DNA of 64,000 bases, taken from positions 229,410 to 293,409 of the IMG/VR virus record IMGVR_UViG_3300007513_000001; one strand, written 5' to 3'. A program made the translations under genes and the position numbers. Under the pieces are notes generated by a model that was not told the origin of the DNA, did not search any database, and saw only the letters and a program-made list of their open reading frames with translations. Below, one piece after another: positions 1 to 64,000 of this stretch. Origin of the DNA: a virus. Position 1 is the first letter of the stretch; each line of letters starts with the position of its first letter.

Positions 1-414
1 AATGCTGAAAACATAAATGCAGCAGTTTCAGAAGAAGATACTGATAGCGTTGTTTTTCATTATGCTAGTTCTAAAAGAAATTCTGTTTCTTCTTCTACGG
101 TTCGACGCAGAAACGCTTCGGGAACCACTATTTCAGTCCCAGGCCTTTCTTTTGGAGGGCTATTAGAGAAATATAAGCCTGAAATTCTTAAAATTGATAT
201 CGAAGGAAAAGAGTATGATATTTTAGATTCGATTAAAGAGATACCAGATTTTGTAGAAGTTGTTGGTATTGAATTTCACAATACTCGAAAACCATATTCG
301 GAATATCCTTCTCGTTTTTTTCCAGAATCTACTTGGAAAAAAGTAGAGCACCCTATTTTGATGTACGGACAGAAAAAGGTTTTAGATTACACATTTTATC
401 GCAAAGTTGTTTAG
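1..414 (+). CDS. FkbM-family methyltransferase, C-terminal part
   Basis: The reading frame is open from the first base of the window to a TAG, so only the last 137 residues are visible. The segment ILKIDIEGKEYDIL matches the SAM-binding acidic motif of FkbM-type methyltransferases (LKIDVEGAE), and the following beta strand (VVGIEFHN) fits the same fold. FkbM enzymes usually O-methylate sugars or small molecules. The neighbouring sugar epimerase and DNA-modification genes suggest a glycan or modified-base substrate, but that is inference. The N-terminal half lies outside the window. Confidence 0.7.
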   Translation, partial: NAENINAAVSEEDTDSVVFHYASSKRNSVSSSTVRRRNASGTTISVPGLSFGGLLEKYKPEILKIDIEGKEYDILDSIKEIPDFVEVVGIEFHNTRKPYSEYPSRFFPESTWKKVEHPILMYGQKKVLDYTFYRKVV

Positions 415-423
415 GAGAAAATA

Positions 424-840
424 ATGGTTGTTAATGGTTTTGATATTGACGGAGTGATTCACCTTGGAGATAGTGTCTGTGGAATCCGCCCTGGTCCTGG
501 TGATGTGATTATTACCGGTCGAAGTTTTGAGGAAGAGGCCGAAACTCTAGCTTTTCTTCGTCGTAATGGAATTAATAATCCAGTATTTTTTAACCAGTGT
601 CATTATGATGAAAAAACTCGTGAAGGTTCTGGTTGGCACAAAGGCGAAACTATTAAGTTGTTGCATCGAGCTGGCCTCAGCATTCGATATTTTTTCGAAG
701 ACGATGAAGTTCAAAAAGCCGAAATTGAAAGAATTTTAGCAGAAAAAGAAATCTGGAATATGCCAACCAAAGTAATTCACGTTAACAATCCACATGTAGC
801 GAAAGAGAATAGACGTCACTTAGAGGATTTACATGAGTAA
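424..840 (+). CDS. HAD-superfamily phosphatase-like protein
   Basis: A 138-residue protein beginning with the HAD motif I signature FDIDGVI, followed by IITGR (motif II region) and a late acidic stretch FFEDDEVQ that can serve as motif IV. These are typical of small phage 5'-nucleotidases and polynucleotide phosphatases of the HAD fold. AGGAGAAA lies just upstream of the ATG. The second acid of the DxD nucleophile motif is present (DID). The gene overlaps the next start by eight bases, indicating one transcript. Substrate unknown. Confidence 0.7.
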   Translation: MVVNGFDIDGVIHLGDSVCGIRPGPGDVIITGRSFEEEAETLAFLRRNGINNPVFFNQCHYDEKTREGSGWHKGETIKLLHRAGLSIRYFFEDDEVQKAEIERILAEKEIWNMPTKVIHVNNPHVAKENRRHLEDLHE

Positions 841-2278
841 TTCTGAGCTTCTTAAAATGACTGATAAGCAGCTTTTTGATGAAATTCCCTCTCATAAAAA
901 GCAAGATTTTATAGACTTTATAAAAGAGCTTAATCGAAGAGAGTATTTAGTTAGATTTGCAAAATCGTGCACCTTTGAAAGCTTTCAGCATTTACCTGGT
1001 ACTTCTTTTAAATTTGGTAATGGTTTTATCGTAAATGGAAAATCAGTCCCTTATTTCCACCCCAATCGTAGCTTTCATGATGAAATTATTTGGTTGAATG
1101 AAAATCTTTTCTACAACCCTCATGCTACTTTTGAAGACAAGCTCATCAACGCAGCGATTGTAAAGTTTTATGGGCCATCTAACACTTTGAAGCTTATTGC
1201 TAGCGGAACAGGAAAGAATTTTGTAGATTATAAACGATTCATAGGAGACGCTAAGTATCTTCAACAAGTTTGTGTAAATTTGGAAACAGCTGTGAAAAAT
1301 AAAGAGAAGATATACGGAACCACAGAACTAAGAACAAGCCTACAAACTGCTGCTCGAAACTACGCAAGAGACGTTGGTTCTCCAATAGATAAACTTGAAT
1401 TAATTCCGTTGGTAGATAGAAAAGTTAGATCATGTCGACCTTCTGATATTCTTTTTTGGTTTACTAAGATCGGTCCAGATTTTGTAAATTTTTATAAGAA
1501 GACTCCAAACATGGAAGAGTCTTTCAAGTTTTTAAATTCTTTTAGAGGGATTGGAAATTATTATGGTTATCATTTTAGTTGCAATCTTGCTCGTATGCCC
1601 TCCGTTGGAAATTTAATATTCAAGGGTACCCCTGGCAAAATCGATGAAGATGATGAATATGTTGTTCCGGGTGTTGGAGCGATGTCTGCGATAAATTGGT
1701 TTTATGAACACCGCGGCCACTCTATAAACACAAAAGTTGGAAAAAAATTAATAAACGCTATTCGCGAACACCAAAATGATTTCTTCGATTTAAAGAAATC
1801 TGACAATTCTAAATTTTATATGGAAAAAGTTTCTGAGCTTGGGTATTTTACTAATTTCGGCTGTGAAATATCTTGCTGCCAGTTCGGAGTTTATCGAAGA
1901 TTAAGAGAAGATAAAAAATTAGCTTTAAGAAGAGCAGCTGCACCAATTTCAAAAGAGGAAGTCAAAATGATTCTTACGCCAAAAACCCTAATGCAAAAAC
2001 TGGGTCTTATTTCAGAAGATAAGCCTTCTGAAGAACACATCCAAACCACCAATCCCGCTTTAGATTTTTCTTCTACAAGCAAAGAAGATTTAATTCTTGC
2101 TATTGTCGATGAATCTGGAGGAGCTTGTTCACATTCTGCAGTGGCAAAAATGATAGAAGAAAAGGGATATACTCAATATAAACAGTCTGGAAGCTGGAAA
2201 GAAAGCTGGGTAATAATGAGAGAATTAGTTAAAAAGGGTGCTCTAGTTAAAGATGGAAAATTTTATCGGAGGTCGTAA
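833..2278 (+). CDS. alpha-glutamyl/putrescinyl thymine pyrophosphorylase-like protein
   Basis: A 481-residue protein whose middle third resembles the helical aGPT-pyrophosphorylase families predicted to add amino acids or polyamines to phage thymine. Visible hallmarks are LNSFRGIGNYYGYH (helix-hairpin-helix-like), then a VVPGVGAMSAI loop corresponding to the family's VPGPGA, and near residue 345 an E-x-x-C-x-x-G-x-Y-R-R segment corresponding to the family's CEFDKYxR. A C-terminal segment after residue 400 looks like a winged helix. It overlaps a cytosine-5 methyltransferase gene (TAATG), supporting a joint role in DNA modification. The assignment comes from recalled motifs, so the family is likely and the chemistry is inferred. 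Confidence 0.55.
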   Translation: MSNSELLKMTDKQLFDEIPSHKKQDFIDFIKELNRREYLVRFAKSCTFESFQHLPGTSFKFGNGFIVNGKSVPYFHPNRSFHDEIIWLNENLFYNPHATFEDKLINAAIVKFYGPSNTLKLIASGTGKNFVDYKRFIGDAKYLQQVCVNLETAVKNKEKIYGTTELRTSLQTAARNYARDVGSPIDKLELIPLVDRKVRSCRPSDILFWFTKIGPDFVNFYKKTPNMEESFKFLNSFRGIGNYYGYHFSCNLARMPSVGNLIFKGTPGKIDEDDEYVVPGVGAMSAINWFYEHRGHSINTKVGKKLINAIREHQNDFFDLKKSDNSKFYMEKVSELGYFTNFGCEISCCQFGVYRRLREDKKLALRRAAAPISKEEVKMILTPKTLMQKLGLISEDKPSEEHIQTTNPALDFSSTSKEDLILAIVDESGGACSHSAVAKMIEEKGYTQYKQSGSWKESWVIMRELVKKGALVKDGKFYRRS

Positions 2279-3456
2279 TGCAAAACGTGAGGTGGGGAAC
2301 TATCATTCCCCTTATTGGGGGTAGCGCTATAGGGTGCTCTCAAGCCACTAAAAATAAGCCAGAATTTCATCTTAGTTATTCTGCTTTTGGCGCTAACGAA
2401 AAGTATTTAACCGATTATTGGAAAGACGTACCTCGTATAGTTTTAGATGAAGGTGGAGAAATCCCAAATCAGCAAATTGATTTTATCAACTCAGTTTGTC
2501 CATGCGCGGGTTTAAGTCAGCTTAATACTTCTAGAAGCAAAGATATGCGTGAATCTAAAAATTACTGGATGTACGAATCCGCTCAAAGGATAATGGGAGA
2601 ACTTAAACCGAGAGTTTACTGGGGAGAAAATGCTCCCGGCCTTTTTACTAATTCGGGTGCGTACGTACGTGACAAGCTTAAAACCCTGGCCAAAGAACAT
2701 GGTTATTCCTTTTCTCTTTATAAAACTGATACTCAAAAACATGGAATACCACAGCGAAGAGTAAGAACTTTTTATTTTTTTTGGAGAGATACTAATCCGC
2801 CTATTTTAAATTATTTTGATCAAACTCCTGTCCCTTTTGCAGAGTACATCAAAGAGATACCAGATACAGCAACTTTACAAGATCAGTTTAATATTGCGGG
2901 AAAAATTTCTGACAATTTTGATTCTTACGCTTTCGTTCTTCAGAAGTTGAAAATAACCCACAGAGAATTCGTGAAATCTAATGATTCCGGGTCTATTCAT
3001 TCAATTTTTTCTTACCTTGCTGAAAATGAACTTTTAAAAGAGTGCATAGACTGGATAGAAAAAAACAAAAATGAAGAAACAGCTGAACACAGAAGATTGA
3101 AAGCTATTTATAAAAAAGTTCAATCTGGTGGGAGATTTATGGATGCTTCTCCGGGGTATTATTATGCTAGAACTAACGCTATAGTGGGAAGGACTTTAAC
3201 GCATTTAGTTCACCCCACTGAAGATCGCGGCATGTCTATTCGAGAGCTGCTTCATATGATGGGGCTGCCTCATGACTTTGAAATGAGCGATAGAAAATCC
3301 TTGAATGTAATAGCGCAGAACGTTCCTACGTGTACAGCCCGAGATATGGCTACTCAAGTTATTGAATACTTAAACGGTGGTTTACAAATTGCAGAAAACA
3401 GTTTTTTAATGCAAAATAACTTAAAACAGGAGACCACGTTATGCGAGCCCTTGTAA
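2278..3456 (+). CDS. DNA cytosine-5 methyltransferase
   Basis: A 392-residue protein with the C5-methyltransferase order: an N-terminal SAM loop (LIGGSAIGC), the catalytic Pro-Cys motif in a variant form (CPCAGLSQL, canonically PPCQGFS), ENAPGLF for the ENV motif, and GIPQRRVRTFYFF for motif VIII (QRR). The C-terminal IRELLHMMGLPHDF matches motif IX-X (REAARLQGFPDDF). It should place a methyl or related group on cytosine C5 of phage DNA, protecting against host restriction or priming further modification. TAATG overlap and a GGAGG site link it to the upstream gene. No matching endonuclease is adjacent, so it is probably not a restriction-modification pair. Confidence 0.85.
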   Translation: MQNVRWGTIIPLIGGSAIGCSQATKNKPEFHLSYSAFGANEKYLTDYWKDVPRIVLDEGGEIPNQQIDFINSVCPCAGLSQLNTSRSKDMRESKNYWMYESAQRIMGELKPRVYWGENAPGLFTNSGAYVRDKLKTLAKEHGYSFSLYKTDTQKHGIPQRRVRTFYFFWRDTNPPILNYFDQTPVPFAEYIKEIPDTATLQDQFNIAGKISDNFDSYAFVLQKLKITHREFVKSNDSGSIHSIFSYLAENELLKECIDWIEKNKNEETAEHRRLKAIYKKVQSGGRFMDASPGYYYARTNAIVGRTLTHLVHPTEDRGMSIRELLHMMGLPHDFEMSDRKSLNVIAQNVPTCTARDMATQVIEYLNGGLQIAENSFLMQNNLKQETTLCEPL

Positions 3457-4427
3457 CTGGAGGTTGCGGATTTATTGGATCATGCATCTCTAAAAAATTA
3501 GTAGATTCAGGATGGGATGTTGAGATAGTTGACGATATGTCTAATGGGAATTATGAGTTTTTAGATGGCTATCGCATAAGATCAGTTCCGGTTCAGCTTG
3601 GTGAAAGTTTTGAAAACCAAGTCAAAAAGCAAGAACATCAAATTTTAGTTTTGGTTGGAGATTTTACTAGCTACGAAGTCGTTAGAAGAATTGTGGAAAA
3701 AAAATATGATGTAATATTTCATTGCGCAGCCAATCCACGCGTAGAATACTCAGTTCAAAACCCTGTTGAAACAACAGACGAAAATCTAACTAAAACAATT
3801 AAGCTTTTTACTCACTCTATTGGAAACGTCAAAAGGATAGTGTTTTCCTCTAGTTGTTCAATATACGGTGATCCGTGGACTCTTCCTACTACAGAATCTC
3901 ACGGAAAAAATCCAAATAGTCCATACGCGCTTCAAAAGCTTTGTGTCGAAGAGTTTGCGCGACTGTATTCTAAAACTTATGATTTAGACATAGCTTGTTT
4001 GCGATACTTCAATGTTTATGGCCCTTATCAATATGGAGGGTCTCCATATTCTACAGCTATCGTATCTTGGTGTGACAAAGTAAAAAATGGTTTACCGCTT
4101 CGCAGTGATGGTGATGGAACGCAGTCTAGAGATATGGTTTTTGTAGAAGACGTTGCGAGAGCAAATATTTTAGCTGCGACTCATAAAGAAAACTTTAGTG
4201 GAAAATGCATTAATATTGGAACTGGAGCTTCTTATACTAATAATCAAATTTTAGATATTTTTAAGTCTAAGTTTCCCGACATAGAAATTAGTCATGCACC
4301 AGAAAGATCCGGAGACGTAAAACACACTCAGGCATGCACAAAAGAAGCAAGGAATTTTTTAGGATTCAGAACTGAATATTCTTTAGAAGAAGGTCTAGAA
4401 AAAACTTTTGACTGGTGGGAGATTTGA
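3441..4427 (+). CDS. NAD-dependent nucleotide-sugar epimerase/dehydratase
   Basis: A 328-residue extended short-chain dehydrogenase. The Rossmann motif VTGGCGFIGS is at the N-terminus, and the catalytic pair appears as SPYALQK (YxxxK), preceded by SSSCSIYG. Length and motifs fit UDP-glucose 4-epimerase and dTDP-glucose dehydratase relatives. It would make an activated sugar, perhaps for DNA or surface glycosylation given the neighbouring methyltransferases. It overlaps the gene before it by 16 bases and shares a TGATG junction with the thymidine kinase gene. Confidence 0.85.
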   Translation: MRALVTGGCGFIGSCISKKLVDSGWDVEIVDDMSNGNYEFLDGYRIRSVPVQLGESFENQVKKQEHQILVLVGDFTSYEVVRRIVEKKYDVIFHCAANPRVEYSVQNPVETTDENLTKTIKLFTHSIGNVKRIVFSSSCSIYGDPWTLPTTESHGKNPNSPYALQKLCVEEFARLYSKTYDLDIACLRYFNVYGPYQYGGSPYSTAIVSWCDKVKNGLPLRSDGDGTQSRDMVFVEDVARANILAATHKENFSGKCINIGTGASYTNNQILDIFKSKFPDIEISHAPERSGDVKHTQACTKEARNFLGFRTEYSLEEGLEKTFDWWEI

Positions 4428-4984
4428 TGAAAAATGAATTTGTTATGTTTGTCGGACCCATGTTTGGTGGGAAAACTACTAAACTTTTAAGCGCGATAGA
4501 CAGATATCGATATCAAGGTAGAGACATTCATGTGTTTAAACCGATAGTAGATGAAAGATATTCTAAGGAAGAAATAGTAACCCATTGGGGAACTAAAATT
4601 CCAGCTACTAGAATCACCTCTCCAGTTAGCAGCCTTCATCCAGTATTTGAGCCTTTCTATCACCTTAAAGAATCTTGCGTTTTAGCAGTAGATGAAGCTT
4701 TTATGTTAGAGGGAGTTGGAAAAGTTTTGGTCGACCTGTTTAGAAGAGGCCACACAGTGCTTGTTTCTTCTCTTCAGCTTTCTTCTGATTTTACTCCATA
4801 TAAAGAGCTTCAAACCATGCTTCCGTACGCTACAAAAGTAGAAGTTTGTCCGGCAGTATGCTCTACGTGCGGCGCAGACGCGCACTATACTAAAAAGGTT
4901 GGCGGTCGTTCTGATCACGCAATCGAGGTAGGGGGATCAGAGATGTATCAGCCTAAGTGTTTAGAGCATTTTTATTTGGGATAA
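4427..4984 (+). CDS. tdk: thymidine kinase
   Basis: A 185-residue type II thymidine kinase that phosphorylates thymidine to dTMP with ATP. The P-loop GPMFGGKTTKLL, the Walker B-like VDEAFML (canonical DEAQF) and the C-terminal zinc cysteines (CPAVCSTC plus a late C) are all present. I place the start at the ATG overlapping the epimerase stop (TGATG), with GGGAG upstream, rather than at an in-frame GTG four codons earlier. It belongs to a nucleotide-supply block with the dCMP deaminase. Confidence 0.93.
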   Translation: MKNEFVMFVGPMFGGKTTKLLSAIDRYRYQGRDIHVFKPIVDERYSKEEIVTHWGTKIPATRITSPVSSLHPVFEPFYHLKESCVLAVDEAFMLEGVGKVLVDLFRRGHTVLVSSLQLSSDFTPYKELQTMLPYATKVEVCPAVCSTCGADAHYTKKVGGRSDHAIEVGGSEMYQPKCLEHFYLG

Positions 4985-5037
4985 TTATGAAATTCTAGTT
5001 AATTCTAGTTATAATTTTATTGAAGGATATTTTAACA

Positions 5038-5460
5038 TTGTCAGACAAACACCACAAATCATCTTGGAAGTCTAGATCTTCTCTTGCTGTTACCCCATGG
5101 GGATCTGAGATCCGATGGGCTGCAACTGCCGGAGTAAATGGAAAATGCCTCAGCATTAACAAGGGCATGAGAACAAGCTTAAAATACTATAAGTTAAAAG
5201 ACGAAGTTCTTTTTCTTTACAAGGGGAAGATTTTAGTAACTCACGGAGATGAAAAAACTATAACGCATCCAGAAACACATCCATATGTTCAATCTATTCT
5301 TGCGCCTGGAGAAATGGTAATAGTGCAGAGCCATTGCCCTTACAGGATTGAAGCTTTAGAAGATTCTGAAGTTATTGAAATAGGCTCTCGAGGTCCAGGC
5401 GACACAGTCATGCTGGAGGATGATTTCGGGAGAGCAGATAAAGCAGATAAGGAGCTTTAA
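5038..5460 (+). CDS. cupin-fold protein, mannose-6-phosphate isomerase-like
   Basis: A 140-residue single cupin. PWGSEIRWA followed by GKCLSINKGMRTSLKYY and KDEVLFLYKG resembles the cupin part of GDP-mannose pyrophosphorylase/phosphomannose isomerase proteins, but the usual metal-binding H-x-H is replaced by LKYY, so enzyme activity is doubtful. I chose the TTG at 5038 because AAGGA lies about ten bases upstream; another TTG lies six codons earlier with no good site. The context suggests sugar metabolism. Confidence 0.65.
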   Translation: MSDKHHKSSWKSRSSLAVTPWGSEIRWAATAGVNGKCLSINKGMRTSLKYYKLKDEVLFLYKGKILVTHGDEKTITHPETHPYVQSILAPGEMVIVQSHCPYRIEALEDSEVIEIGSRGPGDTVMLEDDFGRADKADKEL

Positions 5461-6366
5461 ATGACAGTAACTGACCCATCTTCAGTCAATGTAGTGATAT
5501 ATCACGCAGACTGCACTGACGGATTCGGAGCTGCATACGCAGCTTGGAAACTACTTGGAAATAGAGCTGAATATCATGCATGTAAACATGGTAAACCACC
5601 GCCAGACGTAAAAGGAAAAGTTGTTGCTATTTTAGATTTTTCTTATGACAATGCTACAACTAAACGAATGATAGAAGACGCGGAAGGGCTGATCATCATC
5701 GATCATCATAAGTCAGCAGTCGTAGAATTGCACGATATCAGTAATGCTATTTTTGATATGGCTCATTCTGGAACAGTTCTTTCTTGGAACTTTTTTCACC
5801 CGGGAAAAGAATCTCCTAAGTTTTTGACTTATATTGAAGATCGCGATCTTTGGAAGTGGGAACTCCCATATTCAAAAGAATTTAGTGCAGCATTTGATAT
5901 GGTTCCATTTGAATTCGAGGAATTTGAAAAATTTGAAGACGATTCTGTATTCGATGACGCTGTAAAACGAGGTTCTTACATTTTGGCGTATTCAAAAACT
6001 GTTGTAAAGAAAGTTTGTGAAAAAGCTGAGCCGAGAAAGTTTGAAGGTAAGGATGTACTAGTCGTCAATGCGTCTCACTGGATGTCAGAGATTGGAGCTC
6101 GTCTTTCTCCAGACTGCGATTTTGCGATGATCTGGTATTGGGATCACGTTGCGCAGCACACTAAAGTTTCTCTAAGAGCTTTTCATGAAACTGTGGACGT
6201 TTCTGAAATTTCTAAAAAGTTCGGTGGCGGCGGCCACAAAAAAGCAGCTGGATTTCAGCTTTCCAAAAGTAAGCATGTTGAAGATTTATTTGATAAGCCG
6301 AAAACAACTAGAAAAAAATCTACTAAATCTTCAGCTAAAACTGTAAAGAAAACGGAGACTTCTTGA
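5461..6366 (+). CDS. DHH/DHHA1 phosphoesterase
   Basis: A 301-residue DHH-family phosphoesterase (RecJ and oligoribonuclease relatives). The DHH motifs are in order: HADCTDGFGAAYA (motif I), ILDFSYD (II), IIIDHHKSA (III, the DHH triad), then the DHHA1 signature GGGGHKKAAGF near residue 260. The family hydrolyses phosphodiester bonds in nucleic acids or short oligonucleotides with Mn2+. The C-terminal 30 residues are a lysine/threonine-rich tail. The start follows directly on the cupin stop, and the end overlaps the deaminase start. Confidence 0.85.
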   Translation: MTVTDPSSVNVVIYHADCTDGFGAAYAAWKLLGNRAEYHACKHGKPPPDVKGKVVAILDFSYDNATTKRMIEDAEGLIIIDHHKSAVVELHDISNAIFDMAHSGTVLSWNFFHPGKESPKFLTYIEDRDLWKWELPYSKEFSAAFDMVPFEFEEFEKFEDDSVFDDAVKRGSYILAYSKTVVKKVCEKAEPRKFEGKDVLVVNASHWMSEIGARLSPDCDFAMIWYWDHVAQHTKVSLRAFHETVDVSEISKKFGGGGHKKAAGFQLSKSKHVEDLFDKPKTTRKKSTKSSAKTVKKTETS

Positions 6367-6764
6367 GACCGTCGTGGGATAAAATATGGATGGATTTCGC
6401 AAGCTCAATCGCTGAGAGATCTTACGACCCAAGATTTCAAGTGGGCGCTGTTATTATTACTGAAGACAACAGCCAAGTTTTAGCTGTTGGATATAACGGA
6501 AATTACGCTGGAGGTCCCAATGAAGTAGAATCAGAAACCCCTGGGGAATCTGGCATGCTTCATGCTGAAATTAATGCATTACTTAAAATGGATTACAACA
6601 ACCCTAAAAAGAAAAAGCTTTATCTAACTCTTTCTCCTTGTAGAATGTGCGCAAAGGCTATAATTAATAGCGGAATTAATGAAGTAGTTTATGCTGAATC
6701 TTATAGGGACCTATCGGGGATAGAACTTTTAAAAGAATGTGGCATATCTGTAAGACACGTTTGA
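6363..6764 (+). CDS. deoxycytidylate deaminase
   Basis: A 133-residue zinc-dependent deaminase. Zinc ligands and the catalytic acid appear as MLHAEINALL and SPCRMCAKAI. The N-terminus (WDKIWMDFASSIAERSYDP) and VGAVIITEDN match dCMP deaminases, which make dUMP for thymidylate synthesis. The start is a TTG overlapping the stop of the DHH gene; no ATG fits the conserved N-terminus. A second, diverged deaminase lies near 35 kb. Confidence 0.85.
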   Translation: MRPSWDKIWMDFASSIAERSYDPRFQVGAVIITEDNSQVLAVGYNGNYAGGPNEVESETPGESGMLHAEINALLKMDYNNPKKKKLYLTLSPCRMCAKAIINSGINEVVYAESYRDLSGIELLKECGISVRHV

Positions 6765-6811
6765 TTCAGAACTTAATATGTAGTAATGAATTGTAATTAA
6801 CGAGGACCGTA

Positions 6812-8212
6812 ATGTCACGATTAACTATGAAAGAGAGATTCGAGCTTTTTGCGAAGTGTGGAGCTTTCGGAAATTTAGAAGATTTAATGCTTCAAGAATC
6901 CAGCGTTTCTTTTCTAATGATAGAACAATTAGAAAATGACGACGTTCAAAAACTTAGAACGTCTATTGCTAATAGTAAAAAGGTAGTAAACCAAGCGAAA
7001 TCATCTCTAGCTGATAAGTTTCCTAAATCTTTAGGACCTTATTTGTCTGGGCATGCTTCAAACCTTGACAAGGCTGAGCAGTTAGCTTCTAAAATAGATT
7101 TGTCTAACCCGGAAGGACTTAAGGGCATGCTTTCAAGCATGCTTGGCGGCAAAGTCGACGTCGGCAGAGCTCTTCAGGGAGTGTTAGAAATTGAAGCACA
7201 GTCAAATCAATCGTTAGAAACTTTTAAAAATGCTATCGCCTTAATACACAGAAATCTTGATGGTAAGCTAGAAGACGACACGAAACTTTCGGAAATTCCA
7301 GCGGATGTGGGAATTACTTCAGATCAATTAAAAGACGCTGTTAAAAAAGCGTTTAAGGGAGCTGGCAAAAAAGGCGTATTCGCAAAGATGGCCGGCTTTT
7401 TTAAGAAAAAAGCGGCAGATATTCCTGGCGCTGAAGAGGTTGGAGAATTTCCAGCTGAAGAGTTTGCTACTGAACTTTTAGAATTACCGTTTAAAGAGCT
7501 GAAAGCTTTGGCTTCTGGCACGCAGAAATTAGAGCCTCCTGCGCCAAACGAAGATGCTATTACCGATGTAAATCAAAAAGCAGAAGAAGAAACTACAGAA
7601 ACCCCGGGAGAAGAAACTACAGAAACCCCGGGAGAAGACGCTGAAGAAACCCCTGGAGAAGATACTGAAGAGCCAGATGCTCCAGAAAACCCAGACCAAG
7701 AACAAGCGGAAAACGAAGCCGCTCTAGATGCGGCTGTTTCCGCTGAAGAAAACCAAGCCCAATCCCCCTTAAAAGCTGCCATGGACGCAGTTGATGGGTG
7801 GGTTAGTGGTCTTTCGCCATCATCTCAACAAACTCTCAAAAGAGGAAAAAGAGACGAAGAGCTTAAAACAGGGATTCAATCTGCCGTAGAGGACGTCGCC
7901 GGGGCTTTACAAAAAGCCGTGAAAGGCTCAATAGATAAGTGGGTTGGTACGCACGGTGAAACCCTTATTAAATCTAAACGTTTTAAGAAGGGAACTTTTG
8001 AAAATATGTCAGACACTATTGCTGACCTCATGGCCAATTTAATGATTTCCACTAACGAATCTGGAATACCACTTACTAAAAACAAGGTTCAAAAATCAGT
8101 TTATTCTTATTTAAACAGAAAATATTTGACTGATTACGATTCTATGATAAGTGAATCATCTAAAATTATGGATAGGTGGAATCATTTAGCGGGTTTAGAT
8201 CATGAAAATTGA
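6812..8212 (+). CDS. probable virion protein with acidic PGE repeats
   Basis: A 466-residue protein without recognised enzymatic motifs, preceded by GAGGACC. It has helical N- and C-terminal parts joined by a very acidic, proline-rich linker (about residues 250-325) made of an eight-residue EETTETPG repeat. Residues 20-30 (LEDLMLQES) resemble the L-x-E motif found at N-termini across this window, and the C-terminus RWNHLAGL recurs in the 11134-12708 protein. These shared ends suggest a common processing or assembly route, so I infer a structural or internal head protein. The function is unknown. Confidence 0.6.
   Translation: MSRLTMKERFELFAKCGAFGNLEDLMLQESSVSFLMIEQLENDDVQKLRTSIANSKKVVNQAKSSLADKFPKSLGPYLSGHASNLDKAEQLASKIDLSNPEGLKGMLSSMLGGKVDVGRALQGVLEIEAQSNQSLETFKNAIALIHRNLDGKLEDDTKLSEIPADVGITSDQLKDAVKKAFKGAGKKGVFAKMAGFFKKKAADIPGAEEVGEFPAEEFATELLELPFKELKALASGTQKLEPPAPNEDAITDVNQKAEEETTETPGEETTETPGEDAEETPGEDTEEPDAPENPDQEQAENEAALDAAVSAEENQAQSPLKAAMDAVDGWVSGLSPSSQQTLKRGKRDEELKTGIQSAVEDVAGALQKAVKGSIDKWVGTHGETLIKSKRFKKGTFENMSDTIADLMANLMISTNESGIPLTKNKVQKSVYSYLNRKYLTDYDSMISESSKIMDRWNHLAGLDHEN
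7586..7657 (+). repeat. 24-bp in-frame tandem repeat
   Basis: Two perfect 24-base units (7586-7609 and 7610-7633) are followed by a degenerate third unit to 7657 and a fourth fading copy. Each unit encodes eight residues, E-E-T-T-E-T-P-G. The repeat builds the acidic linker of the surrounding gene and could change length by slippage. Confidence 0.85.
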
Positions 8213-8570
8213 TAAATTAGCTAATCGTCTCTTGCACGCAAGATATAAACAGCGGCTTCTTGAAGCGATATCAGAGGTAGATGTTGTAGACGATCAAGGA
8301 AATATTATTATTGCTAAAGACTTAAAAGTTCGCCATAAAGATTCTGGTTACGAATATACGGTAGACGATGTAGTTGATGACGCCGGCGCAATTAGTGTAG
8401 TTTTAAGAGAACCTTCAGAGCCCAGGTTTGAGCCGGCTGGCTCCGAAGCGCTATTGGGCTCTCCGCCAAACCAACAGCTTGATCTAAACGAAGACGACGC
8501 TGCCGAAGAAGAAGAGGTAGTTTTTATAGTAGACCAGGCAGAATTTGAAAAGGAGTACGAAGTCAAATGA
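8202..8570 (+). CDS. small acidic protein of unknown function
   Basis: A 122-residue protein overlapping its neighbours at both ends. The N-terminus (KLANRLLHARYKQRLLEAI) is a basic amphipathic helix ending in LLEA, similar to the recurrent leader motif here. A short beta-rich middle (VRHKDSGYEYTVDDV) precedes an acidic tail. Its place in a run of probable virion genes suggests an internal or head-associated protein. No family recognised. Confidence 0.6.
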   Translation: MKIDKLANRLLHARYKQRLLEAISEVDVVDDQGNIIIAKDLKVRHKDSGYEYTVDDVVDDAGAISVVLREPSEPRFEPAGSEALLGSPPNQQLDLNEDDAAEEEEVVFIVDQAEFEKEYEVK

Positions 8571-9253
8571 GCAATTTAGAAAGAGATATAAAAAATCAAA
8601 TTATTTCTGATTTGGGATTAGAAAATAGAGAGCTCTCTGAAGCTTATGTGACTCAAGCGAAGCAGTTTGAATTGAACACTGAATTATTGAGTTCGAAAAC
8701 TAAGAAAGTTCAGCAAGAGATGATGAATGGTTATGTTGAAACTCTTAATCACGTTGCTGCTTCACTAGATACTGCCGCAGAAGACAACGCTAATTCAGAT
8801 TCTTCAAAGTTCAGATCTTTAAAAATAGACGAAGTTTACAACATGAATGGTGCGTTTTTGTTCGGAATGCACTTTGAAAATATATCGGACCCTCAATCTA
8901 AAATAATGGTAGATTCTTTGACATTTATGCGCTTAGAGAGAGACTTTGGGACTTTTGATGAGTGGCAAAAAGATTTCATCGGTTGCGCCCTATCATCTCG
9001 CTCGGGCTGGGTAGTGACAGTTTATAACGGGTTTTTAAATCGGTACATGAATGTCTGCATTGATTCTAACGATATTAGTGTACCACTCAATTGTTATCCC
9101 CTTATAGTATTAAGCATGCACCCAGAGTCTTACGTGAGGGATTATCTGGGGGATAAGAAAGCCTATGTTTATGCGATGATGCAAGAATTTAAGTGGGACG
9201 TAGTAGAATCTAGATTCAAAAAATCTGATAAAATCAGCAAGGTGCTTAAATGA
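8567..9253 (+). CDS. Fe/Mn superoxide dismutase-like protein, ligands altered
   Basis: A 228-residue protein whose layout follows Fe/Mn superoxide dismutase. Residues about 45-60 (MMNGYVETLNHV) align with HHxxYVxxLN, residues near 95 (GMHFEN) with NHxFFW, SSRSGWVVTVYN with GSGWxWL, IVLSMHPESYVRDY with LDVWEHAYYLDY, and FKWDVVESRF with the final helix INWDxVxxRF. Three of the four usual metal ligands appear lost: the first His is Met, the DxWEH Asp is Ser, and the last His is displaced. It is therefore probably a non-catalytic structural version. Genes on both sides look like virion proteins. Confidence 0.6.
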   Translation: MSNLERDIKNQIISDLGLENRELSEAYVTQAKQFELNTELLSSKTKKVQQEMMNGYVETLNHVAASLDTAAEDNANSDSSKFRSLKIDEVYNMNGAFLFGMHFENISDPQSKIMVDSLTFMRLERDFGTFDEWQKDFIGCALSSRSGWVVTVYNGFLNRYMNVCIDSNDISVPLNCYPLIVLSMHPESYVRDYLGDKKAYVYAMMQEFKWDVVESRFKKSDKISKVLK

Positions 9254-9909
9254 AAAGAGACGACCTAAAAGAATATTTCAGAAAATTTTATTCTGACACT
9301 CTTTTGACTGAGCAAGATGATTTATTTGGCGATGACGAGAACGCAGATGATGAAGCGGCAGACGAAGAAGGCGATACTGAAGCTGAAGAAGAAGCAGCTC
9401 CAGAAGAGGAAGAAGAAGAAGAAGTAGAAATCGAAGCTGGAGACGAAGTCCGATTAAACAAGCCGTTCGAAGCTCAGATAGATTCAATTCTTTCAGATTT
9501 CGAAATGGATGCTCTAAAGAGTGCACAAATTAATGTTGTTGATTCTGAAGTTACCGCAGAGTCTAAATGGTGGAAAAAATCTCTTTCTAATATTTTGCTT
9601 GAGCAAGATGAAGAAGAAGTTACTACAGAAGCTGATATAGATTTAGATTTATTTGCATCTGATGTTGCTAGGCTTATTGGAAATTATGATGTTTTGTTAG
9701 ACATGGAGTCGATTCTTTACAATAAAGCTAGAGAGCTGTTGGCGGTGAAGTATACTGAAGAAACTGCTGCTGCTTTCGATGAAATACTTCAAACTCGCTA
9801 CGGGATAGAGTTAGCAAAACCTGTAGACGGTAAAGTTTCTTCTCCCGGAGAAGAAGTACAGCCCCCTCTTTCTGTGGGCGCAACTGGTGGAGAGGGCGGA
9901 GCAGCGTGA
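9250..9909 (+). CDS. acidic protein with N-terminal leader-like motif
   Basis: A 219-residue, strongly acidic protein. The N-terminus (LKEYFRKFYSDTLLTEQ) fits the basic amphipathic leader ending in L-x-E seen throughout the window, and a second copy lies near residue 110 (WWKKSLSNILLEQ). Between them is a Glu/Asp/Ala-rich tract. T4 scaffold and internal proteins have similar acidic character, so an internal head or scaffold role is possible. It overlaps both neighbours by four bases. Confidence 0.6.
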   Translation: MKRDDLKEYFRKFYSDTLLTEQDDLFGDDENADDEAADEEGDTEAEEEAAPEEEEEEEVEIEAGDEVRLNKPFEAQIDSILSDFEMDALKSAQINVVDSEVTAESKWWKKSLSNILLEQDEEEVTTEADIDLDLFASDVARLIGNYDVLLDMESILYNKARELLAVKYTEETAAAFDEILQTRYGIELAKPVDGKVSSPGEEVQPPLSVGATGGEGGAA

Positions 9910-10187
9910 CTAGCCCATTTCAAACTAGAAAATCTGTGCATGTTAATTTAACCACTGGTACTCATGCTGAGTTTAGAATGTCTCTTTTTGAAAGAGGTCT
10001 TTCGATGCAAGAAGTTTTTGAACATTTAGCATGTTCGATTGTTGACGGAGATTCTTACTTAAATAATCTTTTAGACAATCTTGAATATAATAAGAAATAT
10101 AGAGTAGGCACAAAGCAAATTATAAGCTCAGATTCTGAGACTATATTTGAGGAAATTAAAGCCAACAATACTTTTGGAGAAGATTAA
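9906..10187 (+). CDS. ribbon-helix-helix-like small protein
   Basis: A 93-residue protein starting with GTG, overlapping the previous stop (GTGA). The pattern KSVHVNLTTGTHAEFRM followed by FERGLSMQEVFEHLA is a beta strand and two helices as in ribbon-helix-helix DNA-binding proteins. It could be a regulator or DNA-bound structural protein. The C-terminal 40 residues are unassigned. Confidence 0.55.
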   Translation: MTSPFQTRKSVHVNLTTGTHAEFRMSLFERGLSMQEVFEHLACSIVDGDSYLNNLLDNLEYNKKYRVGTKQIISSDSETIFEEIKANNTFGED

Positions 10188-10478
10188 ATGTTTGATTTTT
10201 TGTTTAGAGATAATAAGGCTCGCGAAAACGTAGTTAGGCTTTCTAAAGAAGTTGATTCTCTCAACAAAGAATTAAACGAAGTAAAAGAAGATTTAGATAA
10301 GATAAAAATTTCGTTAACAGAACTTCAAATGAGCTTAACTCTAGTTTTAGGTGCAACTCAAGGAGTGGCTGACGACTTAGCAGTGCTTTATACGACTGTT
10401 TTTGGATCTGAGCAGAAAAAAATATCAGCTTTGTCTTTTACAATGACAAAAACTGATGATGAAGACTACGAAAACTAA
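10188..10478 (+). CDS. coiled-coil protein of unknown function
   Basis: A 96-residue protein with a heptad-like central region (residues 20-55, VDSLNKELNEVKEDLDKIK) and a following more hydrophobic helix. No signal peptide or enzymatic motif. It starts immediately after the upstream stop. It could be an oligomerisation or lysis-accessory factor. Confidence 0.5.
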   Translation: MFDFLFRDNKARENVVRLSKEVDSLNKELNEVKEDLDKIKISLTELQMSLTLVLGATQGVADDLAVLYTTVFGSEQKKISALSFTMTKTDDEDYEN

Positions 10479-10501
10479 TATTTAAAAGTAGGAGGTGGTT
10501 T

Positions 10502-10693
10502 ATGAAGACACCACTTATGGATAAATTAGTTAATAAGTTAATTTCTAGGAAGTTTTTAGTTTTTCTTACGGCTACTGGACTTCTTACTTGGTCTGGATTA
10601 GATTCAGACACATGGGGCATGATCGCAATAGTCTACATTGGGGGACAATCAGTGATCGATGCTGCTTTAGCTTGGAAACATGGCGATAATTAG
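10502..10693 (+). CDS. small membrane protein, holin-like
   Basis: A 63-residue protein with a strong ribosome site (AGGAGGT) and two hydrophobic segments, FLVFLTATGLLTW and GMIAIVYIGGQSVIDAAL, joined by a short polar turn. Size and topology fit a small class II holin or other phage membrane protein. The next gene, also a membrane protein, overlaps its end. The lysis role is inference from size and neighbours. Confidence 0.55.
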   Translation: MKTPLMDKLVNKLISRKFLVFLTATGLLTWSGLDSDTWGMIAIVYIGGQSVIDAALAWKHGDN

Positions 10694-11114
10694 TACAATG
10701 GCTACAGCGCTTTGGTGGATATCATTTCAAGCATGGCTTAAAAAAGCTTTGGCTTGGTGTAAGAAAAACTGGAAGCTTTTTGTGGGTATGGCTATCCCTA
10801 TATTGATAATGATTATCTCTAGGAAGCGAGTCGATCTCAAAAAAGTTTTAGATAGAACTCGAGAAGATTACGAAAAAGAATTAGATCTAATAGAAGAATC
10901 TAAACAAAAAGAGCTAGAGAAGCGAGATGAAGCTCGTAAAAATTATTTTTCTACTGTTGAAGAGATTAAAGAAAAATATGAAGAAGAAAGAAGCTCATTA
11001 GAGAAAGAAAAAACAGAAGCAATAGATAAACTTTTAGAAGAATACGCAGATGACCCCAAGGTTCTTACTGAGAAGATTAAAAGTTTAACAGGCGTAAGCA
11101 TATATAATAAATGA
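10680..11114 (+). CDS. membrane-anchored coiled-coil protein
   Basis: A 144-residue protein with a hydrophobic N-terminal anchor (KLFVGMAIPILIMIISRK) followed by about 80 residues of charged coiled coil rich in Glu, Lys and Arg. That topology resembles inner-membrane spanins, although no partner lipoprotein is adjacent. An alternative ATG lies six codons downstream. It overlaps the preceding holin-like gene by 14 bases. Confidence 0.5.
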   Translation: MAIISTMATALWWISFQAWLKKALAWCKKNWKLFVGMAIPILIMIISRKRVDLKKVLDRTREDYEKELDLIEESKQKELEKRDEARKNYFSTVEEIKEKYEEERSSLEKEKTEAIDKLLEEYADDPKVLTEKIKSLTGVSIYNK

Positions 11115-11133
11115 ACTAATGGAGCAAAATTAA

Positions 11134-12708
11134 ATGTCCTATTCTTTAAAAGACGTTTACGGTTTTAATAAAAAGAAATCTAACCCTAAAAAAGTCCGCG
11201 CAAGAGATGTTGCTAAGCTAATACTCAGAGAAGCTATTTTAATAGAACAAGAAGAATTAGCGAAACAAGTTCAGTCTGCTGGTGGAAAGCCTATTACTCT
11301 TGTTGTTCTTTATGGACCACCAGCGGCCGGAAAGGGAGCTGCGAAAAAAGATATAGGTACTTTCATAGGAGCTTCTGGCGAGAAAGATTTTGAGAAATGG
11401 CTAGAAGACATTGGAGACGAAGGAAACAAGCATTTCCAAGAAGAAGATGCCGCCATGGTAAATATAACTACAAAGCAAATGGCACCTGCAGTGTATGGAG
11501 AAATTTCTAAGAGAGTCTCTGCCGGAGAAAATTTTGACGACGTAGTTCAAGAATATTTTCATGTAAATGAATCTGGCAAAAAGTTTTCAGTTGCTGATAT
11601 TTTAAGCAAATCAGCTTTCGATAAACTTGAAAAGTCTGGAGGCGCAGAAGAATTTGCAAATTTCCCTCAAACCCAGGCATTCTTTACACAAGCTAGAGGT
11701 TTTTCTAAGCCTGTTGAGGGTTTATCTGACGACGTTAATAAAATGATGGGCCCAAGTGACGATTCACCCACACTTGGCATTCGAGCAGCCGCCGCTGGCA
11801 GATACATGAAAGATGTAAAATCGGAACTTCAGGGAATGTTAAGCACTGAAGAAATCGGATCTACTCCCTATGCCACAGTCTATTTAGCGGATCAAGCTGG
11901 AGAGTCTACAGCTGATACAGCTAGAATTGCAGCTCTTGGAAAAATGAAAGAAGATCCAGAATTTGACGCTCTTAAAATAATCGGTGTATATATTCATCAA
12001 CCAGCTGAAAGAACAAGGATAGCCAATCTTCATAGAGCATCTACTGGCGGCCGCCGAGTTGCTCAAAAAGAAGTTGACCGTATCTTTAAAGCGGGTCCAG
12101 AGATCGGAGCTGATGGAAACCTTGTAAATAAAGGAGCTGCTCTCGAAGCAATGGAAGGCGCTGGATTTGATCAAATTCACTTATACCACCCGCCAGACCC
12201 ATTTGATCCTGAGGGAGTTGAAGTTAATGGGCGCCCAATAGGTAATGCTATTTGCGAACCTCTTGGATCCGGCAAGGGCCACTTAGATATCGAGGGCTGT
12301 GATCAGGAATCTGAGGGATCAGCGACAGGCGCAAAATCATTGAAGGGGATGGAAAAATACGCAGTTAAGCAAGCTAAAATTCCTGATGAAGAAGTTGAAG
12401 CAGCCGGTGGCGGAATTCCCGAAGATTTAGAAGCTGAAGAAAAAGAAAAGATAATTGCTGCTTTTAACAAAATGGGCTTCAGCGGAGTTTCAAGTGGAGA
12501 TTTAGACAGCTACCTTACTACTTTAGCACCACCCAACGTAAGAGGTGCTTCTAAGCATGGAAAAGTCCCGTGGGCTGGTGATTTATTTGGAAAAGGAACA
12601 AATCCAACTGAGAAAATCACGCTTAAAGGAGAAAATGCCAGAAGTCAAAAGACTCAAGACGATGTTCTTCTTGAAAGGTGGCAACGCCTCGCGGGTTTAC
12701 TTAAGTAG
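11134..12708 (+). CDS. P-loop kinase-like protein with leader-like N-terminus
   Basis: A 524-residue protein. Residues about 20-45 (RARDVAKLILREAILIEQ) carry the recurrent basic helix ending in L-x-E. Immediately after comes a P-loop, LYGPPAAGKGAAKKD, close to the adenylate kinase/zeta-toxin form, with Gly in the usual Ser/Thr place. Later segments (VYIHQPAERTRIANLHRAS, then a GRRVAQKEVDRIF helix) also recall zeta-like kinases. The C-terminus ERWQRLAGLLK matches the end of the 6812-8212 protein. I infer an injected or virion-associated nucleotide kinase; the substrate is unknown. Confidence 0.55.
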   Translation: MSYSLKDVYGFNKKKSNPKKVRARDVAKLILREAILIEQEELAKQVQSAGGKPITLVVLYGPPAAGKGAAKKDIGTFIGASGEKDFEKWLEDIGDEGNKHFQEEDAAMVNITTKQMAPAVYGEISKRVSAGENFDDVVQEYFHVNESGKKFSVADILSKSAFDKLEKSGGAEEFANFPQTQAFFTQARGFSKPVEGLSDDVNKMMGPSDDSPTLGIRAAAAGRYMKDVKSELQGMLSTEEIGSTPYATVYLADQAGESTADTARIAALGKMKEDPEFDALKIIGVYIHQPAERTRIANLHRASTGGRRVAQKEVDRIFKAGPEIGADGNLVNKGAALEAMEGAGFDQIHLYHPPDPFDPEGVEVNGRPIGNAICEPLGSGKGHLDIEGCDQESEGSATGAKSLKGMEKYAVKQAKIPDEEVEAAGGGIPEDLEAEEKEKIIAAFNKMGFSGVSSGDLDSYLTTLAPPNVRGASKHGKVPWAGDLFGKGTNPTEKITLKGENARSQKTQDDVLLERWQRLAGLLK

Positions 12709-12729
12709 CTAGAAGTTTAATATTTTCAT

Positions 12730-13179
12730 ATGATTATGAAAAAAATATTTGCGGGAATAATAAGCCTTCAGCTTATTTTCATTCCTGTTTCTGCTCACGC
12801 TGAAGAGCTAATCGCTAACGTCAATGAAGGAGATCCCGCACCATTTAGTGGTACGCTGTTTAATCCAGAAGCTAGCGCTAGAGTAATAATAGAGTTGGAG
12901 CACGCAAATGCAGCTTGCGACCTTAGAATATCAGAGGCAACTGATAGTTTAACTGCTCGCCATACTTTTGAATTAGAAGTACTTCAATCTTCGCTAACAA
13001 GTTGCAATGATTTATGTACGGCTAGATTAGATATTCGACAGAATCAAATTGATTTTCTAAACCAGGAATTAACTAAGCAAAAGCCAGCAAACCAAACGCT
13101 TTATTTTATAATTGGGGCAGTGCTGGGAGTTGGCTTAACTTTGGGTACTTCTTACGCATATTCAAATATTGTAAATTAG
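12730..13179 (+). CDS. exported protein with C-terminal membrane anchor
   Basis: A 149-residue protein with a clear signal peptide (MKKIFAGIISLQLIFIPVSAHA) predicted to be cut after AHA, a middle helical region with three cysteines, and a C-terminal hydrophobic segment (LYFIIGAVLGVGLTLGTSY). It would sit in the inner membrane facing the periplasm. A second in-frame ATG is two codons downstream and gives a more typical signal peptide. It may be part of lysis or envelope modification; no family recognised. Confidence 0.6.
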   Translation: MIMKKIFAGIISLQLIFIPVSAHAEELIANVNEGDPAPFSGTLFNPEASARVIIELEHANAACDLRISEATDSLTARHTFELEVLQSSLTSCNDLCTARLDIRQNQIDFLNQELTKQKPANQTLYFIIGAVLGVGLTLGTSYAYSNIVN

Positions 13180-13217
13180 CTTTCATCTACATACTTAGTT
13201 ATGTTCACGGAGTCATT

Positions 13218-14258
13218 ATGCCCAAGAGTAAAAGATCCAACTTATTAAAAACGATAGACAGCATTCTGTTCGAAGACGTATGGCAAAAGTACGGTTCCGA
13301 ATATATGTCTCATCCAATGGATCAAAAAGATTTTGAAGATACCACAGTACCACCAAGCTTGCCCATACAAGCTTTGGATCAAATGGCAACTCAGCTTACA
13401 GTAGAGCGTCCGCCAGTTGAAGATCCCGATTATATTCCTGATGGCGTAGAAGAGCTTTCTAGATCTGCTAGCACCCTTGCGCAGCAAGTTCCGAGAGATC
13501 AAGTCGCTTTTTTCTACGAGAAGATAAAAAAAGATTTAGAAGTTGCAATTGAAAATGAAAACAATCCAGAAACAGTAACTACTAAAAAAGAAGAAGAAGA
13601 GGCGGAAGAAGCTTCGCAGGCAGTTGAAAAAATGGACGAAACTAAAAACTTAAGAAGATATTTAAAAGGTTTGCTAAAAGAACAAGGTCGAGGACCTTCT
13701 GATTGGTCTCAGTTTAAACTGGGTAAACATTATGATGAAGATGAGCCAGAGGAATGGGAACTAGAAGACGAAGATCCACAACCCGCTGGAGGCTCTAATA
13801 AAGATACTATAAAGGGCAAACACATAGCAAAATACTACGGGAAAGCTGGTCCATCAGGAGTAAACGTATCTAGCGATAGATTAATGCAGAATTTTCTCGC
13901 CCCACTTTTTAGCGTACCCTCAGAAGATTTAAGAGATGCAATGGATTATATTCGTTATTTCTATCGCGAGCACGCTACCGGAGAAGAGCCACAAGGATCT
14001 GAGCAGTCATTTGTGAGTTATGTTCTTAAAAAAGTGGTGAAAGATTTAGTTAAAAAGAATCCTGACATAACTCAAACTCTTTTGCCTGCGGTTGTACAGC
14101 ACGTTAAAGAAATGCCAGATAAACAATTTTCAAAACTCATAGACAAAGCTTCGAAAGAATCTTCTAGTGAAATTAAAGCTAGGGGAGAACTTGCGGATAC
14201 TTTAGAAAGAGAAGATCCAGAACAATTTGAGGTCCTTCAAGATTTAGGGCTAGCTTAA
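13218..14258 (+). CDS. probable virion/internal protein with leader-like motifs
   Basis: A 346-residue acidic protein. Its N-terminus (LLKTIDSILFED) and an internal segment near residue 145 (LRRYLKGLLKEQG) both fit the recurrent helix ending in L-x-E, so the chain may be cut into two parts. The C-terminal half is helical (VSYVLKKVVKDLVKK). It is preceded by CACGGAG and overlaps the next start. Confidence 0.55.
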   Translation: MPKSKRSNLLKTIDSILFEDVWQKYGSEYMSHPMDQKDFEDTTVPPSLPIQALDQMATQLTVERPPVEDPDYIPDGVEELSRSASTLAQQVPRDQVAFFYEKIKKDLEVAIENENNPETVTTKKEEEEAEEASQAVEKMDETKNLRRYLKGLLKEQGRGPSDWSQFKLGKHYDEDEPEEWELEDEDPQPAGGSNKDTIKGKHIAKYYGKAGPSGVNVSSDRLMQNFLAPLFSVPSEDLRDAMDYIRYFYREHATGEEPQGSEQSFVSYVLKKVVKDLVKKNPDITQTLLPAVVQHVKEMPDKQFSKLIDKASKESSSEIKARGELADTLEREDPEQFEVLQDLGLA

Positions 14259-14638
14259 TGAACCTTCAAGATGTCTTAAAAGAGTATTTTGAAACTGAAG
14301 ATTCTCCAAGGTCTTCTTTGAATGAGAGCATGGGCATGTTTTGTTCAGTTCCGGTGCAGCCAACGCAAAGAGACGATTGGGAAGTTGTGGCTAGTCCAAA
14401 CCGCTTGAATAAAACATATGAATTTGAAAATTCGCAAATTCTTAAAGCTTTTTTACTAGAAATGCTAGACTATCAAGAGTCTGTTTCTCATCATGGTAAA
14501 TTTATTGTAGATTATCCAAAGGTCACCGTAGAAGTATATACACATGATCTAGACGATGTCACTGAAATAGATTTGGAATGGTCAAAAATGGCTGACAATA
14601 TATACAGAGACGTTAATGACTATGCCCCAAGATACTGA
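14258..14638 (+). CDS. small protein of unknown function
   Basis: A 126-residue protein starting at an ATG that overlaps the upstream TAATG. The first residues (LQDVLKEYFETED) again look like the short leader helix. The remainder is mixed alpha/beta and acidic, with no known motif. It probably belongs to the same virion-protein transcription unit. Confidence 0.55.
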   Translation: MNLQDVLKEYFETEDSPRSSLNESMGMFCSVPVQPTQRDDWEVVASPNRLNKTYEFENSQILKAFLLEMLDYQESVSHHGKFIVDYPKVTVEVYTHDLDDVTEIDLEWSKMADNIYRDVNDYAPRY

Positions 14639-15032
14639 TCCAGAGTTGTCTAGAGTCCTTTCGAATCCAGACAACTTGATAATAAGCGAGTCTCTTCTAG
14701 AGAGGCTTCCGACAAAAAAAGAGCCCCTACTACAAAGATGCAGTTTAAAAATTAACGACGCTTTGTATTCTGGTTTTTGTTTGCAGATAAATTTTCAAAA
14801 AGATAAAGCAAAAATTTCTATAGAGCTAGAATCTAATGAGCCTAAATTTAAATTTATAGATTCTAATTTTCCAAATTCTCTCTTTCAGCACCGCGTTTCT
14901 ATTACGTTAGACGAAGAAGAAAAAATCATAACTGGTAAACTGCTTGAAGTTTCTTATGATTTATCTCTAAGCTCTAAATGTATAATGTCGTTAGAGATAT
15001 ATAATTACCAATTGGAGGGTCATCATGGCTGA
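14616..15032 (+). CDS. small protein, beta-rich, unknown
   Basis: A 138-residue protein overlapping the previous gene by 23 bases. The second half alternates short beta strands (INDALYSGFCLQINF, KIISGK-like turns), suggestive of a compact beta domain as in tail baseplate or decoration proteins. An alternative ATG lies two codons in. No family recognised. Confidence 0.5.
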   Translation: MTMPQDTDPELSRVLSNPDNLIISESLLERLPTKKEPLLQRCSLKINDALYSGFCLQINFQKDKAKISIELESNEPKFKFIDSNFPNSLFQHRVSITLDEEEKIITGKLLEVSYDLSLSSKCIMSLEIYNYQLEGHHG

Positions 15033-15195
15033 TGAATTCGATTTTTCTAAATTCGTGAAAGATATAGAAAAAAGAGAGAACGAAGCTAAAAAGAAAAGGC
15101 TTCAACATCAAGAAGGTCAAAAAGACCATCCTATTAGAAAGCTGAATATTCTCACTAGAGAACTATGGCAAAATCGTATTAAATGGAGAAAATAA
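15025..15195 (+). CDS. 56-residue charged protein
   Basis: A short open frame with GGAGG seven bases before its ATG, overlapping the preceding stop by eight bases and ending in a TAATG junction with the next start. The product is highly charged (ADEFDFSKFVKDIEKRENEA start) and helical, ending in Arg/Lys/Trp residues. Tight coupling at both ends supports a real gene despite its size. Function unknown. Confidence 0.65.
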   Translation: MADEFDFSKFVKDIEKRENEAKKKRLQHQEGQKDHPIRKLNILTRELWQNRIKWRK

Positions 15196-15845
15196 TGAAT
15201 TTTTCTCAATTAGACGAAATAACAAAATCTTCAGTAACGCAAGCTATTAAAGAATTATACACTCAGCTGCTAGAAGAAAAAGAACAAACAACACAACATA
15301 AAACATCTTCTGAAATAGATGACCTCAATCTTAGAGCTAAAAAAGAAGCTCAATCTACCGATGAAGAAGAAGAAGAAGAAAAAGTAGTAGTAAAATCTAC
15401 ATCTACTGAAAAAGCTTCTTCAGAAGAAAAACCTGAAATCGTCGTTCCTGAAAAGCTGCCTGACGTTTTAGAGCCAGAATCTATCATTAAATCTATAAAC
15501 GTGATAAGATCTGGAAACTCTTTAAAAGATGCGGGCGTTCAAGAGAGATTCCAAATTTATTTTGATAAATTAGATCCCGCAGAAAAAGTAGCTCTTAAGG
15601 GATTTTTAGACGGGCTCGCCCAAGTTATAGCTGGTGATATACCTGGACAAGATGCTGTTGCACCTTCGTCTCCGCCATATAACGTCTCAATGAAAGACAA
15701 ACCTTTACAAAAAAAATCTAGCGCTAAATCATCTCCAGATGCTGGGCTTGCTGTCGGCAATAGCCAACCAGACGCTCCTATTATTGTCGGAGAAAGTGCT
15801 AATAAACAATGGGTTAAAAATGTATTCTCAAAAAATAAAAAATAG
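15195..15845 (+). CDS. acidic helical protein, possible scaffold/internal protein
   Basis: A 216-residue protein. I chose the ATG in the TAATG junction, with GGAGAAA just upstream, over an in-frame ATG four codons earlier. The N-terminus (VTQAIKELYTQLLEEKE) is a leader-like helix, followed by an acidic low-complexity stretch, a helical core around residues 100-140, and a Ser/Pro/Lys-rich tail. The 129-nt structured RNA begins eight bases after its stop. Confidence 0.55.
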   Translation: MNFSQLDEITKSSVTQAIKELYTQLLEEKEQTTQHKTSSEIDDLNLRAKKEAQSTDEEEEEEKVVVKSTSTEKASSEEKPEIVVPEKLPDVLEPESIIKSINVIRSGNSLKDAGVQERFQIYFDKLDPAEKVALKGFLDGLAQVIAGDIPGQDAVAPSSPPYNVSMKDKPLQKKSSAKSSPDAGLAVGNSQPDAPIIVGESANKQWVKNVFSKNKK

Positions 15846-15852
15846 TCTTTTT

Positions 15853-15981
15853 GGCGGGCGGCCGTTCCTATCTCAGGTCGACCATAGGTTAAGCTACATT
15901 TCGCTACTTTCTGGTGCTTCTCCCAGCGACTTAAGTCGCTATCAACCCCAAGCAGGATAGTTAGCTAGCCGGTCGTCCGCC
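15853..15981 (+). ncRNA. candidate structured RNA, about 129 nt
   Basis: A non-coding stretch closed by a 12-bp helix: GGCGGGCGGCCG (15853-15864) pairs with CGGTCGTCCGCC (15970-15981), with two G-U pairs. Inside are at least three hairpins: CCTAT/ATAGG (15867-15888), the perfect palindrome GCGACTTAAGTCGC (15926-15939) and CTATC/GATAG (15939-15960), plus CTGG/CCAG (15911-15926); the last pairings share bases, so alternative folds or tertiary contacts are likely. It is GC-rich against an AT-rich background. No known family was recognised. It may be a stable RNA, a packaging or regulatory element, or a 5' leader of the gene at 16003. The strand is assumed from the flanking genes. Confidence 0.6.
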
Positions 15982-16002
15982 TCTTATATAGTAGATAAAA
16001 TA

Positions 16003-16263
16003 ATGAAAACTCTTAGAAAACTAATAAAAGAAATGATTGCCCAAGAAGATTCTTGGAGAAGGGTGGATGGCTCTGTAGTTCCGTTTGGCTGCCCAGAGTG
16101 CGTTGATGATATTACTGGTAGAATAGAAGATACTTCTACGCTAAGAGATCAAATACCTAAGGGGTCTGCAGATCGCGCTCATTTAAATGGCGTGTTAGCT
16201 TTTTTAAGAAAAAAGAACAGACAAGCTCAAAAACTTACGCATAATTTTGAGGATAATCTGTAA
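16003..16263 (+). CDS. small protein with leader-like N-terminus
   Basis: An 86-residue protein. The first 16 residues (MKTLRKLIKEMIAQED) are a clear copy of the basic amphipathic leader motif. The body contains a CPEC pair and a basic helical C-terminus (LAFLRKKNRQAQKL). The stop codon lies inside the next promoter element. An injected internal protein is inferred. Confidence 0.6.
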   Translation: MKTLRKLIKEMIAQEDSWRRVDGSVVPFGCPECVDDITGRIEDTSTLRDQIPKGSADRAHLNGVLAFLRKKNRQAQKLTHNFEDNL

Positions 16264-16288
16264 AAAACTCCCTTTTTTATGGTATAAT
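16259..16288 (+). promoter_or_regulatory. extended -10 promoter, phage class
   Basis: TGTAAAAA begins exactly 24 bases before TATAAT (16283-16288), which is preceded by TGG to give an extended -10. The same spacing and both blocks recur at 26996, 42551 and 50978. Here the TAA of the upstream gene is part of the element. It drives the ligase-like gene at 16314. Confidence 0.75.
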
Positions 16289-16313
16289 ATATCTATAATA
16301 AGGAGTAACGTCT

Positions 16314-17594
16314 ATGGGTGGTGTAGGTAAACATCTGAGTCATACTTGGGAAAACCTTGATATGACATTTGGAGAACTAAAAGGAATTCTTTCTGAGGCA
16401 AGTCTGGGAACACTGGAGGTTGTCGAGAAGTTTGACGGAGTTAACTTGCACTTTTGCGTTGACTCTCGTGGAATTCCACGATTCGCAAGAAACGATACGC
16501 ATAAAATGGGCGGCGGTCTCAATTTGAGAGAGCTTAGAGATTTCTTTGAAGGTCACCCAGCCCAGTCAACATTTGTGCGGGGTGCTACGGCAATTTGCGA
16601 GATGCTCACCGATGTTTGGTGGCCTCTTGGATTCACACGAAGAAATTGGGTTAATTGTGACGTCATCGACACAAAGAGGCCTCAATTACTTAATTATTCT
16701 CGCCCCGCAATTACTCTTCACGAAGTCGCTTCTTTTGATTCTTCTGGCAAAAAGTTAAACGTTAGTGAAAGCGTCCAAAATCAATTTAAGCGACTCATAG
16801 AATCAATGCCAGCAGCAGTCTCTTTTGATGGAGAAGAATTCGACGTTGTTGGGCCTCAAAAGATAGAGCTCAATCCGGTTGCTGGCACAGAAATCTATGA
16901 TAGCGTGCTGCAGGCTATTTCTCACTGTCAATCAGCGACGCAAGTTAATAACGAAGATACTCTTCGAGAGTTTGCTTATCGCTCTATTTACGCTGGAGTT
17001 ACAAGCCAGATGAATATTTCAGAAAGACGAGCTAAAGATCTTGCTAATCTCATTGTTGGATATGACTCTCCAAAACTAGTAGAGATTAAAAAAGGTTTAA
17101 ATCCCTCAGTAGCAAAACTAGTTTCTTCTGTTGGAAGAGCTAACGTAAGAGGCAAAGTAATAGCTGAAGCAATCCTTCCTATTGAAACCGCAATATCAAC
17201 CCTTGGATCTTATATGCTGGATGGAGTATCTTCGGTACTTGTAGATAATCCTTCTGGAGAATGCGATAGAATCAAACTTGAATACATTTCAGCGCGCACT
17301 GTTTGCGAAAGCATTGATGATGGATATCAAGCACAAAGAATGGAGATCGTAGAAAAACATGTAAGAAAAATAGAGCTTGAAAATTATTCTTTGGAAAATT
17401 CGACATTTCAAGGCTTTGCAATTGAGGGTGTTGTTTTCGAACAATCCGGACAAAAATACAAACTGACAGGCCACTTCGCTGCAATCAATCAAATAGTCGG
17501 AACCACTCGCTACGGCCGAGGAAAAATTCCTGCTCTTGATGGAAACTCAGCAGAAAAGCAATATTCTATTTTAGAGAATCTGTCAGTCGGATAA
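16314..17594 (+). CDS. ligase-like covalent nucleotidyltransferase
   Basis: A 426-residue protein with the nucleotidyltransferase signature KxDG at residue 39 (VVEKFDGVN), in which Lys would be adenylylated, and later EGVVFE (motif IV) and YKLTGHF (motif V). These are hallmarks of ATP-dependent DNA/RNA ligases and capping enzymes. The N-terminus HLSHTWENLDMTFGEL precedes motif I. It could seal nicked RNA or DNA during infection. It has its own extended -10 promoter and AAGGAG site, and ends convergently, overlapping the minus-strand cassette by 12 bases. Confidence 0.65.
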   Translation: MGGVGKHLSHTWENLDMTFGELKGILSEASLGTLEVVEKFDGVNLHFCVDSRGIPRFARNDTHKMGGGLNLRELRDFFEGHPAQSTFVRGATAICEMLTDVWWPLGFTRRNWVNCDVIDTKRPQLLNYSRPAITLHEVASFDSSGKKLNVSESVQNQFKRLIESMPAAVSFDGEEFDVVGPQKIELNPVAGTEIYDSVLQAISHCQSATQVNNEDTLREFAYRSIYAGVTSQMNISERRAKDLANLIVGYDSPKLVEIKKGLNPSVAKLVSSVGRANVRGKVIAEAILPIETAISTLGSYMLDGVSSVLVDNPSGECDRIKLEYISARTVCESIDDGYQAQRMEIVEKHVRKIELENYSLENSTFQGFAIEGVVFEQSGQKYKLTGHFAAINQIVGTTRYGRGKIPALDGNSAEKQYSILENLSVG

Positions 17595-18158
17595 TAGAGC
17601 TTCTACGTTTTGATCTACGGTGTATTGAGAATAGCCTCTGTGGGTGTACACTAGTTCCATGTCTTCGTTAATGTAGAAAAAGGTTGGCCAACTTTCAAGA
17701 GGCCACCCGTGGGGATCTGAGGGCTTAAGTAAACTTCTGTTACCAGCTAATACTGGTTCTGATATATTAAAAGTTTCTGCCCACCAAGTCAAATTGTTTG
17801 TTGTTGGATCTTCTCCAAAACTATTTTCTATTAATACAGTTATGTAATTTATTTCTGGAAAAGCAGCTACTGTTTCATCTATTCCACCAGCTGCAGATTG
17901 ACAAGGGCCACACCACATAGCAGAAAAATCTAATACGATTGGCTCTCCATAAAAATCATACAAATTAACTTCGTTTCCGTTTTGATCTTTTAGAGAAAAA
18001 TTGCAAGGATGACTCCCCACTTCAGCATCACAAGAATCCCAAGTTGCAAATGGGTATGGGTCTTGTTCACCGTCATCGATAATAACTGGAGTGGGTCCGC
18101 ACCCATTACATCCGATCAGGCAAGTTGCTAAAATAATTGCAGAAAGTATTTTTTTCAT
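17583..18158 (-). CDS. thioredoxin-like (TlpA-type) lipoprotein
   Basis: A 191-residue exported protein. The signal peptide MKKILSAIILATCLIGC ends in a lipobox, and the residue after Cys is Asn rather than Asp, which favours the outer membrane. The thioredoxin fold shows AMWCGPCQSA with the CxxC redox pair, and LESWPTFFYINED contains the cis-Pro region. I chose the ATG preceded by AGAGGAC; an upstream in-frame start lacks a signal. It would catalyse periplasmic disulfide exchange and is the last gene of the minus-strand exported cassette. A lipid-anchored thioredoxin is uncommon in phages. Confidence 0.8.
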   Translation of the reverse strand: MKKILSAIILATCLIGCNGCGPTPVIIDDGEQDPYPFATWDSCDAEVGSHPCNFSLKDQNGNEVNLYDFYGEPIVLDFSAMWCGPCQSAAGGIDETVAAFPEINYITVLIENSFGEDPTTNNLTWWAETFNISEPVLAGNRSLLKPSDPHGWPLESWPTFFYINEDMELVYTHRGYSQYTVDQNVEALLSD

Positions 18159-18177
18159 AATGTCCTCTTTGTTTTTT

Positions 18178-19788
18178 TTATTGGCAAGACCAAATAGCAT
18201 AATTAATGTTTATAGAGCTTCCATCGGCAGGTGATATTGAGAAAATAATCGTATTAGAAGAAGCTTCATAAGACCAATCAGATGAAACTACTCCATCAAC
18301 AGTCACCTCTATAGTGTCTTCAATTGGTGTATCAGATAGTGCAAACGCTAGTTGAGCGAGTGATTCTCTAGCCAATGTATCCATTGTGCTGCTCCAATCC
18401 GAAGCGCATATTGACATGAAAGTTCCACCTAAATCGTTTACTACGTCATAATAACCATCGCCAAACTGCGCCCCTCCATTAGTGGAACATCCAGAAGGAT
18501 AATCTCCAGCAATTGCGTGAGCAACAACGAGGTCTGAAGAGCTTTTTAAAGTGGAAAGATTAGAAGAATAATCGGATGGTGACTTCGTAGGATCACGATA
18601 TGATTGGGATCCATCAGCTTCATCAGAAACATATACCACGACTAATCTTGCATCTGTTCGAAAAAATCCAGTTGAAGAAGTTGGAGAAGCATCTCCACCA
18701 TTGGTAGATTCATACGCTGCCCATAATCCAGCTTCAAGTGCGCTTCCCCTTGTTCCAATATAGTCGATTTGATCGTTGAATTCTGTTACAGGGTCAGGTG
18801 TCGAATTAGTAATAATATCGCCTACGAAATCAGGACTATCAGTAGTGATAAGCGCTATTTGATAAGAAACCCCCGCTGCGGAGAAAGCATTCATAAATGT
18901 GTCAAAGTTGTTCTGGAGATTTGTTTGATTTCCTCCCATGGATCCGGAGTTGTCAATAACAAAAAGAATATCTACGTCTACAGTTCCATCTTGTGTAAAA
19001 GAATCTGTTACCCAAGCCTCGACTTCTCCGAGTCCGTCTTGATCTGCAAAAGCCGTTGGTGTAGCTGGATCGTTAGACGAGATTTCTATATATGAAGCGT
19101 CGTCTAAAGTATCTACAGGGATATAATCTACATTAAGCTCTATTGTGTCTCCAGGAGAAACAGTGATAGGTAGTGCTCCCCATGAAGATTCATATTCTTG
19201 TATAGAAAAATCTACGGGCAAGCTGGCAAAAAACTCAATATCTGAAATTATAAGATTTGAGTTTCCGATATTTCCTATTTCTACTGGAATTGTATCATCA
19301 CATCCAAGATAAATTTTTCCGAAATCGTGGTAGTCTGGAGAAACTGTAATAACTGGTGCATCTCCAGATCCATCGAGAGTAACATTAACAATAGGCTCAT
19401 CTTCATCGTTAGAAACAATGCTAATTGTTTCGTAGTTAGTCTCATATGTCCCGGGAGAGTAAGAAACTATCAGAGCTACAGAGTTCAATGGCTCCACAAT
19501 GCCAGTCGGCATAGATGTCAACGCGAAATTAGAATTTCCACTATGAAGATATATGTTAGAAATGTTGAGATCACCATTGCCGACATTGTCAATATTGATA
19601 ATAACATCTTGAGTTTCACTCCCTGCGCTTAGCGCTCCATAGCTGTGATGCGTGGGGTCTACTTCAATTTCAGGTGCCGTAATTCCAGGCTCTGCAGGTT
19701 CAACGTCTGGAGATATTTTATAGTCACTAGTACAGCTAATTGAAAGCAAAAATAAAGAAGAAAAAAAGAATTTAGTCCACGTATACAT
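18178..19788 (-). CDS. outer-membrane VWA lipoprotein with Hydin-like domains
   Basis: A 536-residue lipoprotein. The signal peptide ends with LLSISC (lipobox), followed by two tandem Ig-like ASPM/SPD-2/Hydin (choice-of-anchor D type) domains at about residues 35-230, with repeated G-N-x-x-L-x-I-S patterns. A von Willebrand factor A domain follows, with the MIDAS motif DNSGSMG near residue 270. A short beta domain closes the protein (VTVDGVVSSDW...WSCQ). VWA domains bind proteins through a metal ion. The start has GGAGGTGGG upstream. The end domain resembles that of the next VWA protein, so the two are paralogues. Confidence 0.82.
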   Translation of the reverse strand: MYTWTKFFFSSLFLLSISCTSDYKISPDVEPAEPGITAPEIEVDPTHHSYGALSAGSETQDVIINIDNVGNGDLNISNIYLHSGNSNFALTSMPTGIVEPLNSVALIVSYSPGTYETNYETISIVSNDEDEPIVNVTLDGSGDAPVITVSPDYHDFGKIYLGCDDTIPVEIGNIGNSNLIISDIEFFASLPVDFSIQEYESSWGALPITVSPGDTIELNVDYIPVDTLDDASYIEISSNDPATPTAFADQDGLGEVEAWVTDSFTQDGTVDVDILFVIDNSGSMGGNQTNLQNNFDTFMNAFSAAGVSYQIALITTDSPDFVGDIITNSTPDPVTEFNDQIDYIGTRGSALEAGLWAAYESTNGGDASPTSSTGFFRTDARLVVVYVSDEADGSQSYRDPTKSPSDYSSNLSTLKSSSDLVVAHAIAGDYPSGCSTNGGAQFGDGYYDVVNDLGGTFMSICASDWSSTMDTLARESLAQLAFALSDTPIEDTIEVTVDGVVSSDWSYEASSNTIIFSISPADGSSININYAIWSCQ

Positions 19789-20659
19789 TATATCCCACCT
19801 CCACGAGAGATCCATAGTCTGGAGTAGTGTCAAGTTTTACCGTATTTGTTTCTTCTGTGTAAGTCCATTCATAAATTGGGAATCTGTCAACATAGACGAT
19901 AATTGATTCTAAAATAGGTTCCGGTTCGCTCAACTGGATAGAGTTTTGTTGTTGGGTGAGATAAGAAGATTCCGATAGCCAAACCGACCAATCGTCGGTT
20001 TGCAAGTCTACAGTATCTTTTCCATATAGGTTAGCTAGCTCAATATATTTGAATCCTATTTCTTGAGCCCAACCATTCCCAGTTCCATCGTCTGGATTTA
20101 CAACACAGACTACATCATGTCTTACATCTTGAAATTCGTCATGCATCCAATCGTAGAATAAATCAGAGGTGATAGCGCTTTGTTCATCTTCATCAGAAAT
20201 CAAAAATAACAGAAAGTCCGCCTCTTGACGCCTGAAGTCGTATAAATCTATGTTCGAAAAAAAAGTATAAGTAGAAGCAAAACCTTCTTCTGGCATTGTC
20301 ATTGGAAGAAGGCCAGGCGCCATGAGCATGTCAATCGCTGAAGACGATGCATCATACGGGCCTGTATAAGATAGGTTGCTTGGGTCCATGGTAATATACC
20401 CAAATCGATAGTCAAGAGTGAGAGATTCAATATCTGCTCTCAATATATCCATTCCGTCTGCAACATCGTCATAATTGTCGCTCATAGAACCCGAGGTATC
20501 TAGTACGACTAAGACATCTAGCTCTTCTAGCTGTACTGGTTGAATATAAGAGTCAACAACTACTCTTACTTCGTGGTTATCAGTAACTTGATAATCGGGA
20601 GAGCATCCTACTGAAAAGATAAAAAATAAATAAGCTGCAATTTGAAAAATTGTTTTCAT
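19772..20659 (-). CDS. VWA-domain lipoprotein
   Basis: A 295-residue lipoprotein. The signal peptide ends in FSVGC, and the mature N-terminus CSPDYQ matches CTSDYK of the neighbouring protein. The VWA domain starts at VLVVLDTSGSMS, a complete MIDAS DxSxS. The C-terminal piece (IVYVDRFPIYEWTY...GYNVYVD) parallels the end of the larger paralogue. It lacks the Hydin-like repeats. The gene overlaps both neighbours, so it is co-transcribed with the protease. Likely a surface adhesion or inhibitor protein. Confidence 0.8.
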   Translation of the reverse strand: MKTIFQIAAYLFFIFSVGCSPDYQVTDNHEVRVVVDSYIQPVQLEELDVLVVLDTSGSMSDNYDDVADGMDILRADIESLTLDYRFGYITMDPSNLSYTGPYDASSSAIDMLMAPGLLPMTMPEEGFASTYTFFSNIDLYDFRRQEADFLLFLISDEDEQSAITSDLFYDWMHDEFQDVRHDVVCVVNPDDGTGNGWAQEIGFKYIELANLYGKDTVDLQTDDWSVWLSESSYLTQQQNSIQLSEPEPILESIIVYVDRFPIYEWTYTEETNTVKLDTTPDYGSLVEVGYNVYVD

Positions 20660-21447
20660 AAGCTTCTAAGTGTGTCTTTTATTCTTCTTACTTCGCTTCT
20701 AGTTAAAGGGCAAATATAAACTAAAGTTTCCAGAGCTTGCGGCCGGCCAGCAAAGCTCTCTACTCCCAGAGCCCAAACTAAACCCGTTAAGTTTCCGCTA
20801 GAGTCGAAAACTCCTGCGCCGCTTGAACCTGGCCAGACAAACCCTTGTACTAAAATTGAGTTGTTGTAGTTTGTTGCGGTTCCGCTAACGATTCCAGTAG
20901 AAGTAAGGAGATTGTATGAGCTGGGGTAACCAGTATATACTACTTCGCTCCCTACAAGCCAATCTTCTACGTCTTTAAAATCTAAAGATACTGGAGTAAG
21001 ATTTCTCATTCTGGGAACTGAAAGAACCGCAATATCATAATTCTCAGAAACATAAACCGTGTGAGCAATTGTAGAAAAAGAGTTTTCACTGCTTATTAAA
21101 AGAACAGCTTCGTTATCTACAACATGTTTGGCAGTAAGAATATAGTAAGATCCTTGAAATTTAAAATATGTTCCGGATCCATGTCCCATGGTGTGTGCGC
21201 GATCTTGAGTCGGGAGCTGTGCTAATTTATGTACTTTAACTGCAGAATCTCTGCTAAGCCTATGGTGAAAATCTAAAGATCGCAATGAAGCTTGCTCTTG
21301 AATCAGCATAGGGCTATCGGCAGCTTCTGTTTGCGGCGCTTCCGGGGTGCTGTCAATTATTAAATTTTTGTCTTTCGCTGTGACTCCAACCAAGATAGCA
21401 AAAGTGAAGAATGAAAAGATTATAAGCCTTTTGACTAGTTTAGACAT
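20656..21447 (-). CDS. secreted trypsin-like serine protease
   Basis: A 263-residue protein with an N-terminal hydrophobic signal (LIIFSFFTFAILVGVTA) and a chymotrypsin/trypsin fold. The catalytic triad is visible: His in LTAKHVV, Asp in NYDIAVLSV and Ser in WPGSSGAGVF (GxSGxG type). It would act in the periplasm or outside the cell. It is the first gene of the minus-strand cassette, with GAGG upstream of the ATG, and its stop overlaps the VWA gene start. No PDZ domain is present, unlike DegP-type proteases. Confidence 0.82.
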   Translation of the reverse strand: MSKLVKRLIIFSFFTFAILVGVTAKDKNLIIDSTPEAPQTEAADSPMLIQEQASLRSLDFHHRLSRDSAVKVHKLAQLPTQDRAHTMGHGSGTYFKFQGSYYILTAKHVVDNEAVLLISSENSFSTIAHTVYVSENYDIAVLSVPRMRNLTPVSLDFKDVEDWLVGSEVVYTGYPSSYNLLTSTGIVSGTATNYNNSILVQGFVWPGSSGAGVFDSSGNLTGLVWALGVESFAGRPQALETLVYICPLTRSEVRRIKDTLRSL

Positions 21448-21597
21448 TGCGGGGACCTCTATAAATAGTTATTCAAAAAAAGAGGTCAAAGAACCCATAT
21501 CCTAAATTTTTTTATAATCATTAATATAATTGGAAGTAATGTTGGACACAAGGGTACCCTTTTGAATAGTTAATAAGGAAAAAAGGTTTCAAAAAAA
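21448..21597. promoter_or_regulatory. divergent intergenic region
   Basis: About 150 bases separate the leftward exported cassette from rightward genes. Plus-strand TATAAT sequences lie at 21513 and 21525 in an AT-rich tract. No convincing -35 box was found for either direction. It is the only divergent intergenic region in the window, so the cassette promoter must lie here or just inside the protease gene. Confidence 0.5.
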
Positions 21598-22818
21598 ATG
21601 AATGAACAAACGCTCAGAAGATTTATTCGCCAAGAAATAAAATCTCAGAAAAAATTAATCAACGAAGAGATGATCTATTATGACAGGGGTGAGTTTTTTG
21701 ACGCCTTTATCGGACCGTGGATAAATGTTCTTAAAGTAATAAAAAACGAAAGTCAAAAAACTTTAGCAAATGTTAAGACTTCTTTTCAAATATTTTTTAC
21801 TCTTAATGATAAAAAAGCAAAAGAAATTCTAGCAAAAAATAGAGACAGAGTCAAAGCGATCAACGCAAAAACTGATGCTATTTTAAAAACAATGCCGATA
21901 AGTAACGATTTCGCTGCCGCTGCTTTTATTATGAATCCTGCCGCTTTTTTAGTTGCGAATCACGGAGCTGATTTTGCGAAAGGAACCGTAGATTATTTGA
22001 AGGGCGCTGGATTTGGCGACTTTTTACCCGAAGAGGGAGCTTATGAAGCAGAAAAAAGAAAGCAGGGTGACAAAGGCCCAATTGCTAAAGCTCTTCAAGG
22101 CTTAGAGCAAATCTTTCTTCTCGCTGGCGCAACTAATCCAGGGCCTTTATTATCAGAACAAGAAGCAGAACAAGAAGAAAAACCTGAAGAAGCTGCTGAA
22201 GAAAACGAAATATCACCCGATCTTATAATGAGAGCCATGGAAGAAACGGGAGACTTAAAGAAAATAAGCAGCTTGAAAAAAGAAATGCTCAATTCCTTCT
22301 TTGAGGGTAGCGATGGCATCAACGCTATTCCAGAATTAGCTTCGAGTCAAATAAAGTTTCTAAATGATTTAGCAGCTTCTACTAATTTAAAAGAATTAGA
22401 ATCGGGGTTGCAAAAATTTAAAACCGCTGCTCCAGAAGCAGATTTAGGTGATATTGCTAAGCTGCCAGAGACGCTTAAGAATGATGCTATAAACATTTCT
22501 AAAAATGAAGAAGCTATGGAGAAAATCAATAAGACATTCCGCGAAGAAAAAGGCTTGAAAGAAGATGAAGAAATAAACACTTCAGAGATGGAAGAATATA
22601 TCAGCAAATTAGCTTTCGGCCAAGCTATGTCTAGCGTACAAGAAGGAGCAAAAACAAATATACAAAATATAGTTAAATGGGCTCAGGGATCTATAGATAG
22701 TAGTGTAAAAGATTTGATAGATGGAATGAAAGAGGCCACACCCGGAGTCAAGATCGACGCAAATGACCCAGAGCTCAAGAAGCTGATATCTACCGCTAAA
22801 AGTAAAATATCTGCTTAG
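21598..22818 (+). CDS. probable internal/virion protein with leader motif
   Basis: A 406-residue protein starting with the leader motif (LRRFIRQEIKSQKKLINEE). Residues about 95-140 contain a hydrophobic stretch (FAAAAFIMNPAAFLVANHG) that could insert into membrane. After an acidic linker (SEQEAEQEEKPEEAAEE), preceded by LLSEQ, comes a long helical region. The plan resembles the other motif-bearing proteins near 57-64 kb. An injected protein is inferred; the function is unknown. Confidence 0.6.
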   Translation: MNEQTLRRFIRQEIKSQKKLINEEMIYYDRGEFFDAFIGPWINVLKVIKNESQKTLANVKTSFQIFFTLNDKKAKEILAKNRDRVKAINAKTDAILKTMPISNDFAAAAFIMNPAAFLVANHGADFAKGTVDYLKGAGFGDFLPEEGAYEAEKRKQGDKGPIAKALQGLEQIFLLAGATNPGPLLSEQEAEQEEKPEEAAEENEISPDLIMRAMEETGDLKKISSLKKEMLNSFFEGSDGINAIPELASSQIKFLNDLAASTNLKELESGLQKFKTAAPEADLGDIAKLPETLKNDAINISKNEEAMEKINKTFREEKGLKEDEEINTSEMEEYISKLAFGQAMSSVQEGAKTNIQNIVKWAQGSIDSSVKDLIDGMKEATPGVKIDANDPELKKLISTAKSKISA

Positions 22819-22878
22819 TTTATCGTAAGTTAACATTTTTTCTTTGTGTTTAAAATAGACATACAACAGGAGATTTAT

Positions 22879-23244
22879 ATGTCTAAGCAAGACCAACCTT
22901 CGAGATGGGTACCAGAAATAATGTACGAAGAAGCCGGCGATGGTCTTTCTTCTCACATTCCTTTTATTCAAGTTCCATCTGAAGAAGACATGCCACGCAT
23001 GTTATTTATTTTTGAATCAAGAGAAACTGGCGAATTTGAACCTGGACAAAACGGTGAAGATTTACCAGTGACTGAGTTAGACTTGCACCAATATGCAGAT
23101 ATGGCAATTCTTAAAGAAAATCTACAATCCGCCGAGTACGATAATGTGAGACTTGCCCTCGGTCTCGAACCCCTGGTAAGCGCTTTAGAAAAGGGTAAAA
23201 AAGTTACGCAGAATATTAGACAAAATCTTGAAAATTCTCACTAA
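22879..23244 (+). CDS. small acidic protein, unknown
   Basis: A 121-residue protein; the ATG follows ACAGGAGA at a good distance, so I prefer it to an in-frame ATG eleven codons upstream. The sequence is acidic with a helical C-terminus (LEPLVSALEKGKKVTQNIRQ). No motif recognised. A vegetative-type promoter lies across its end. Confidence 0.55.
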   Translation: MSKQDQPSRWVPEIMYEEAGDGLSSHIPFIQVPSEEDMPRMLFIFESRETGEFEPGQNGEDLPVTELDLHQYADMAILKENLQSAEYDNVRLALGLEPLVSALEKGKKVTQNIRQNLENSH

Positions 23245-23256
23245 ATGTAGTATAAT
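23228..23256 (+). promoter_or_regulatory. sigma70-type promoter
   Basis: TTGAAA (23228-23233) and TATAAT (23251-23256) are separated by 17 bases, the canonical spacing. It precedes the nuclease-like gene at 23281, whose AGGAGG site follows directly. Confidence 0.75.
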
Positions 23257-23280
23257 ATCCTTAATATAGGAGGATATTTA

Positions 23281-23931
23281 GTGCAGCCAATTTCAAAACA
23301 AATGTCTCGTGCAGCTCTGGAAAAAATGTCAAATTTTCATGAAGCTATTCGCAATCTTTATGCAGAGCAGAATCTTGAATTTTTCGAGGATTTGGGCCGG
23401 AGAAATATTCTGATGTCTCGACCGCAAGAAAAGTTTTTTGCAGAAGAACTTAAGAAAAAATATCCGCTTGCTCATGCAGATGGCAAAACAGGCCAGCCCG
23501 ATATTATAGTCCCAGAAATTGACCGAGAAATAGAGTGCAAAATTACTTCTAAAGGAAAATCTGGAGGCTGGAGTCTACAAACAGATTACAACACTCTTAA
23601 ATCTAAGGGCAGTTTAGATTATCTTTATGTGCTATGTAGTCCCGAGTTTGATCAATTTTCAGTTCTTTATTTCGAGGGCCTCGATATTTCTGATTTTAGA
23701 AATCCATCTCCAGGATCCCGCGGAAAGTCTCAAATGGTTCTATGGAAATCTATCAAGAAATGTACCGTACTTTGGGGCGAGATAGAAAATATAAGCGATG
23801 AAAATCGAGAAAAAGTAGAAAAACTCATAGCGCAAAATCCAAGCGATTACGATATGAAAAAATTGATTAAACGAAAAAACTTTTGGAACACTTCGCCAGA
23901 TCGGTTTAGATTTATTTTGAAGGGGATCTAA
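23281..23931 (+). CDS. PD-(D/E)XK-type nuclease-like protein
   Basis: A 216-residue protein starting with GTG behind an AGGAGG site. Residues near 65-85 give GQPDIIVPEIDREIECKIT, a D-(x)n-E-x-K pattern preceded by a helix with QEKFFAEELKKK, as in restriction endonuclease-like folds. Later SGGWSLQTDYNTLKS is consistent with a core of this type. It may degrade host DNA or act in recombination. The exact family is not recognised. It overlaps the next start. Confidence 0.55.
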   Translation: MQPISKQMSRAALEKMSNFHEAIRNLYAEQNLEFFEDLGRRNILMSRPQEKFFAEELKKKYPLAHADGKTGQPDIIVPEIDREIECKITSKGKSGGWSLQTDYNTLKSKGSLDYLYVLCSPEFDQFSVLYFEGLDISDFRNPSPGSRGKSQMVLWKSIKKCTVLWGEIENISDENREKVEKLIAQNPSDYDMKKLIKRKNFWNTSPDRFRFILKGI

Positions 23932-24368
23932 TGAAACAATATGAAGTCGGTTCAATTTTGTATTTGATACCAGAGTCTAATTTTATGTCTATACCTGTTC
24001 AGGTTGTAGAAGAAGTCATTAGAAAATCTATAAGTGGCGAAACTATAGATCACTATGTTCAAATTCCAAACAAAGAAGAACGGGTTTTATTGCGAGATAT
24101 AAAAGCTGATATTTTTCAAGATTTAGAAGAAGTAAAGACGCACCTATTAGAATTAGCTACGAGAAAAGTAGAAAAAATTATATCTCAAACTGAAGAATTA
24201 ACTCTCCAAAATTTTGAAGTAGTTGTTAAAAAATCGAATTCTACTAAAAAAAATAATCGTAGATCCAAAAAGAAATCCGGGGCTCTGAAATCAAACCAAA
24301 TAGAACTGGGCAATGGGCAAAAAGCTAATATTGTAATGTCTGATGAAATACGGGAGATTCTTTCATGA
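23931..24368 (+). CDS. small protein, unknown
   Basis: A 145-residue protein with a beta-rich N-terminus (VGSILYLIPESNFMSIPVQVVEEV) and a basic Lys/Asn/Ser-rich linker (residues 105-120) that could contact nucleic acid. It sits between a nuclease-like gene and the flap exonuclease, with ATG overlaps at both ends. Function unknown. Confidence 0.6.
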   Translation: MKQYEVGSILYLIPESNFMSIPVQVVEEVIRKSISGETIDHYVQIPNKEERVLLRDIKADIFQDLEEVKTHLLELATRKVEKIISQTEELTLQNFEVVVKKSNSTKKNNRRSKKKSGALKSNQIELGNGQKANIVMSDEIREILS

Positions 24369-25186
24369 AAGTTCTAGTTTTAGACGGCTACAATCTTTTA
24401 CATCGATCGCGATGGTCGATGGCTGCAAAGCGTGCTGGAGAATACGGCATGACGTTTGCTTTTTTTAGGTCTCTTAAAACTCTGGTGGAGAAGTTTGAGC
24501 CAGATAAGATTTATTTCGTTTTAGAAGGGTATCCAAAATCCAGACACTCTACAGTTTCAGATTATAAAGCTAATAGAGAAAAGATGACTGATGAAAGTTT
24601 CATTACTCAGAAAGATGAAATTATAGAGATTTGCAAAACGTGCTTTCCTTTAACAGTTATACGTCATCCCGACTACGAGTGTGACGACACAATTGCTTAT
24701 CTAGCTAGAGGAAGGCACCTCCACGACAACGTGACAATTGTATCGACAGACACAGACTTTATTCAGCTTTTGCAGTGTCCAAACGTGTCTCTATACAACC
24801 CTATTAAAAAGCAATTTTTAGAGAATCCCCCTTACAATTATGTTCACTGGAAAGCATTAAGGGGAGATTCTGCTGATAATATTTCGGGATTCTCTGGGAT
24901 CGGAGATAAGAGGGCTGCGAAGATTTTAGAAAGCCAAGAGTCTTTTTTAAAGTTTATGAAAACTCAAGAAATTAGAGAAAAATTTGCAACTAACTGTTTT
25001 CTAATAAGTCTGCATGATTATCTTTTAAAAAATGATTTAGAAAATTTGGAAGAAGTTGAATCTGAGTTTAGCTGGAAGCAGTGCCGAAAGTTTTTCTTAA
25101 AGCGAGATTTTAATTCAATGACTAAATCTCAATATTCGAAAACTTTTGAACGAGTTTTTAACAGAGTAGGAAAACAAGATGAATAA
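24365..25186 (+). CDS. 5'-3' exonuclease / flap endonuclease
   Basis: A 273-residue FEN-family nuclease related to T4 RNase H and T5 D15. The metal-binding acids are visible in VLDGYNLLHRSR, VLEGYPKSRH, YECDDTIAYL and STDTDFIQLL, and the helix-hairpin-helix region follows as GFSGIGDKRAAKIL. It would remove RNA primers and flaps during phage DNA replication. It overlaps both neighbours by a few bases. Confidence 0.88.
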   Translation: MKVLVLDGYNLLHRSRWSMAAKRAGEYGMTFAFFRSLKTLVEKFEPDKIYFVLEGYPKSRHSTVSDYKANREKMTDESFITQKDEIIEICKTCFPLTVIRHPDYECDDTIAYLARGRHLHDNVTIVSTDTDFIQLLQCPNVSLYNPIKKQFLENPPYNYVHWKALRGDSADNISGFSGIGDKRAAKILESQESFLKFMKTQEIREKFATNCFLISLHDYLLKNDLENLEEVESEFSWKQCRKFFLKRDFNSMTKSQYSKTFERVFNRVGKQDE

Positions 25187-25367
25187 TTTAAACGAAGATA
25201 TTATAGCTCTATTGAGGAGTGGAGGGTATATTTCTAAAGATGAAATAGCTTATAAGAAGGGTGATTTACTCATAGCTGAAAATGTTATTTCAAGTGAGAA
25301 AAGAGTGTTGGATAATGTTCCAAGTACGGTTGTGGAAGCGAACAGCAAGAGAATCTTAAAGGGATAA
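25179..25367 (+). CDS. small protein upstream of GroEL
   Basis: A 62-residue protein whose ATG overlaps the exonuclease end and whose stop lies five bases before the GroEL start. I considered GroES because of the position, but the sequence (SGGYISKDEIAYKKGDLL) lacks its conserved mobile-loop and beta-barrel pattern. Function unknown. Confidence 0.55.
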   Translation: MNNLNEDIIALLRSGGYISKDEIAYKKGDLLIAENVISSEKRVLDNVPSTVVEANSKRILKG

Positions 25368-25372
25368 TTTAG

Positions 25373-26992
25373 ATGCAGATTAATAAGACTCTGCTTTTTG
25401 ATGCTGAGGCTAGAAAAGAGATATTAGATGGCGTTGAGACTATAGCAAAAGCAGTAAAGAGTACGATGGGACCAAACGGTCAGACGGTAGTTATAGAAAG
25501 AGAAGGAGCTCCGCCGATCTTAACTAAAGACGGCGTTACGGTTGCTCATGCTGTAAATTTGAGCAGCAATTTTAAAAACCTTGGAGTTCAAATGGTCAAG
25601 CAAGCAGCTGCTCAAACTGCTGAAGAAGCTGGCGATGGCACAACTACTTCGACTGTTTTAACTCACACTCTAACTGCTGAAGGGATGAAATTAATTTCGG
25701 CGGGGTATAAGAGCTCTGAAATTAGAGCTGGTATGAAATGGGCAGTAGAAGAAATTTTGAAAGATCTTGAAAATAGATCTCAACCAGTTCGCGAAGATGA
25801 TGACATAATCAACATCGGGGCTATTTCTGCTAATGGAGATAGAAAGATTGGAGAGCTCTTGCTAGAAGCAATGAAGTCTGTGGGTCCAGAAGGAGTAATT
25901 TCTATTGAAGAAGCGAAAGGGTTTACTACTTCTTTGAAAACAGTAGACGGATTCCAGCTTGACAGGGGATACATTTCTCCATATTTTGTGACTAATCACG
26001 ATAGACTGAGTGTAGAATTTTCTAATCCAAAAATTTTGTTAGCCAATAAGACAATATCTAGTGTAACTGAACTTTTGCCACTTTTAGAACAAGCTCACAA
26101 AAATTCGATTCCATTAGTTATTGTAGCTAATGACGTAGACGGAGAAGCTTTAAAAACTTTGGTGGTTAATCACTCAAAGGGAATAGTGAAAGTTTGTGTT
26201 GTGAGGGCGCCAGAGTTTGGGGATGGCAGAGTAGACAGCATGAGCGATCTTTCTTTATTGTTCGGCACTAAGGTGGTTTTTTCTGGAGAAGAAATACATC
26301 AAAACATAGAAGATTTGGGAACATGCGAAAGAATAGAAGTGTTTAGATCTAAATCTATTTTTGTTGGACCGTCTTGCGAAGATTCTGATTTAGAAGATAG
26401 AGTATCCAATATTCAAAACATGCTAATTTCTCCAGAAACTGAAATAAATCAAAAACTTCTTTTGTCTCGAAGGTTAAGCAGATTGCAGGGCGGAATTGCA
26501 GTTATTAGAGTTGGCGGACATACAGAGCTAGAATTAAAAGAGCGAAAAGATAGAGTTGAAGATGCGCTCCATGCAACTCAAGCTGCGGCCGCTAAAGGGA
26601 TTTTACCGGGTGGCGGAATTGCTTTAGTCAGATCTTCAAGAAATATATTAGATAGGTTTGAAGATATTGCTCCATCGGGCTCTACTGAAGATTTCGGCGC
26701 CGGAGTAAGAGTTGTAATGTCGGCTTGTGAATCTCCGCTCCGTCAAATAGTTTCAAATTCCGGCGGAGCTCCAGATGTAGTATTTAATAGAGCTCTCAAT
26801 CCCGAAGAAGCTGATGAAGGATATGATGCCCGGAAAGGCGAGTTTGTTAATATGTATAATAGGGGTATCATCGATCCCTATAGCGTTGTAAGCTCTGCTT
26901 TGAAGAATGCATGCTCAGCAGCATGTTCAATTATTTCTATCGGATGTGCAATGGTTGAGGAAAAAGATGCAAGTATTGATAAATTAAGTTGA
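25373..26992 (+). CDS. groL: GroEL-type chaperonin (HSP60)
   Basis: A 539-residue group I chaperonin of nearly full bacterial length. VKSTMGPNGQTVVIE and DGVTVAH build the nucleotide site, and EEAGDGTTTSTVL contains the catalytic Asp (GDGTTT). KGILPGGGIALVR marks the second equatorial part. The C-terminus lacks the usual Gly-Gly-Met tail and is diverged from host GroEL. No GroES gene was found in the window, so the phage chaperonin may use the host GroES or a co-chaperonin encoded elsewhere. It would fold phage proteins, perhaps capsid subunits. Confidence 0.95.
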   Translation: MQINKTLLFDAEARKEILDGVETIAKAVKSTMGPNGQTVVIEREGAPPILTKDGVTVAHAVNLSSNFKNLGVQMVKQAAAQTAEEAGDGTTTSTVLTHTLTAEGMKLISAGYKSSEIRAGMKWAVEEILKDLENRSQPVREDDDIINIGAISANGDRKIGELLLEAMKSVGPEGVISIEEAKGFTTSLKTVDGFQLDRGYISPYFVTNHDRLSVEFSNPKILLANKTISSVTELLPLLEQAHKNSIPLVIVANDVDGEALKTLVVNHSKGIVKVCVVRAPEFGDGRVDSMSDLSLLFGTKVVFSGEEIHQNIEDLGTCERIEVFRSKSIFVGPSCEDSDLEDRVSNIQNMLISPETEINQKLLLSRRLSRLQGGIAVIRVGGHTELELKERKDRVEDALHATQAAAAKGILPGGGIALVRSSRNILDRFEDIAPSGSTEDFGAGVRVVMSACESPLRQIVSNSGGAPDVVFNRALNPEEADEGYDARKGEFVNMYNRGIIDPYSVVSSALKNACSAACSIISIGCAMVEEKDASIDKLS

Positions 26993-26995
26993 TTT

Positions 26996-27025
26996 TGTAA
27001 AAATTGCCAAGTATTATGGTATAAT
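26996..27025 (+). promoter_or_regulatory. extended -10 promoter, phage class
   Basis: TGTAAAAA starts 24 bases before TATAAT (27020-27025), with TATGG directly upstream, exactly the architecture found at 16259, 42551 and 50978. It lies after the GroEL stop and drives the small basic gene and the sigma factor. Confidence 0.75.
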
Positions 27026-27052
27026 ATCTATATTAACAAAAGGAGAAGGGTT

Positions 27053-27331
27053 TTGAGCCGTAAATATAAATCCAATTCACGAGACAGGTCAAATCTCAGG
27101 GCTTCAGAAGAAATTGTTTATCTTCCGGAGTATGAGGTATCGAGGCGATATGAGTCGCTAGTTCGCCTTATTGAAGGCCGAGGTTTTTCTAAAAGGAAGA
27201 GACAAGAGCTAGAAACTGAAGCTTGTTATCTTTTTAGAGAGCTCGAGTACAGAAAAGCAAGAAAAGTTGCACACTCTATGTATCTTAAAAATCTTAACAA
27301 CCGGAAAAGTGGAGGATATCGACGTGGCTGA
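27053..27331 (+). CDS. small basic protein, unknown
   Basis: A 92-residue, arginine-rich protein starting at TTG behind AAGGAGAAG. Helical middle section (YESLVRLIEGRGFSKRKRQ). High positive charge suggests nucleic-acid or RNA polymerase contact. Its end overlaps the sigma factor start by eight bases, so the two are translationally coupled. Confidence 0.6.
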   Translation: MSRKYKSNSRDRSNLRASEEIVYLPEYEVSRRYESLVRLIEGRGFSKRKRQELETEACYLFRELEYRKARKVAHSMYLKNLNNRKSGGYRRG

Positions 27332-28085
27332 TTTGGCATCATATTTTGAACAAGTGGGAAGAACTGCCCTTTTAACTAAAGAACAAGAAGTTCAGCTCTC
27401 GCAGAGAATTGAGAAGGGCGACCGCCAAGCTAGGGATCACATGATTCAAGCGAATCTTAGGCTAGCAATCTCAATCGCTAAGAAATACCAGCACTCTGGA
27501 TGCTCTTTGGAAGACTTGATTCAAGAGTCGTCAATGGGTCTCATCAAAGCTGTTGATAGATTTGATTGGCGAAAAGGCTTTAAGTTTTCTACTTACGCAT
27601 GTTGGTGGATTAAACAAGCGGTGAGAAAGCACGTAGCTTCTCATTCGGGATCGATTAAACTTCCTACTCACGCTAAAAATCTTTTGTGGAAAGTCCAGTC
27701 TACTTCTAAAGAATACGAAGAAGAGTTTGGAGTTGCTCCGACTATGGAAGAACTTTCGGATTTGCTTGGAGTAAAAAAAGATACTCTGGAATCTATTATC
27801 ATGTCTTCACGATGGACTTTGTCTCTTGACAAAGAGATCGGCAACAAGAATGAGGGGGGTTCCAGAACTCTCAAGGAAGTCATTCCAGATGATAAAGAGT
27901 CTTTTGAGCTTAGTCTAGACAAAGCAAAAATTTCTCAAATTATTAGAGAAGCTTTTTCTCATCTTTCGCTAAGAGAAGAAAAGGTTTTGCGACTGCGTTT
28001 TGGAATCGATGAAATTTCTGGTTCTAAAAATGAGTTTTATTTGACCAACGAAGAAATTTCAACTATGAAAAAGAGGAGAGCATAA
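27324..28085 (+). CDS. sigma-70 family factor lacking region 4.2
   Basis: A 253-residue sigma factor; I chose the GTG with GGAGG upstream, because the longer frame lacks a site. Region 1.2/2 is strong (ANLRLAISIAKKYQ, LEDLIQESSMGLIKAVDRFD, FKFSTYACWWIKQAV), region 3 follows (TMEELSDLLGVKKDTLESII), and region 4.1 is recognisable (LSLREEKVLRLRFGI). The chain stops after YLTNEEISTMKKRRA, where the -35-binding helix-turn-helix of region 4.2 should be. The next gene carries a helix-turn-helix that resembles the missing part. It should direct RNA polymerase to phage promoters, possibly the extended -10 class seen here. Confidence 0.88.
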   Translation: MADLASYFEQVGRTALLTKEQEVQLSQRIEKGDRQARDHMIQANLRLAISIAKKYQHSGCSLEDLIQESSMGLIKAVDRFDWRKGFKFSTYACWWIKQAVRKHVASHSGSIKLPTHAKNLLWKVQSTSKEYEEEFGVAPTMEELSDLLGVKKDTLESIIMSSRWTLSLDKEIGNKNEGGSRTLKEVIPDDKESFELSLDKAKISQIIREAFSHLSLREEKVLRLRFGIDEISGSKNEFYLTNEEISTMKKRRA

Positions 28086-28088
28086 ATC

Positions 28089-28367
28089 ATGAGCATGCCA
28101 AAAGGATACCAAAGCGAACACGGATACGCAACTGTTTCTTCGGAAGAAGGTTGTATGGGCTATCGAGAAATTGCTGAAAAAATGACAGATGAGGGTGATA
28201 AAATGAATCACTCTACTGCCAGGAATGTTTTTCTCCGTGCGATGGAGAAGCTTGCTTCTCCAGTTTGCAAAATTTATGGTGAGAAAAATTATTCTGCGAT
28301 GGCTAGAGATCCAAGGTTTCAATCATGTATGCAAGAGATTATTGAAGACCTCGGGGTTGATATTTAA
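28089..28367 (+). CDS. stand-alone sigma region 4.2-like HTH protein
   Basis: A 92-residue protein three bases after the sigma stop. MGYREIAEKMTDEG and NHSTARNVFLRAMEKLA align with sigma70 region 4.2 ([27 protein letters not shown] pattern, split here for length). I infer it supplies the DNA- or flap-binding function missing from the preceding factor, analogous to T4 gp33 partnering gp55. A general small HTH regulator is the alternative. Confidence 0.6.
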   Translation: MSMPKGYQSEHGYATVSSEEGCMGYREIAEKMTDEGDKMNHSTARNVFLRAMEKLASPVCKIYGEKNYSAMARDPRFQSCMQEIIEDLGVDI

Positions 28368-28382
28368 TAATAGGAGAACATT

Positions 28383-28793
28383 ATGTCTGTTTCTTGGGAA
28401 TTTTTTGCTGGTCGAAGATCAGTGTCATTGAGAGAGATTTTAGAAGCTGAGGGTATTTCTTCGTATGAAGAATTGGTCATTTCGCTTAAACACATGGGAG
28501 TACGCGCGCCCTTGGAGAAAGAAGTAGCTTGGATGTTTAATGAGAAATCTGATAAGATTCAAGTTCCTTGCGATCCGAATATGACTGCGGAAGAAATGCA
28601 AGAAGCTCGGAAAGAAATTACTAACATTATTATAGAGGGAGATCCAGAAGCTTTAGTGCCTCAAATTAAAGCGGAACTCCCAACTGGAGGAATTAAGCCG
28701 CTTGATGCCAGCAAAGGAGGAGTCAGCAAAGAAGAAAAGACTCCCCAAAGGAGGAAGAGAAGAACTCGCAAAACTACTAAAGCGGAGAAGTGA
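28383..28793 (+). CDS. small protein, unknown
   Basis: A 136-residue protein with TAGGAG upstream. It has a helical body (SLREILEAEGISSYEELVISL, helix-turn-helix-like) and a strongly basic tail (RRKRRTRKTTKAEK). Its position after two transcription proteins suggests a DNA- or polymerase-binding role. The stop and next start share a TGATG. Confidence 0.55.
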   Translation: MSVSWEFFAGRRSVSLREILEAEGISSYEELVISLKHMGVRAPLEKEVAWMFNEKSDKIQVPCDPNMTAEEMQEARKEITNIIIEGDPEALVPQIKAELPTGGIKPLDASKGGVSKEEKTPQRRKRRTRKTTKAEK

Positions 28794-29035
28794 TGAAGGT
28801 TTCACTTCCTCACGGATCTGAGCTCGACACTGAGACAAATGAAATAAAGATTAATTTAGGGAGCGTGATTTTAAATTTTTCTCTTGAAGAATGGGAAGAA
28901 TTTATAACTATAATAAGTGACATTGATACAGTGCTTCAATCTAATTTAAAAGCTGAATCTTTTATTTGTCCGTCTTGCGGTTCTGCGAATAATTCTTACG
29001 AATATAATGAGCCAACTGAAGAAGAATATAATTGA
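28793..29035 (+). CDS. small protein with one CxxC pair
   Basis: An 80-residue protein starting at the ATG of the TGATG junction. It has a beta-hairpin N-terminus (TNEIKINLGSVILNF) and a lone CPSC near residue 60, half of a zinc ribbon. Acidic end. Function unknown. Confidence 0.55.
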   Translation: MKVSLPHGSELDTETNEIKINLGSVILNFSLEEWEEFITIISDIDTVLQSNLKAESFICPSCGSANNSYEYNEPTEEEYN

Positions 29036-29264
29036 AAAAGATGGCACTCTAGTAAAGCTAAAGCCTGGTAAATACCTTAAAAGCAAATATGAGCGTGCTC
29101 CAAAAGCAAACAGTAATTTTCTAGAACTCAAAGAAAGTAAAGAAGCTTTGATTTTAGAAAATCTCGGAGGCTACAATTCTTCTTTAGCGCGCTCAGCTTA
29201 TCTTTCTCTTTTAGATAGCGAACTAGTTATTGTTTGGCAAGATCAATTCGAGAAGATTAAATGA
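29007..29264 (+). CDS. small basic protein, unknown
   Basis: An 85-residue protein overlapping both neighbours. Lysine-rich first half (LVKLKPGKYLKSKYERAPK) and a helical second half. No motif recognised. Confidence 0.5.
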   Translation: MSQLKKNIIEKDGTLVKLKPGKYLKSKYERAPKANSNFLELKESKEALILENLGGYNSSLARSAYLSLLDSELVIVWQDQFEKIK

Positions 29265-29443
29265 ATATAGAAAAGTGGATTCCAAACAGTGTTCTTTATG
29301 GAGCTATTGGCGTGAATTATGTGTTGGCTTTATTTGGAGCTTATGTAGCTTCTACAGAAATAATGATATTATCAATAGTTTCAATCGCTAGCTGTGGAGT
29401 ATCTCTTTGGGCAAGAGCTAAACAAAAAAATGATAAAAGCTAA
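29261..29443 (+). CDS. small membrane protein, two segments
   Basis: A 60-residue protein with two transmembrane helices (LYGAIGVNYVLALFGAYV and IMILSIVSIASCGVSLWA) and a charged C-terminus. It overlaps the preceding stop (ATGA). Membrane remodelling, superinfection exclusion and lysis are all possible; none is shown by sequence. Confidence 0.6.
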   Translation: MNIEKWIPNSVLYGAIGVNYVLALFGAYVASTEIMILSIVSIASCGVSLWARAKQKNDKS

Positions 29444-29479
29444 AATGTCAAATATAATATATGCACCAATGGGAGATTT

Positions 29480-30148
29480 ATGTCTTATAGAAAACCACTT
29501 CAATGGCCCAATAGCTTGCTTAAATTAAAAGCTGAAGATGTTACGCCTGATACCAGTCTTTCTAATCTTTTTGAAGATATGGTAGATACTTTAAAAATTG
29601 AAAGAGGCGCTGGATTAGCGGCGCCGCAGATTAATCAAAGCTTGAATGTGATAATGATAGACGTTGCAGAGTGGGAAGAGTCTGCTGCGTTCATTCAGAA
29701 GCTTTCTGAGGAACTTGTCGAAGAAAGATATTGGTTCTTATTGAACCCAAGGTTGGATTTATCAGAAGAGCGGCAGCGTTGGTCTGAAGGGTGTCTATCA
29801 GTCCCGTGGGTCAGCGCTGAAGTAGAAAGATCGTCTGTGTGCTCAGTAAGTTATTTGACAAGAGATTTTGAATCGAAAGAAATTAATTTACCATGGCCTC
29901 TTTCAGGTGCTGTACAACATGAATTTGATCATTTAGAAGGAAAGCTTTTTTTAGATAGAGTTAGCCGTCTTAAGTCTAGTCGTCTTAAGAAGTTTATCAC
30001 TAAAAAGAGAAAAAAGATAAAAGATGTTAGAGAAGATTTGCTTCGAGACCCCGAAGAAAAAAAGATTGGCGGAAAAAAGAGAAATTTAACCCTCAGTAAG
30101 AAAGAGGTTAAAAGAAGAAAGCTTTCAAGAAAAATTAATTCTCGCTGA
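29480..30148 (+). CDS. def: peptide deformylase
   Basis: A 222-residue peptide deformylase, which removes the formyl group from new N-termini. All three motifs are visible: GAGLAAPQI (motif I), EGCLSVPW (II, with the metal Cys) and VQHEFDHLEG (III, HExxH type). Preceded by GGGAG. A lysine-rich C-terminal tail of about 60 residues, absent from most deformylases, may bind ribosome or RNA. Deformylases are known in marine phages, where they may help high-rate synthesis of phage-encoded membrane proteins. Confidence 0.92.
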   Translation: MSYRKPLQWPNSLLKLKAEDVTPDTSLSNLFEDMVDTLKIERGAGLAAPQINQSLNVIMIDVAEWEESAAFIQKLSEELVEERYWFLLNPRLDLSEERQRWSEGCLSVPWVSAEVERSSVCSVSYLTRDFESKEINLPWPLSGAVQHEFDHLEGKLFLDRVSRLKSSRLKKFITKKRKKIKDVREDLLRDPEEKKIGGKKRNLTLSKKEVKRRKLSRKINSR

Positions 30149-30229
30149 GATAAATTATTTTGAATTATTTTGCAAAAAAATTGAATAAAATGGGCCTCTC
30201 ATACGGCTAATAGACAGCAGGAGGGAAAA

Positions 30230-30517
30230 ATGACTGCTTTAATTTTAATCGGAACAATGTTTTTAGGGGCTCCAGAAGCCCATGCTCACGCACCACGGCG
30301 CCACCAACGAACAACGGCCGCTCAAGTGCAAATTAATTTTCACTGGGCTTGGGTAAAGGGGCGTTGGTCCCATGGGACCTGGGTAAATGGTCATTGGACT
30401 CGTCGTCCCGGACCACATCCAGATGCTCATCAGCATGATATGCGCTGGATTCCTGGTCACTATGAGGGCAGAGGGCCACGCAAGCACTGGGTGCCAGGAC
30501 ACTGGTCTCGTAAGTAA
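30230..30517 (+). CDS. YXWGXW-repeat-like exported protein
   Basis: A 95-residue protein with a short signal-like start (LILIGTMFLGAPEAHA) and then repeats of the W-V-x-G-x-W type (WVKGRWSHGTW, VNGHWTRRPG, WIPGHYEGRG, WVPGHWSRK). This matches the YXWGXW/BcpO-related repeat family of bacterial exported proteins. It is richer in G/C, His and Trp than its neighbours, suggesting recent acquisition from a host. AGGAGGG precedes the ATG. Function in the phage unknown. Confidence 0.7.
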   Translation: MTALILIGTMFLGAPEAHAHAPRRHQRTTAAQVQINFHWAWVKGRWSHGTWVNGHWTRRPGPHPDAHQHDMRWIPGHYEGRGPRKHWVPGHWSRK

Positions 30518-30544
30518 ATCTTTCGTCTTTATATTTAATTGCGT

Positions 30545-30796
30545 ATGACAACGCAAGAAATACAAAATAATCGGTTTTTCCGCTACTGCCTTCGAAGGTA
30601 TGAATCTTTTGGCCCTTCTCAATTAGAAGAAGCTAAATTAAAGCTTATTCTTCGCATGACAACTAACACTGGTTGGGAACCCGAAGCTTTTTGGGAGCTT
30701 TTTGAAGACTTGTTAAAAAGTAATAATTGGTCTGAAGCTCAAGTCTGTGCTTACTTTGAAGTTTGTAGCATAGGCGAACTTGAAGTGGAGTTATAA
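30545..30796 (+). CDS. small protein, unknown
   Basis: An 83-residue protein with aromatic, helical content (FWELFEDLLKSNNWSEAQV). I prefer ATG 30545; an in-frame TTG lies two codons earlier and neither has a strong ribosome site. No family recognised. Confidence 0.5.
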   Translation: MTTQEIQNNRFFRYCLRRYESFGPSQLEEAKLKLILRMTTNTGWEPEAFWELFEDLLKSNNWSEAQVCAYFEVCSIGELEVEL

Positions 30797-30799
30797 ATT

Positions 30800-30910
30800 A
30801 TGGCATTGAAAGAATATACTATCATCGGAGCTTTTGCGGCTTTTTTGTTTGTGGTTTGTTTTAAGACAACGATGTTTCTAGGCGATTTGCTTGGATCTTT
30901 TGTGTACTAG
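30800..30910 (+). CDS. 36-residue membrane peptide
   Basis: A very short open frame four bases after the previous stop, encoding a single hydrophobic helix (IIGAFAAFLFVVCFK). It fits the gap between tightly packed genes. The upstream ribosome site is weak (GTGGAG about ten bases away). Small phage membrane peptides of this type are common; function unknown. Confidence 0.5.
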   Translation: MALKEYTIIGAFAAFLFVVCFKTTMFLGDLLGSFVY

Positions 30911-30935
30911 CATTATATTTATCGGAGAGGTAAAA

Positions 30936-31133
30936 ATGCCAATTGAAGAACTAATACAATACGCAGTTAGCAATCGTCAATACAGCGAAGAGCTATCAGA
31001 AGAACTTTCTACTTACGGTATTTCTGAACTTCTTAAGCACGTAGATTATCCTACTGCTCTAGTTATTTTAGAGAGAGCGCAAGAGGGAATAATGAGAGCC
31101 AGACATACGCTTAACATGTTTGGAAGAGATTAA
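30936..31133 (+). CDS. small helical protein, unknown
   Basis: A 65-residue protein whose ATG is preceded by GGAGAGG, which I use over an upstream in-frame start. All-helical and acidic (ELIQYAVSNRQYSEELSEEL). No family recognised. Confidence 0.55.
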   Translation: MPIEELIQYAVSNRQYSEELSEELSTYGISELLKHVDYPTALVILERAQEGIMRARHTLNMFGRD

Positions 31134-31190
31134 GCTCTAAGATGTACTAGTCGAATAGCTGGTTATAATCGTATAAGAGGTTATAACCAC

Positions 31191-31553
31191 ATGAAGTTTG
31201 ATCACATAGCTTTAAGCTGCAAATCTATTATTTCGTCTGTGGAGTGGTATGTCCGCCGCTTTAATGCCGAAATTTTGTATGAAGATACGACATGGGCGAT
31301 GTTGAATGTTGGCGGTCAGCGCGTAGCACTCACTATTCCAACTGAACATCCAGCTCATATTGCTATCAATGTAGAGTCTTTTGATAATTTTCCCGAAGGC
31401 TCAGAAATTAAGTTCCATCGGGATGGAAGCATGTATTGTTACGTGACAGATCCCGACAACAACACAGTAGAATACATTTATTGGCCAAAGGAGGCGCGAA
31501 ATGAGCGAAACAACAAAACAACAGAAAAAGTGGAAGACTGGGAGAGTATTTAA
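31191..31553 (+). CDS. VOC/glyoxalase-family protein
   Basis: A 120-residue protein with the beta-alpha-beta-beta-beta pattern of vicinal oxygen chelate proteins: FDHIALSCKSIISSVEWYVR, VALTIP, HIAINV and YCYVTDPDNNTVEYIY, where His4, a middle His and the late Glu are candidate metal ligands. The family includes glyoxalases and antibiotic-binding proteins. TATAAT lies at 31164-31169. The stop overlaps the next gene by 53 bases. Confidence 0.72.
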   Translation: MKFDHIALSCKSIISSVEWYVRRFNAEILYEDTTWAMLNVGGQRVALTIPTEHPAHIAINVESFDNFPEGSEIKFHRDGSMYCYVTDPDNNTVEYIYWPKEARNERNNKTTEKVEDWESI

Positions 31554-31764
31554 TTCTTTTCTAGAAGCTGATGAGTTTAGGAAAACATTGTTAGAGCAAG
31601 ACTTATCGAATATGCTCCTTGTAAAAGTGCGCCGGTGTGGAGACGGCGGATCTAAATTTAAAATCAAGACGTGGACTCCACCAGCTCAAAAGAAAAAGAT
31701 TGAAGATAAAAAGTCTAATAAGAATAATAATAAGCCCACTAGAAAGAAGAAAAATACCCGCTAG
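31501..31764 (+). CDS. small basic protein, unknown
   Basis: An 87-residue, lysine-rich protein with AAAGGAGG upstream of the ATG, overlapping the VOC gene in another frame. The tail (DKKSNKNNNKPTRKKKN) suggests nucleic-acid binding. The strong ribosome site supports it despite the overlap. Confidence 0.6.
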   Translation: MSETTKQQKKWKTGRVFNSFLEADEFRKTLLEQDLSNMLLVKVRRCGDGGSKFKIKTWTPPAQKKKIEDKKSNKNNNKPTRKKKNTR

Positions 31765-31799
31765 CGAAATAGTTATTTGAAGTTGTAGGGAAATGATTC

Positions 31800-33818
31800 A
31801 TGAGAAGAAGAAGAAATCGTAAAATTTTAGATTCTATACTTTTAGAAGAATTACTTGTAGAAGCTAGCAATTCTATTAGTGCTAGCACCATGAGACAAGC
31901 TGTCCAAGAAGCCTTGAAAAGTACTGGTCAGTTTGATTTTCCGGAATCGTCTAACAGTCGTCAAAAAAGTCGCGGGATAAGGATAAACCCATCTTCCGCT
32001 TTAGATGAAAAAACTAAAGATGAAATCACCAGAGCGCTGAAAGACGCTGCGGCAACTGTGGGGTTGAAACTTGGAGAACTTGCGCTTCCAAAAAGCACGC
32101 CTGCAGGACGCAAAAAACCGGTTTCCGGAACCTTTTATTCTTGGCCGATCGCTAATATTAGAGAATGGCTTCAAAAATCTAGAGGGCCACAAATCAAAAC
32201 CGGCGCGTACTGGATTCAAAAAGTGCTAGGAGACCGCGATCTACCTTCTATTCATAAAGAGATGAGAACTAGTTCGAAGACATTGGACGATGAGTTTATT
32301 GTTGTCAACGCTCGGTCCCTTCAAAATAAGCTCTTCACCGGACAGGGCTTAGGCGAGTTGGCCGAGCACGCGACAGCTGCAGCTATCAATGGCGAGTCCG
32401 GGGCTGTAGACGCGTTAAATCCTTCGGGTGGATTCTATGATGCTGTTGAGGGCGCTATACTTAATAATTCTTGGAAAAAAGCAGACGATAATCTCAAGGC
32501 TTCTTTTGCAGAGGCTTATACAAAAATGCGGGATAAAGCTTCTGCTAACATAGGGAAGATTGCCGGACAGGGTTTCGATTTTGGCGCTGCTCAAGTTGAA
32601 GGTGGCGGTTCTTCTTACGATGTTGTGACAACAACTGCACTCGTCCACGTAAAATATGATGATCCAAGCCGACTTTCTGGATTGCAGCAAAAAACAGAAG
32701 ATCCTTCATCAGGTAAGGTTTCCAAAGCAAAGAAAAGTACGCCTGATGAAGAAGTCGCTTTTGGAGCTTCAGACAGATATTGGAAGAATCAACGCGCAGC
32801 TTTCAAAGAGGCTATAAACAAAGCAGGCGTAAGAAAAGACAAAGAGCTGTTAGGGGAATGGGGTTTTTATGAAGTTCTTTTAAACGGTGGGCCATATACT
32901 AAAATACAACAATCTACTGATCCGGCAATCGAAGCATGGAAAGCATCTGTTACACCTGGTGAAATCGCCGATAAATTAATTCAAGATATCAAACGCGAAT
33001 TCGGCGAGAGCCAAAGAAAAGACGCTCAAGGCAACCAAATGCCACAATTTTATTTTAGTTATTTTCCACTGGGAGAAGACGATTATAGGTTAAAAATAGA
33101 GTCAGTTGAATTTGGAGATACGCGGGGTCCTGCAGATATAGCAGGGTCAATTACTCTTTACTCTCCCGATGGACAGCAGACTACAGTAAGAAATTTAGAA
33201 ATAGTAATGAACCCCTCTTACAAGGGAAGAGAGGGAGGAACTCAAATAGGCAAAGTGTATAATGCAGTTTCTGGTAATAGAACTATTTTTGAAATAGAGT
33301 TTCGAGCCGAAAATTCAGCAAAGCCAATCCAGGTTCACCGAGGCGACGGTTTCAGTGTTGAGCCCGAATCTACTGATACAGCTATGGCCACAGTTTTAGT
33401 AAATGAAATTAGAAAGATGATTCGAAGAATTATTCGAGAAGAGAATGAAAGATCTAACATTTCGTTTTGTGATCGCGTAGCTGAATCTCTTCTCTTAGAA
33501 GAGCTTACAAAATCTGATAAAAAAGAAATCGAAAAAATGATTAAAAAGAGAATCGAAGCTGATAGATCTGAACAGAAAAAGATAATTCAAAAAGAGATGG
33601 CAGTTGAGCTTAAAAAGAATTTGGGCAAAGATTTTTTTGGAAATCCAAATAAGCTGCATAAAGCAATCCAAGAAATCGCGAATGAAGAATTGATGAAAGA
33701 ATTTTCTAAGGGCAAAGCAAGAGACGAAGTTGTTGATATTACTAAAAAGGTTCTTAAGAAATTTTATAGAGAAATTTCGTTTAGCTCGAATATCGTCATT
33801 GACAGAGTTAAACTCTAA
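31800..33818 (+). CDS. large multidomain protein with leader-like motifs
   Basis: A 672-residue protein. The N-terminus (RKILDSILLEELLVEAS) fits the recurrent basic/amphipathic leader with L-x-E. A central region from about residue 100 to 500 is mixed alpha/beta with a GDxxG-type loop and no recognised catalytic motif. A second motif copy occurs near residue 538 (IRKMIRRIIREENE), followed by a third L-x-E helix (AESLLLEELTKS) and a basic helical end. I infer a packaged polyprotein; identity unknown. Confidence 0.55.
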   Translation: MRRRRNRKILDSILLEELLVEASNSISASTMRQAVQEALKSTGQFDFPESSNSRQKSRGIRINPSSALDEKTKDEITRALKDAAATVGLKLGELALPKSTPAGRKKPVSGTFYSWPIANIREWLQKSRGPQIKTGAYWIQKVLGDRDLPSIHKEMRTSSKTLDDEFIVVNARSLQNKLFTGQGLGELAEHATAAAINGESGAVDALNPSGGFYDAVEGAILNNSWKKADDNLKASFAEAYTKMRDKASANIGKIAGQGFDFGAAQVEGGGSSYDVVTTTALVHVKYDDPSRLSGLQQKTEDPSSGKVSKAKKSTPDEEVAFGASDRYWKNQRAAFKEAINKAGVRKDKELLGEWGFYEVLLNGGPYTKIQQSTDPAIEAWKASVTPGEIADKLIQDIKREFGESQRKDAQGNQMPQFYFSYFPLGEDDYRLKIESVEFGDTRGPADIAGSITLYSPDGQQTTVRNLEIVMNPSYKGREGGTQIGKVYNAVSGNRTIFEIEFRAENSAKPIQVHRGDGFSVEPESTDTAMATVLVNEIRKMIRRIIREENERSNISFCDRVAESLLLEELTKSDKKEIEKMIKKRIEADRSEQKKIIQKEMAVELKKNLGKDFFGNPNKLHKAIQEIANEELMKEFSKGKARDEVVDITKKVLKKFYREISFSSNIVIDRVKL

Positions 33819-33860
33819 GCAGCTCATTGTTATACTGGTTTTATTAATCGGAATCTTACA

Positions 33861-34622
33861 ATGTTAGATCAATTATCAATGCTTTTAGAGATTTATGAAG
33901 ATCGCGGAATAAAGTCACGAGAGTACTACTTTATGCGAGATATGGAATATAACCTTAAGAGAGACAGGAATATCTCAGAGGGCCAGCTTGCTTGGCTAGA
34001 TAAGATTCTGAAAAGAGGCGCACCCCAACCTGTGGATCATGATTCTTTAGCAAAAATAGAGTCTTTGCTGGAATTGGGGAAAGCTTCTTCTTCAAAGAAT
34101 AAAGTTTTACTTAATCTGCGCAGTCAAGTATATAGTGGAAAAACTCTGACAGCAAAACAACAAAATCTTATAGCTGAAATAGAATCTCAATTGATTACGT
34201 TTCAACCCTTTATTAAAGATTCTGCGACTATAAAAGAGATGAAATGCATTATAAAGCTTTCTAAGTCTCGCCCTAACACCTACTGGAGAATGCGGCCCCA
34301 ACAACACCAAGCTATCTCAGAAATAGGAGATTGGCTAGAGTGGAATCAAGCGAAAAAAACGATTAGAGAGCCAACACTAGACAAGACTTCTTATAAAAAA
34401 ATGCAAGGTATATTCCGTAGGCAGCTTTCTGTTTTGAGAGAATCGCCACACCCCGAGGGGTCAATGCGAGCTATAAAGACAGGAAGTGTATATCACACCG
34501 CAGTCGTAGTGGGTCCGCCGTATATTTCAAGCGAAGGAAATATTTTGCACCCCGTGCTAGTCAACGGACGCGTTAGAGGCGCGAGAACGTTATATGCGTC
34601 ATCGTATGTAAATAATGGGTAA
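33861..34622 (+). CDS. protein with internal helical repeats, unknown
   Basis: A 253-residue protein with three loosely similar helical units (NISEGQLAWLDKILKRG, TLTAKQQNLIAEIESQL, PQQHQAISEIGDWLEW), each about 60 residues apart. A basic linker and beta-rich end follow (SVYHTAVVVGPP). No family recognised. It lies between an apparent virion gene and an exported small protein. Confidence 0.5.
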   Translation: MLDQLSMLLEIYEDRGIKSREYYFMRDMEYNLKRDRNISEGQLAWLDKILKRGAPQPVDHDSLAKIESLLELGKASSSKNKVLLNLRSQVYSGKTLTAKQQNLIAEIESQLITFQPFIKDSATIKEMKCIIKLSKSRPNTYWRMRPQQHQAISEIGDWLEWNQAKKTIREPTLDKTSYKKMQGIFRRQLSVLRESPHPEGSMRAIKTGSVYHTAVVVGPPYISSEGNILHPVLVNGRVRGARTLYASSYVNNG

Positions 34623-34664
34623 GTTTGTTATACTTAATGGTCTATTTTTTGAGAGTAAAAAACA

Positions 34665-34907
34665 ATGTTTAAATTAACCACAAGTTCGATCTTTGCCCTT
34701 CTTTCTATTTTGGGTTTCGGATATTCTGTTTCTAGTTATTCAAATCCAGCTTCAAGTAGCGAGATTTCGAAAGTTCAATCACCTTTGCCCAAAGGGGATT
34801 CTTTCAAGCTTATAAAAAGCCCGCTTATCAAAGTTAACGGTGTTAAGTTAGATGAATCCAAAACTTACACGCTCGCAGAAATAGAAAATCGCATTAAGAA
34901 TTTATAA
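34665..34907 (+). CDS. small exported protein
   Basis: An 80-residue protein with a hydrophobic N-terminus (SSIFALLSILGFGYSVSSYS) that can act as a signal peptide or anchor, and a polar C-terminal part. No cysteine, so not a lipoprotein. Function unknown. Confidence 0.5.
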   Translation: MFKLTTSSIFALLSILGFGYSVSSYSNPASSSEISKVQSPLPKGDSFKLIKSPLIKVNGVKLDESKTYTLAEIENRIKNL

Positions 34908-34967
34908 CATTTTGTACAGCGAATCCTTTTTTTTTATAATTTAAAAAAAGGAGGGGCATTATGCCAG

Positions 34968-35333
34968 GTGTACTATCGAGCTAAAGAATTGGCGATTAAT
35001 AATGGGCGTACTTATCATCTTGCTGCTATTTTGAGGCGAAATGGTAGAGTCGTTCGCATTGGTGAAAATACTCATAAGACTCATCCTAGATTTAAACGCC
35101 AATACAAAGACGGGACTTGGGGTTCTCATATGCATGCTGAAATGAATGTTCTTCGTTTTGCCAAGCCTGGTGATGAGCTAGAAGTTATCCGATTTACTAA
35201 ATGCAATCACGAACGAACAATGGCGCGCCCATGCGATCTCTGCATGGAAGAAATTAAAAAGTCGAAGATTAAAAAAGTTAGGTACACTAATTGGGATGGT
35301 GAGTGGGAGGAGTTTAGAGTAGATGGCGATTAA
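34968..35333 (+). CDS. cytidine/deoxycytidylate deaminase-like protein
   Basis: A 121-residue deaminase-fold protein with HMHAEMNVLRF (HAE) and RPCDLCMEEI (PCxxC) zinc motifs. It is shorter than and diverged from the dCMP deaminase at 6363. The GTG start lies about twelve bases from GGAGGGG; an out-of-frame ATG seven bases earlier would make only a seven-residue peptide. It may deaminate a nucleotide or an RNA base; substrate unresolved. Confidence 0.68.
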   Translation: MYYRAKELAINNGRTYHLAAILRRNGRVVRIGENTHKTHPRFKRQYKDGTWGSHMHAEMNVLRFAKPGDELEVIRFTKCNHERTMARPCDLCMEEIKKSKIKKVRYTNWDGEWEEFRVDGD

Positions 35334-35541
35334 GAAAAATGACTTAGTGAAATTTAAAGATTCTAGGCTGTACGAAGTTTTGGGAATTCAGTTCGGTTCT
35401 CCGCTTATTGTTGTGCGTGGACCTTACGAGGGTAGAAATTATAATCCGGGAAAAAATACTGCACTAGCTATTGTTGTGGACTTAATGGCTGGTGTTTCTA
35501 TTCTAGAAAAGATTAAAGTTGATGAATTAGAAAGGGTGTGA
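35323..35541 (+). CDS. small protein, unknown
   Basis: A 72-residue, mostly beta protein ([17 protein letters not shown]), overlapping the deaminase end by 11 bases. No family recognised; it starts as an SH3-like barrel might. Confidence 0.5.
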
Positions 35542-35545
35542 TTAT

Positions 35546-36367
35546 ATGCCAAAAGATCCGTTCGCTATTTTGGGAATAAGCAGAAAAGCTTCAGAAAAAG
35601 AAATTAAAGCTGCTTATAGAAAACTGGCAGTAAAATATCATCCTGATAAAAACCCTGATAATCCAGAAGCAATAAGAAAATTTAAAGAAATTACTGAAGC
35701 TTACGAAAGAGCTCTCAATCCGCCAGCACACCACCCACCTCCGCAGGGCTTTGATTTTAGAGATCCCTTTTCTTCATTTTTTGATGAAGCGTTTTTTGGA
35801 GCAAATCGTTTTGCAGATATACCTCTAGACAATGAACTTACTTGTAAGATAAGTTTTATAGAGGCAGTTCGCGGAGGGAAAATTCATATTAGGTATGATA
35901 GGCTACATTCTACTCCTCGAGGATTTCAAGCTAAAAATCAAGAAGCGATAATTACTATTCCACCCGGAGTTAAAAACGGTCAAATTCTTCGAATGAGAGG
36001 GCTTGGGAATATTTCTAGAGCTCGCAAGGGAGACTTGTATGTGCACATTAGCTGTCCATCAGAAACATCAGAGTTTTCTCGGAGAAATTTAGATATTTTC
36101 TCTACAAAAGAAGTAGATTATCTAGACGCCATTTTGGGTTGTAGACTTAGAGTAAAGACGATTCACGGCTCTCGAGATATTACACTTCCCCGTTTTCACG
36201 ATGTAAATATTCCCATTGTTATAAAAGGCGCAGGTATAAGAGCGGGAGACTCTTCTGGAAGCCATTGTATTCAGCTTAGAATAAAAACATCTTCTAAAAT
36301 TTCCAAAGAAGAAGAGCTTCTTTTATTAAAAATTAGAGAAACAAGAAATGGACCCCATAGCTCTTAA
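35546..36367 (+). CDS. DnaJ-family co-chaperone (CbpA-like)
   Basis: A 273-residue J-domain protein. Residues 1-70 form the J domain with the diagnostic HPD ([12 protein letters not shown]). A Pro/Phe linker follows, then two C-terminal substrate-binding domains ([19 protein letters not shown]). The four CxxCxGxG zinc repeats of DnaJ are absent, so it is the CbpA type. It can stimulate the phage DnaK encoded at 51.6 kb. It overlaps the next gene by 20 bases. Confidence 0.88.
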
Positions 36368-36713
36368 AAACCTAATTATTTCCTTTATCTTATTTACGTG
36401 CATGCACGCGTGCGTCTGGTGGTCTACAAACGCTCAATTTATGGGAGAGGCTTTAAAAGATAAAAGTCTAGAGATAAGTTTAGCTCTTTCTATTCCTATT
36501 ACATTATTTGCATATTACGCTGCTCGTTATTCATATGGTTCTTTAGGAGAGTCTTTATGGGCTATTCGGTTTATTGGTTTTGGAACTTCTTATTTAATTT
36601 TTCCACTTTTTACTTGGGCTTTTTTTGGTGAATCTATGTTTACCTTGAAAACAACGATCTGTATCTTTCTTTCTTTCTTAATTGTTGCCATTCAGGTATT
36701 CTGGCCCAACTAG
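36348..36713 (+). CDS. four-helix membrane protein
   Basis: A 121-residue hydrophobic protein with about four transmembrane segments ([64 protein letters not shown]). The layout resembles half of a drug/metabolite transporter-type unit, but no signature was found. Its end lies 41 bases before a motif-bearing gene. Confidence 0.55.
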
Positions 36714-36753
36714 CGTGATAATTAGTTCGTGATACCCTTTATCGGATTTTAAT

Positions 36754-37191
36754 ATGGCAAATAAAAAATTGAAGAATCCAGACCTGACATACGCCAGGGG
36801 CAATAAGAAAAATCTCATACTAGATAAACCCTCGAAGTCTCGAGGATATATGAGCGGAAAAGATGTTACCTGGACAGGTGAAGATGCAAACGACACAATT
36901 CACGACTATTTATCTTCTATGGAGATGGTAGAGAATTCACTGCGCCAATTCATAAGAGAAGTAATGCAAAGTCATACCAACGAGCCGATAGTAGGCGACA
37001 GAATAATAAACGTGAACCCTCAGTGTAAACATTACTTAAGTAAAGGAATAGTTACTGATGTGAGTAATCTTCCAAAAGACAAAGGGACAACGGCAACCTA
37101 CATAGTCGTGAACGCAGGTCCAACGTACGAAGAGGGAGATTTTTTAACTAAGACCTTAGATCAACTAGAATTAGATCTGGGCAAGGAGTAA
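36754..37191 (+). CDS. small protein with internal leader-like motif
   Basis: A 145-residue protein. Residues about 60-75 (VENSLRQFIREVMQSH) match the recurrent LR-x-x-IR-x-x-M motif, here internal. The downstream region contains a KOW/SH3-like beta segment (VGDRIINVNPQCKHYLSKGIV). I infer a precursor whose first 70 residues may be removed; unknown function. Confidence 0.5.
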   Translation: MANKKLKNPDLTYARGNKKNLILDKPSKSRGYMSGKDVTWTGEDANDTIHDYLSSMEMVENSLRQFIREVMQSHTNEPIVGDRIINVNPQCKHYLSKGIVTDVSNLPKDKGTTATYIVVNAGPTYEEGDFLTKTLDQLELDLGKE

Positions 37192-37197
37192 TTTATT

Positions 37198-37605
37198 ATG
37201 TTAGAAATTTTATGGAATTTAGTATCTGGAACTTTTATCTCGCTTTGGGGACTAGTTTCAAGTGTAGCAGTTTTTGCTACAGATCTTTTAGTTCATTTGC
37301 ACACTGAAGCTCCCCGATTAGAGGGTTTGTTAGTTGGCATACTTTTAGCTTGGCTTATGGTACGCAGAGACAAGCATCCGCTTTTGAGAGTGCTCAGTGC
37401 CCCGCTTAAGCTAGTAGTTGACATTTTGGATCTTGCTTGGGACCAAGTAGTCGAAGTCGTTTCTGACTTGTGGGGAACTGTAACGGGCTGGGTTTCTGGT
37501 GTTTACAGCTGGGTTAAAGGAAAAGTGACCGGCGTCTACGATCAAGTTTTAAAAGTGCTTACGAGTTTAAAAGATAGATTAGTTAACTTGGGTAAGAAAG
37601 AGTAA
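37198..37605 (+). CDS. membrane protein with amphipathic repeats
   Basis: A 135-residue protein with two hydrophobic helices near the N-terminus (FISLWGLVSSVAVFA, LLVGILLAWLMVRR) and a C-terminal series of short repeats (WDQVVEVVSDLWGTV, VSGVYSWVKGKVTGV). The plan could suit an injected or envelope protein. Unknown. Confidence 0.5.
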   Translation: MLEILWNLVSGTFISLWGLVSSVAVFATDLLVHLHTEAPRLEGLLVGILLAWLMVRRDKHPLLRVLSAPLKLVVDILDLAWDQVVEVVSDLWGTVTGWVSGVYSWVKGKVTGVYDQVLKVLTSLKDRLVNLGKKE

Positions 37606-37610
37606 GAGGT

Positions 37611-37982
37611 ATGAAAATCACAAAAAGACAGCTTGGAAGAATTATTAGAGAAGCAATTATAGCCGAAGCCGGTTATGATCAGTTGCCTTTCAAAGATGGT
37701 CAACCATGGCGAGACCCAGACGTTCCATACGACGTGGCTGCAAACCTTCTTCAGCGAGATCTTGAACAAGCTGTTTCTGACGAACTAGATAGAGAGCTTA
37801 CTGACCAAGAAATGGATGATGCTGGTTATTTCGAAGAGGAGAGCTGGCCTTTAAGATTCGGCTATACAGACAAGACCGGTGAAGAAGTCGAGTTCATAGC
37901 CAACAATAGTGCCGATGCAGACGAATTTTTCGCAATGTTCTTTAAAGAATATGGAAGAGACCACCCCTACTCAGTGAATTAG
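37611..37982 (+). CDS. MKITKRQ-leader protein
   Basis: A 123-residue protein starting with MKITKRQLGRIIREAI, a close copy of the leader shared by the tandem array at 55.1-57.1 kb. The rest is acidic and has no recognised fold (DGQPW appears here and in the next gene). I infer targeting of the product to the phage head and removal of the first 14 or so residues. The preceding gene ends five bases upstream. Confidence 0.6.
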   Translation: MKITKRQLGRIIREAIIAEAGYDQLPFKDGQPWRDPDVPYDVAANLLQRDLEQAVSDELDRELTDQEMDDAGYFEEESWPLRFGYTDKTGEEVEFIANNSADADEFFAMFFKEYGRDHPYSVN

Positions 37983-37990
37983 GAATTACA

Positions 37991-38230
37991 ATGAAAGTGA
38001 CAAAACAGCAGTTAAAAGAAATTATCAAAGAATACAAAGAATTATTGCGGCCAGGGCATGTAGATGGCCAACCGTGGAGCGGCACACTAGAAGATCTAGC
38101 GACTGTCCAAAGCAAGACTTGGGGACATGGAGAAGTTGTTGATAAAAAAGGCTACAGAGATATAGTCAACCACGCCAGAGATTTAACAGCTGGAAAAGCA
38201 AAAAGCCCAGTCAGAAAATACGGAAAGTAA
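37991..38230 (+). CDS. MKVTKQQ-leader protein
   Basis: A 79-residue protein with a second leader copy (MKVTKQQLKEIIKEYKELL) and the same DGQPW pentapeptide as its neighbour, indicating tandem duplication and divergence. The rest is basic. Function unknown; likely packaged. Confidence 0.6.
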   Translation: MKVTKQQLKEIIKEYKELLRPGHVDGQPWSGTLEDLATVQSKTWGHGEVVDKKGYRDIVNHARDLTAGKAKSPVRKYGK

Positions 38231-38231
38231 T

Positions 38232-39047
38232 ATGCCAGAGAGCACTTACGAAAAATTTAAAGTGCTTGGATATGTTCGTCCAGCAGAGGTGTTTCATACT
38301 CTTCTCGAATGGGAAAAGATCGTTTTAGAGTTGATAGATTTACAATCGGGAGGTTTAGATACCAGAGCGGGAGAAATCAGCTGCAAGCACGCATCTTTTT
38401 GTTCTGCTGCTGACTTTGATAGGTTTGTAGAAATAATAAATGTTTATTTTGGTTATCAGCTGAACGTCGAAACAGAAAGATATGACCTACTAACTCAAAA
38501 AAATGTATTAGATTTCATAGAAGATTTTGTTAATCATCGATTTTGGGGTTTTGAGCAAGAATTTTCTTCTTATTTTCCAGATATTTCTCGTCTTAAGTTC
38601 GCATATTTCTATTCTCGCGGAGACATGGAGCCTTACGTAATGCTTGATGAAGAATACACAGATCAGTTTTATGGTTCAGAACCAGTAGTAAAACCCGTGT
38701 GCCATTTTACCAGCCCCAAAGGGCTAGAAAGACTCAACACAGCAATACAAAACGGAGAAGCTTTTGATATATCTACTTACACTGTAGCAGAGCGCCCTTT
38801 TTTCAGAAAAGAGTCTACAGTGACAGTAGAAATGATCGGACATGTAAGAGCTGCTTTTCGAAGCGATATAAAGTCTTTAGCTTTAGACAATGGAAGAAGA
38901 GCTTGCAACATGTATAGACTTCAATATCCGGGAAAAAACCAAAGTAATATTTGCCAAGACTTAACTACTTGTGACGATGAAGAAGTGATTACTAATTTAT
39001 GGAACGAGTATATTGCGACTCCGCTAAGAATTACTCGCGTTATCTAG
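38232..39047 (+). CDS. protein of unknown function
   Basis: A 271-residue protein without leader, signal or known motif, mixed alpha/beta and acidic, with an aromatic region (FAYFYSRGDMEPYVM). It ends convergently, overlapping the minus-strand gene by 24 bases. Confidence 0.5.
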   Translation: MPESTYEKFKVLGYVRPAEVFHTLLEWEKIVLELIDLQSGGLDTRAGEISCKHASFCSAADFDRFVEIINVYFGYQLNVETERYDLLTQKNVLDFIEDFVNHRFWGFEQEFSSYFPDISRLKFAYFYSRGDMEPYVMLDEEYTDQFYGSEPVVKPVCHFTSPKGLERLNTAIQNGEAFDISTYTVAERPFFRKESTVTVEMIGHVRAAFRSDIKSLALDNGRRACNMYRLQYPGKNQSNICQDLTTCDDEEVITNLWNEYIATPLRITRVI

Positions 39048-39371
39048 CGGCTTTATATTTTCTCTAAAGATTTTTACGAAAGTTCCTTGTATTAAAATTT
39101 CGTAAACATCATAAGAAAACCATTGAGGGTCTCTAGATATTTGTGTAGGCCGGCCAATGTATTTGTTAATAGTCGCGATATCGCCATCTTCAACTACTAT
39201 TTTCCTGCCGTAAAAATCGTCAAAAGAAGGAAAACTATAAAGGTCAATTTCTTCCCAGAGAACGACTTTACCGCCAGCATAAGCAGCGCTGTTAGCGAAT
39301 CCGTCGGGCGTATAAGTTAGTCCGCCAACTGTAATGCTAACAAGTTGACCATTTTGAAGTTTTTCTTTCAT
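39024..39371 (-). CDS. small beta-rich protein, minus strand
   Basis: A 115-residue protein, one of only five minus-strand genes. It looks genuine: an AAGG site lies eight bases before the ATG and the product has regular beta strands (VSITVGGLTYTPDGF, GRKIVVEDGDIA). No family recognised. It is convergent with the preceding gene and divergent from the next, so it must have its own promoter in the AT-rich stretch 39372-39442. Confidence 0.55.
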   Translation of the reverse strand: MKEKLQNGQLVSITVGGLTYTPDGFANSAAYAGGKVVLWEEIDLYSFPSFDDFYGRKIVVEDGDIATINKYIGRPTQISRDPQWFSYDVYEILIQGTFVKIFRENIKPLDNASNS

Positions 39372-39442
39372 TTGCTGAGACCTTTAATTAAATAGGTCTT
39401 TTAGATATAATTGTTTTAAATCATTTAACGAGGAGAACTGAA

Positions 39443-39637
39443 ATGATAAAGCCGGGCGATCGTGTTTATATCTGGAACAGGATGGATATGACGGGAGAAG
39501 TGTTATCTGTAAAAGCTAAACGGGTGAAAACTTGGTTTGTCGGGGGAACTTCTGGTACCTCTTCTAGCGCTACTGTTCGCTTTGACAATGGAGAAACTTT
39601 AGAAATTGAAACTTCTGAGTTGATGAGACTAGAATGA
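39443..39637 (+). CDS. small KOW/SH3-like protein
   Basis: A 64-residue protein with the pattern KPGDRVYIWNRMDMTGEVLSV, typical of small SH3-like barrels that bind nucleic acid or protein. GAGGAGA precedes the ATG. Overlaps the next start (ATGA). Confidence 0.55.
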   Translation: MIKPGDRVYIWNRMDMTGEVLSVKAKRVKTWFVGGTSGTSSSATVRFDNGETLEIETSELMRLE

Positions 39638-39930
39638 CAAACCAACTTGAGTTTCTTTTTTCAAGTTTAAAATCTATAAGCAGAGATACAGCTTTGCTAG
39701 AAATGTTCGATTGGAACGAAGAAAATTTAGAAAAATTTAATGAAGAAGTAGCTAGAGCATTAACTCTTTACGAAATGTCTAACCCGCAAGCTTTAGTAGA
39801 TTTTTTAGTAGAAACCGCAAGGCCCTACACTGTAGAATTCTTGCAAGACAATTTAGAGTCTATGATGCAAAATTTAGTTGAACAATCTATTGCTGAGTTA
39901 AATAATTTACAAGATGCTCAGGATAACTAA
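39634..39930 (+). CDS. small helical acidic protein
   Basis: A 98-residue, all-helical, acidic protein with start and stop overlapping its neighbours. No family recognised. Confidence 0.5.
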   Translation: MTNQLEFLFSSLKSISRDTALLEMFDWNEENLEKFNEEVARALTLYEMSNPQALVDFLVETARPYTVEFLQDNLESMMQNLVEQSIAELNNLQDAQDN

Positions 39931-40778
39931 TGAAGAAAAATATTGATAAAACTGGAAAAACTGCCACACTCTACAAGTTTGATAAGCTTGATTCTCCAAA
40001 TAAAGAAAAGAGTGATAGCGATAAGCTTGGAATTATTTTAGATTTAGAAACGACCGGACTCTCGAGAGAGCATGACGAGATAATTGAAGTTGCTTTTCGG
40101 CCGTTTTATTTTTGCTCTCAGTTTTTTGAAGTTACTAGCTTAGCTAGAAAGTTTACTCTCTATAATGAGCCATCTTCACCAATTAGAGAAGAGATAACAG
40201 AAATAACTGGAATTACTAACGAGATGGTTGCCGGGCAAAAGATAGATTGGAACTGGTTAAGAAATATGCTGAATTCTGCAGACTACATTATTTGCCATAA
40301 CGCTGGTTTCGATCGCGGGTTTTTAGATACTACGCTAGAAAAAGAAGGAGTCACCCCTACCGAAAACGCAGTTTGGACTTGCTCAATGAAGCAAATTGAC
40401 TGGATGTCTTTTTGCCGACCATCAAAAGCTTTGGAAGTTTTATGTGCTTGGTCTGGGTTTTTCTATGATTCTCATCGTGCGCACGTTGACGTGGATGCTT
40501 TGCTTCATTTGCTTCGAAGAGAAAATAAAATAGCTGAGCTAATCGAAAATGCTTCAACTGCAGATTATAGGGTCTTTGCTATGAATTCTCCTAGAGACAT
40601 GAATCACCTTCTTAAGCGTCGGTGGTACCGCTGGGATCCTAGCGTCAACATGTGGTGGAAAAATTTCAGCGTTGAAGAAGAAGCTAAAAAAGAAACAGAG
40701 TGGCTAAAGGAGAACATAAATGGAGTCGAACCGCAAATATTTCCACTAGAACCAAAATATCGTTTTGCACCCGAATAA
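39930..40778 (+). CDS. DnaQ-like 3'-5' exonuclease
   Basis: A 282-residue DEDD exonuclease. Exo I is LDLETTGLS (DxE), exo II is ICHNAGFDRGFL (NxxxD) and exo III is AHVDVDALLHLL (HxxxxD, DEDDh type). Residues 1-35 are an extra Lys-rich lead. The last 70 residues form a C-terminal tail. It may proofread, degrade host nucleic acid or trim RNA. No polymerase is adjacent. Confidence 0.85.
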   Translation: MKKNIDKTGKTATLYKFDKLDSPNKEKSDSDKLGIILDLETTGLSREHDEIIEVAFRPFYFCSQFFEVTSLARKFTLYNEPSSPIREEITEITGITNEMVAGQKIDWNWLRNMLNSADYIICHNAGFDRGFLDTTLEKEGVTPTENAVWTCSMKQIDWMSFCRPSKALEVLCAWSGFFYDSHRAHVDVDALLHLLRRENKIAELIENASTADYRVFAMNSPRDMNHLLKRRWYRWDPSVNMWWKNFSVEEEAKKETEWLKENINGVEPQIFPLEPKYRFAPE

Positions 40779-40796
40779 TTACTACAGAGGTGTAAC

Positions 40797-41249
40797 ATGT
40801 CATCCACTGTATCTAAATCTACTCTTACTGTAATAATTGATGAAAGCGTTAAGCTAAAAGACAACGAATTTAAATCGCGGCAATCAGTTAAAATCAACAA
40901 TATTAATGAAATAAGCCAAAGGCTAGTCAGCGTTCCGACTTCCCAAATTACATTGCTTCAACTGAGTTCTTCTGTAGGCTCAGGAACTTATAAGACTAGC
41001 GATTTAAAATATTTGAGAATGACTAACTTAGATAATGAAAATTATATTAGGCTGTCTTTTACTTCGGGATCGTCTGGAAACGGTTTCGATGTAAAGCTGG
41101 GAGCGCTTCAAAGCTATATTGTTACTAACGCTTCGATTAGCGGATCAGCTGCTGGTGGAACTTTCGATTCTTTTACTAATTTCGATACTTTGAAAGCTGA
41201 TGCTAATACAGCGGCTTGTAATTTAGAATTATTTTTAGCTTCTAAATGA
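40797..41249 (+). CDS. beta-rich protein, possible virion component
   Basis: A 150-residue protein, Ser/Thr-rich, with alternating beta strands (YIRLSFTSGSSGNGFDVK) and no charge clusters. The overall feel is that of a decoration or tail fibre-associated jelly-roll. Preceded by GAGG. Unknown. Confidence 0.5.
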   Translation: MSSTVSKSTLTVIIDESVKLKDNEFKSRQSVKINNINEISQRLVSVPTSQITLLQLSSSVGSGTYKTSDLKYLRMTNLDNENYIRLSFTSGSSGNGFDVKLGALQSYIVTNASISGSAAGGTFDSFTNFDTLKADANTAACNLELFLASK

Positions 41250-41279
41250 AAATTAGGGTTTAGATTGTTATAATATTAT

Positions 41280-41810
41280 ATGCAAGGGCATAGGTCTTCT
41301 ACGAGAAAACATCGATATAGAGAAAAACAAAAAACTGCTGAATATATGTCGGTTGAATTATGCACGATTAATTTCCAACACGAAGATAATTTAGGTTTTT
41401 TAATTCGAGCAGCCGCTTGTTTTGGAGTAAAGAGAATTCACGTTATCGGGTCTATTCCAAGTAGATCTATTCTTAATCCTCTTTCTGGAAGTTTATATGA
41501 TTATGTGGAACTCAAACAATATAAAAAACCTGCAGATTTTTTAAAATTCATCAACGAAGAAAATATACCGCTCATTGCAGCAGAGATTTCAGATAATTCA
41601 ATTCCTATTTACGATATAGATTTTTCTGATTTTGGTAATTTTTGTTTGGTGGTCGGTAACGAATCAATCGGAATTCCGTTCGAGATATTTAGAAAAAGTT
41701 TGCCAGTGCAAGTACCAATGCCGGGAGTAGGATATTGTTTAAATACGTCACAAACTGCAAACGTCGCTCTTTACGAAATTATGCGACAAAAGAAAAATTC
41801 CGAAAAATAA
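41280..41810 (+). CDS. SpoU/TrmH-family RNA 2'-O-methyltransferase
   Basis: A 176-residue SPOUT methyltransferase. Motif 1 is the helix after NFQHEDNLGFLIRAA (N and R conserved), motif 2 is VVGNESIGIP and motif 3 is MPGVGYCLNTSQTANVALYE, forming the trefoil knot. These enzymes methylate ribose 2'-OH in tRNA or rRNA. The ATG sits only a few bases after a TATAAT (41269-41274), so the message would be nearly leaderless. Fits the phage's other tRNA functions. Confidence 0.85.
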   Translation: MQGHRSSTRKHRYREKQKTAEYMSVELCTINFQHEDNLGFLIRAAACFGVKRIHVIGSIPSRSILNPLSGSLYDYVELKQYKKPADFLKFINEENIPLIAAEISDNSIPIYDIDFSDFGNFCLVVGNESIGIPFEIFRKSLPVQVPMPGVGYCLNTSQTANVALYEIMRQKKNSEK

Positions 41811-41836
41811 AAACAAAATATGAAGAAAAATCATTT

Positions 41837-41953
41837 TTGTTCGACGAATGGATTATGGGAATGACAGTAGCTGGCTGCATAATTACGATTATAGTGGGAA
41901 GAGAAATAAAACATTCAGTCAAGCGCCGTTTTAATAGAGGGGAGAAAAAATGA
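41837..41953 (+). CDS. 38-residue membrane protein
   Basis: A short frame starting at TTG with GAAG upstream; the same frame runs back into the methyltransferase but that part is probably not translated. One transmembrane helix (MTVAGCIITIIVG) and a basic C-terminus. The stop overlaps the next start (ATGA), supporting coupling. Confidence 0.5.
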   Translation: MFDEWIMGMTVAGCIITIIVGREIKHSVKRRFNRGEKK

Positions 41954-42555
41954 AAATAGGGTTAGTGCCAGTTTCAGCAAAGCCTTATCATGCTGGTCAC
42001 CACGCTTTAGTTGAGCTTGCGGCATCTCAAAATGATAAAGTTTTACTTTTTGTTTCTGTTTCTGGTAGACATCGTCCTGGAGAATTTCCTATTGATGGAT
42101 CTGACATGTACCAGGTGTGGACTTCTTATTTAGAGGGTGCAATGCCGGGAAACGTGGAAATAGCATATGGCGGATCTCCAGTTAGAAAAGTTTATGAAGA
42201 AGTTGGAGAAGCTTGCGACTCAGGCTCAGAAGATGTGTATACGATTTATTCAGATCCAGAAGATACATCTACAAATTATTCCCAAGGGTATAGGGACAAA
42301 TATATGCAGCCACTCTGCGATCTTGGCCAAGTTAGATTTGCTTCAGAAGTAGACCCCAGCTCCGTTACCAGAGGCGTCGGCACCCCTGATATTTCCGGAA
42401 CAAAAGTAAGAACTTATTTAGAGAGTGGAGACTTTAATAGCTTCGCTGCAGCAATGCCCTCTGGTGTCGACGCTCAGGCAATTTTCGATATTCTCACTAA
42501 GAAAGTTTCTGAGAATATTTTGAAAAGTTACGTTTCTGCTATTTTAAAAATGTAA
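41950..42555 (+). CDS. nucleotidylyltransferase (NMN/pantetheine-phosphate type)
   Basis: A 201-residue protein with the HxGH class signature (KPYHAGHHALVEL) and the C-terminal ISGTKVRTYLESG (ISxTxxR), as in NMN adenylyltransferase, phosphopantetheine adenylyltransferase and cytidylyltransferases. It would join a nucleotide to a phosphorylated small molecule, possibly for NAD synthesis; the substrate is not set by these motifs. Confidence 0.72.
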   Translation: MKIGLVPVSAKPYHAGHHALVELAASQNDKVLLFVSVSGRHRPGEFPIDGSDMYQVWTSYLEGAMPGNVEIAYGGSPVRKVYEEVGEACDSGSEDVYTIYSDPEDTSTNYSQGYRDKYMQPLCDLGQVRFASEVDPSSVTRGVGTPDISGTKVRTYLESGDFNSFAAAMPSGVDAQAIFDILTKKVSENILKSYVSAILKM

Positions 42556-42580
42556 AAAGTCTTAGTTTTTGTGGTATAAT
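42551..42580 (+). promoter_or_regulatory. extended -10 promoter, phage class
   Basis: TGTAAAAA starts exactly 24 bases before TATAAT (42575-42580), preceded by GTGG, the same architecture as at 16259, 26996 and 50978. The stop codon of the preceding gene lies in the upstream block. Confidence 0.75.
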
Positions 42581-42608
42581 AAAGATAATAAAGCAGTGAG
42601 ATAACACC

Positions 42609-42902
42609 TTGCACGATCTATTTATCCGAGATTTTTATCTTCAGCGAGGAATGGTTCCCGTAGAGGGATTTTCACCAGAAGAAATCGAGTCTTTTAACAA
42701 GAGACTGCAATCTCTTTCACCTGAAGACCGCCGCAAAGCGAAGAGAAAATTTAGAAAGTTCGTTAGAAAGCTTGAGAAGAAAAATAAAGATTTTATTTCT
42801 TCTTTTGACGGGTCAAACCCATCACCAGCTAAAAAGAACCAAAGAAGAAAAAATGTTCACCGACATATCTGCGAAACTATTAGGAAGGAAATGAATGACT
42901 AA
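42609..42902 (+). CDS. small basic protein, unknown
   Basis: A 97-residue Arg/Lys-rich helical protein (RRKAKRKFRKFVRKLEKKNK) starting with TTG; GTGAG upstream is weak. Probably nucleic-acid binding. It overlaps the TM2 gene. Confidence 0.5.
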   Translation: MHDLFIRDFYLQRGMVPVEGFSPEEIESFNKRLQSLSPEDRRKAKRKFRKFVRKLEKKNKDFISSFDGSNPSPAKKNQRRKNVHRHICETIRKEMND

Positions 42903-43086
42903 ATATATGTTTAACGTTATTGTACTTTATACAGCTTACATCTTGGGGGGCATTTTTGGGCTCCACCATTTCTGCCGCGGTAAAATATTTTTAGGCTTCC
43001 TTTATCTAGGGACTTTGGGGCTTTTTGGCTTGGGGCTTTTGTTTGATTTATTCGCGATTCCTTTCTACGCGAGAAATTTCACATGA
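42895..43086 (+). CDS. TM2-domain membrane protein
   Basis: A 63-residue protein matching the TM2 domain: helix one (YILGGIFGLHHFCRGK), a turn, then FLYLGTLGLFGLGLLFDLFAIPF. Two transmembrane segments with the G-x-x-G-x-H-x-F and D-x-F-x-I-P marks. Its role in phages is unknown. Confidence 0.8.
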   Translation: MTKYMFNVIVLYTAYILGGIFGLHHFCRGKIFLGFLYLGTLGLFGLGLLFDLFAIPFYARNFT

Positions 43087-43463
43087 GTAAAAAGTCAAAA
43101 GCTCAAATTAAAAAAGATTCTCTAAAAAAAGAGATAGAAGATCTAGAAGAAAAATTAGCTAATTTAGAAAATAAGGTGGATAAAGTTTGGAATTCTCGCC
43201 TTGATTCTCTTCTAGATAAACAAATTAGAAAATTACAATATCTAGAAATGAAACTAGACAAAGGAATTTCAGCGTTAGAATCAACTAAAAGAAAAGTTAG
43301 AGATGCTGGAACTTCTGGTTATTATAGTTGCCATCATGATATTATGGAAGCATGTAACTCAGTATATTCAGCCTGTGCTCACCTTTCAGAGCTCAAGATG
43401 ATAGAAGCTTCAATTAAGGAAATCATTAGAAAAGATGCAAAAAAAGATTCACCTCTTAAGTAA
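43083..43463 (+). CDS. coiled-coil protein, unknown
   Basis: A 126-residue protein with a long heptad-rich region (KKEIEDLEEKLANLENKVDK) and a small C-terminal helix with CHHD. It overlaps both neighbours by several bases. Unknown. Confidence 0.5.
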   Translation: MSKKSKAQIKKDSLKKEIEDLEEKLANLENKVDKVWNSRLDSLLDKQIRKLQYLEMKLDKGISALESTKRKVRDAGTSGYYSCHHDIMEACNSVYSACAHLSELKMIEASIKEIIRKDAKKDSPLK

Positions 43464-44064
43464 AGTACCTCGAAAAATTGTTCTTGCATGTTCTGGAGGT
43501 TGTGATTCTATGGCTGCATTAGACTTTTTACTTTCTGGAAAGAAAGAAGTCATTGTCGCATATTTCAATCACGGCACTCAGCACGGCCGTGAAGCAGAAG
43601 AGTTTGTAAGAGCTTACTGTGAAGAAAGAAGTCTGAAGCTTTTCGTGGGATCTTGTTCAAAACAAAAAAAGCAAACACAATCGCTAGAAGAATATTGGAG
43701 AGAAGAACGGCTAAGTTGGCTTAATCACGTTTCTGAAGTTGAGTGCGCCCCAGTTGTTACATGTCATCATTTAGATGATGCTGTAGAGTGGTGGATTTTT
43801 TCTTCTTTTCACGGAAATGGTAAGGTTATCCCTCCCGTTCGAAAGCCATTCCTTCGGCCGTTTCTCCTTACAAGAAAAGATACTTTAGTTTCTTGGAACA
43901 CTCGCAAAGAGGTTCCCTGGATTGAAGATCCGTCAAATGAAAAAACAGAGTTCATGAGAAATTATATTCGGCATGAGCTAATTCCCAGAGTGCTAAATGT
44001 AAATCCTGGAATTCATAAAGTAGTAGCAAAAAAGATTAAAGATTTGCATGAAAACTCGTTATAA
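43435..44064 (+). CDS. tilS: tRNA(Ile)-lysidine synthetase, short form
   Basis: A 209-residue TilS-like N-type ATP pyrophosphatase. The PP-loop IVLACSGGCDSMAALD is near the N-terminus, YFNHGTQHGREAEEF follows the family's (V)NHxLR region, VTCHHLDDAVE gives the conserved H-H-x-D-D, and VPWIEDPSNEKTEFMRNYIRHELIP-like text (split: WIEDPSN, then NYIRHELIP) is the TilS signature. TilS changes C34 of tRNA-Ile(CAU) to lysidine so that it reads AUA. It is about half the length of the E. coli enzyme and lacks the C-terminal domains. A CAU tRNA with Ile2-like acceptor pairs lies 1.1 kb downstream. Confidence 0.88.
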   Translation: MQKKIHLLSKVPRKIVLACSGGCDSMAALDFLLSGKKEVIVAYFNHGTQHGREAEEFVRAYCEERSLKLFVGSCSKQKKQTQSLEEYWREERLSWLNHVSEVECAPVVTCHHLDDAVEWWIFSSFHGNGKVIPPVRKPFLRPFLLTRKDTLVSWNTRKEVPWIEDPSNEKTEFMRNYIRHELIPRVLNVNPGIHKVVAKKIKDLHENSL

Positions 44065-44452
44065 AAAGGGGGACATTATTTTAGCGAAATCCCCAGCTGG
44101 CGATGCTATACTTCCAGTACACCACAAGCTTGTTCGAAGAGTTGTTGTAGAACCTCAAAAAGGTCAGCAAGCTGGCTTTAAAACAACTATGGATTGGCCA
44201 GGATACGCTGGTTGGGATACCGTTTTAGTTTCGGCTGAAGAAATAAAATACCTGAAGCAAGAATGGTGTATTCCATACACTGAGCCCGAGAAAGATTCTG
44301 TCTTCGTTTATGATTGTTGCATTTTGAAAAAAGTGAAAAAAGTTAAAGTATCGCAAAAAATTTTAAACAAATTAGCTTCGAGAAAAAAAATTAAAAGAGG
44401 AAGAAATGCCAAAAGCAAAAAAGCAAAAAAGAGTAGTTCGAAAAAAGTCTAA
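44048..44452 (+). CDS. small basic protein, unknown
   Basis: A 134-residue protein overlapping the tilS end. Beta-rich first half (KKGDIILAKSPAGDAILPVHH) and a lysine-rich tail (KRGRNAKSKKAKKSSSKKV). May bind RNA. Function unknown. Confidence 0.5.
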   Translation: MKTRYKKGDIILAKSPAGDAILPVHHKLVRRVVVEPQKGQQAGFKTTMDWPGYAGWDTVLVSAEEIKYLKQEWCIPYTEPEKDSVFVYDCCILKKVKKVKVSQKILNKLASRKKIKRGRNAKSKKAKKSSSKKV

Positions 44453-44741
44453 AAAATCTATTAAGATTGACTCAGGCCCTTTGGAGTACGGGGGCTGGAA
44501 AATTGGAGATGTGGCTTGGTGGTGTATGACTTCAGAAGCTACTCCACACCAGGGCATAATTGCTAGATTTCATCCAGAAGATAATGTCGGTCCCGCTGTT
44601 TCTCTTGACGATACTGCCGGTGGCCGCAGAGTAGCGCTGATGCAGTTTATTTTCGACACTAAGAAAGCTGCTAAAGCTTCAAGACCTGAATTTATTGAGT
44701 TTTGGCAAAACTACAGAAACCAAAGAGATCAAAAGAAATGA
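44406..44741 (+). CDS. small basic protein, unknown
   Basis: A 111-residue protein preceded by AGAGGAAG, overlapping the previous gene in another frame. Basic start, then a mixed alpha/beta domain (GWKIGDVAWWCMTSEATPHQ). The stop and the next start share ATGA. No family recognised. Confidence 0.55.
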   Translation: MPKAKKQKRVVRKKSKKSIKIDSGPLEYGGWKIGDVAWWCMTSEATPHQGIIARFHPEDNVGPAVSLDDTAGGRRVALMQFIFDTKKAAKASRPEFIEFWQNYRNQRDQKK

Positions 44742-44923
44742 TTGAAATTTTTAGTAGCGCGCCTGTTTGGGTTTTGGTTCTAACACTTCCATTTAAAATT
44801 TGGGCTTCATGGGAAGCAGCCCAACGAGACCAATTCGGTTGGTTTATTTTGTTTTTTCTAACTTGGCTATATGCTATTCCCGAGATAGTGTATTTGGTTT
44901 GGTTTAAAAAGAGTCGCTGGTAA
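44738..44923 (+). CDS. small membrane protein
   Basis: A 61-residue protein from the ATG that overlaps the previous stop. Two hydrophobic helices (WVLVLTLPFKIWASW, FILFFLTWLYAIPEIVYLV). Unknown function; the pattern recalls short two-helix domains found before nuclease or phospholipase modules. Confidence 0.55.
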   Translation: MIEIFSSAPVWVLVLTLPFKIWASWEAAQRDQFGWFILFFLTWLYAIPEIVYLVWFKKSRW

Positions 44924-44934
44924 CGGAGAATTAA

Positions 44935-45159
44935 GTGTATAAAGTTTGCGATTGTTGTAGTGAGTTGTTTTTTGAAAACGAAGAGCATAGTTTTTTCGAA
45001 GATTTTGGTTTCGTTTGTTTTCTTTGTTTAGATGAAGGATTTGAACTTCCGAAATCAGAAGACGACGTTGACAAAGAGCCTGGTGAAAAAGAAACATCTG
45101 CTTTGGCTAATGAAAAAATTCCGCTAACAAAATTTCCAAAAATTAATCTAAATTCTTGA
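44935..45159 (+). CDS. small zinc-finger-like protein
   Basis: A 74-residue protein starting with GTG behind GGAG. Two cysteine pairs (CDCC and CFLC) about 20 residues apart could form a zinc ribbon. Acidic middle. Unknown. Confidence 0.55.
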   Translation: MYKVCDCCSELFFENEEHSFFEDFGFVCFLCLDEGFELPKSEDDVDKEPGEKETSALANEKIPLTKFPKINLNS

Positions 45160-45199
45160 TGAAAAAATCAGGCTCCGGATTTATAATCTAATCAGTTGA

Positions 45200-45277
45200 A
45201 GGCCCATAGCTCAATCAGGTCAGAGCATTTGTCTCATAAACAAAGGGTTCCGGGTTCGAGTCCCGGTGGGCCTACCA
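45200..45277 (+). tRNA. tRNA with CAU anticodon, probably Ile2
   Basis: A complete cloverleaf: seven-pair acceptor stem AGGCCCA/TGGGCCT, discriminator A and encoded CCA, anticodon loop CTCATAA in the stem TTTGT/ACAAA, and T arm CCGGG-TTCGAGT-CCCGG. CAU can be elongator Met or lysidine-modified Ile2. The acceptor has C4-G69 and C5-G68, the pairs favoured by TilS, and a phage TilS lies nearby, so Ile2 is the better call. TATAAT lies at 45182-45187. Confidence 0.9.
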
Positions 45278-45290
45278 CTTTAAAAAGAGG

Positions 45291-46348
45291 GTGCAAGTGA
45301 ACAGTCCAGTAATTCGTCCGCAAGTATTAAAACTCAGAAGCGTCTGGAAGAATGAAGCTACAGATTTTACTCCATGGATGGCTTCCAATGAGGGCATATC
45401 TTGGCTATGCCAGGATCTTGGTATTGAAAGCTTGAAGGTAGAGGGTGTTGAAGTAGATACTGACGAAGGCAAAAGAATTGATATTTTAGCCGCTCTTCCA
45501 AACGGAGATTCCATTGTTATAGAAAATCAATTTAATGCAGCAGACCACAGGCACTTTCACAACATCCAACACTATGCTGTTTCGTCTAATTCTAATACAG
45601 TTATTTGGATTGCAGAATCGTTTCCGAGTCTTTACGTAAAGCTTATTGAATCTATTAACGCTTCTGACTGGATTGACATCGTTGGTGTAGTTGCAAGAGT
45701 TAACTCCGCAGGAGGCCCTCTTCCAACGCTACAGTTTGAAGTGATTTCAGCAAGTGAAGAAGCTCTAGAGAGAATGAAAGGAGACAGTGATGTCGAAGCA
45801 ACCGTTGCAGATAACGACGCTCTTTCCAGTTTCTATAAAGATTATTTTGACCAGCTTAAGCCTGCTTTAGATTCTTATCTTAGGGGCACAACGCCCCACA
45901 AACGAGGCACAAAAAAGAAGTGGCGCAGTTATGCTGAATGGAACTTCGAAAAAGGCGCTTGGATGAAATGGCAAATTTGCTTTAATCAACAGCGAGGCCG
46001 CCCGGGAGAGTATAGGGTTTCAATTCTTTTTAATCATATTGAAGATGAAAAGAATTTGGAGAGACTAAATTACATTAAGCAAAATAAAGATAGCTTGCTT
46101 TCTGGCATCTCGGTAGATTTTGTCGAAGATTGGGATTCTACTGTTGGCTGCCGAGGGCAAAAAGTTCATTTTAAATTTCCGCGTGAAGTTAACTATCGAA
46201 ATATTTCTCCTAGCGATAAAATTGAATTAGTTGATTGGACAAAAGATTTGATGCGTAATATTACGAAAAATGCATCTAATCTGGACATTAAATCGTGCTC
46301 TGGCGCTAATACTTACTCTAAGAATGGAGTAAACAATCATCTTTCTAT

Positions 46349-46358
<10 letters not shown>
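45291..46358 (+). CDS. DUF4268 / PD-(D/E)XK-like nuclease-type protein
   Basis: A 355-residue protein starting with GTG between two tRNA genes. The N-terminal half has DFTPWMASNEGISWL, then RIDILAALPNGDSIVIENQ (D-x-D...E-x-Q pattern) and DHRHFHNIQHYAV, matching the nuclease-like core upstream of DUF4268. The C-terminal part (WMKWQICFNQQRGRPGEYRV) fits the DUF4268 fold. Such proteins often sit in defence or mobile contexts. The stop lies inside the tRNA-Asn gene, an unusual ten-base overlap. Confidence 0.65.
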
Positions 46359-46424
<66 letters not shown>

Positions 46425-46441
46425 TCTTTCGAGGTATATAA

Positions 46442-48031
46442 ATGTGCGGATTTTTAACTTATTTTGGAGAAAATGCAGACGTTAAAAAGCTCGCAAAATT
46501 TTCTTCTAAAATTCAATATAGGGGACCAGACAACACTAAAGATGTTTTAGTTAACGAAAAGCTTTTTATGTCTTTTCACAGATTGGCTATTATTGATGTA
46601 ACAGAATTAGGAGATCAACCCCTGCGCCACCCGGACGACGCTGGTTTAGTTTTGGTGTGTAACGGAGAAATCTATAACTACAAAGCACTTATTCAGCAAT
46701 ATAATTTTAAGCCAGGGTCAAATTCAGATTGCGAAGTTATTTTGCATCTTTATAAAAAGTTTGGGATTAAAAAAGCGGTAGAACAACTTGACGGAGTTTT
46801 TGCTTTTTCTTTATACGATTCTAACAAAGATGTTTTATATGCAGCTAGAGATCCCCATGGTGTTCGTCCATGCTTCTTAGCTTTAGAAAAAGATTTTTCA
46901 GCTATCGCTAGTGAAGCTAAAGTTCTAAAAGATATTTCAGATAACATTACTCATTTTCTGCCAGGCACTTGGTGGTCATCAGAATACCCTAACGTTATGA
47001 GCTCCTATTTTAATGTGGAACACAATCCCGTAATTTCAGTGTCGGAAAAAGATGCTTGCGAAAAAATAAAATCGCTTTTAACAGAATCTGTCAGAAAAAG
47101 AATGATGTCAGAAAGAGAAGTGGGGTGTTTGTTATCGGGCGGTTTAGACTCTAGTTTGATTTCTTCTCTAGTTGCTTCAATGTGCGATGACCCTAAAAAA
47201 CTTAAGACTTTTTCTATTGGAATGGAAGGAAGTCCAGATTTAGAATATGCTCAAAAAGTCGCAGCTCATATCGGTTCTGACCATCACAGCATCCAGCTTT
47301 CTCAACAAGATTTTTTAGACGCGATTGACGTAGTGATTTATAATATAGAATCTTACGATACAACCACCGTAAGAGCGAGCGTGGGAAACTATTTAGTTTC
47401 CAAGTACATTAGAGAAAATACTGACGTAAAAGTAGTATTCAACGGAGACGGAGCAGATGAAGTCTGTATGGGGTATGTATATAATGTCAATGCTCCATCT
47501 ACCGAAGATTTCTATTCAGAAAATCATCGCCTGTTAAAAGAAATATACTTGTTTGATGTTTTGAGATCAGATAGAAGTATTAGCTCAAACGGCCTCGAAG
47601 CTAGAACTCCTTTCTTAGATAAAAGTTTTACAAAATACTATATGTCCATACCGCCAAAAATGAAGATGTTTGGTTTAGATAAGCCAGAAAAATATCTCCT
47701 CAGGAAATCTTTCGACGGGACTGGATTGTTGCCAGACGAGGTTTTATGGAGGAGTAAGTGCGCATTTTCCGATGGCGTCAGTAGTATTAAAAATTCCTGG
47801 CATAAGACTCTTAAAAGCTTTATAGATTCTCAAATATCTGATGAGCAATTCGAAAATGAAAAAGATTCTTTTGATTGCTGCAAGCCAGTTTTGAAAGAGA
47901 GCTATTTTTACCGAAAAATATATGAAAACCACTTCGGAGATTCCATGAATTTGATACCTCACTTCTGGATGCCCAAGTGGACTATAGCTAATGACCCTTC
48001 AGCTAGAGAACTAGAAAACTATAAAGAATAA
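46442..48031 (+). CDS. asnB: asparagine synthetase (glutamine-hydrolysing)
   Basis: A 529-residue two-domain enzyme making Asn from Asp, Gln and ATP. The glutaminase domain starts with the catalytic Cys2 (MCGFLTYF) and contains YRGPDN, HRLAIID and NGEIYNY. The synthetase domain has the PP-loop LLSGGLDSSLI near residue 230, then FSIGMEG and NGDGADEVCMGY (usual G-x-G-A-D-E-x-F-x-G-Y). Length is normal. AsnB genes are rare in phages; an alternative is amidation of a phage-specific substrate. tRNA-Asn lies just upstream. Confidence 0.93.
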   Translation: MCGFLTYFGENADVKKLAKFSSKIQYRGPDNTKDVLVNEKLFMSFHRLAIIDVTELGDQPLRHPDDAGLVLVCNGEIYNYKALIQQYNFKPGSNSDCEVILHLYKKFGIKKAVEQLDGVFAFSLYDSNKDVLYAARDPHGVRPCFLALEKDFSAIASEAKVLKDISDNITHFLPGTWWSSEYPNVMSSYFNVEHNPVISVSEKDACEKIKSLLTESVRKRMMSEREVGCLLSGGLDSSLISSLVASMCDDPKKLKTFSIGMEGSPDLEYAQKVAAHIGSDHHSIQLSQQDFLDAIDVVIYNIESYDTTTVRASVGNYLVSKYIRENTDVKVVFNGDGADEVCMGYVYNVNAPSTEDFYSENHRLLKEIYLFDVLRSDRSISSNGLEARTPFLDKSFTKYYMSIPPKMKMFGLDKPEKYLLRKSFDGTGLLPDEVLWRSKCAFSDGVSSIKNSWHKTLKSFIDSQISDEQFENEKDSFDCCKPVLKESYFYRKIYENHFGDSMNLIPHFWMPKWTIANDPSARELENYKE

Positions 48032-48091
48032 ATTTTATACACTTTTGGTGTTGTGGGTATAGTTTCTTAATCTACGTTTAAGGAGATAAAA

Positions 48092-48391
48092 ATGCTAGAT
48101 AAAATTAAGTCACTTTTGACGAAATACAAGGTACACGTAAGCGTTGTTGGTGGGGCTTTAGTTATTGCTACTGTTTACGGCCAGTGCACTTTAGAGCCAA
48201 ACGTTGAAGCAGTTGAAGAAGCAGTTGAAGAAGCTGCCGATCAAGCAGCTAACTCAACCACGTCTAACGAAGACAAAAAGGTTGAAGCGGCAGCGGCAGA
48301 TGCAGCTATCATGACTGAAGACGCGACTAACGCATCTGAAAATGAAAGTGCTGATACCACTACAGAAGCTACAGAGACTAAAGAAGATTAA
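48092..48391 (+). CDS. small acidic exported/membrane protein
   Basis: A 99-residue protein with a basic start, one hydrophobic segment (VSVVGGALVIATVYGQC) that ends at a cysteine, and an Ala/Glu/Asp/Thr-rich disordered tail with EAVEEAVEEAA repeats. The cysteine context (VYGQC) is a poor lipobox, so a membrane anchor is more likely. AAGGAG precedes the ATG. Confidence 0.55.
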   Translation: MLDKIKSLLTKYKVHVSVVGGALVIATVYGQCTLEPNVEAVEEAVEEAADQAANSTTSNEDKKVEAAAADAAIMTEDATNASENESADTTTEATETKED

Positions 48392-48395
48392 AAAT

Positions 48396-48449
48396 AATTA
48401 TGTTTTTTATTGAACAACAGAGTTTTGAAGTTTAAAATAAAACATAATT
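48396..48449 (+). repeat. AT-rich inverted repeat
   Basis: AATTATGTTTT (48396-48406) and AAAACATAATT (48439-48449) are perfect 11-base complements. It follows the stop of the acidic protein and precedes the large RNA by 42 bases; it could end the upstream transcript or isolate the RNA. Confidence 0.6.
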
Positions 48450-48490
48450 TACTAAACGTTCTTTAACATTGCTAATAAAAGACCTTAGTT

Positions 48491-49127
48491 CTTGGGTCTA
48501 CAAACCTGGATGAGATTACCGATCTCCAGGCGCTAGCGAAAGCTGGTGATAGAGAAAACCTCGCTCAGGAAAAAGCTGTTCTTACGGACCTGCCCGCCTG
48601 ACTAAGAGAGGGGATGCGTAAAGGAGGGTGGTACCTCTGAAAATCATCCAGTGATTCGATGCATGGGTTCCCATACCACTGGGAAAATACTGCTGAGAGT
48701 ATCCGCGGACTTGTAGGTTCATCGTGGAAACGGGATAAGGGGACTAACCAAGAAAAAGTCTTGGGAAGAGAGGTTAATACCTTTTAGAATCTAACTGTCG
48801 GTGATAGAAGTCTCTCTGGCGGAATCGGAAACGAGACCGTCGTCCCGAAAGGGGTCGTATGGACATCCTCCCAAGGTTTGGAAATGCGACGCGCAACTAA
48901 GAGGTGAAGTGTACAGCTCACTCAAAGGCGCGCAGAATATCATAATACGACAGTAAGGCGTGCTGTTCCGTAGTCTTACGGCTAAGAACAGGGAGAAAGC
49001 TCGCGAACGGCGTTACTTGCCGGTGTGCTTACATCTAACCCAAAGGGGACAGGCTCAAAAGGCTTGATGATCACGAGCAGAGAGAATAGAAGTGCTAAAA
49101 CTCTCCCCCTTTTTAACAAGACCCGAG
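48491..49127 (+). ncRNA. large structured RNA, candidate GOLLD/ROOL class
   Basis: A 754-base coding gap holds a dense set of helices. A 9-bp helix (CTTGGGTCT 48491-48499 with AGACCCGAG 49119-49127, one G-U) encloses about 637 nt. Inside are many local hairpins: CCTG/CAGG with GAGAT/ATCTC near 48505-48530, GAAA-capped stems AGC-GAAA-GCT, TCG-GAAA-CGA and CCC-GAAA-GGG, CCAGTG/CACTGG with ATGG/CCAT at about 48650, ATACT/AGTAT at about 48690, CCAAGA/TCTTGG at about 48750, GTGA/TCAC at about 48910, and CTGTT-CCGTA/TACGG-GAACAG at about 48965-48990. It has no long open frame and lies among tRNA genes. This is the setting of GOLLD (about 800 nt) and ROOL (about 580 nt) phage RNAs. The size and features fit that class, but I cannot confirm a family; it may be new. 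Confidence 0.75.
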
Positions 49128-49144
49128 AGGGCAAAGAGAAAAAA

Positions 49145-49573
49145 ATGACAGTAGAAATCGGTAGCAAAGTAGTAGTTCATTATAAAGGAACATTAAACAA
49201 CGGTGAAGAATTCGACAGCTCATATTCAAGAAATGAGCCGCTAAGTTTTACCGTAGGAAACGGAGAAACAATCGCGGGTTTTGATTCTGCTGTTGTTGGG
49301 ATGTCTATTGGGGAAGTAAAAAATATTACCCTGAGCCCATCCGAAGGGTATGGGGACGTAAATCCAGAAGCGTTTCAAAAGATTTCAAAGAATCAGTTTC
49401 CGTCAGATTTTGAACCATCAGCTGGCACTTTAGTCGAGGGAATCAATACCCAAGGCCAAAAAGTTAGAGCCATCATTGCAGAAGTTTTTGACGAAGATTT
49501 AGTTCTTGATTTTAATCACCCGATGGCTGGAAAAGAGATGAATTTCGAAATTCAGCTAGTCAACTGCGAATAA
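49145..49573 (+). CDS. FKBP-type peptidyl-prolyl isomerase
   Basis: A 142-residue protein starting at the ATG just after the large RNA. It has VVVHYKGTLNNGEEFDSSY, GETIAGFDSAVVGMSIGE and SPSEGYGDVNP, the FKBP/SlyD core with its inserted flap and the end DLVLDFNHPMAGKEMNFEI, as in SlyD. It would speed proline isomerisation and act as a chaperone. SlyD's His-rich tail is absent. Start codons inside the RNA in the same frame are ignored. Confidence 0.9.
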   Translation: MTVEIGSKVVVHYKGTLNNGEEFDSSYSRNEPLSFTVGNGETIAGFDSAVVGMSIGEVKNITLSPSEGYGDVNPEAFQKISKNQFPSDFEPSAGTLVEGINTQGQKVRAIIAEVFDEDLVLDFNHPMAGKEMNFEIQLVNCE

Positions 49574-49580
49574 ACAAACT

Positions 49581-49656
49581 GCGGGAGTAGCTCAATTGGT
49601 AGAGCTTCAGCCTTCCAAGCTGATTGTTGAGGGTTCGATTCCCTTCTCCCGCTCCA
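49581..49656 (+). tRNA. tRNA-Gly (UCC)
   Basis: Acceptor GCGGGAG/CTCCCGC, discriminator T, encoded CCA, anticodon TCC in loop CTTCCAA, and T arm GAGGG-TTCGATT-CCCTT. It reads GGA and GGG; GGA is the frequent glycine codon in these genes. It lies seven bases after the FKBP gene. Confidence 0.95.
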
Positions 49657-49666
49657 TGGAGGTAAA

Positions 49667-49804
49667 ATGGCTAGGGTAAAAATATCAGATTTAGTTCATC
49701 AACAAAAGATTCTTGAAGACAAAATTAAGAAGATACAAATTGTTCTTTGGTCTACTGTTTTGTTTGTTGCAGTTTTTGGATATAAAGTATTGTTTGCCGT
49801 TTAG
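49667..49804 (+). CDS. 45-residue membrane protein
   Basis: A short frame with GGAGG right after the tRNA-Gly CCA end. A charged helix (LVHQQKILEDKIKKIQ) leads into one transmembrane segment (IVLWSTVLFVAVFGYKVLF). The good ribosome site supports expression. Confidence 0.62.
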   Translation: MARVKISDLVHQQKILEDKIKKIQIVLWSTVLFVAVFGYKVLFAV

Positions 49805-49814
49805 GGGAGACTTA

Positions 49815-50045
49815 ATGAAGACTTTAGTTAAAAAAGGGTCGATAGCCTATCTTAGTCACACTGGTCATAAAGGATTCAGGTATCCATCAAAAGATTCAGA
49901 AAAACTTCTTTTTGATGTAGAGGCTGAGCGAGTTTCTTGGGTTGGCGGTGGAGAAAAATTGACTCCCGTCAAAATTCCAGAATCATCAATTTTAGCTTTG
50001 GGAGATTCTGAAAAATCTGTCGTAGTTTGGGTTCATAAAAATTGA
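49815..50045 (+). CDS. small protein, unknown
   Basis: A 76-residue beta-rich protein (KKGSIAYLSHTGHKGFRYPS). I use the ATG after GGGGAG, not an upstream in-frame ATG inside the previous gene. No family recognised. Confidence 0.6.
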   Translation: MKTLVKKGSIAYLSHTGHKGFRYPSKDSEKLLFDVEAERVSWVGGGEKLTPVKIPESSILALGDSEKSVVVWVHKN

Positions 50046-50077
50046 ACATCTAGCTATTTTAGTTAGAATTAATTTAT

Positions 50078-50154
50078 GCGCCCGTAGCTCAGCTGGATAG
50101 AGCAACGGCCTTCTAAGCCGTGGGCCGCAGGTTCGAATCCTGCCGGGCGTGCCA
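50078..50154 (+). tRNA. tRNA-Arg (UCU)
   Basis: Acceptor GCGCCCG/CGGGCGT with a G1-U72 wobble, discriminator G, encoded CCA, anticodon TCT in loop CTTCTAA, and T arm GCAGG-TTCGAAT-CCTGC. It decodes AGA/AGG; AGA is plainly the main arginine codon of this AT-rich genome. Confidence 0.95.
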
Positions 50155-50179
50155 TTTATAATTTGCAGGAGGAGATGTT

Positions 50180-50251
50180 GTGGAAGTTATTGGAGCGATT
50201 GCCATCAGCAGCATGATTGGCTTGACAGCATTAGCGTCAATTTTTGAATAG
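50180..50251 (+). CDS. 23-residue hydrophobic peptide
   Basis: A tiny frame from GTG, nine bases from a strong GGAGGAG. Encodes mostly a hydrophobic helix (VIGAIAISSMIGLTALASIF). Presence of the ribosome site and fit in the gap support it, but such short frames can be chance. Confidence 0.4.
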   Translation: MEVIGAIAISSMIGLTALASIFE

Positions 50252-50259
50252 GGTTTATA

Positions 50260-50508
50260 ATGAGTTATTGGAAGCGAGAAATTAAAAATTTTTTTATCTC
50301 TCCTGAATCAAGTCGCGTACACTGCACGACAGATATTGATTCGTTGGGGAAAATTGAGATTAACATCGGCCGCAGTATGACATTAAGGCTTTCTATGAAA
50401 GATGCTATGGCTTTGCGAGACGCGATTGCTATTAGTGTTATTAAAATTCAAGATGAGATGAATTATTCTCAAGACCATTCGAGAGTTACAAATGGAGATA
50501 TGGGATGA
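50260..50508 (+). CDS. small protein, unknown
   Basis: An 82-residue protein with beta strands then a helix (MTLRLSMKDAMALRDAIAIS). Overlaps the next start (ATGA). No family recognised. Confidence 0.55.
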   Translation: MSYWKREIKNFFISPESSRVHCTTDIDSLGKIEINIGRSMTLRLSMKDAMALRDAIAISVIKIQDEMNYSQDHSRVTNGDMG

Positions 50509-50735
50509 GTAAAATGGTGTCGATTTTTCTATCAACTTTAATTTATGTTGGAATGATTGATAATCTCGAGGGCGATTATGCAGCAGTTGAGATGTCTAAT
50601 CAGCAGGGAGAAATAACTCGATTAGAAATTCCTATTTTGCTTTTTCCGTGCGAAGTTTCAGAAGGAGACTACTTTTATACTTTTGAAATCGACGGAGTTC
50701 GAGAAATTCGCTGTGGCGAACCACCAACTGATTAA
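50505..50735 (+). CDS. small DUF3006-like protein
   Basis: A 76-residue protein with the pattern VGMIDNLEGDYAAVE and later CEVSEGDYFYTFEIDG, resembling DUF3006 proteins (an R-x-E-G-x-x-A-V-L type start). Function unknown. Confidence 0.45.
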   Translation: MSKMVSIFLSTLIYVGMIDNLEGDYAAVEMSNQQGEITRLEIPILLFPCEVSEGDYFYTFEIDGVREIRCGEPPTD

Positions 50736-50745
50736 AGGAGAAAAC

Positions 50746-50982
50746 ATGTCACAAGGTGTTACTGTAATTGAAGAGTTTATTGAAAAGCTTTTTGCGCTAG
50801 AAAACGAGCAAAAGCTCCTATCAGAAGATAGGAAGCTTCTTATTGCTGATTATAAAGGGAAGCTAGATGTAAAAGCAGTACAAGCTGCAATTCGAATCGC
50901 TAAAATTAAATCAAAAGTAGACAGTTCTGATGAAGAGCTTCATAATATGGTTAATACCGTAGAAAGAAACATCAGTCTGTAA
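50746..50982 (+). CDS. GapR/DUF2312-like DNA-binding protein
   Basis: A 78-residue protein from the ATG behind AAAGGAG. The order of a long N-terminal helix (VIEEFIEKLFALENEQKLLS), a central helix and the DVKAVQAAIRIAKIK end fits GapR (DUF2312), a small nucleoid protein that binds overtwisted DNA in alphaproteobacteria. Phages carry relatives. It may manage supercoiling or packaging. The stop lies inside the next promoter. Confidence 0.6.
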   Translation: MSQGVTVIEEFIEKLFALENEQKLLSEDRKLLIADYKGKLDVKAVQAAIRIAKIKSKVDSSDEELHNMVNTVERNISL

Positions 50983-51007
50983 AAAAAGCCTCTTTTTATG
51001 GTATAAT
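50978..51007 (+). promoter_or_regulatory. extended -10 promoter, phage class
   Basis: TGTAAAAA begins 24 bases before TATAAT (51002-51007), preceded by TATGG, as at 16259, 26996 and 42551. It drives the small hydrolase gene; AAGGAGGAG follows. Confidence 0.75.
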
Positions 51008-51038
51008 AATACTATAAGGAGGAGGGATAAGACCTCAA

Positions 51039-51479
51039 ATGAAAATTCTTTTTCTACACGGCTTAGAATCTAAACCTGGCGGAACTAAAGCGAAAGCTCT
51101 AGAAAAGGCTGGGCATAAAGTCTTGAATCCAGCACTTCCTAAAGATTCTCTAGAAGAATCTATTGCGATTGCGCAAGGGATCATAGATAGAGACTGGCCA
51201 GATATTATCGTCGGTTCCAGCAGGGGCGGGGCAATTGCAACAGCAGTAGATAGCAAAGGTGCTAGATTGATTCTGATTGCCCCAGCCTGGAAGTTATATG
51301 GTATAACACCAAGAGCTGGTTCGGATACAACAGTGTTACACTGTCCTACTGATGATATAGTTCCCTATGAACATACAAAAGAATTAGCTGAAAAAACTGG
51401 AGCTAAAATTATAGAGTGCGGAGAGTGTCACCGAATGAGTGATAACGATGCTTTGAGTTCTCTAGTAGAATCAGTTTGA
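51039..51479 (+). CDS. small alpha/beta hydrolase (YqiA-like)
   Basis: A 146-residue esterase-like protein. Start FLHGLESKPGG, nucleophile in IIVGSSRGGAIA (GxSxG), Asp in CPTDDIVPYEHT and His in ECGECHRMSD complete a catalytic triad. The length is at the small end of the alpha/beta hydrolase fold, as for YqiA-type proteins. Substrate unknown. It has its own promoter and a strong terminator after it, so it is a one-gene unit. Confidence 0.75.
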   Translation: MKILFLHGLESKPGGTKAKALEKAGHKVLNPALPKDSLEESIAIAQGIIDRDWPDIIVGSSRGGAIATAVDSKGARLILIAPAWKLYGITPRAGSDTTVLHCPTDDIVPYEHTKELAEKTGAKIIECGECHRMSDNDALSSLVESV

Positions 51480-51490
51480 TTTAACTTAAA

Positions 51491-51516
51491 ATGCACCGAA
51501 CATTCGGTGCATTTTT
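51491..51516 (+). terminator. rho-independent terminator
   Basis: ATGCACCGA and TCGGTGCAT form a perfect nine-base-pair stem with a four-base loop, followed by TTTT. It ends the hydrolase unit and separates it from dnaK. Confidence 0.9.
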
Positions 51517-51623
51517 GTATATTTTTAGTATCCATTTTGTATTTCGTGATTATTTTTAAATTAGCTAAAATTTTGCTGATAAGGAAATTTTGGTACAAAC
51601 TTGCTTATTAAAGGAGTAAAAGC

Positions 51624-53498
51624 ATGGGTAAAGTTATTGGAATTGATTTGGGCACGACAAATTCGTGCGTGGCTGTAGTCGAGGGTACAAACCCTATAGT
51701 TATAGCTAATGAAGAAGGAAGCAGAACAACTCCTTCCGTTGTGAGCTATAATGATACCGGAAGACTAGTAGGAATAGCAGCTCGTAGACAAGCTATCGTT
51801 AACCCCGAATCTACCGTGTATTCTGTGAAGCGTTTTATGGGAATGAGATTTGACGAATCTAAAACAGAGGTCGAAAAAGTTCCTTACGAAATAGTTTCTG
51901 GAGATAGCGGAGAGTGCCGAATAAAAATTAAAGATAGCAAACTGTCTCCTTCTGAAATATCAGCGCAGATTTTAACTAAGCTAAAGAGGAGTGCTGAAAG
52001 ATATTTAGGCACGACTGTAGACGAAGTCGTTATTACAGTACCAGCTTATTTTAATGACTCACAGCGTCAAGCAACTAAAGATGCTGGAAAAATTGCTGGG
52101 TTAGAAGTTAAAAGGATCATTAACGAACCGACAGCTGCAGCTTTAGCTTACGGCATGGATAAAGCTGGCGAGCAAAAGGTTGCTGTTTTTGACTTGGGCG
52201 GTGGTACATTTGATATCTCAATTTTAGAAATATCAGATGGAGTTGTCGAAGTTTTGAGCACGAATGGAGATACTCACCTTGGGGGCGACGACGTAGATCA
52301 ACTTTTGATTGATTGGCTATTTAAAACTTTTGAGGCGGACACCGGAATAGATCTTTCTAAAGATAGCATGGTTATTCAAAGGCTTAGAGAAGCAGCTGAA
52401 AAAGCTAAAATAGAGCTCTCTACAGCGCAGCAAACTGAAATCAATCTTCCCTTCTTGACAGCTGACGCGACCGGTCCGAAACATCTAACTGCGAATTTGA
52501 CAAGATCAAAGTTTGAACAAATGATAGATTCTTTTGTTCAAAATACACTGGTTCCGGTTAAAAATGCGCTCGAAGATGCAAATATTGCCAAAGAAGAAAT
52601 TGATGAAGTGATTCTTGTTGGAGGGTCTACTAGAATTCCAGCTGTTAGAGATAGAGTTGAGAAGTTTTTCGGCAAAACTGCAAATAGTTCGGTTAATCCA
52701 GACGAAGTTGTTGCTCTTGGAGCAGCAGTGCAGGGAGGCGTATTTTCAGGAGACGTTAATGACGTGCTTCTTCTTGACGTTACCCCCTTATCTTTGGGCA
52801 TTGAAACCTTGGGAGGTGTAACAACATTTTTAATTAATCGAAACACCACGATTCCAACTTCTAAATCAGAAACCTTCAGCACGGCAACAGATAATCAGCC
52901 AGCGGTTGATATACACGTCTTGCAGGGAGAGAGAAAGTTTTCTAAAGACAACAGAACTCTTGGAAATTTTCAATTAGCTGGCATCCCTCCAGCTCCTCGA
53001 GGTTTACCACAAATCGAGGTAACTTTTGATATCGACGCGAATGGTATTTTGTCAGTTTCTGCAAAAGACAAAGCTACTGGAAAAGAGCAGAGTGTAAGAA
53101 TCGAAGGCCAATCTGGGCTTTCAGATAGTGATATATCTGATATGATTAAAAATGCCGAGGCTGCTGCAGAAGAAGACGAAAAGAAGTTTAAGGTTATAGA
53201 AGAAAGAAATAAGTTAGACACTCTTGTATACCAAGCTCAAAAAGCAATGAAAGAAAATCAAGACAACATGACGGAAGATTCTAAATTTTCTCTTGGGGAA
53301 TTTATTATCGCTGCCGAAAGTGCTTTAGACAGCGATAGTTTAGATGAGCTTAACCTAGCGTTTAATAATTTGCAGTCTAAGCTTCATGAAATAAGTTCAG
53401 AACTTTACCAATCGTCAACTACCGCTGAAGATTCTAGCGACACGAGCGATGATTCAGGTGATATTATAGACGCTGATTTTGAAGATGTTGACTCTTGA
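51624..53498 (+). CDS. dnaK: DnaK (HSP70) chaperone
   Basis: A 624-residue full-length HSP70. All three signatures occur: [31 protein letters not shown] and [17 protein letters not shown]. The substrate domain ([13 protein letters not shown]) and the Asp-rich end ([11 protein letters not shown]) also match. AAGGAG precedes the ATG. With the CbpA-like DnaJ and FKBP it could form a phage folding system. No GrpE gene was found here. Confidence 0.96.
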
Positions 53499-53542
53499 GT
53501 GTCTTTTGGTATATTTATAATGAAGTAAACTGAGGGTGCGAG

Positions 53543-54373
53543 ATGCGCTTTTTAAAAGAATACATTTCTCAAGTTTTAAAAGAAGCTACGAAATTACCAG
53601 ACGATTTTTATAAACCTTTAGAAAGCGCCATCGCATCATCTCAGTTTTGGACTTTTGCCAACGGTCCGGAAGACGCAGATTTCAATCGGGTCGGCGGAGA
53701 AGATGTAGACCAGACAGAAGCCGCAGAAGTTTTAGGGTACGCTCTTTTAGATTTTTTTAGATCTATAAAATATCCTCTTATACCTCTCGTAAGGTCTCCC
53801 GATGTCGGAGTAAAAGGTAACGATAAATTCTTGGTGGGAAAAGGTCACCGATATTATCCAGACAAGATTGTTGCTGGTGGACAAATGGGTTTGACTGATA
53901 CGGGTAGGAGAATTCTGTATCTAGACCTGATGGTTTATGATGAAGATATCGACACAAACGATATTTCTGCTAATTCTGTAGTTTCAGACGTCGCTTCAGT
54001 TGTAAGACATGAATTAATTCATGCAGATCAATATGATAAAAGAGCTAAAAAACAGAAGACAACGAGAGTAAAAGCTAAAAAAGCTTATGAGGAAGATGGA
54101 AGTATTGTAACTTCAGATGACAGACACCAATATCTTTCTTCGCACATCGAAATCGATGCATATGCTCATGAATTTGCAGAACAGTTGCTTCAAGATTTCG
54201 GTTTAGAAAGGGCGCTACAGTTAATAAGAACTTCTAACAAGGCAGAAGACTTGCCGGTTTCAGATCAATTAGAAGAATATCTAAAGGGGATATCAAGCAA
54301 AAAAGCTTTTAGAAATCTGATGGGAAAAGTTTACACTCAAATAATGGATTTAAAAGATAGAAAAATTTATTAA
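53543..54373 (+). CDS. zinc metalloprotease-like protein with leader
   Basis: A 276-residue protein with a leader motif at the start (MRFLKEYISQVLKEA). Near residue 157 it has VVRHELIHADQYDKR, an HExxH zincin site, and a downstream acid-rich helix (HIEIDAYAHEFAEQLL) with a candidate third ligand. I infer a packaged and injected, or structural, metalloprotease. Preceded by GAGGGTG. Confidence 0.65.
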   Translation: MRFLKEYISQVLKEATKLPDDFYKPLESAIASSQFWTFANGPEDADFNRVGGEDVDQTEAAEVLGYALLDFFRSIKYPLIPLVRSPDVGVKGNDKFLVGKGHRYYPDKIVAGGQMGLTDTGRRILYLDLMVYDEDIDTNDISANSVVSDVASVVRHELIHADQYDKRAKKQKTTRVKAKKAYEEDGSIVTSDDRHQYLSSHIEIDAYAHEFAEQLLQDFGLERALQLIRTSNKAEDLPVSDQLEEYLKGISSKKAFRNLMGKVYTQIMDLKDRKIY

Positions 54374-54454
54374 TATTTTATTTTACTAAACATTATAGAT
54401 TTTCGGTATAAGCAGTTCATAAAATGATATTTAGTGATATCGAGTGGGAAAAAA

Positions 54455-55099
54455 ATGCAGCTAGTCAGAAAATATGTAAGAGCTCTTTTAATAGAGCAGC
54501 TAGAAGCGGAGCTTCAAACACCCTCTACGGGAGTCCCAAAAGGCGTTTGGACACTACTTCAGCCAGGTAGCCCAGAGTTTGAACAAGCTAGAATAGAACT
54601 AAATGATTTGATCACCATGGCTTATTCGAACATTGGCGGTCATTTAAAGATAACTAGTCCCGAAAGTTTGAACAGATATCAATTTTGGGTCGTCCAAGAT
54701 TTAGATGACGACGACCAAATAGATGTAGCCCTCTTTGGCAAGCCTGATATTGGTGGAAACAAACTTGGAGGAATAGGGCATGATGGATCTAGTGCTGCGA
54801 AGTCTGCATATAAAAACAAATCTGCAGAGCTTCGTTCTGGTGGAGAAGTAGCAGGAGTTGGAAATTGGTGGGGTGAAGTTAGTGGAAAAGCTGCATATGC
54901 AGTTTTGTCTCGTGGCGCACCCGCAATTACCGACGAAGCTCATGTCCGAACTCTTCTTGCTGGCGACCTTATCGTTTGGCACGGGATGCACCCAGATCCT
55001 GATGCTCCACCACTGTTTAAAGCTAACCCCGGATGGTACACTAAGACTTTTAGAGATGGTTCTGAACATACAAAAATAATAGCTGGGAGCCCGACGTGA
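54455..55099 (+). CDS. leader-motif protein, unknown domain
   Basis: A 214-residue protein. I start at the ATG giving MQLVRKYVRALLIEQLEAEL, a clear leader with L-x-E; a longer frame lacks a site. The body (YQFWVVQDLDDDDQIDVALF, then a Gly-rich loop) resembles the phage acetyltransferase-like region of the 57167 polyprotein, but weakly. Its stop overlaps the GTG start of the leader-gene array. Confidence 0.55.
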   Translation: MQLVRKYVRALLIEQLEAELQTPSTGVPKGVWTLLQPGSPEFEQARIELNDLITMAYSNIGGHLKITSPESLNRYQFWVVQDLDDDDQIDVALFGKPDIGGNKLGGIGHDGSSAAKSAYKNKSAELRSGGEVAGVGNWWGEVSGKAAYAVLSRGAPAITDEAHVRTLLAGDLIVWHGMHPDPDAPPLFKANPGWYTKTFRDGSEHTKIIAGSPT

Positions 55100-55344
55100 A
55101 AATCACAAAACTCCAACTCAGAAGAATAATTGCAGAAGCTATCGACTTAGATATCGAAAAGGGCGACGTTATTCTTACAGGAAGATTTAAAAATAAGAGA
55201 ACTATTGTAAAAGATATCGGAGTAGACGATTTAGGTCAACCCACTATTAATGGAATGAAAGTCCTGAATTTTAGAATTGAAAAACTTATGCCCAAAGATA
55301 AATGGAGCCAAAAATCTAAAGAAGCTCTTAAGGATAAAAAATGA
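55096..55344 (+). CDS. MKITK-leader array gene 1
   Basis: An 82-residue protein starting with GTG; MKITKLQLRRIIAEAI is the shared leader. The body is basic with an SH3-like beta pattern (KGDVILTGRFKNKRTIV). First of seven consecutive genes that share the leader, each overlapping or abutting the next. Confidence 0.62.
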   Translation: MKITKLQLRRIIAEAIDLDIEKGDVILTGRFKNKRTIVKDIGVDDLGQPTINGMKVLNFRIEKLMPKDKWSQKSKEALKDKK

Positions 55345-55646
55345 GAATTACAAAACTGCAGCTTAAAAGAGTGATAAGAGAAGCTATAAACGAAAGCCAG
55401 TGGCAAGACAATATAGATGATTTTCTTTCTGACCGCGAAGCTAATCCTCACGATGGAGGCATGTACGGCGAAGATGAAGAAGACCGAAAATGGAGTGAAG
55501 CCGAATACGACCGCGGCTACCAGGACGGCTATGATGCTCTTCCACCCGCCGGCGACGCCTCAGCAGATTACGATGTGGGCTACGAAGACGGGAACAACGA
55601 TGGCAACGCTGAATCAGAGCGTGATTATGAAATGGGGTACAGATAA
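55341..55646 (+). CDS. MRITK-leader array gene 2
   Basis: A 101-residue acidic protein: leader MRITKLQLKRVIREAI, then Asp/Glu-rich body with repeated G-Y-x-x-G units (YDRGYQDGYDAL, YDVGYEDGNNDG, YEMGYR). The repeat is like the essential-protein Yae1 or flagellar Gly-Tyr patterns; no firm family. Start overlaps the previous stop. Confidence 0.62.
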   Translation: MRITKLQLKRVIREAINESQWQDNIDDFLSDREANPHDGGMYGEDEEDRKWSEAEYDRGYQDGYDALPPAGDASADYDVGYEDGNNDGNAESERDYEMGYR

Positions 55647-55949
55647 ATGAAAATTACAAAGAGACAAATCAGAAGAATTATTAGAGAAGAGAAGCGAAAG
55701 GTCTTACGAGAGGGTATTACCCAAGAAGAGGCTTTGGCCGTCGCTATCCAAGACTACGTTATAGCGCTCCAAGACCAGATGGACTTCGACTCCGTCCAGG
55801 ACTTCCTACCAGATGTTATTGGTCAAGTCGAGGATTGGTTTGCAAATGAAGCTATCGCAGAAGAGTTCGCTGATGGCGAGAGCGGTGAATACGACCTTGA
55901 TCCGAATGATCAAGCATATGCTGCCGGTCGGCCATGGGAGCATAACTAA
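55647..55949 (+). CDS. MKITK-leader array gene 3
   Basis: A 100-residue acidic protein: leader MKITKRQIRRIIREEKRKVL, then a helical acidic body (AVAIQDYVIALQDQMDF). It starts right at the previous stop (TAAATG). Unknown. Confidence 0.62.
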   Translation: MKITKRQIRRIIREEKRKVLREGITQEEALAVAIQDYVIALQDQMDFDSVQDFLPDVIGQVEDWFANEAIAEEFADGESGEYDLDPNDQAYAAGRPWEHN

Positions 55950-55950
55950 A

Positions 55951-56352
55951 ATGAAAATCACGAAAAGACAGCTTAGAAGAATTATTAGAGAAGAGCTAGA
56001 TTACGGCGAGTTTCAGAGAGATCCAGAAGTTCAAGCGGCTCTACAAGCCGCAGGATTTAATCAAGACGGCAGCTTTGGAATGGAAGGCTATCCTGGACCA
56101 AGCGATTGGCAACTATACTCCCCGGAAAATATGGAGCAAGCCGAAAGGTGGATTGATGCTGCTATTGCAATGAATGATGCATTACGAAAAGCCGAAACTG
56201 CTTTAGACCGCGGCGAATATAGCTCAGCCCAAGATGCCTGGTATGATATAATTTATCCAGTGCAAAAAGAATATAGTGATACCGGGGCAGCCGATACAGA
56301 GGGCAGAGAGGTCGCCGGTGACTGGTTAGAACAAGCGGGATTTTCGTGGTAA
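55951..56352 (+). CDS. MKITK-leader array gene 4
   Basis: A 133-residue protein: leader MKITKRQLRRIIREELDYG, then a helical region rich in Ala, Glu and Tyr. An upstream in-frame start is ignored because the shared leader begins at this ATG. Unknown. Confidence 0.62.
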   Translation: MKITKRQLRRIIREELDYGEFQRDPEVQAALQAAGFNQDGSFGMEGYPGPSDWQLYSPENMEQAERWIDAAIAMNDALRKAETALDRGEYSSAQDAWYDIIYPVQKEYSDTGAADTEGREVAGDWLEQAGFSW

Positions 56353-56353
56353 A

Positions 56354-56644
56354 ATGAAAATTACAAAAAGAAAACTCAGAAGAATTATCCGGGAAGAAAA
56401 AGAACTTCTTTTAAAAGAAGCAATTAAATTTCCGTGGGGCGAAACTGACCCAGAATATCCTGACGATAATGCTGTATTACCACCGACTAGAAAAATAGAA
56501 TTTAAGTGGGGGCCAGGTGGCTTGGAAATGGAAATGCGTATGAACGGAGAGAAAATTCTTGGTTTTACGCGGCAATCACAAGTCGACGAATTAATTGAAC
56601 AACTAGAGGGTCTACTTGCTGGACCAATGAGGACATCACCATGA
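56354..56644 (+). CDS. MKITK-leader array gene 5
   Basis: A 96-residue protein: leader MKITKRKLRRIIREEKELLL, then an acidic beta-containing body (KIEFKWGPGGLEMEMRMNGE). Start one base after the previous stop. Unknown. Confidence 0.62.
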   Translation: MKITKRKLRRIIREEKELLLKEAIKFPWGETDPEYPDDNAVLPPTRKIEFKWGPGGLEMEMRMNGEKILGFTRQSQVDELIEQLEGLLAGPMRTSP

Positions 56645-56922
56645 AAATCACAAAAAGACAACTCAGAAGAATCATCAAAGAAGAAAGACGGCTCTTAAAA
56701 GAGCAGGGTGATCCTATCGCTGACCAGCTTCTTGGAGATTTCGTTACAGATTTAGCTAGTGGGCTAATGGATATGTATGATCCCCAAGACGCAAATCGAG
56801 TTGGATCTGAAGAAGATTTTTATGAAGCAGTAACGACAATAACAGTTGAGGTAGAAGACCTTGTACGCCAGCGATTAAATGATTTATGGTCTGGCGATTT
56901 AAAACTAGAGCTAATGAAATGA
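56641..56922 (+). CDS. MKITK-leader array gene 6
   Basis: A 93-residue protein: leader MKITKRQLRRIIKEERRLL, then an acidic helical body (IADQLLGDFVTDLASGLMDM). Start overlaps the previous stop (ATGA). Unknown. Confidence 0.62.
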   Translation: MKITKRQLRRIIKEERRLLKEQGDPIADQLLGDFVTDLASGLMDMYDPQDANRVGSEEDFYEAVTTITVEVEDLVRQRLNDLWSGDLKLELMK

Positions 56923-57134
56923 AAATCACAAAAAGACAACTCCGGCGCCTGATTAAAGAAGTTCTACAAGAAGATAAGTCTGGGAAAGGAGCTTGCCCAG
57001 ATTCCGGGTGCATTAAGAAAAGTGGCGATGATTGGAGAATTATCAGTAACAAAACTGGTAAAATGTGGCCACAGAAATACAAAACGAGAAAAAGCGCAGA
57101 AAATGCGCTAGACGCTTATCATGCGAGTAGATGA
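56919..57134 (+). CDS. MKITK-leader array gene 7
   Basis: A 71-residue protein: leader MKITKRQLRRLIKEVLQED, then a basic body with CPDSGC and a K-W-P-x-K-Y-K-T-R end typical of small surface-binding domains. Start overlaps the previous stop. Last in the array. Confidence 0.62.
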   Translation: MKITKRQLRRLIKEVLQEDKSGKGACPDSGCIKKSGDDWRIISNKTGKMWPQKYKTRKSAENALDAYHASR

Positions 57135-57166
57135 TATTCTAGAAAATAAAATCTAATAAAATTAAA

Positions 57167-59938
57167 ATGTTATCAATTAATGGAATACCGATCAAGATCA
57201 AAGTAGCTCGAGACGACAAATCTCGAGCTCATGGTCTTATGGGGGTAAAGAGTATGCCGGAAAACGAGGGTATGCTTTTCGTTTTTTCAGAGTCGAAACC
57301 TAGATCTTTTTGGATGAAAGATACTCTGTTTCCGCTTTCTATTGCTTACATTGACGAAGACCATAAGATTATCAACATTGAAGACATGAAGCCACACGAT
57401 ACTTCTAGTGTTGTCTCTGCTTCACCCGCGATATGCGCATTAGAAATGAACCGAGGGTGGTTTAGAAACAACGGCATCCGACCGGGAGACGCTGTTGACG
57501 GAATCAAAAGGGTTTATAGTGAATCTATTTTAAGGAAATCTATTAGACTATTGTTGAGAGAATCATCTACACCCACACGAACTTCATTTGATATTCCTAT
57601 ACCTGCTGATTTAAAAGATATTCATTCACGAATTAAGTACGCGGGTCGAGAATTATTTTTAGTTGGTGGTGCTGTTCGAGATGCGCTTATGGGTAAAACC
57701 CCTAAAGATTATGACGTAGCAACAAATGCGAGTCCTGAAGCCGTTATAAAAATATTGCAAAAAGATCCAAGTCTTAGGTTAGATTTAACTGGTAAACAGT
57801 TTGGAGTAGTGAGAGTAAAAACTAGTGACGGTGGAGAATACGAAATAGCTACTTTTAGAGAAGACATAGGAAAAGGTAAGTCTACAAAGGTAAAATTTTC
57901 TACGATTGAAAACGATGTTAAAAGAAGAGATTTAACAATTAATGCGCTGTTCTACGATATGGATTCTAAAGAAATCGTAGATTATGTCGGCGGAATTGAA
58001 GACATTGAAAACGGAATAATCCGAGCAGTAGGAAACCCAACTCAAAGATTTGACGAAGATAGAATTAGAATTTTGAGAGCCGTCAGATTTGCTGGGAGGA
58101 TGGGATCAAATTTAGACCCGCAAACTAAGCAAGCTATTTTAGACGACAACAAACTAATAGATACGGAAACTGGTCAGCAGATACCAGCTGATAGAATCAC
58201 TGAAGAGTTTGTAAAAGGGATAAAGTCAGCGCAAGATCCCGTTGGGTTTTTAGCTACTATAAATGACCTCGGTCTTTTTGATCAAATTTTGCCAGGCTTA
58301 GAGCTGAATTTTAGTACTTCTGGAACAACTGACCACATAGCTCAATTGGCTGCGTTGTTAAATAATAATTCTACAGATTCTATATCTTCGACTTTAAAAA
58401 GAATGAGATATTCTAACGATGAACGGAATATCATTAATTTTTTAATTAGTTTTGGAAATATTAATCGAGACACTGCTCCAGCGCTTAAAAAAGATTTCAA
58501 GCGCTACAAGATACCAGAAAGTCATTTAATAGAATATGCAGCGGCTTCAGACAGCCTTTCACAAAATAAACTGGATTCGTTTCTGCAGTTTGCTTCTGAG
58601 CCACCAGCTGGAAACTCTAAAGAATTAATGGCTAAAGGAATCAAAGGGCGAGATCTTGGTGTTGCTCTTGCCGCAGCAGAGGGAGATGCTTTTGCGAAGT
58701 TGATTGGCGAGTCAGTAATCGTTAGGCTTTTGACGGAAGCCGCCAAAGGACCACAAGATCTGCCTGACGGAATATTTGTACAGATCAAGCCCGACGATTG
58801 GGGCGTTCGAGTCGCTTATGTAAACAAGCTCAATAATGTGCTCTCGATGGAAGCTGACATTCGGGGCGTAGTTATGGTAGAAAGGCTTTCAGAAGATGAT
58901 ACGGATTTAGGGCCGTGCGACGACGCATGGATGATCGGATCTTCAGAGGCAGCCCCTGGTTGGGGCCCAATGCTTTACGATGTTGCTATGGAATATGCTA
59001 CTATGAAAGGCGGCGGGCTTATGGCAGATCGAGGTTCAGTCTCTCCAAAGGCTCGTAATGTGTGGGACTATTACATGAATAATCGCGGTGACGTTACAGG
59101 AATCCAGATGGATGACCGCAAAAACACTCTCACACCAGAGGAAGAAGATAATTGTAGCCAAAAGGTTGCCGGTCTTGACAATCGGTCACAACAGGATAAG
59201 TCGAAGCTATCCCCAGCCGGCACTTACAAGACAGATTGGGTTGACTCTCCTTTAAGCAAACGCTGGACAAAACCACCCACCACCATCGAGGCTTTAAGAG
59301 CTGCAGGCAAACTCGTCTGGCATGAAGCGGGCGATCATCTTCCACTCAGAGATTTGGATGCAGAAGGTCCAATCTTGCACTTGGAAAATTTCGTGAAAGA
59401 AATATTAAAAGAAGAAACTTTTAGAATTCTAATACCGAGCCCTCCTTCTGAAAAAGAAAGGTTAAAAGAGCTTCCATACGTAGTTCAAAAAAATCAAAAT
59501 CCGAGCTTTAGCCCAGAGATTTTGAAGACGTTAGATAAGAGAGTTTCAAAGTTATTTAATTTTTTAATAGTGAGCGCTGGATATCCGGACGTTTTTGAAA
59601 GAATAAAAGAAACAAAAAACAGCATAAAACCAATTATCAAGTTTCACAAAAATTATTTTGATTGTCTCCGACCAGATGAATTAGCGGATTCTTATGGGCT
59701 AGATTTTCCTGTTAGCTATTTGGACAGTGCGCAGAGTCCGTCTTATCCTTCGGGTCATACAACCCAAGCGTTTTACTTAGCACATGTTTTGGCAAGTGAA
59801 TATCCAGAAATTTCAGAAGATTTTTATAATTTAGCTCAAATGGTGGCCGACTCTAGAATAGAACATGGGGTGCATTTACCTTCAGACAATGAAGCGGGAA
59901 AACTTCTTGCAAAAACTATATACGGGTGGGAAGTTTAA
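57167..59938 (+). CDS. polyprotein: DUF192, CCA-type transferase, acetyltransferase-like, PAP2 phosphatase
   Basis: A 923-residue chain of four modules. Residues 1-115 are DUF192 (SRAHGLMGVKSMPENEGMLF, FWMKDTLFPLSIAYID). Leader-like motif at 122 (LRKSIRLLLRES). Residues 140-400 are a class II CCA-adding/poly(A)-polymerase head (FLVGGAVRDALMG, DYDVATNA, RRDLTINAL). Motif at 517 (VIVRLLTEA). Residues 525-735 look like a GNAT-type phage domain (MLYDVAMEYATMKGGGL). Motif at 739 (LENFVKEILKEE). Residues 750-923 are a class A acid phosphatase: KNYFDCLRP, PSYPSGH and SRIEHGVHLPSD fit K-x6-RP, PSGH and SR-x5-H-x3-D exactly. I infer cutting at L-x-E sites by the head protease into separate enzymes. 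No such fusion is known to me. Confidence 0.8.
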   Translation: MLSINGIPIKIKVARDDKSRAHGLMGVKSMPENEGMLFVFSESKPRSFWMKDTLFPLSIAYIDEDHKIINIEDMKPHDTSSVVSASPAICALEMNRGWFRNNGIRPGDAVDGIKRVYSESILRKSIRLLLRESSTPTRTSFDIPIPADLKDIHSRIKYAGRELFLVGGAVRDALMGKTPKDYDVATNASPEAVIKILQKDPSLRLDLTGKQFGVVRVKTSDGGEYEIATFREDIGKGKSTKVKFSTIENDVKRRDLTINALFYDMDSKEIVDYVGGIEDIENGIIRAVGNPTQRFDEDRIRILRAVRFAGRMGSNLDPQTKQAILDDNKLIDTETGQQIPADRITEEFVKGIKSAQDPVGFLATINDLGLFDQILPGLELNFSTSGTTDHIAQLAALLNNNSTDSISSTLKRMRYSNDERNIINFLISFGNINRDTAPALKKDFKRYKIPESHLIEYAAASDSLSQNKLDSFLQFASEPPAGNSKELMAKGIKGRDLGVALAAAEGDAFAKLIGESVIVRLLTEAAKGPQDLPDGIFVQIKPDDWGVRVAYVNKLNNVLSMEADIRGVVMVERLSEDDTDLGPCDDAWMIGSSEAAPGWGPMLYDVAMEYATMKGGGLMADRGSVSPKARNVWDYYMNNRGDVTGIQMDDRKNTLTPEEEDNCSQKVAGLDNRSQQDKSKLSPAGTYKTDWVDSPLSKRWTKPPTTIEALRAAGKLVWHEAGDHLPLRDLDAEGPILHLENFVKEILKEETFRILIPSPPSEKERLKELPYVVQKNQNPSFSPEILKTLDKRVSKLFNFLIVSAGYPDVFERIKETKNSIKPIIKFHKNYFDCLRPDELADSYGLDFPVSYLDSAQSPSYPSGHTTQAFYLAHVLASEYPEISEDFYNLAQMVADSRIEHGVHLPSDNEAGKLLAKTIYGWEV

Positions 59939-59939
59939 G

Positions 59940-62414
59940 ATGACTGTGTTACGTGATCACATAAGAGCGCTGCTTGCGGAAGAAACAAAAGCATCCCGTG
60001 CAGTTCCGGAACTGGGCCTCTGGTTACCTAAAAACTTTAACGATCTCATAGAAAAGAAATACCCAGCCTATGCAATCCCAGATGAAGAGTGGGACGAAGG
60101 GTCTATTTCTTGGTGGATGCATGCAGAGTCGATCGAGGACGCGTGGCAGAAGAGAAATCAAGAAATTTCTGGCGACAAAACAATGGCCGTAGCAAAGACT
60201 GCATCCGGTGTTGGTGGTGGCATGACCGGTGTGGGTATCAGCGGCCTCCTCTACGCTGGTGGCCTCATCGTCGACGCTCTTGGCGGCGGCGGTATGGCAT
60301 CGCTTGCTTTAAAACTGCTTGGAGCCAAGGGCATTTTTCTTTCGATCGGCCATGAAGCCCTTAAAAAAGGTGGGTTTGATACCAAGCTAAGGCGAGAATT
60401 TCAGAAAGAAATTAGGTGGGATGAAAATCTTCTAAAAGGTATAAAAGAATCTGAGGCAGAGGCAGTCGAAAATGCTTACATGGAGTATTTTTGGGATATG
60501 ATTAAAAATAAGCCTCACGCGCACTTTGGGGTGGAGTTCGAAGACATAAACGATTTTTACCTGAGGACATCAGAAAGTGATATGCTACAGCCGACTGGAA
60601 CGAGGAAAGTTCGTGTGCCATCTCAGGACGAAAAAGATCTAGCTAAGCTTATAGCCACAAACCCTTCTGCTGGTGCTTCAAATAGGTTAAGGGGTCGTGA
60701 CTCGAGAGAAGCCCAAGCAGGAATGAGACAATTGTCGCAGAATGAACTGCGGAAATATATTCGTTCCCTACTAAGTGAATCCACCCAATACGACGATCAC
60801 TTCAAGCCGCTCATGGATTCTGGTTATGACGGTATCAAGCAAGCAATAGAATTAGCAGATAGTCTCGGTATGTCGCCTCGAGAATTACCGTGGAATGATG
60901 ATACGTTAAACGCTTATTTGTTTTATGCTCCAGGTGAAGATACACTTGAAAAGCTGACCAAAATTGGCTGGACTACCGAAGAATGGGTAGAACAGGGCCG
61001 AAGAGCTTTTGAAGACCGTGAGAGAGAATTAGGCTTGCGGGAATCAGCTGATTATGACGATGATTATTCATCTTCAATGGAGGCCATGCTTGCAATGCTG
61101 GTCGTTGATCAAGCTCAGGATAATGGAGCCGAACAGGCATTGATGATGTTTGAACCAATGGCATTGAGTGATGATCCAGAATATCAATTAGATCTAGATT
61201 TGTTAGCAGCAGAAATTTCTCAGAGATTGCAGCCCCATACAGAAAAATACCAGAAATATGATGGCGTGGACAAGTTCGGTGTTCTGCTTGTGTGGCAATC
61301 TACCGTAGATGAGATAATCAAATTTGTAACTGGAGATGGCATCAACCGAAGCTTTCGGCCTTCTTGGAAATCTTTCGAAAGAGAGGAAGATGTATCAGAA
61401 ATGCTGGGGCCAGTGTTAAGGCAAACAGTGACTGCGTGGAAAAAGAAAGAGCAAGGCAAGCCTGCAATGGCAGACCACGAGGAAGAGTGGGTTGTTCGCG
61501 AGTGTGTAAGAAGAATATTGACAGAGCAGATTAATTCAGTTTTAGACAAGATCGTTAAGCTTGTTGAGACAGGTCATGGAAATCAAGCTTTCGAAATCAT
61601 GGTTATGATGCCAGAAGAATTAGACACGGCCATGGTGATCACTACACTTCGAAAAGAATTAGCTAATTTACGCGCCATAACACGATCACCAGAGCCACAC
61701 CAGTGGGCTTACTCTAGATATAGAAAAAAGCTTCCTGATCCAGAGTGGGATAAGTTTGTTAAGTTTGCCCGTGGCTTTTCTGATTTTATCGGTTACCAAG
61801 GAAGTATGCTCGATCCGAATAATCATAACCCTCAACATCGGGCGCGCCCGCGCGATCCACTTGCCAAAACACATGACAGGTGGCCTTCAGCCGAAGATAT
61901 GATACAGATGCTACAGCAAAAAATTGGCGGTGAGACTATTAAAGAAGCAGCACGCCCGAACTATGTAACTGGCCATGGAATATTTGATGATCGGAGCCCA
62001 ACTGAAAATGAAAAGAAATTACTTGATGTGTTTGTTGGAAGTGGCGCCCAGGCTTTGGAGTTAGCTGAATTAACTGGCCACGATGAGCTAGCATCTTGGA
62101 TGCACAAGATAATAGATCCCATCCGTGAGAGAATTAAAACAATTGAAGATACAGTGGCGCTTATACAGTCTGATGAAATTACAGAGCGATGGAAGATAGA
62201 AGATATTTCGATAAAACTTGAAAATGAGGCTGAAGAAATACTTCGTGGCTACTATCCGTCAAGCAAGCTACACGACAGCTGGGAAGACAGTGTATTCGAA
62301 ATGGCGGATTATATTTGGTACCACGGTGTAGATTACGATAGCTACAACGTCGCCTCAGAAACCAAGTCAAAACAAGACTTAGACAAGATAAAGATGTGGG
62401 CAGGTGTCGCATGA
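59940..62414 (+). CDS. multi-module internal protein with leader motifs
   Basis: An 824-residue protein from the ATG after the previous stop. Leader at the start (LRDHIRALLAEET), then a Gly-rich hydrophobic stretch (residues about 85-140, GISGLLYAGGLIVDALGGGG) that could span a membrane. Copies of the motif at about residues 270-280 (LRKYIRSLLSES) and 518-530 (VRECVRRILTEQ), and a diverged IKEAA near 665. The module after the first internal motif matches the module starting the gene at 63414; the last matches the gene at 62411 (GSGAQxLxLAEL). Ends with KMWAGVA, shared with its neighbour. I infer a multi-part injected protein that membrane-inserts on entry. Confidence 0.6.
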   Translation: MTVLRDHIRALLAEETKASRAVPELGLWLPKNFNDLIEKKYPAYAIPDEEWDEGSISWWMHAESIEDAWQKRNQEISGDKTMAVAKTASGVGGGMTGVGISGLLYAGGLIVDALGGGGMASLALKLLGAKGIFLSIGHEALKKGGFDTKLRREFQKEIRWDENLLKGIKESEAEAVENAYMEYFWDMIKNKPHAHFGVEFEDINDFYLRTSESDMLQPTGTRKVRVPSQDEKDLAKLIATNPSAGASNRLRGRDSREAQAGMRQLSQNELRKYIRSLLSESTQYDDHFKPLMDSGYDGIKQAIELADSLGMSPRELPWNDDTLNAYLFYAPGEDTLEKLTKIGWTTEEWVEQGRRAFEDRERELGLRESADYDDDYSSSMEAMLAMLVVDQAQDNGAEQALMMFEPMALSDDPEYQLDLDLLAAEISQRLQPHTEKYQKYDGVDKFGVLLVWQSTVDEIIKFVTGDGINRSFRPSWKSFEREEDVSEMLGPVLRQTVTAWKKKEQGKPAMADHEEEWVVRECVRRILTEQINSVLDKIVKLVETGHGNQAFEIMVMMPEELDTAMVITTLRKELANLRAITRSPEPHQWAYSRYRKKLPDPEWDKFVKFARGFSDFIGYQGSMLDPNNHNPQHRARPRDPLAKTHDRWPSAEDMIQMLQQKIGGETIKEAARPNYVTGHGIFDDRSPTENEKKLLDVFVGSGAQALELAELTGHDELASWMHKIIDPIRERIKTIEDTVALIQSDEITERWKIEDISIKLENEAEEILRGYYPSSKLHDSWEDSVFEMADYIWYHGVDYDSYNVASETKSKQDLDKIKMWAGVA

Positions 62415-62935
62415 ACCCACTCCGTGAATACATAAGGGAAATGCTTACTGAAGCCAGCACAGAGGAGAAGACCGCTTCGATCAACGATATGCTCAATGCT
62501 GAAAAAGAGGTAGCCAAGCTTACCAATATATTTTGGGGCAGCGGCGCCCAGGGGCTCCAGCTGGCTGAGATGGTGGGAGCGACTGATAAAGATGGGATCC
62601 CGCTTTCTGAGATTTTTGATGAAATTGTTAATGATGTCGTTTGGCTAATTGAAGAGGTGGAAAAGTTCGGAGAAGAATTTAAGAAAACACCACCCAAAAC
62701 CCATTGGGCCGCTACAAACAGTGACAAGCACATGGAGACGATTCAACGGCAAATCATAGATGAGATCGCAATGACAGGATTATATCCCGGTATCTCAGAC
62801 GAACTACACGATCATCTTGTACATGTTGCTACGAAAGCTGTTTGGAGCATTGTGCCTCACCCATGGGGTAAAGTGGATACCGAGCAAGGTGCAAGATCAT
62901 TGGCTTGGCTCAAGAAATGGGCAGGTGTCGCGTGA
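62411..62935 (+). CDS. leader-motif protein, WGSGAQ family
   Basis: A 174-residue protein: leader LREYIREMLTEAS, then WGSGAQGLQLAEM as in the end module of the previous protein, and the same KKWAGVA end. Duplicate of one module set free as its own gene. ATG overlaps the previous stop. Unknown function. Confidence 0.62.
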   Translation: MNPLREYIREMLTEASTEEKTASINDMLNAEKEVAKLTNIFWGSGAQGLQLAEMVGATDKDGIPLSEIFDEIVNDVVWLIEEVEKFGEEFKKTPPKTHWAATNSDKHMETIQRQIIDEIAMTGLYPGISDELHDHLVHVATKAVWSIVPHPWGKVDTEQGARSLAWLKKWAGVA

Positions 62936-63417
62936 ACCTGCTCCGTGAATACATAAGAGTTCTAGTCGAGAAAAGTGAAGGTGAAGACCCTGTGCGCGAA
63001 GACAGAATGAAAGTATCCCAGATGTTCTGGAACATCGGCGCAGGTATGGGAATTCGGCTGGCAGAAATGACTCCAGGCTTGGAAGATCTTGCTGCTGAGT
63101 TTGAAGAGTTTCGGATTCTCGTGGAGGAGTTTATTGATCTTAGTGAGAGATTTATGGCCCAACCTCCGAAAGACAGCGCTGTGCAATGGACCATCCAGAT
63201 ACGCACAATTAAAAAGAATATTCAAACAAGAGCAGCAGAACTGCACTGGCACCGGCCGGGTCACGCAGCCGATAAAGAACTCGATTCTGCGCACCGCCGC
63301 TGGGTGCAGATGTTTTTAGAGGCACTCCGGTGGGCACACTGGACCCATACTCAAGGCGCACACGCACATTCAGACCAAGAAGAATATGAAGCTCTAAAAG
63401 ACTGGATAGTTGTATGA
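62932..63417 (+). CDS. leader-motif protein, GAGMGIRLAEM family
   Basis: A 161-residue protein from GTG overlapping the previous stop: leader NLLREYIRVLVEKSE, then FWNIGAGMGIRLAEM, a diverged version of the GSGAQxLxLAEM module before it. Third tandem copy. Its first 37 bases are shared exactly with the next gene. Confidence 0.62.
   Translation: MNLLREYIRVLVEKSEGEDPVREDRMKVSQMFWNIGAGMGIRLAEMTPGLEDLAAEFEEFRILVEEFIDLSERFMAQPPKDSAVQWTIQIRTIKKNIQTRAAELHWHRPGHAADKELDSAHRRWVQMFLEALRWAHWTHTQGAHAHSDQEEYEALKDWIVV
62933..62969 (+). repeat. 37-bp direct repeat, copy 1
   Basis: The 37 bases at 62933-62969 are identical to 63415-63451. Both encode the same leader (NLLREYIRVLVE) at the start of different genes, so the leader was copied with or without the body by recombination. 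A related copy at 62411 shares its central bases. Confidence 0.9.
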
Positions 63418-64000
63418 ACCTGCTCCGTGAATACATAAGAGTTCTAGTCGAAGCCACCGAATACGACTCTCACTTCAAACCACTCATGGACTCAGGCTTC
63501 GATGGCATCAAGCAAGCAATGGAACTAGCCGATAGTCTGGGCATAACCTCTCAAGAATTGCCTTGGGACATGGGTTCGATTGATGAGTACGCATGGGAGA
63601 TGCGGGATGACGTACCATGGCCAGAAGTTTTAGAACCCACCGGTTGGACTGAAAAAGATTATCGAAACGCTTTTGATGCTAAATGGAAGAGCATCCCCGG
63701 TGCACAACCTCATTGGGACTTGACCGAGCAGAAGGTTCTAGCTCAAGGGATGTGTTTTCCGTTCGCAATTGAGAAAGCTGAAGAGTGGTTTGAAGACCAT
63801 TTTACGAAGGGTGGCCCTGGTCGCAAGCCAAAGAGGCATCCGGCTCTGAACAACATGGACAAGTTCAAGGTTGTGCATGGGAAGGTAACTGACAAGTGGG
63901 AGAAGCCACCGAAACCTATCGTTCATGCATGGGTGGAAATGGGTGACTTGGTCTTTGATGACCAAACGAAACACACGAAACCCGACGGCATTCCGAAAGA
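63414..64000 (+). CDS. leader-motif protein with possible cysteine peptidase domain, partial
   Basis: The frame is open to the window end, so it is incomplete on the right. Leader NLLREYIRVLVEATE, then a module starting YDSHFKPLMDSGFDGIKQA, equal to part of the 59940 protein. Later text (QGMCFPFAIEKAEEWF, then VHGKV and VHAWVEMGDLVFDDQ) has Cys, His and Asp spaced as in papain/transglutaminase-like folds. I infer a packaged peptidase-like protein, moderately. The start ATG overlaps the previous stop. Confidence 0.6.
   Translation, partial: MNLLREYIRVLVEATEYDSHFKPLMDSGFDGIKQAMELADSLGITSQELPWDMGSIDEYAWEMRDDVPWPEVLEPTGWTEKDYRNAFDAKWKSIPGAQPHWDLTEQKVLAQGMCFPFAIEKAEEWFEDHFTKGGPGRKPKRHPALNNMDKFKVVHGKVTDKWEKPPKPIVHAWVEMGDLVFDDQTKHTKPDGIPK
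63415..63451 (+). repeat. 37-bp direct repeat, copy 2
   Basis: Identical to 62933-62969; it covers the leader of the partial gene at the window end. Confidence 0.9.

Follow-up and report, generated by a model that had tools for sequence, protein, structure and literature searches.

To our knowledge, few RNAs of the size and complexity described here are known. ROOL and GOLLD, which form RNA-only nanocages, are the two best-known classes linked to phages. ROOL RNA is 659 nt long, and both RNAs occur in phages in a tRNA context and contain pseudoknots and covarying kissing loops (PMC12286853). Kissing loops assemble ROOL into an 8-mer cage and GOLLD into a 14-mer cage; covariation had already pointed to some of these loops, which were interpreted as tertiary contacts, and cryo-EM showed them to be intermolecular (PMC12286853). 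Another large RNA, OLE, operates in a ribonucleoprotein (RNP) that includes bS21 (PMC12054373). Inspection of a virus genome had suggested that a coding gap close to phage tRNAs contained a giant structured RNA, either a member of the GOLLD or ROOL families or a new class. The sequence comparisons presented here support a new RNA family in very large phages that was previously uncatalogued.

Results

The window, a 64,000-nt stretch of a 293,409-base virus record, contained a gap between an ORF ending at position 48391 and an FKBP ORF starting at 49145. No plausible gene was found in between when the ORFs of the window were read, in agreement with the coding gap of more than 700 bases in the original prediction. 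The gap harboured a large, structured RNA of approximately 643 nt (48472-49114, forward strand, as are all RNA elements below), defined by its homologs and by a covarying structure of 166 pairs. Judging from its sequence signals, the transcript probably extends from about 48455 to 49114. The minimum free energy of the RNA interval was -224.6 kcal/mol, as compared to -193.9 ± 6.4 kcal/mol in dinucleotide shuffles (z = -4.8), confirming that this is a strongly folding RNA with many local stems. Its GC content was 49%, against 38-39% in the flanks and 39% in the window.

About 25 phage or metagenome-assembled genome (MAG) records besides the window carried a homologous RNA, 18 of them at full length. 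One relative (L002) was reached via its asparagine synthase neighbour and further members via DNA patterns from conserved stretches; membership was confirmed by nhmmer profiles (E values between 1e-35 and 1e-221). Pairwise identity among the homologs was 58-95%, and all three forward frames were interrupted by stops in every one of them. Total length varied between 614 and 675 nt through short indels only, the largest being located between P12 and PK2. Covariance model searches detected one copy of the RNA per record, and a model built on positions 48955-49077 (R1) found one copy in each RNA-bearing record holding that part. The L002 contig ended after the first 395 bases of the RNA, which were 86% identical to the window; this copy and that of L111 sit at genuine contig ends, for which assembly breaks are the simplest explanation. 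Genome breakage or circularisation at the RNA was considered and dropped after a whole-record search indicated that several apparent contig ends were the ends of the stored stretch.

The carriers came from many environments, on contigs reaching 317 kb. Three belonged to MAGs and bore the labels Halobacteriovorax, Methylococcaceae and Flavobacteriales; these contigs may come from phages whose DNA was binned with that of a host. The terminase of the window phage was a T4-superfamily large terminase with 41% identity to its counterpart in Flavobacterium phage immuto. The terminases of the carriers fell into two or more lineages whose similarity to each other is almost undetectable (G000/G001/G016/G025/G029 and G030/G031), indicating either an ancient presence of the RNA in these phages or its transfer among them. 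BLASTN searches with four different members gave no match in 50,697 cultured-phage records (INPHARED). No copy was found by BLAST or covariance model in other phages encoding the asparagine synthase (L003-L012), whose contigs are possibly incomplete, nor in a related phage record (G003) to which the same reservation applies.

A conserved secondary structure was derived from an alignment of 19 sequences (A3), in which the 5' and 3' parts were aligned in 19/19. RNAalifold predicted 153 pairs, 89 of them with double-sided changes. Covarying helices lying outside the nested fold were sought separately and four were added (K1, P14, PK2 and PK3); the structure that resulted had 31 helices with 166 pairs. 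In this structure 97.5% of cells were paired, a figure biased upward since the structure was partly derived from the same sequences. Sliding the partners by 1-3 columns reduced pairing to 38-45%, and double-sided change was found at 102 pairs (448 cells), compared with 59 pairs (126 cells) in shuffles. This signal is too large for the derivation bias to explain. Comparative folding with related phages, proposed at the outset as a check, thus revealed compensatory change at 102 pairs across 19 copies, and the comparative evidence puts the structured RNA beyond chance.

The 5' end of the fold is made of a conserved hairpin, P1 (48481-48498, GACCY-nnGUUCUY-GGGUC, 96.8% of cells paired in the 19 sequences), followed by hairpin P2 (48505-48530), in which 8/8 pairs covaried. 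The 9-bp helix 48491-48499/49119-49127, originally predicted to close the whole domain, was not conserved in the homologs: the bases of its 5' strand form the 3' arm of P1, and those of its 3' strand lie outside the RNA, past the U-tract of the terminal hairpin. Pseudoknot P14 is formed by UAGGUUC in the P12 loop (48714-48720) and positions 48787-48793; it was paired in 100% of cells, with double-sided change at 4/7 pairs. The long-range pseudoknot PK2 joins 48759-48766 (UCUUGGGA) to 48869-48876 (UCCCAAGG), with 96.7% of cells paired; the corresponding strands in L108, UCAUGGUA and UACCAUGA, differ by three compensatory pairs. A central domain (48794-48954) containing P17-P24 is closed by P15 and P16, both 100% paired, with 7 covarying pairs. 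Further downstream are the P25/P26 hairpin (48963-48991), with a stem CUGUUC/GAACAG that is invariant in the 19-sequence alignment, and a 3' multibranch domain (49000-49077) closed by P27 (97.7% paired, three pairs with double-sided change). The third pseudoknot, PK3, pairs GUGCUU (49025-49030) with AAGUGC in the terminal hairpin loop (49090-49095); 91.2% of cells were paired and four pairs displayed double-sided change.

Three GAAA tetraloops had been noticed in the window, and at least three GAAA-capped hairpins were indeed present (at about 48538, 48828 and 48847), but only the loop at 48847 (CCCGAAAGGGG) was invariant; the first was replaced by UUCG, UUUU or other sequences in relatives. 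The hairpin carrying the invariant loop, P19 (CCCGAAAGGG, 48844-48853), was identical in 19/19 sequences. Numerous other invariant stretches, such as AAGAACAGGGAGNAA and GAAGUGUACAGCU, were apparently unpaired.

The kissing loop K1 connects two adjacent hairpins, P8 and P11, and completely fills both 6-nt loops: GUGGUA (48628-48633) pairs with UACCAC (48674-48679). This interaction was paired in 96.5% of cells with double-sided change at three pairs, as in the variants GUGACA/UGUCAC (L090) and GUGGAA/UUCCGC (L026). In addition, the palindrome UGUACA was found in an apparent hairpin loop (48910-48915) and its context AGUGUACAGCU was retained in 19/19 sequences. This loop is a possible self-kissing (dimer) contact, bearing in mind that, with many loops present, one of them may well contain a 6-nt palindrome by chance. 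Because ROOL and GOLLD cages assemble via kissing loops, K1 and UGUACA are natural candidates for cage-type intermolecular contacts, by an analogy that is no proof, given that covariation does not distinguish kissing within one molecule from kissing between molecules.

From its sequence, the RNA reads as a free-standing unit made of a -10-like element, a boxA, the RNA body and a terminal hairpin with a U-tract. The -10-like element of the presumed promoter (CATAAT, 48443-48448) would place the transcription start near 48455. This element is weak in the window; most homologs had a TATAAT-like element with 4-6 of 6 matches immediately preceding boxA, which suggests that boxA lies close to where the RNA begins. 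At this presumed 5' end, the element GTTCTTTAACA (48458-48468) perfectly matched GYTCTTTAANA, the gamma-proteobacterial boxA consensus (PMC5725501). The boxA core motif was perfect (9/9) in 16/20 homologs, as opposed to 0.75% of shuffled upstream regions, the remaining forms being TTCTTTTACA or weaker. In nearly all full 5' ends, TTCTTTAACA, TTCTTTGAAA or a similar sequence was present, in most cases some 25-32 bases ahead of the P1 loop. In a divergent clade (L153, L154, L155 and L165), boxA lay about 60 bases upstream and was separated from P1 by a small additional hairpin. At the 3' end, the hairpin GAGAG/CUCUC followed by a U-tract (49080-49114), whose loop forms PK3, is a likely intrinsic terminator; in the homologs, this place showed a stem and U-run or was closely followed by a second terminator hairpin.

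The same antitermination element precedes long untranslated RNAs in rRNA leaders and upstream of CRISPR arrays; its position ahead of a structural RNA of phages is an arrangement for which we found no earlier report in the literature searched. By analogy with rRNA-type antitermination, we infer the same role for boxA here, together with the use of Nus factors. The presence of boxA at the 5' end of nearly all members could also indicate a Nus-factor sponge, an abundant RNA that titrates NusB/NusE and lowers host rRNA synthesis. There is a precedent in E. coli, where highly transcribed lambda NutL RNA with its boxA titrates Nus factors and decreases rRNA expression (PMC4807359). We consider this explanation improbable, since a sponge would not need 640 conserved nucleotides with pseudoknots and the boxA sequence drifted more than the RNA core.

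As predicted, the RNA is located in a tRNA-rich context, with tRNAs on both sides (Met at 45200, Asn at 46349, Gly at 49581 and Arg at 50078). The nearest tRNA was closer than expected by chance in most tRNA-bearing records (Fisher combined p = 2.6e-5 over 11 records, an approximate value as the records are related), and tRNAs were absent from 3/14 records tested. A tmRNA lay within a few kilobases of the RNA in some carriers (L103, L151 and L166). Near the tRNAs, the window also encodes a TilS-like PP-loop ATPase and an asparagine synthase (43435-44064 and 46442-48031), the latter found again in other large phage contigs. In a 923-amino-acid ORF (57167-59938), DUF192 is fused to a CCA-adding/poly(A) polymerase head domain and a PAP2 phosphatase domain. 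The window phage has its own protein-folding set, made of GroEL-like (PF00118), DnaJ, FKBP isomerase and full-length DnaK proteins (25373-26992, 35546-36367, 49145-49573 and 51624-53498).

The downstream neighbour of the RNA, which is not part of it, is the gene for the FKBP-type peptidyl-prolyl isomerase (forward strand; PF00254, E = 5.7e-23). It starts 31 nt past the U-tract and was also directly downstream in a few homologs (L027, L068 and L097), as expected if the RNA were a cis-acting leader or riboswitch of this gene. In the other homologs the downstream genes are different, and a terminator stands in between. Neighbouring genes varied between phages and were conserved in close relatives only; no conserved neighbouring protein gene was found among the homologs. 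This variation makes a trans-acting RNA likelier than a leader and argues against a cis regulator of one gene; the RNA therefore probably acts in trans. A group II or other mobile intron was likewise rejected: the RNA is intergenic with its own terminator, there is neither an interrupted gene nor an intron ORF, no intron match was found in the window and the group II D1D4 model (RF01998) gave no match over its cut-off in 34 records. An FKBP leader or a mobile intron thus appears extremely improbable. A gene for phage bS21 was present in just 2 of the RNA-bearing records tested, and a general link between the RNA and phage-encoded bS21 was rejected.

Searches against Rfam 15 gave no credible family match to the window RNA even at E ≤ 10, and thus no intron or other known RNA. 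No credible match was found with the RNA of five homologs at E ≤ 1, where the sole overlapping row was U6atac in L070 (E 0.59, opposite strand, far below cut-off). The ROOL model (RF03087, cut-off 99.1 bits) had no match at E ≤ 1 in 34 records. Of the sequences taken as positive controls, rumen MAGs gave no ROOL match, and Ligilactobacillus salivarius pMP118 scored 130.4 bits in the same kind of scan. The GOLLD model is RF02032, RF01998 having been cited for it in error (it is group-II-D1D4-1). Its best score in the 34 records was 9.8 bits (cut-off 150 bits), at places or records unrelated to the RNA. The homologs lacked both a ROOL-type variable linker within the conserved fold and the GOLLD-type pattern of a conserved 3' part with a divergent 5' part, covarying helices being found throughout.

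The new RNA resembles these RNAs in size class, in its occurrence in phages near tRNAs and in having pseudoknots and kissing loops (PMC12286853), which could suggest a GOLLD or ROOL that drifted beyond the Rfam models. The absence of covariance model matches at permissive thresholds, against 130 bits for pMP118 ROOL, and the homolog lengths of 614-675 nt, with no long variable linker, already disfavour this possibility, which we regard as very improbable. Of the two options first proposed, membership of GOLLD or ROOL was thus contradicted, and a new class was upheld by about 25 covarying homologous records. No earlier description of the RNA was found in the literature searched, mostly open-access journal papers. 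The RNA exceeds 500 nt, is non-coding and has a covarying structure with pseudoknots and kissing loops, in phages and near tRNAs; these properties place it among the large ornate phage RNAs, a class defined by function and not by homology.

Discussion

That this RNA works like GOLLD and ROOL is, by analogy, our leading idea. We tentatively propose, with slightly less than even confidence, that it is a large ornate phage RNA of a new family, acting in trans, folding co-transcriptionally with Nus factors and self-associating. The RNA would be transcribed alone from a sigma70-type promoter, and host Nus factors would load on boxA at its nascent 5' end, so that RNA polymerase could complete this long untranslated RNA without being terminated by Rho. 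It would fold while emerging, as ribosomal RNA does, until transcription stops at the hairpin terminator, the loop of which would be drawn back into the fold via PK3. The finished RNA would be a compact, stable and probably abundant particle held by pseudoknots and the 6-bp kissing loop, most likely forming a homo-oligomer via kissing loops and the invariant UGUACA loop. Such a particle would work like the ROOL and GOLLD nanocages without homology to them and have a role in late infection, perhaps as a binding partner or shelter for tRNAs, ribosomes or other components of translation. The sequences show the family, its structure, boxA, the terminal hairpin, the single copy and the closeness to tRNAs; we infer expression, abundance, Nus use, oligomerisation and cargo.

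The main rival is a monomeric RNP scaffold or regulator, binding phage or host proteins as OLE does and forming no RNA-only cage. The pseudoknots and the kissing loop can all be intramolecular, invariant stretches such as AAGAACAGGGAGNAA and GAAGUGUACAGCU could be protein sites, and OLE with its bS21-containing RNP sets a precedent (PMC12054373). We find this rather unlikely, as no neighbouring protein gene was conserved and bS21 genes were so rare among the carriers tested. The self-associating particle is the reading that we retain. Its broadest form, a third and independently evolved phage family of self-assembling RNA particles, made by the host machinery for transcribing rRNA (boxA and Nus factors) and acting in the phage takeover of translation, is possible but somewhat doubtful.

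If an unrelated third class does exist in very large phages, this would suggest that giant structured RNAs are a recurrent phage solution and no oddity. The boxA leader provides a concrete handle, predicting the mode of transcription and folding of such RNAs, and the alignment yields a ready covariance model and targets for probing.

How does this RNA compare with those already described? OLE (RF01071) is likewise an ornate RNA of about 600 nt, whereas the new RNA has no Rfam match. The large abundant RNA of Vibrio phage ICP1 is also a phage non-coding RNA (about 800 nt) in an ORF-less gap; in contrast to the new RNA, no boxA was seen and ICP1 has no tRNAs. It was rejected as a relative, with no detectable homology by profile or covariance model. 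Its gap (L171:4098-5108) is unrelated to the new RNA and to known large RNA families, so that the ICP1 RNA appears to be one more large phage RNA without a class. The likeness to GOLLD and ROOL anticipated in the original prediction, in size, complexity, tRNA neighbourhood and phage context, is real. GOLLD is also a giant phage RNA near tRNAs with kissing loops, for which a late or lytic context is expected; it often exceeds 800 nt and its 3' half is conserved more than its 5' half, whereas both halves of the new RNA are conserved and do not match its model. ROOL shares a length in the range of about 520-660 nt, a non-coding, phage-linked nature, frequent proximity to tRNAs, pseudoknots and covarying kissing loops; the new RNA differs from it by the lack of a model match and of a long variable linker. 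ROOL in pMP118 has no boxA just upstream, suggesting that its biogenesis is different. The new RNA is mostly carried by large metagenomic phages (up to 317 kb), while ROOL is found in diverse phages and prophages and on a Ligilactobacillus plasmid.
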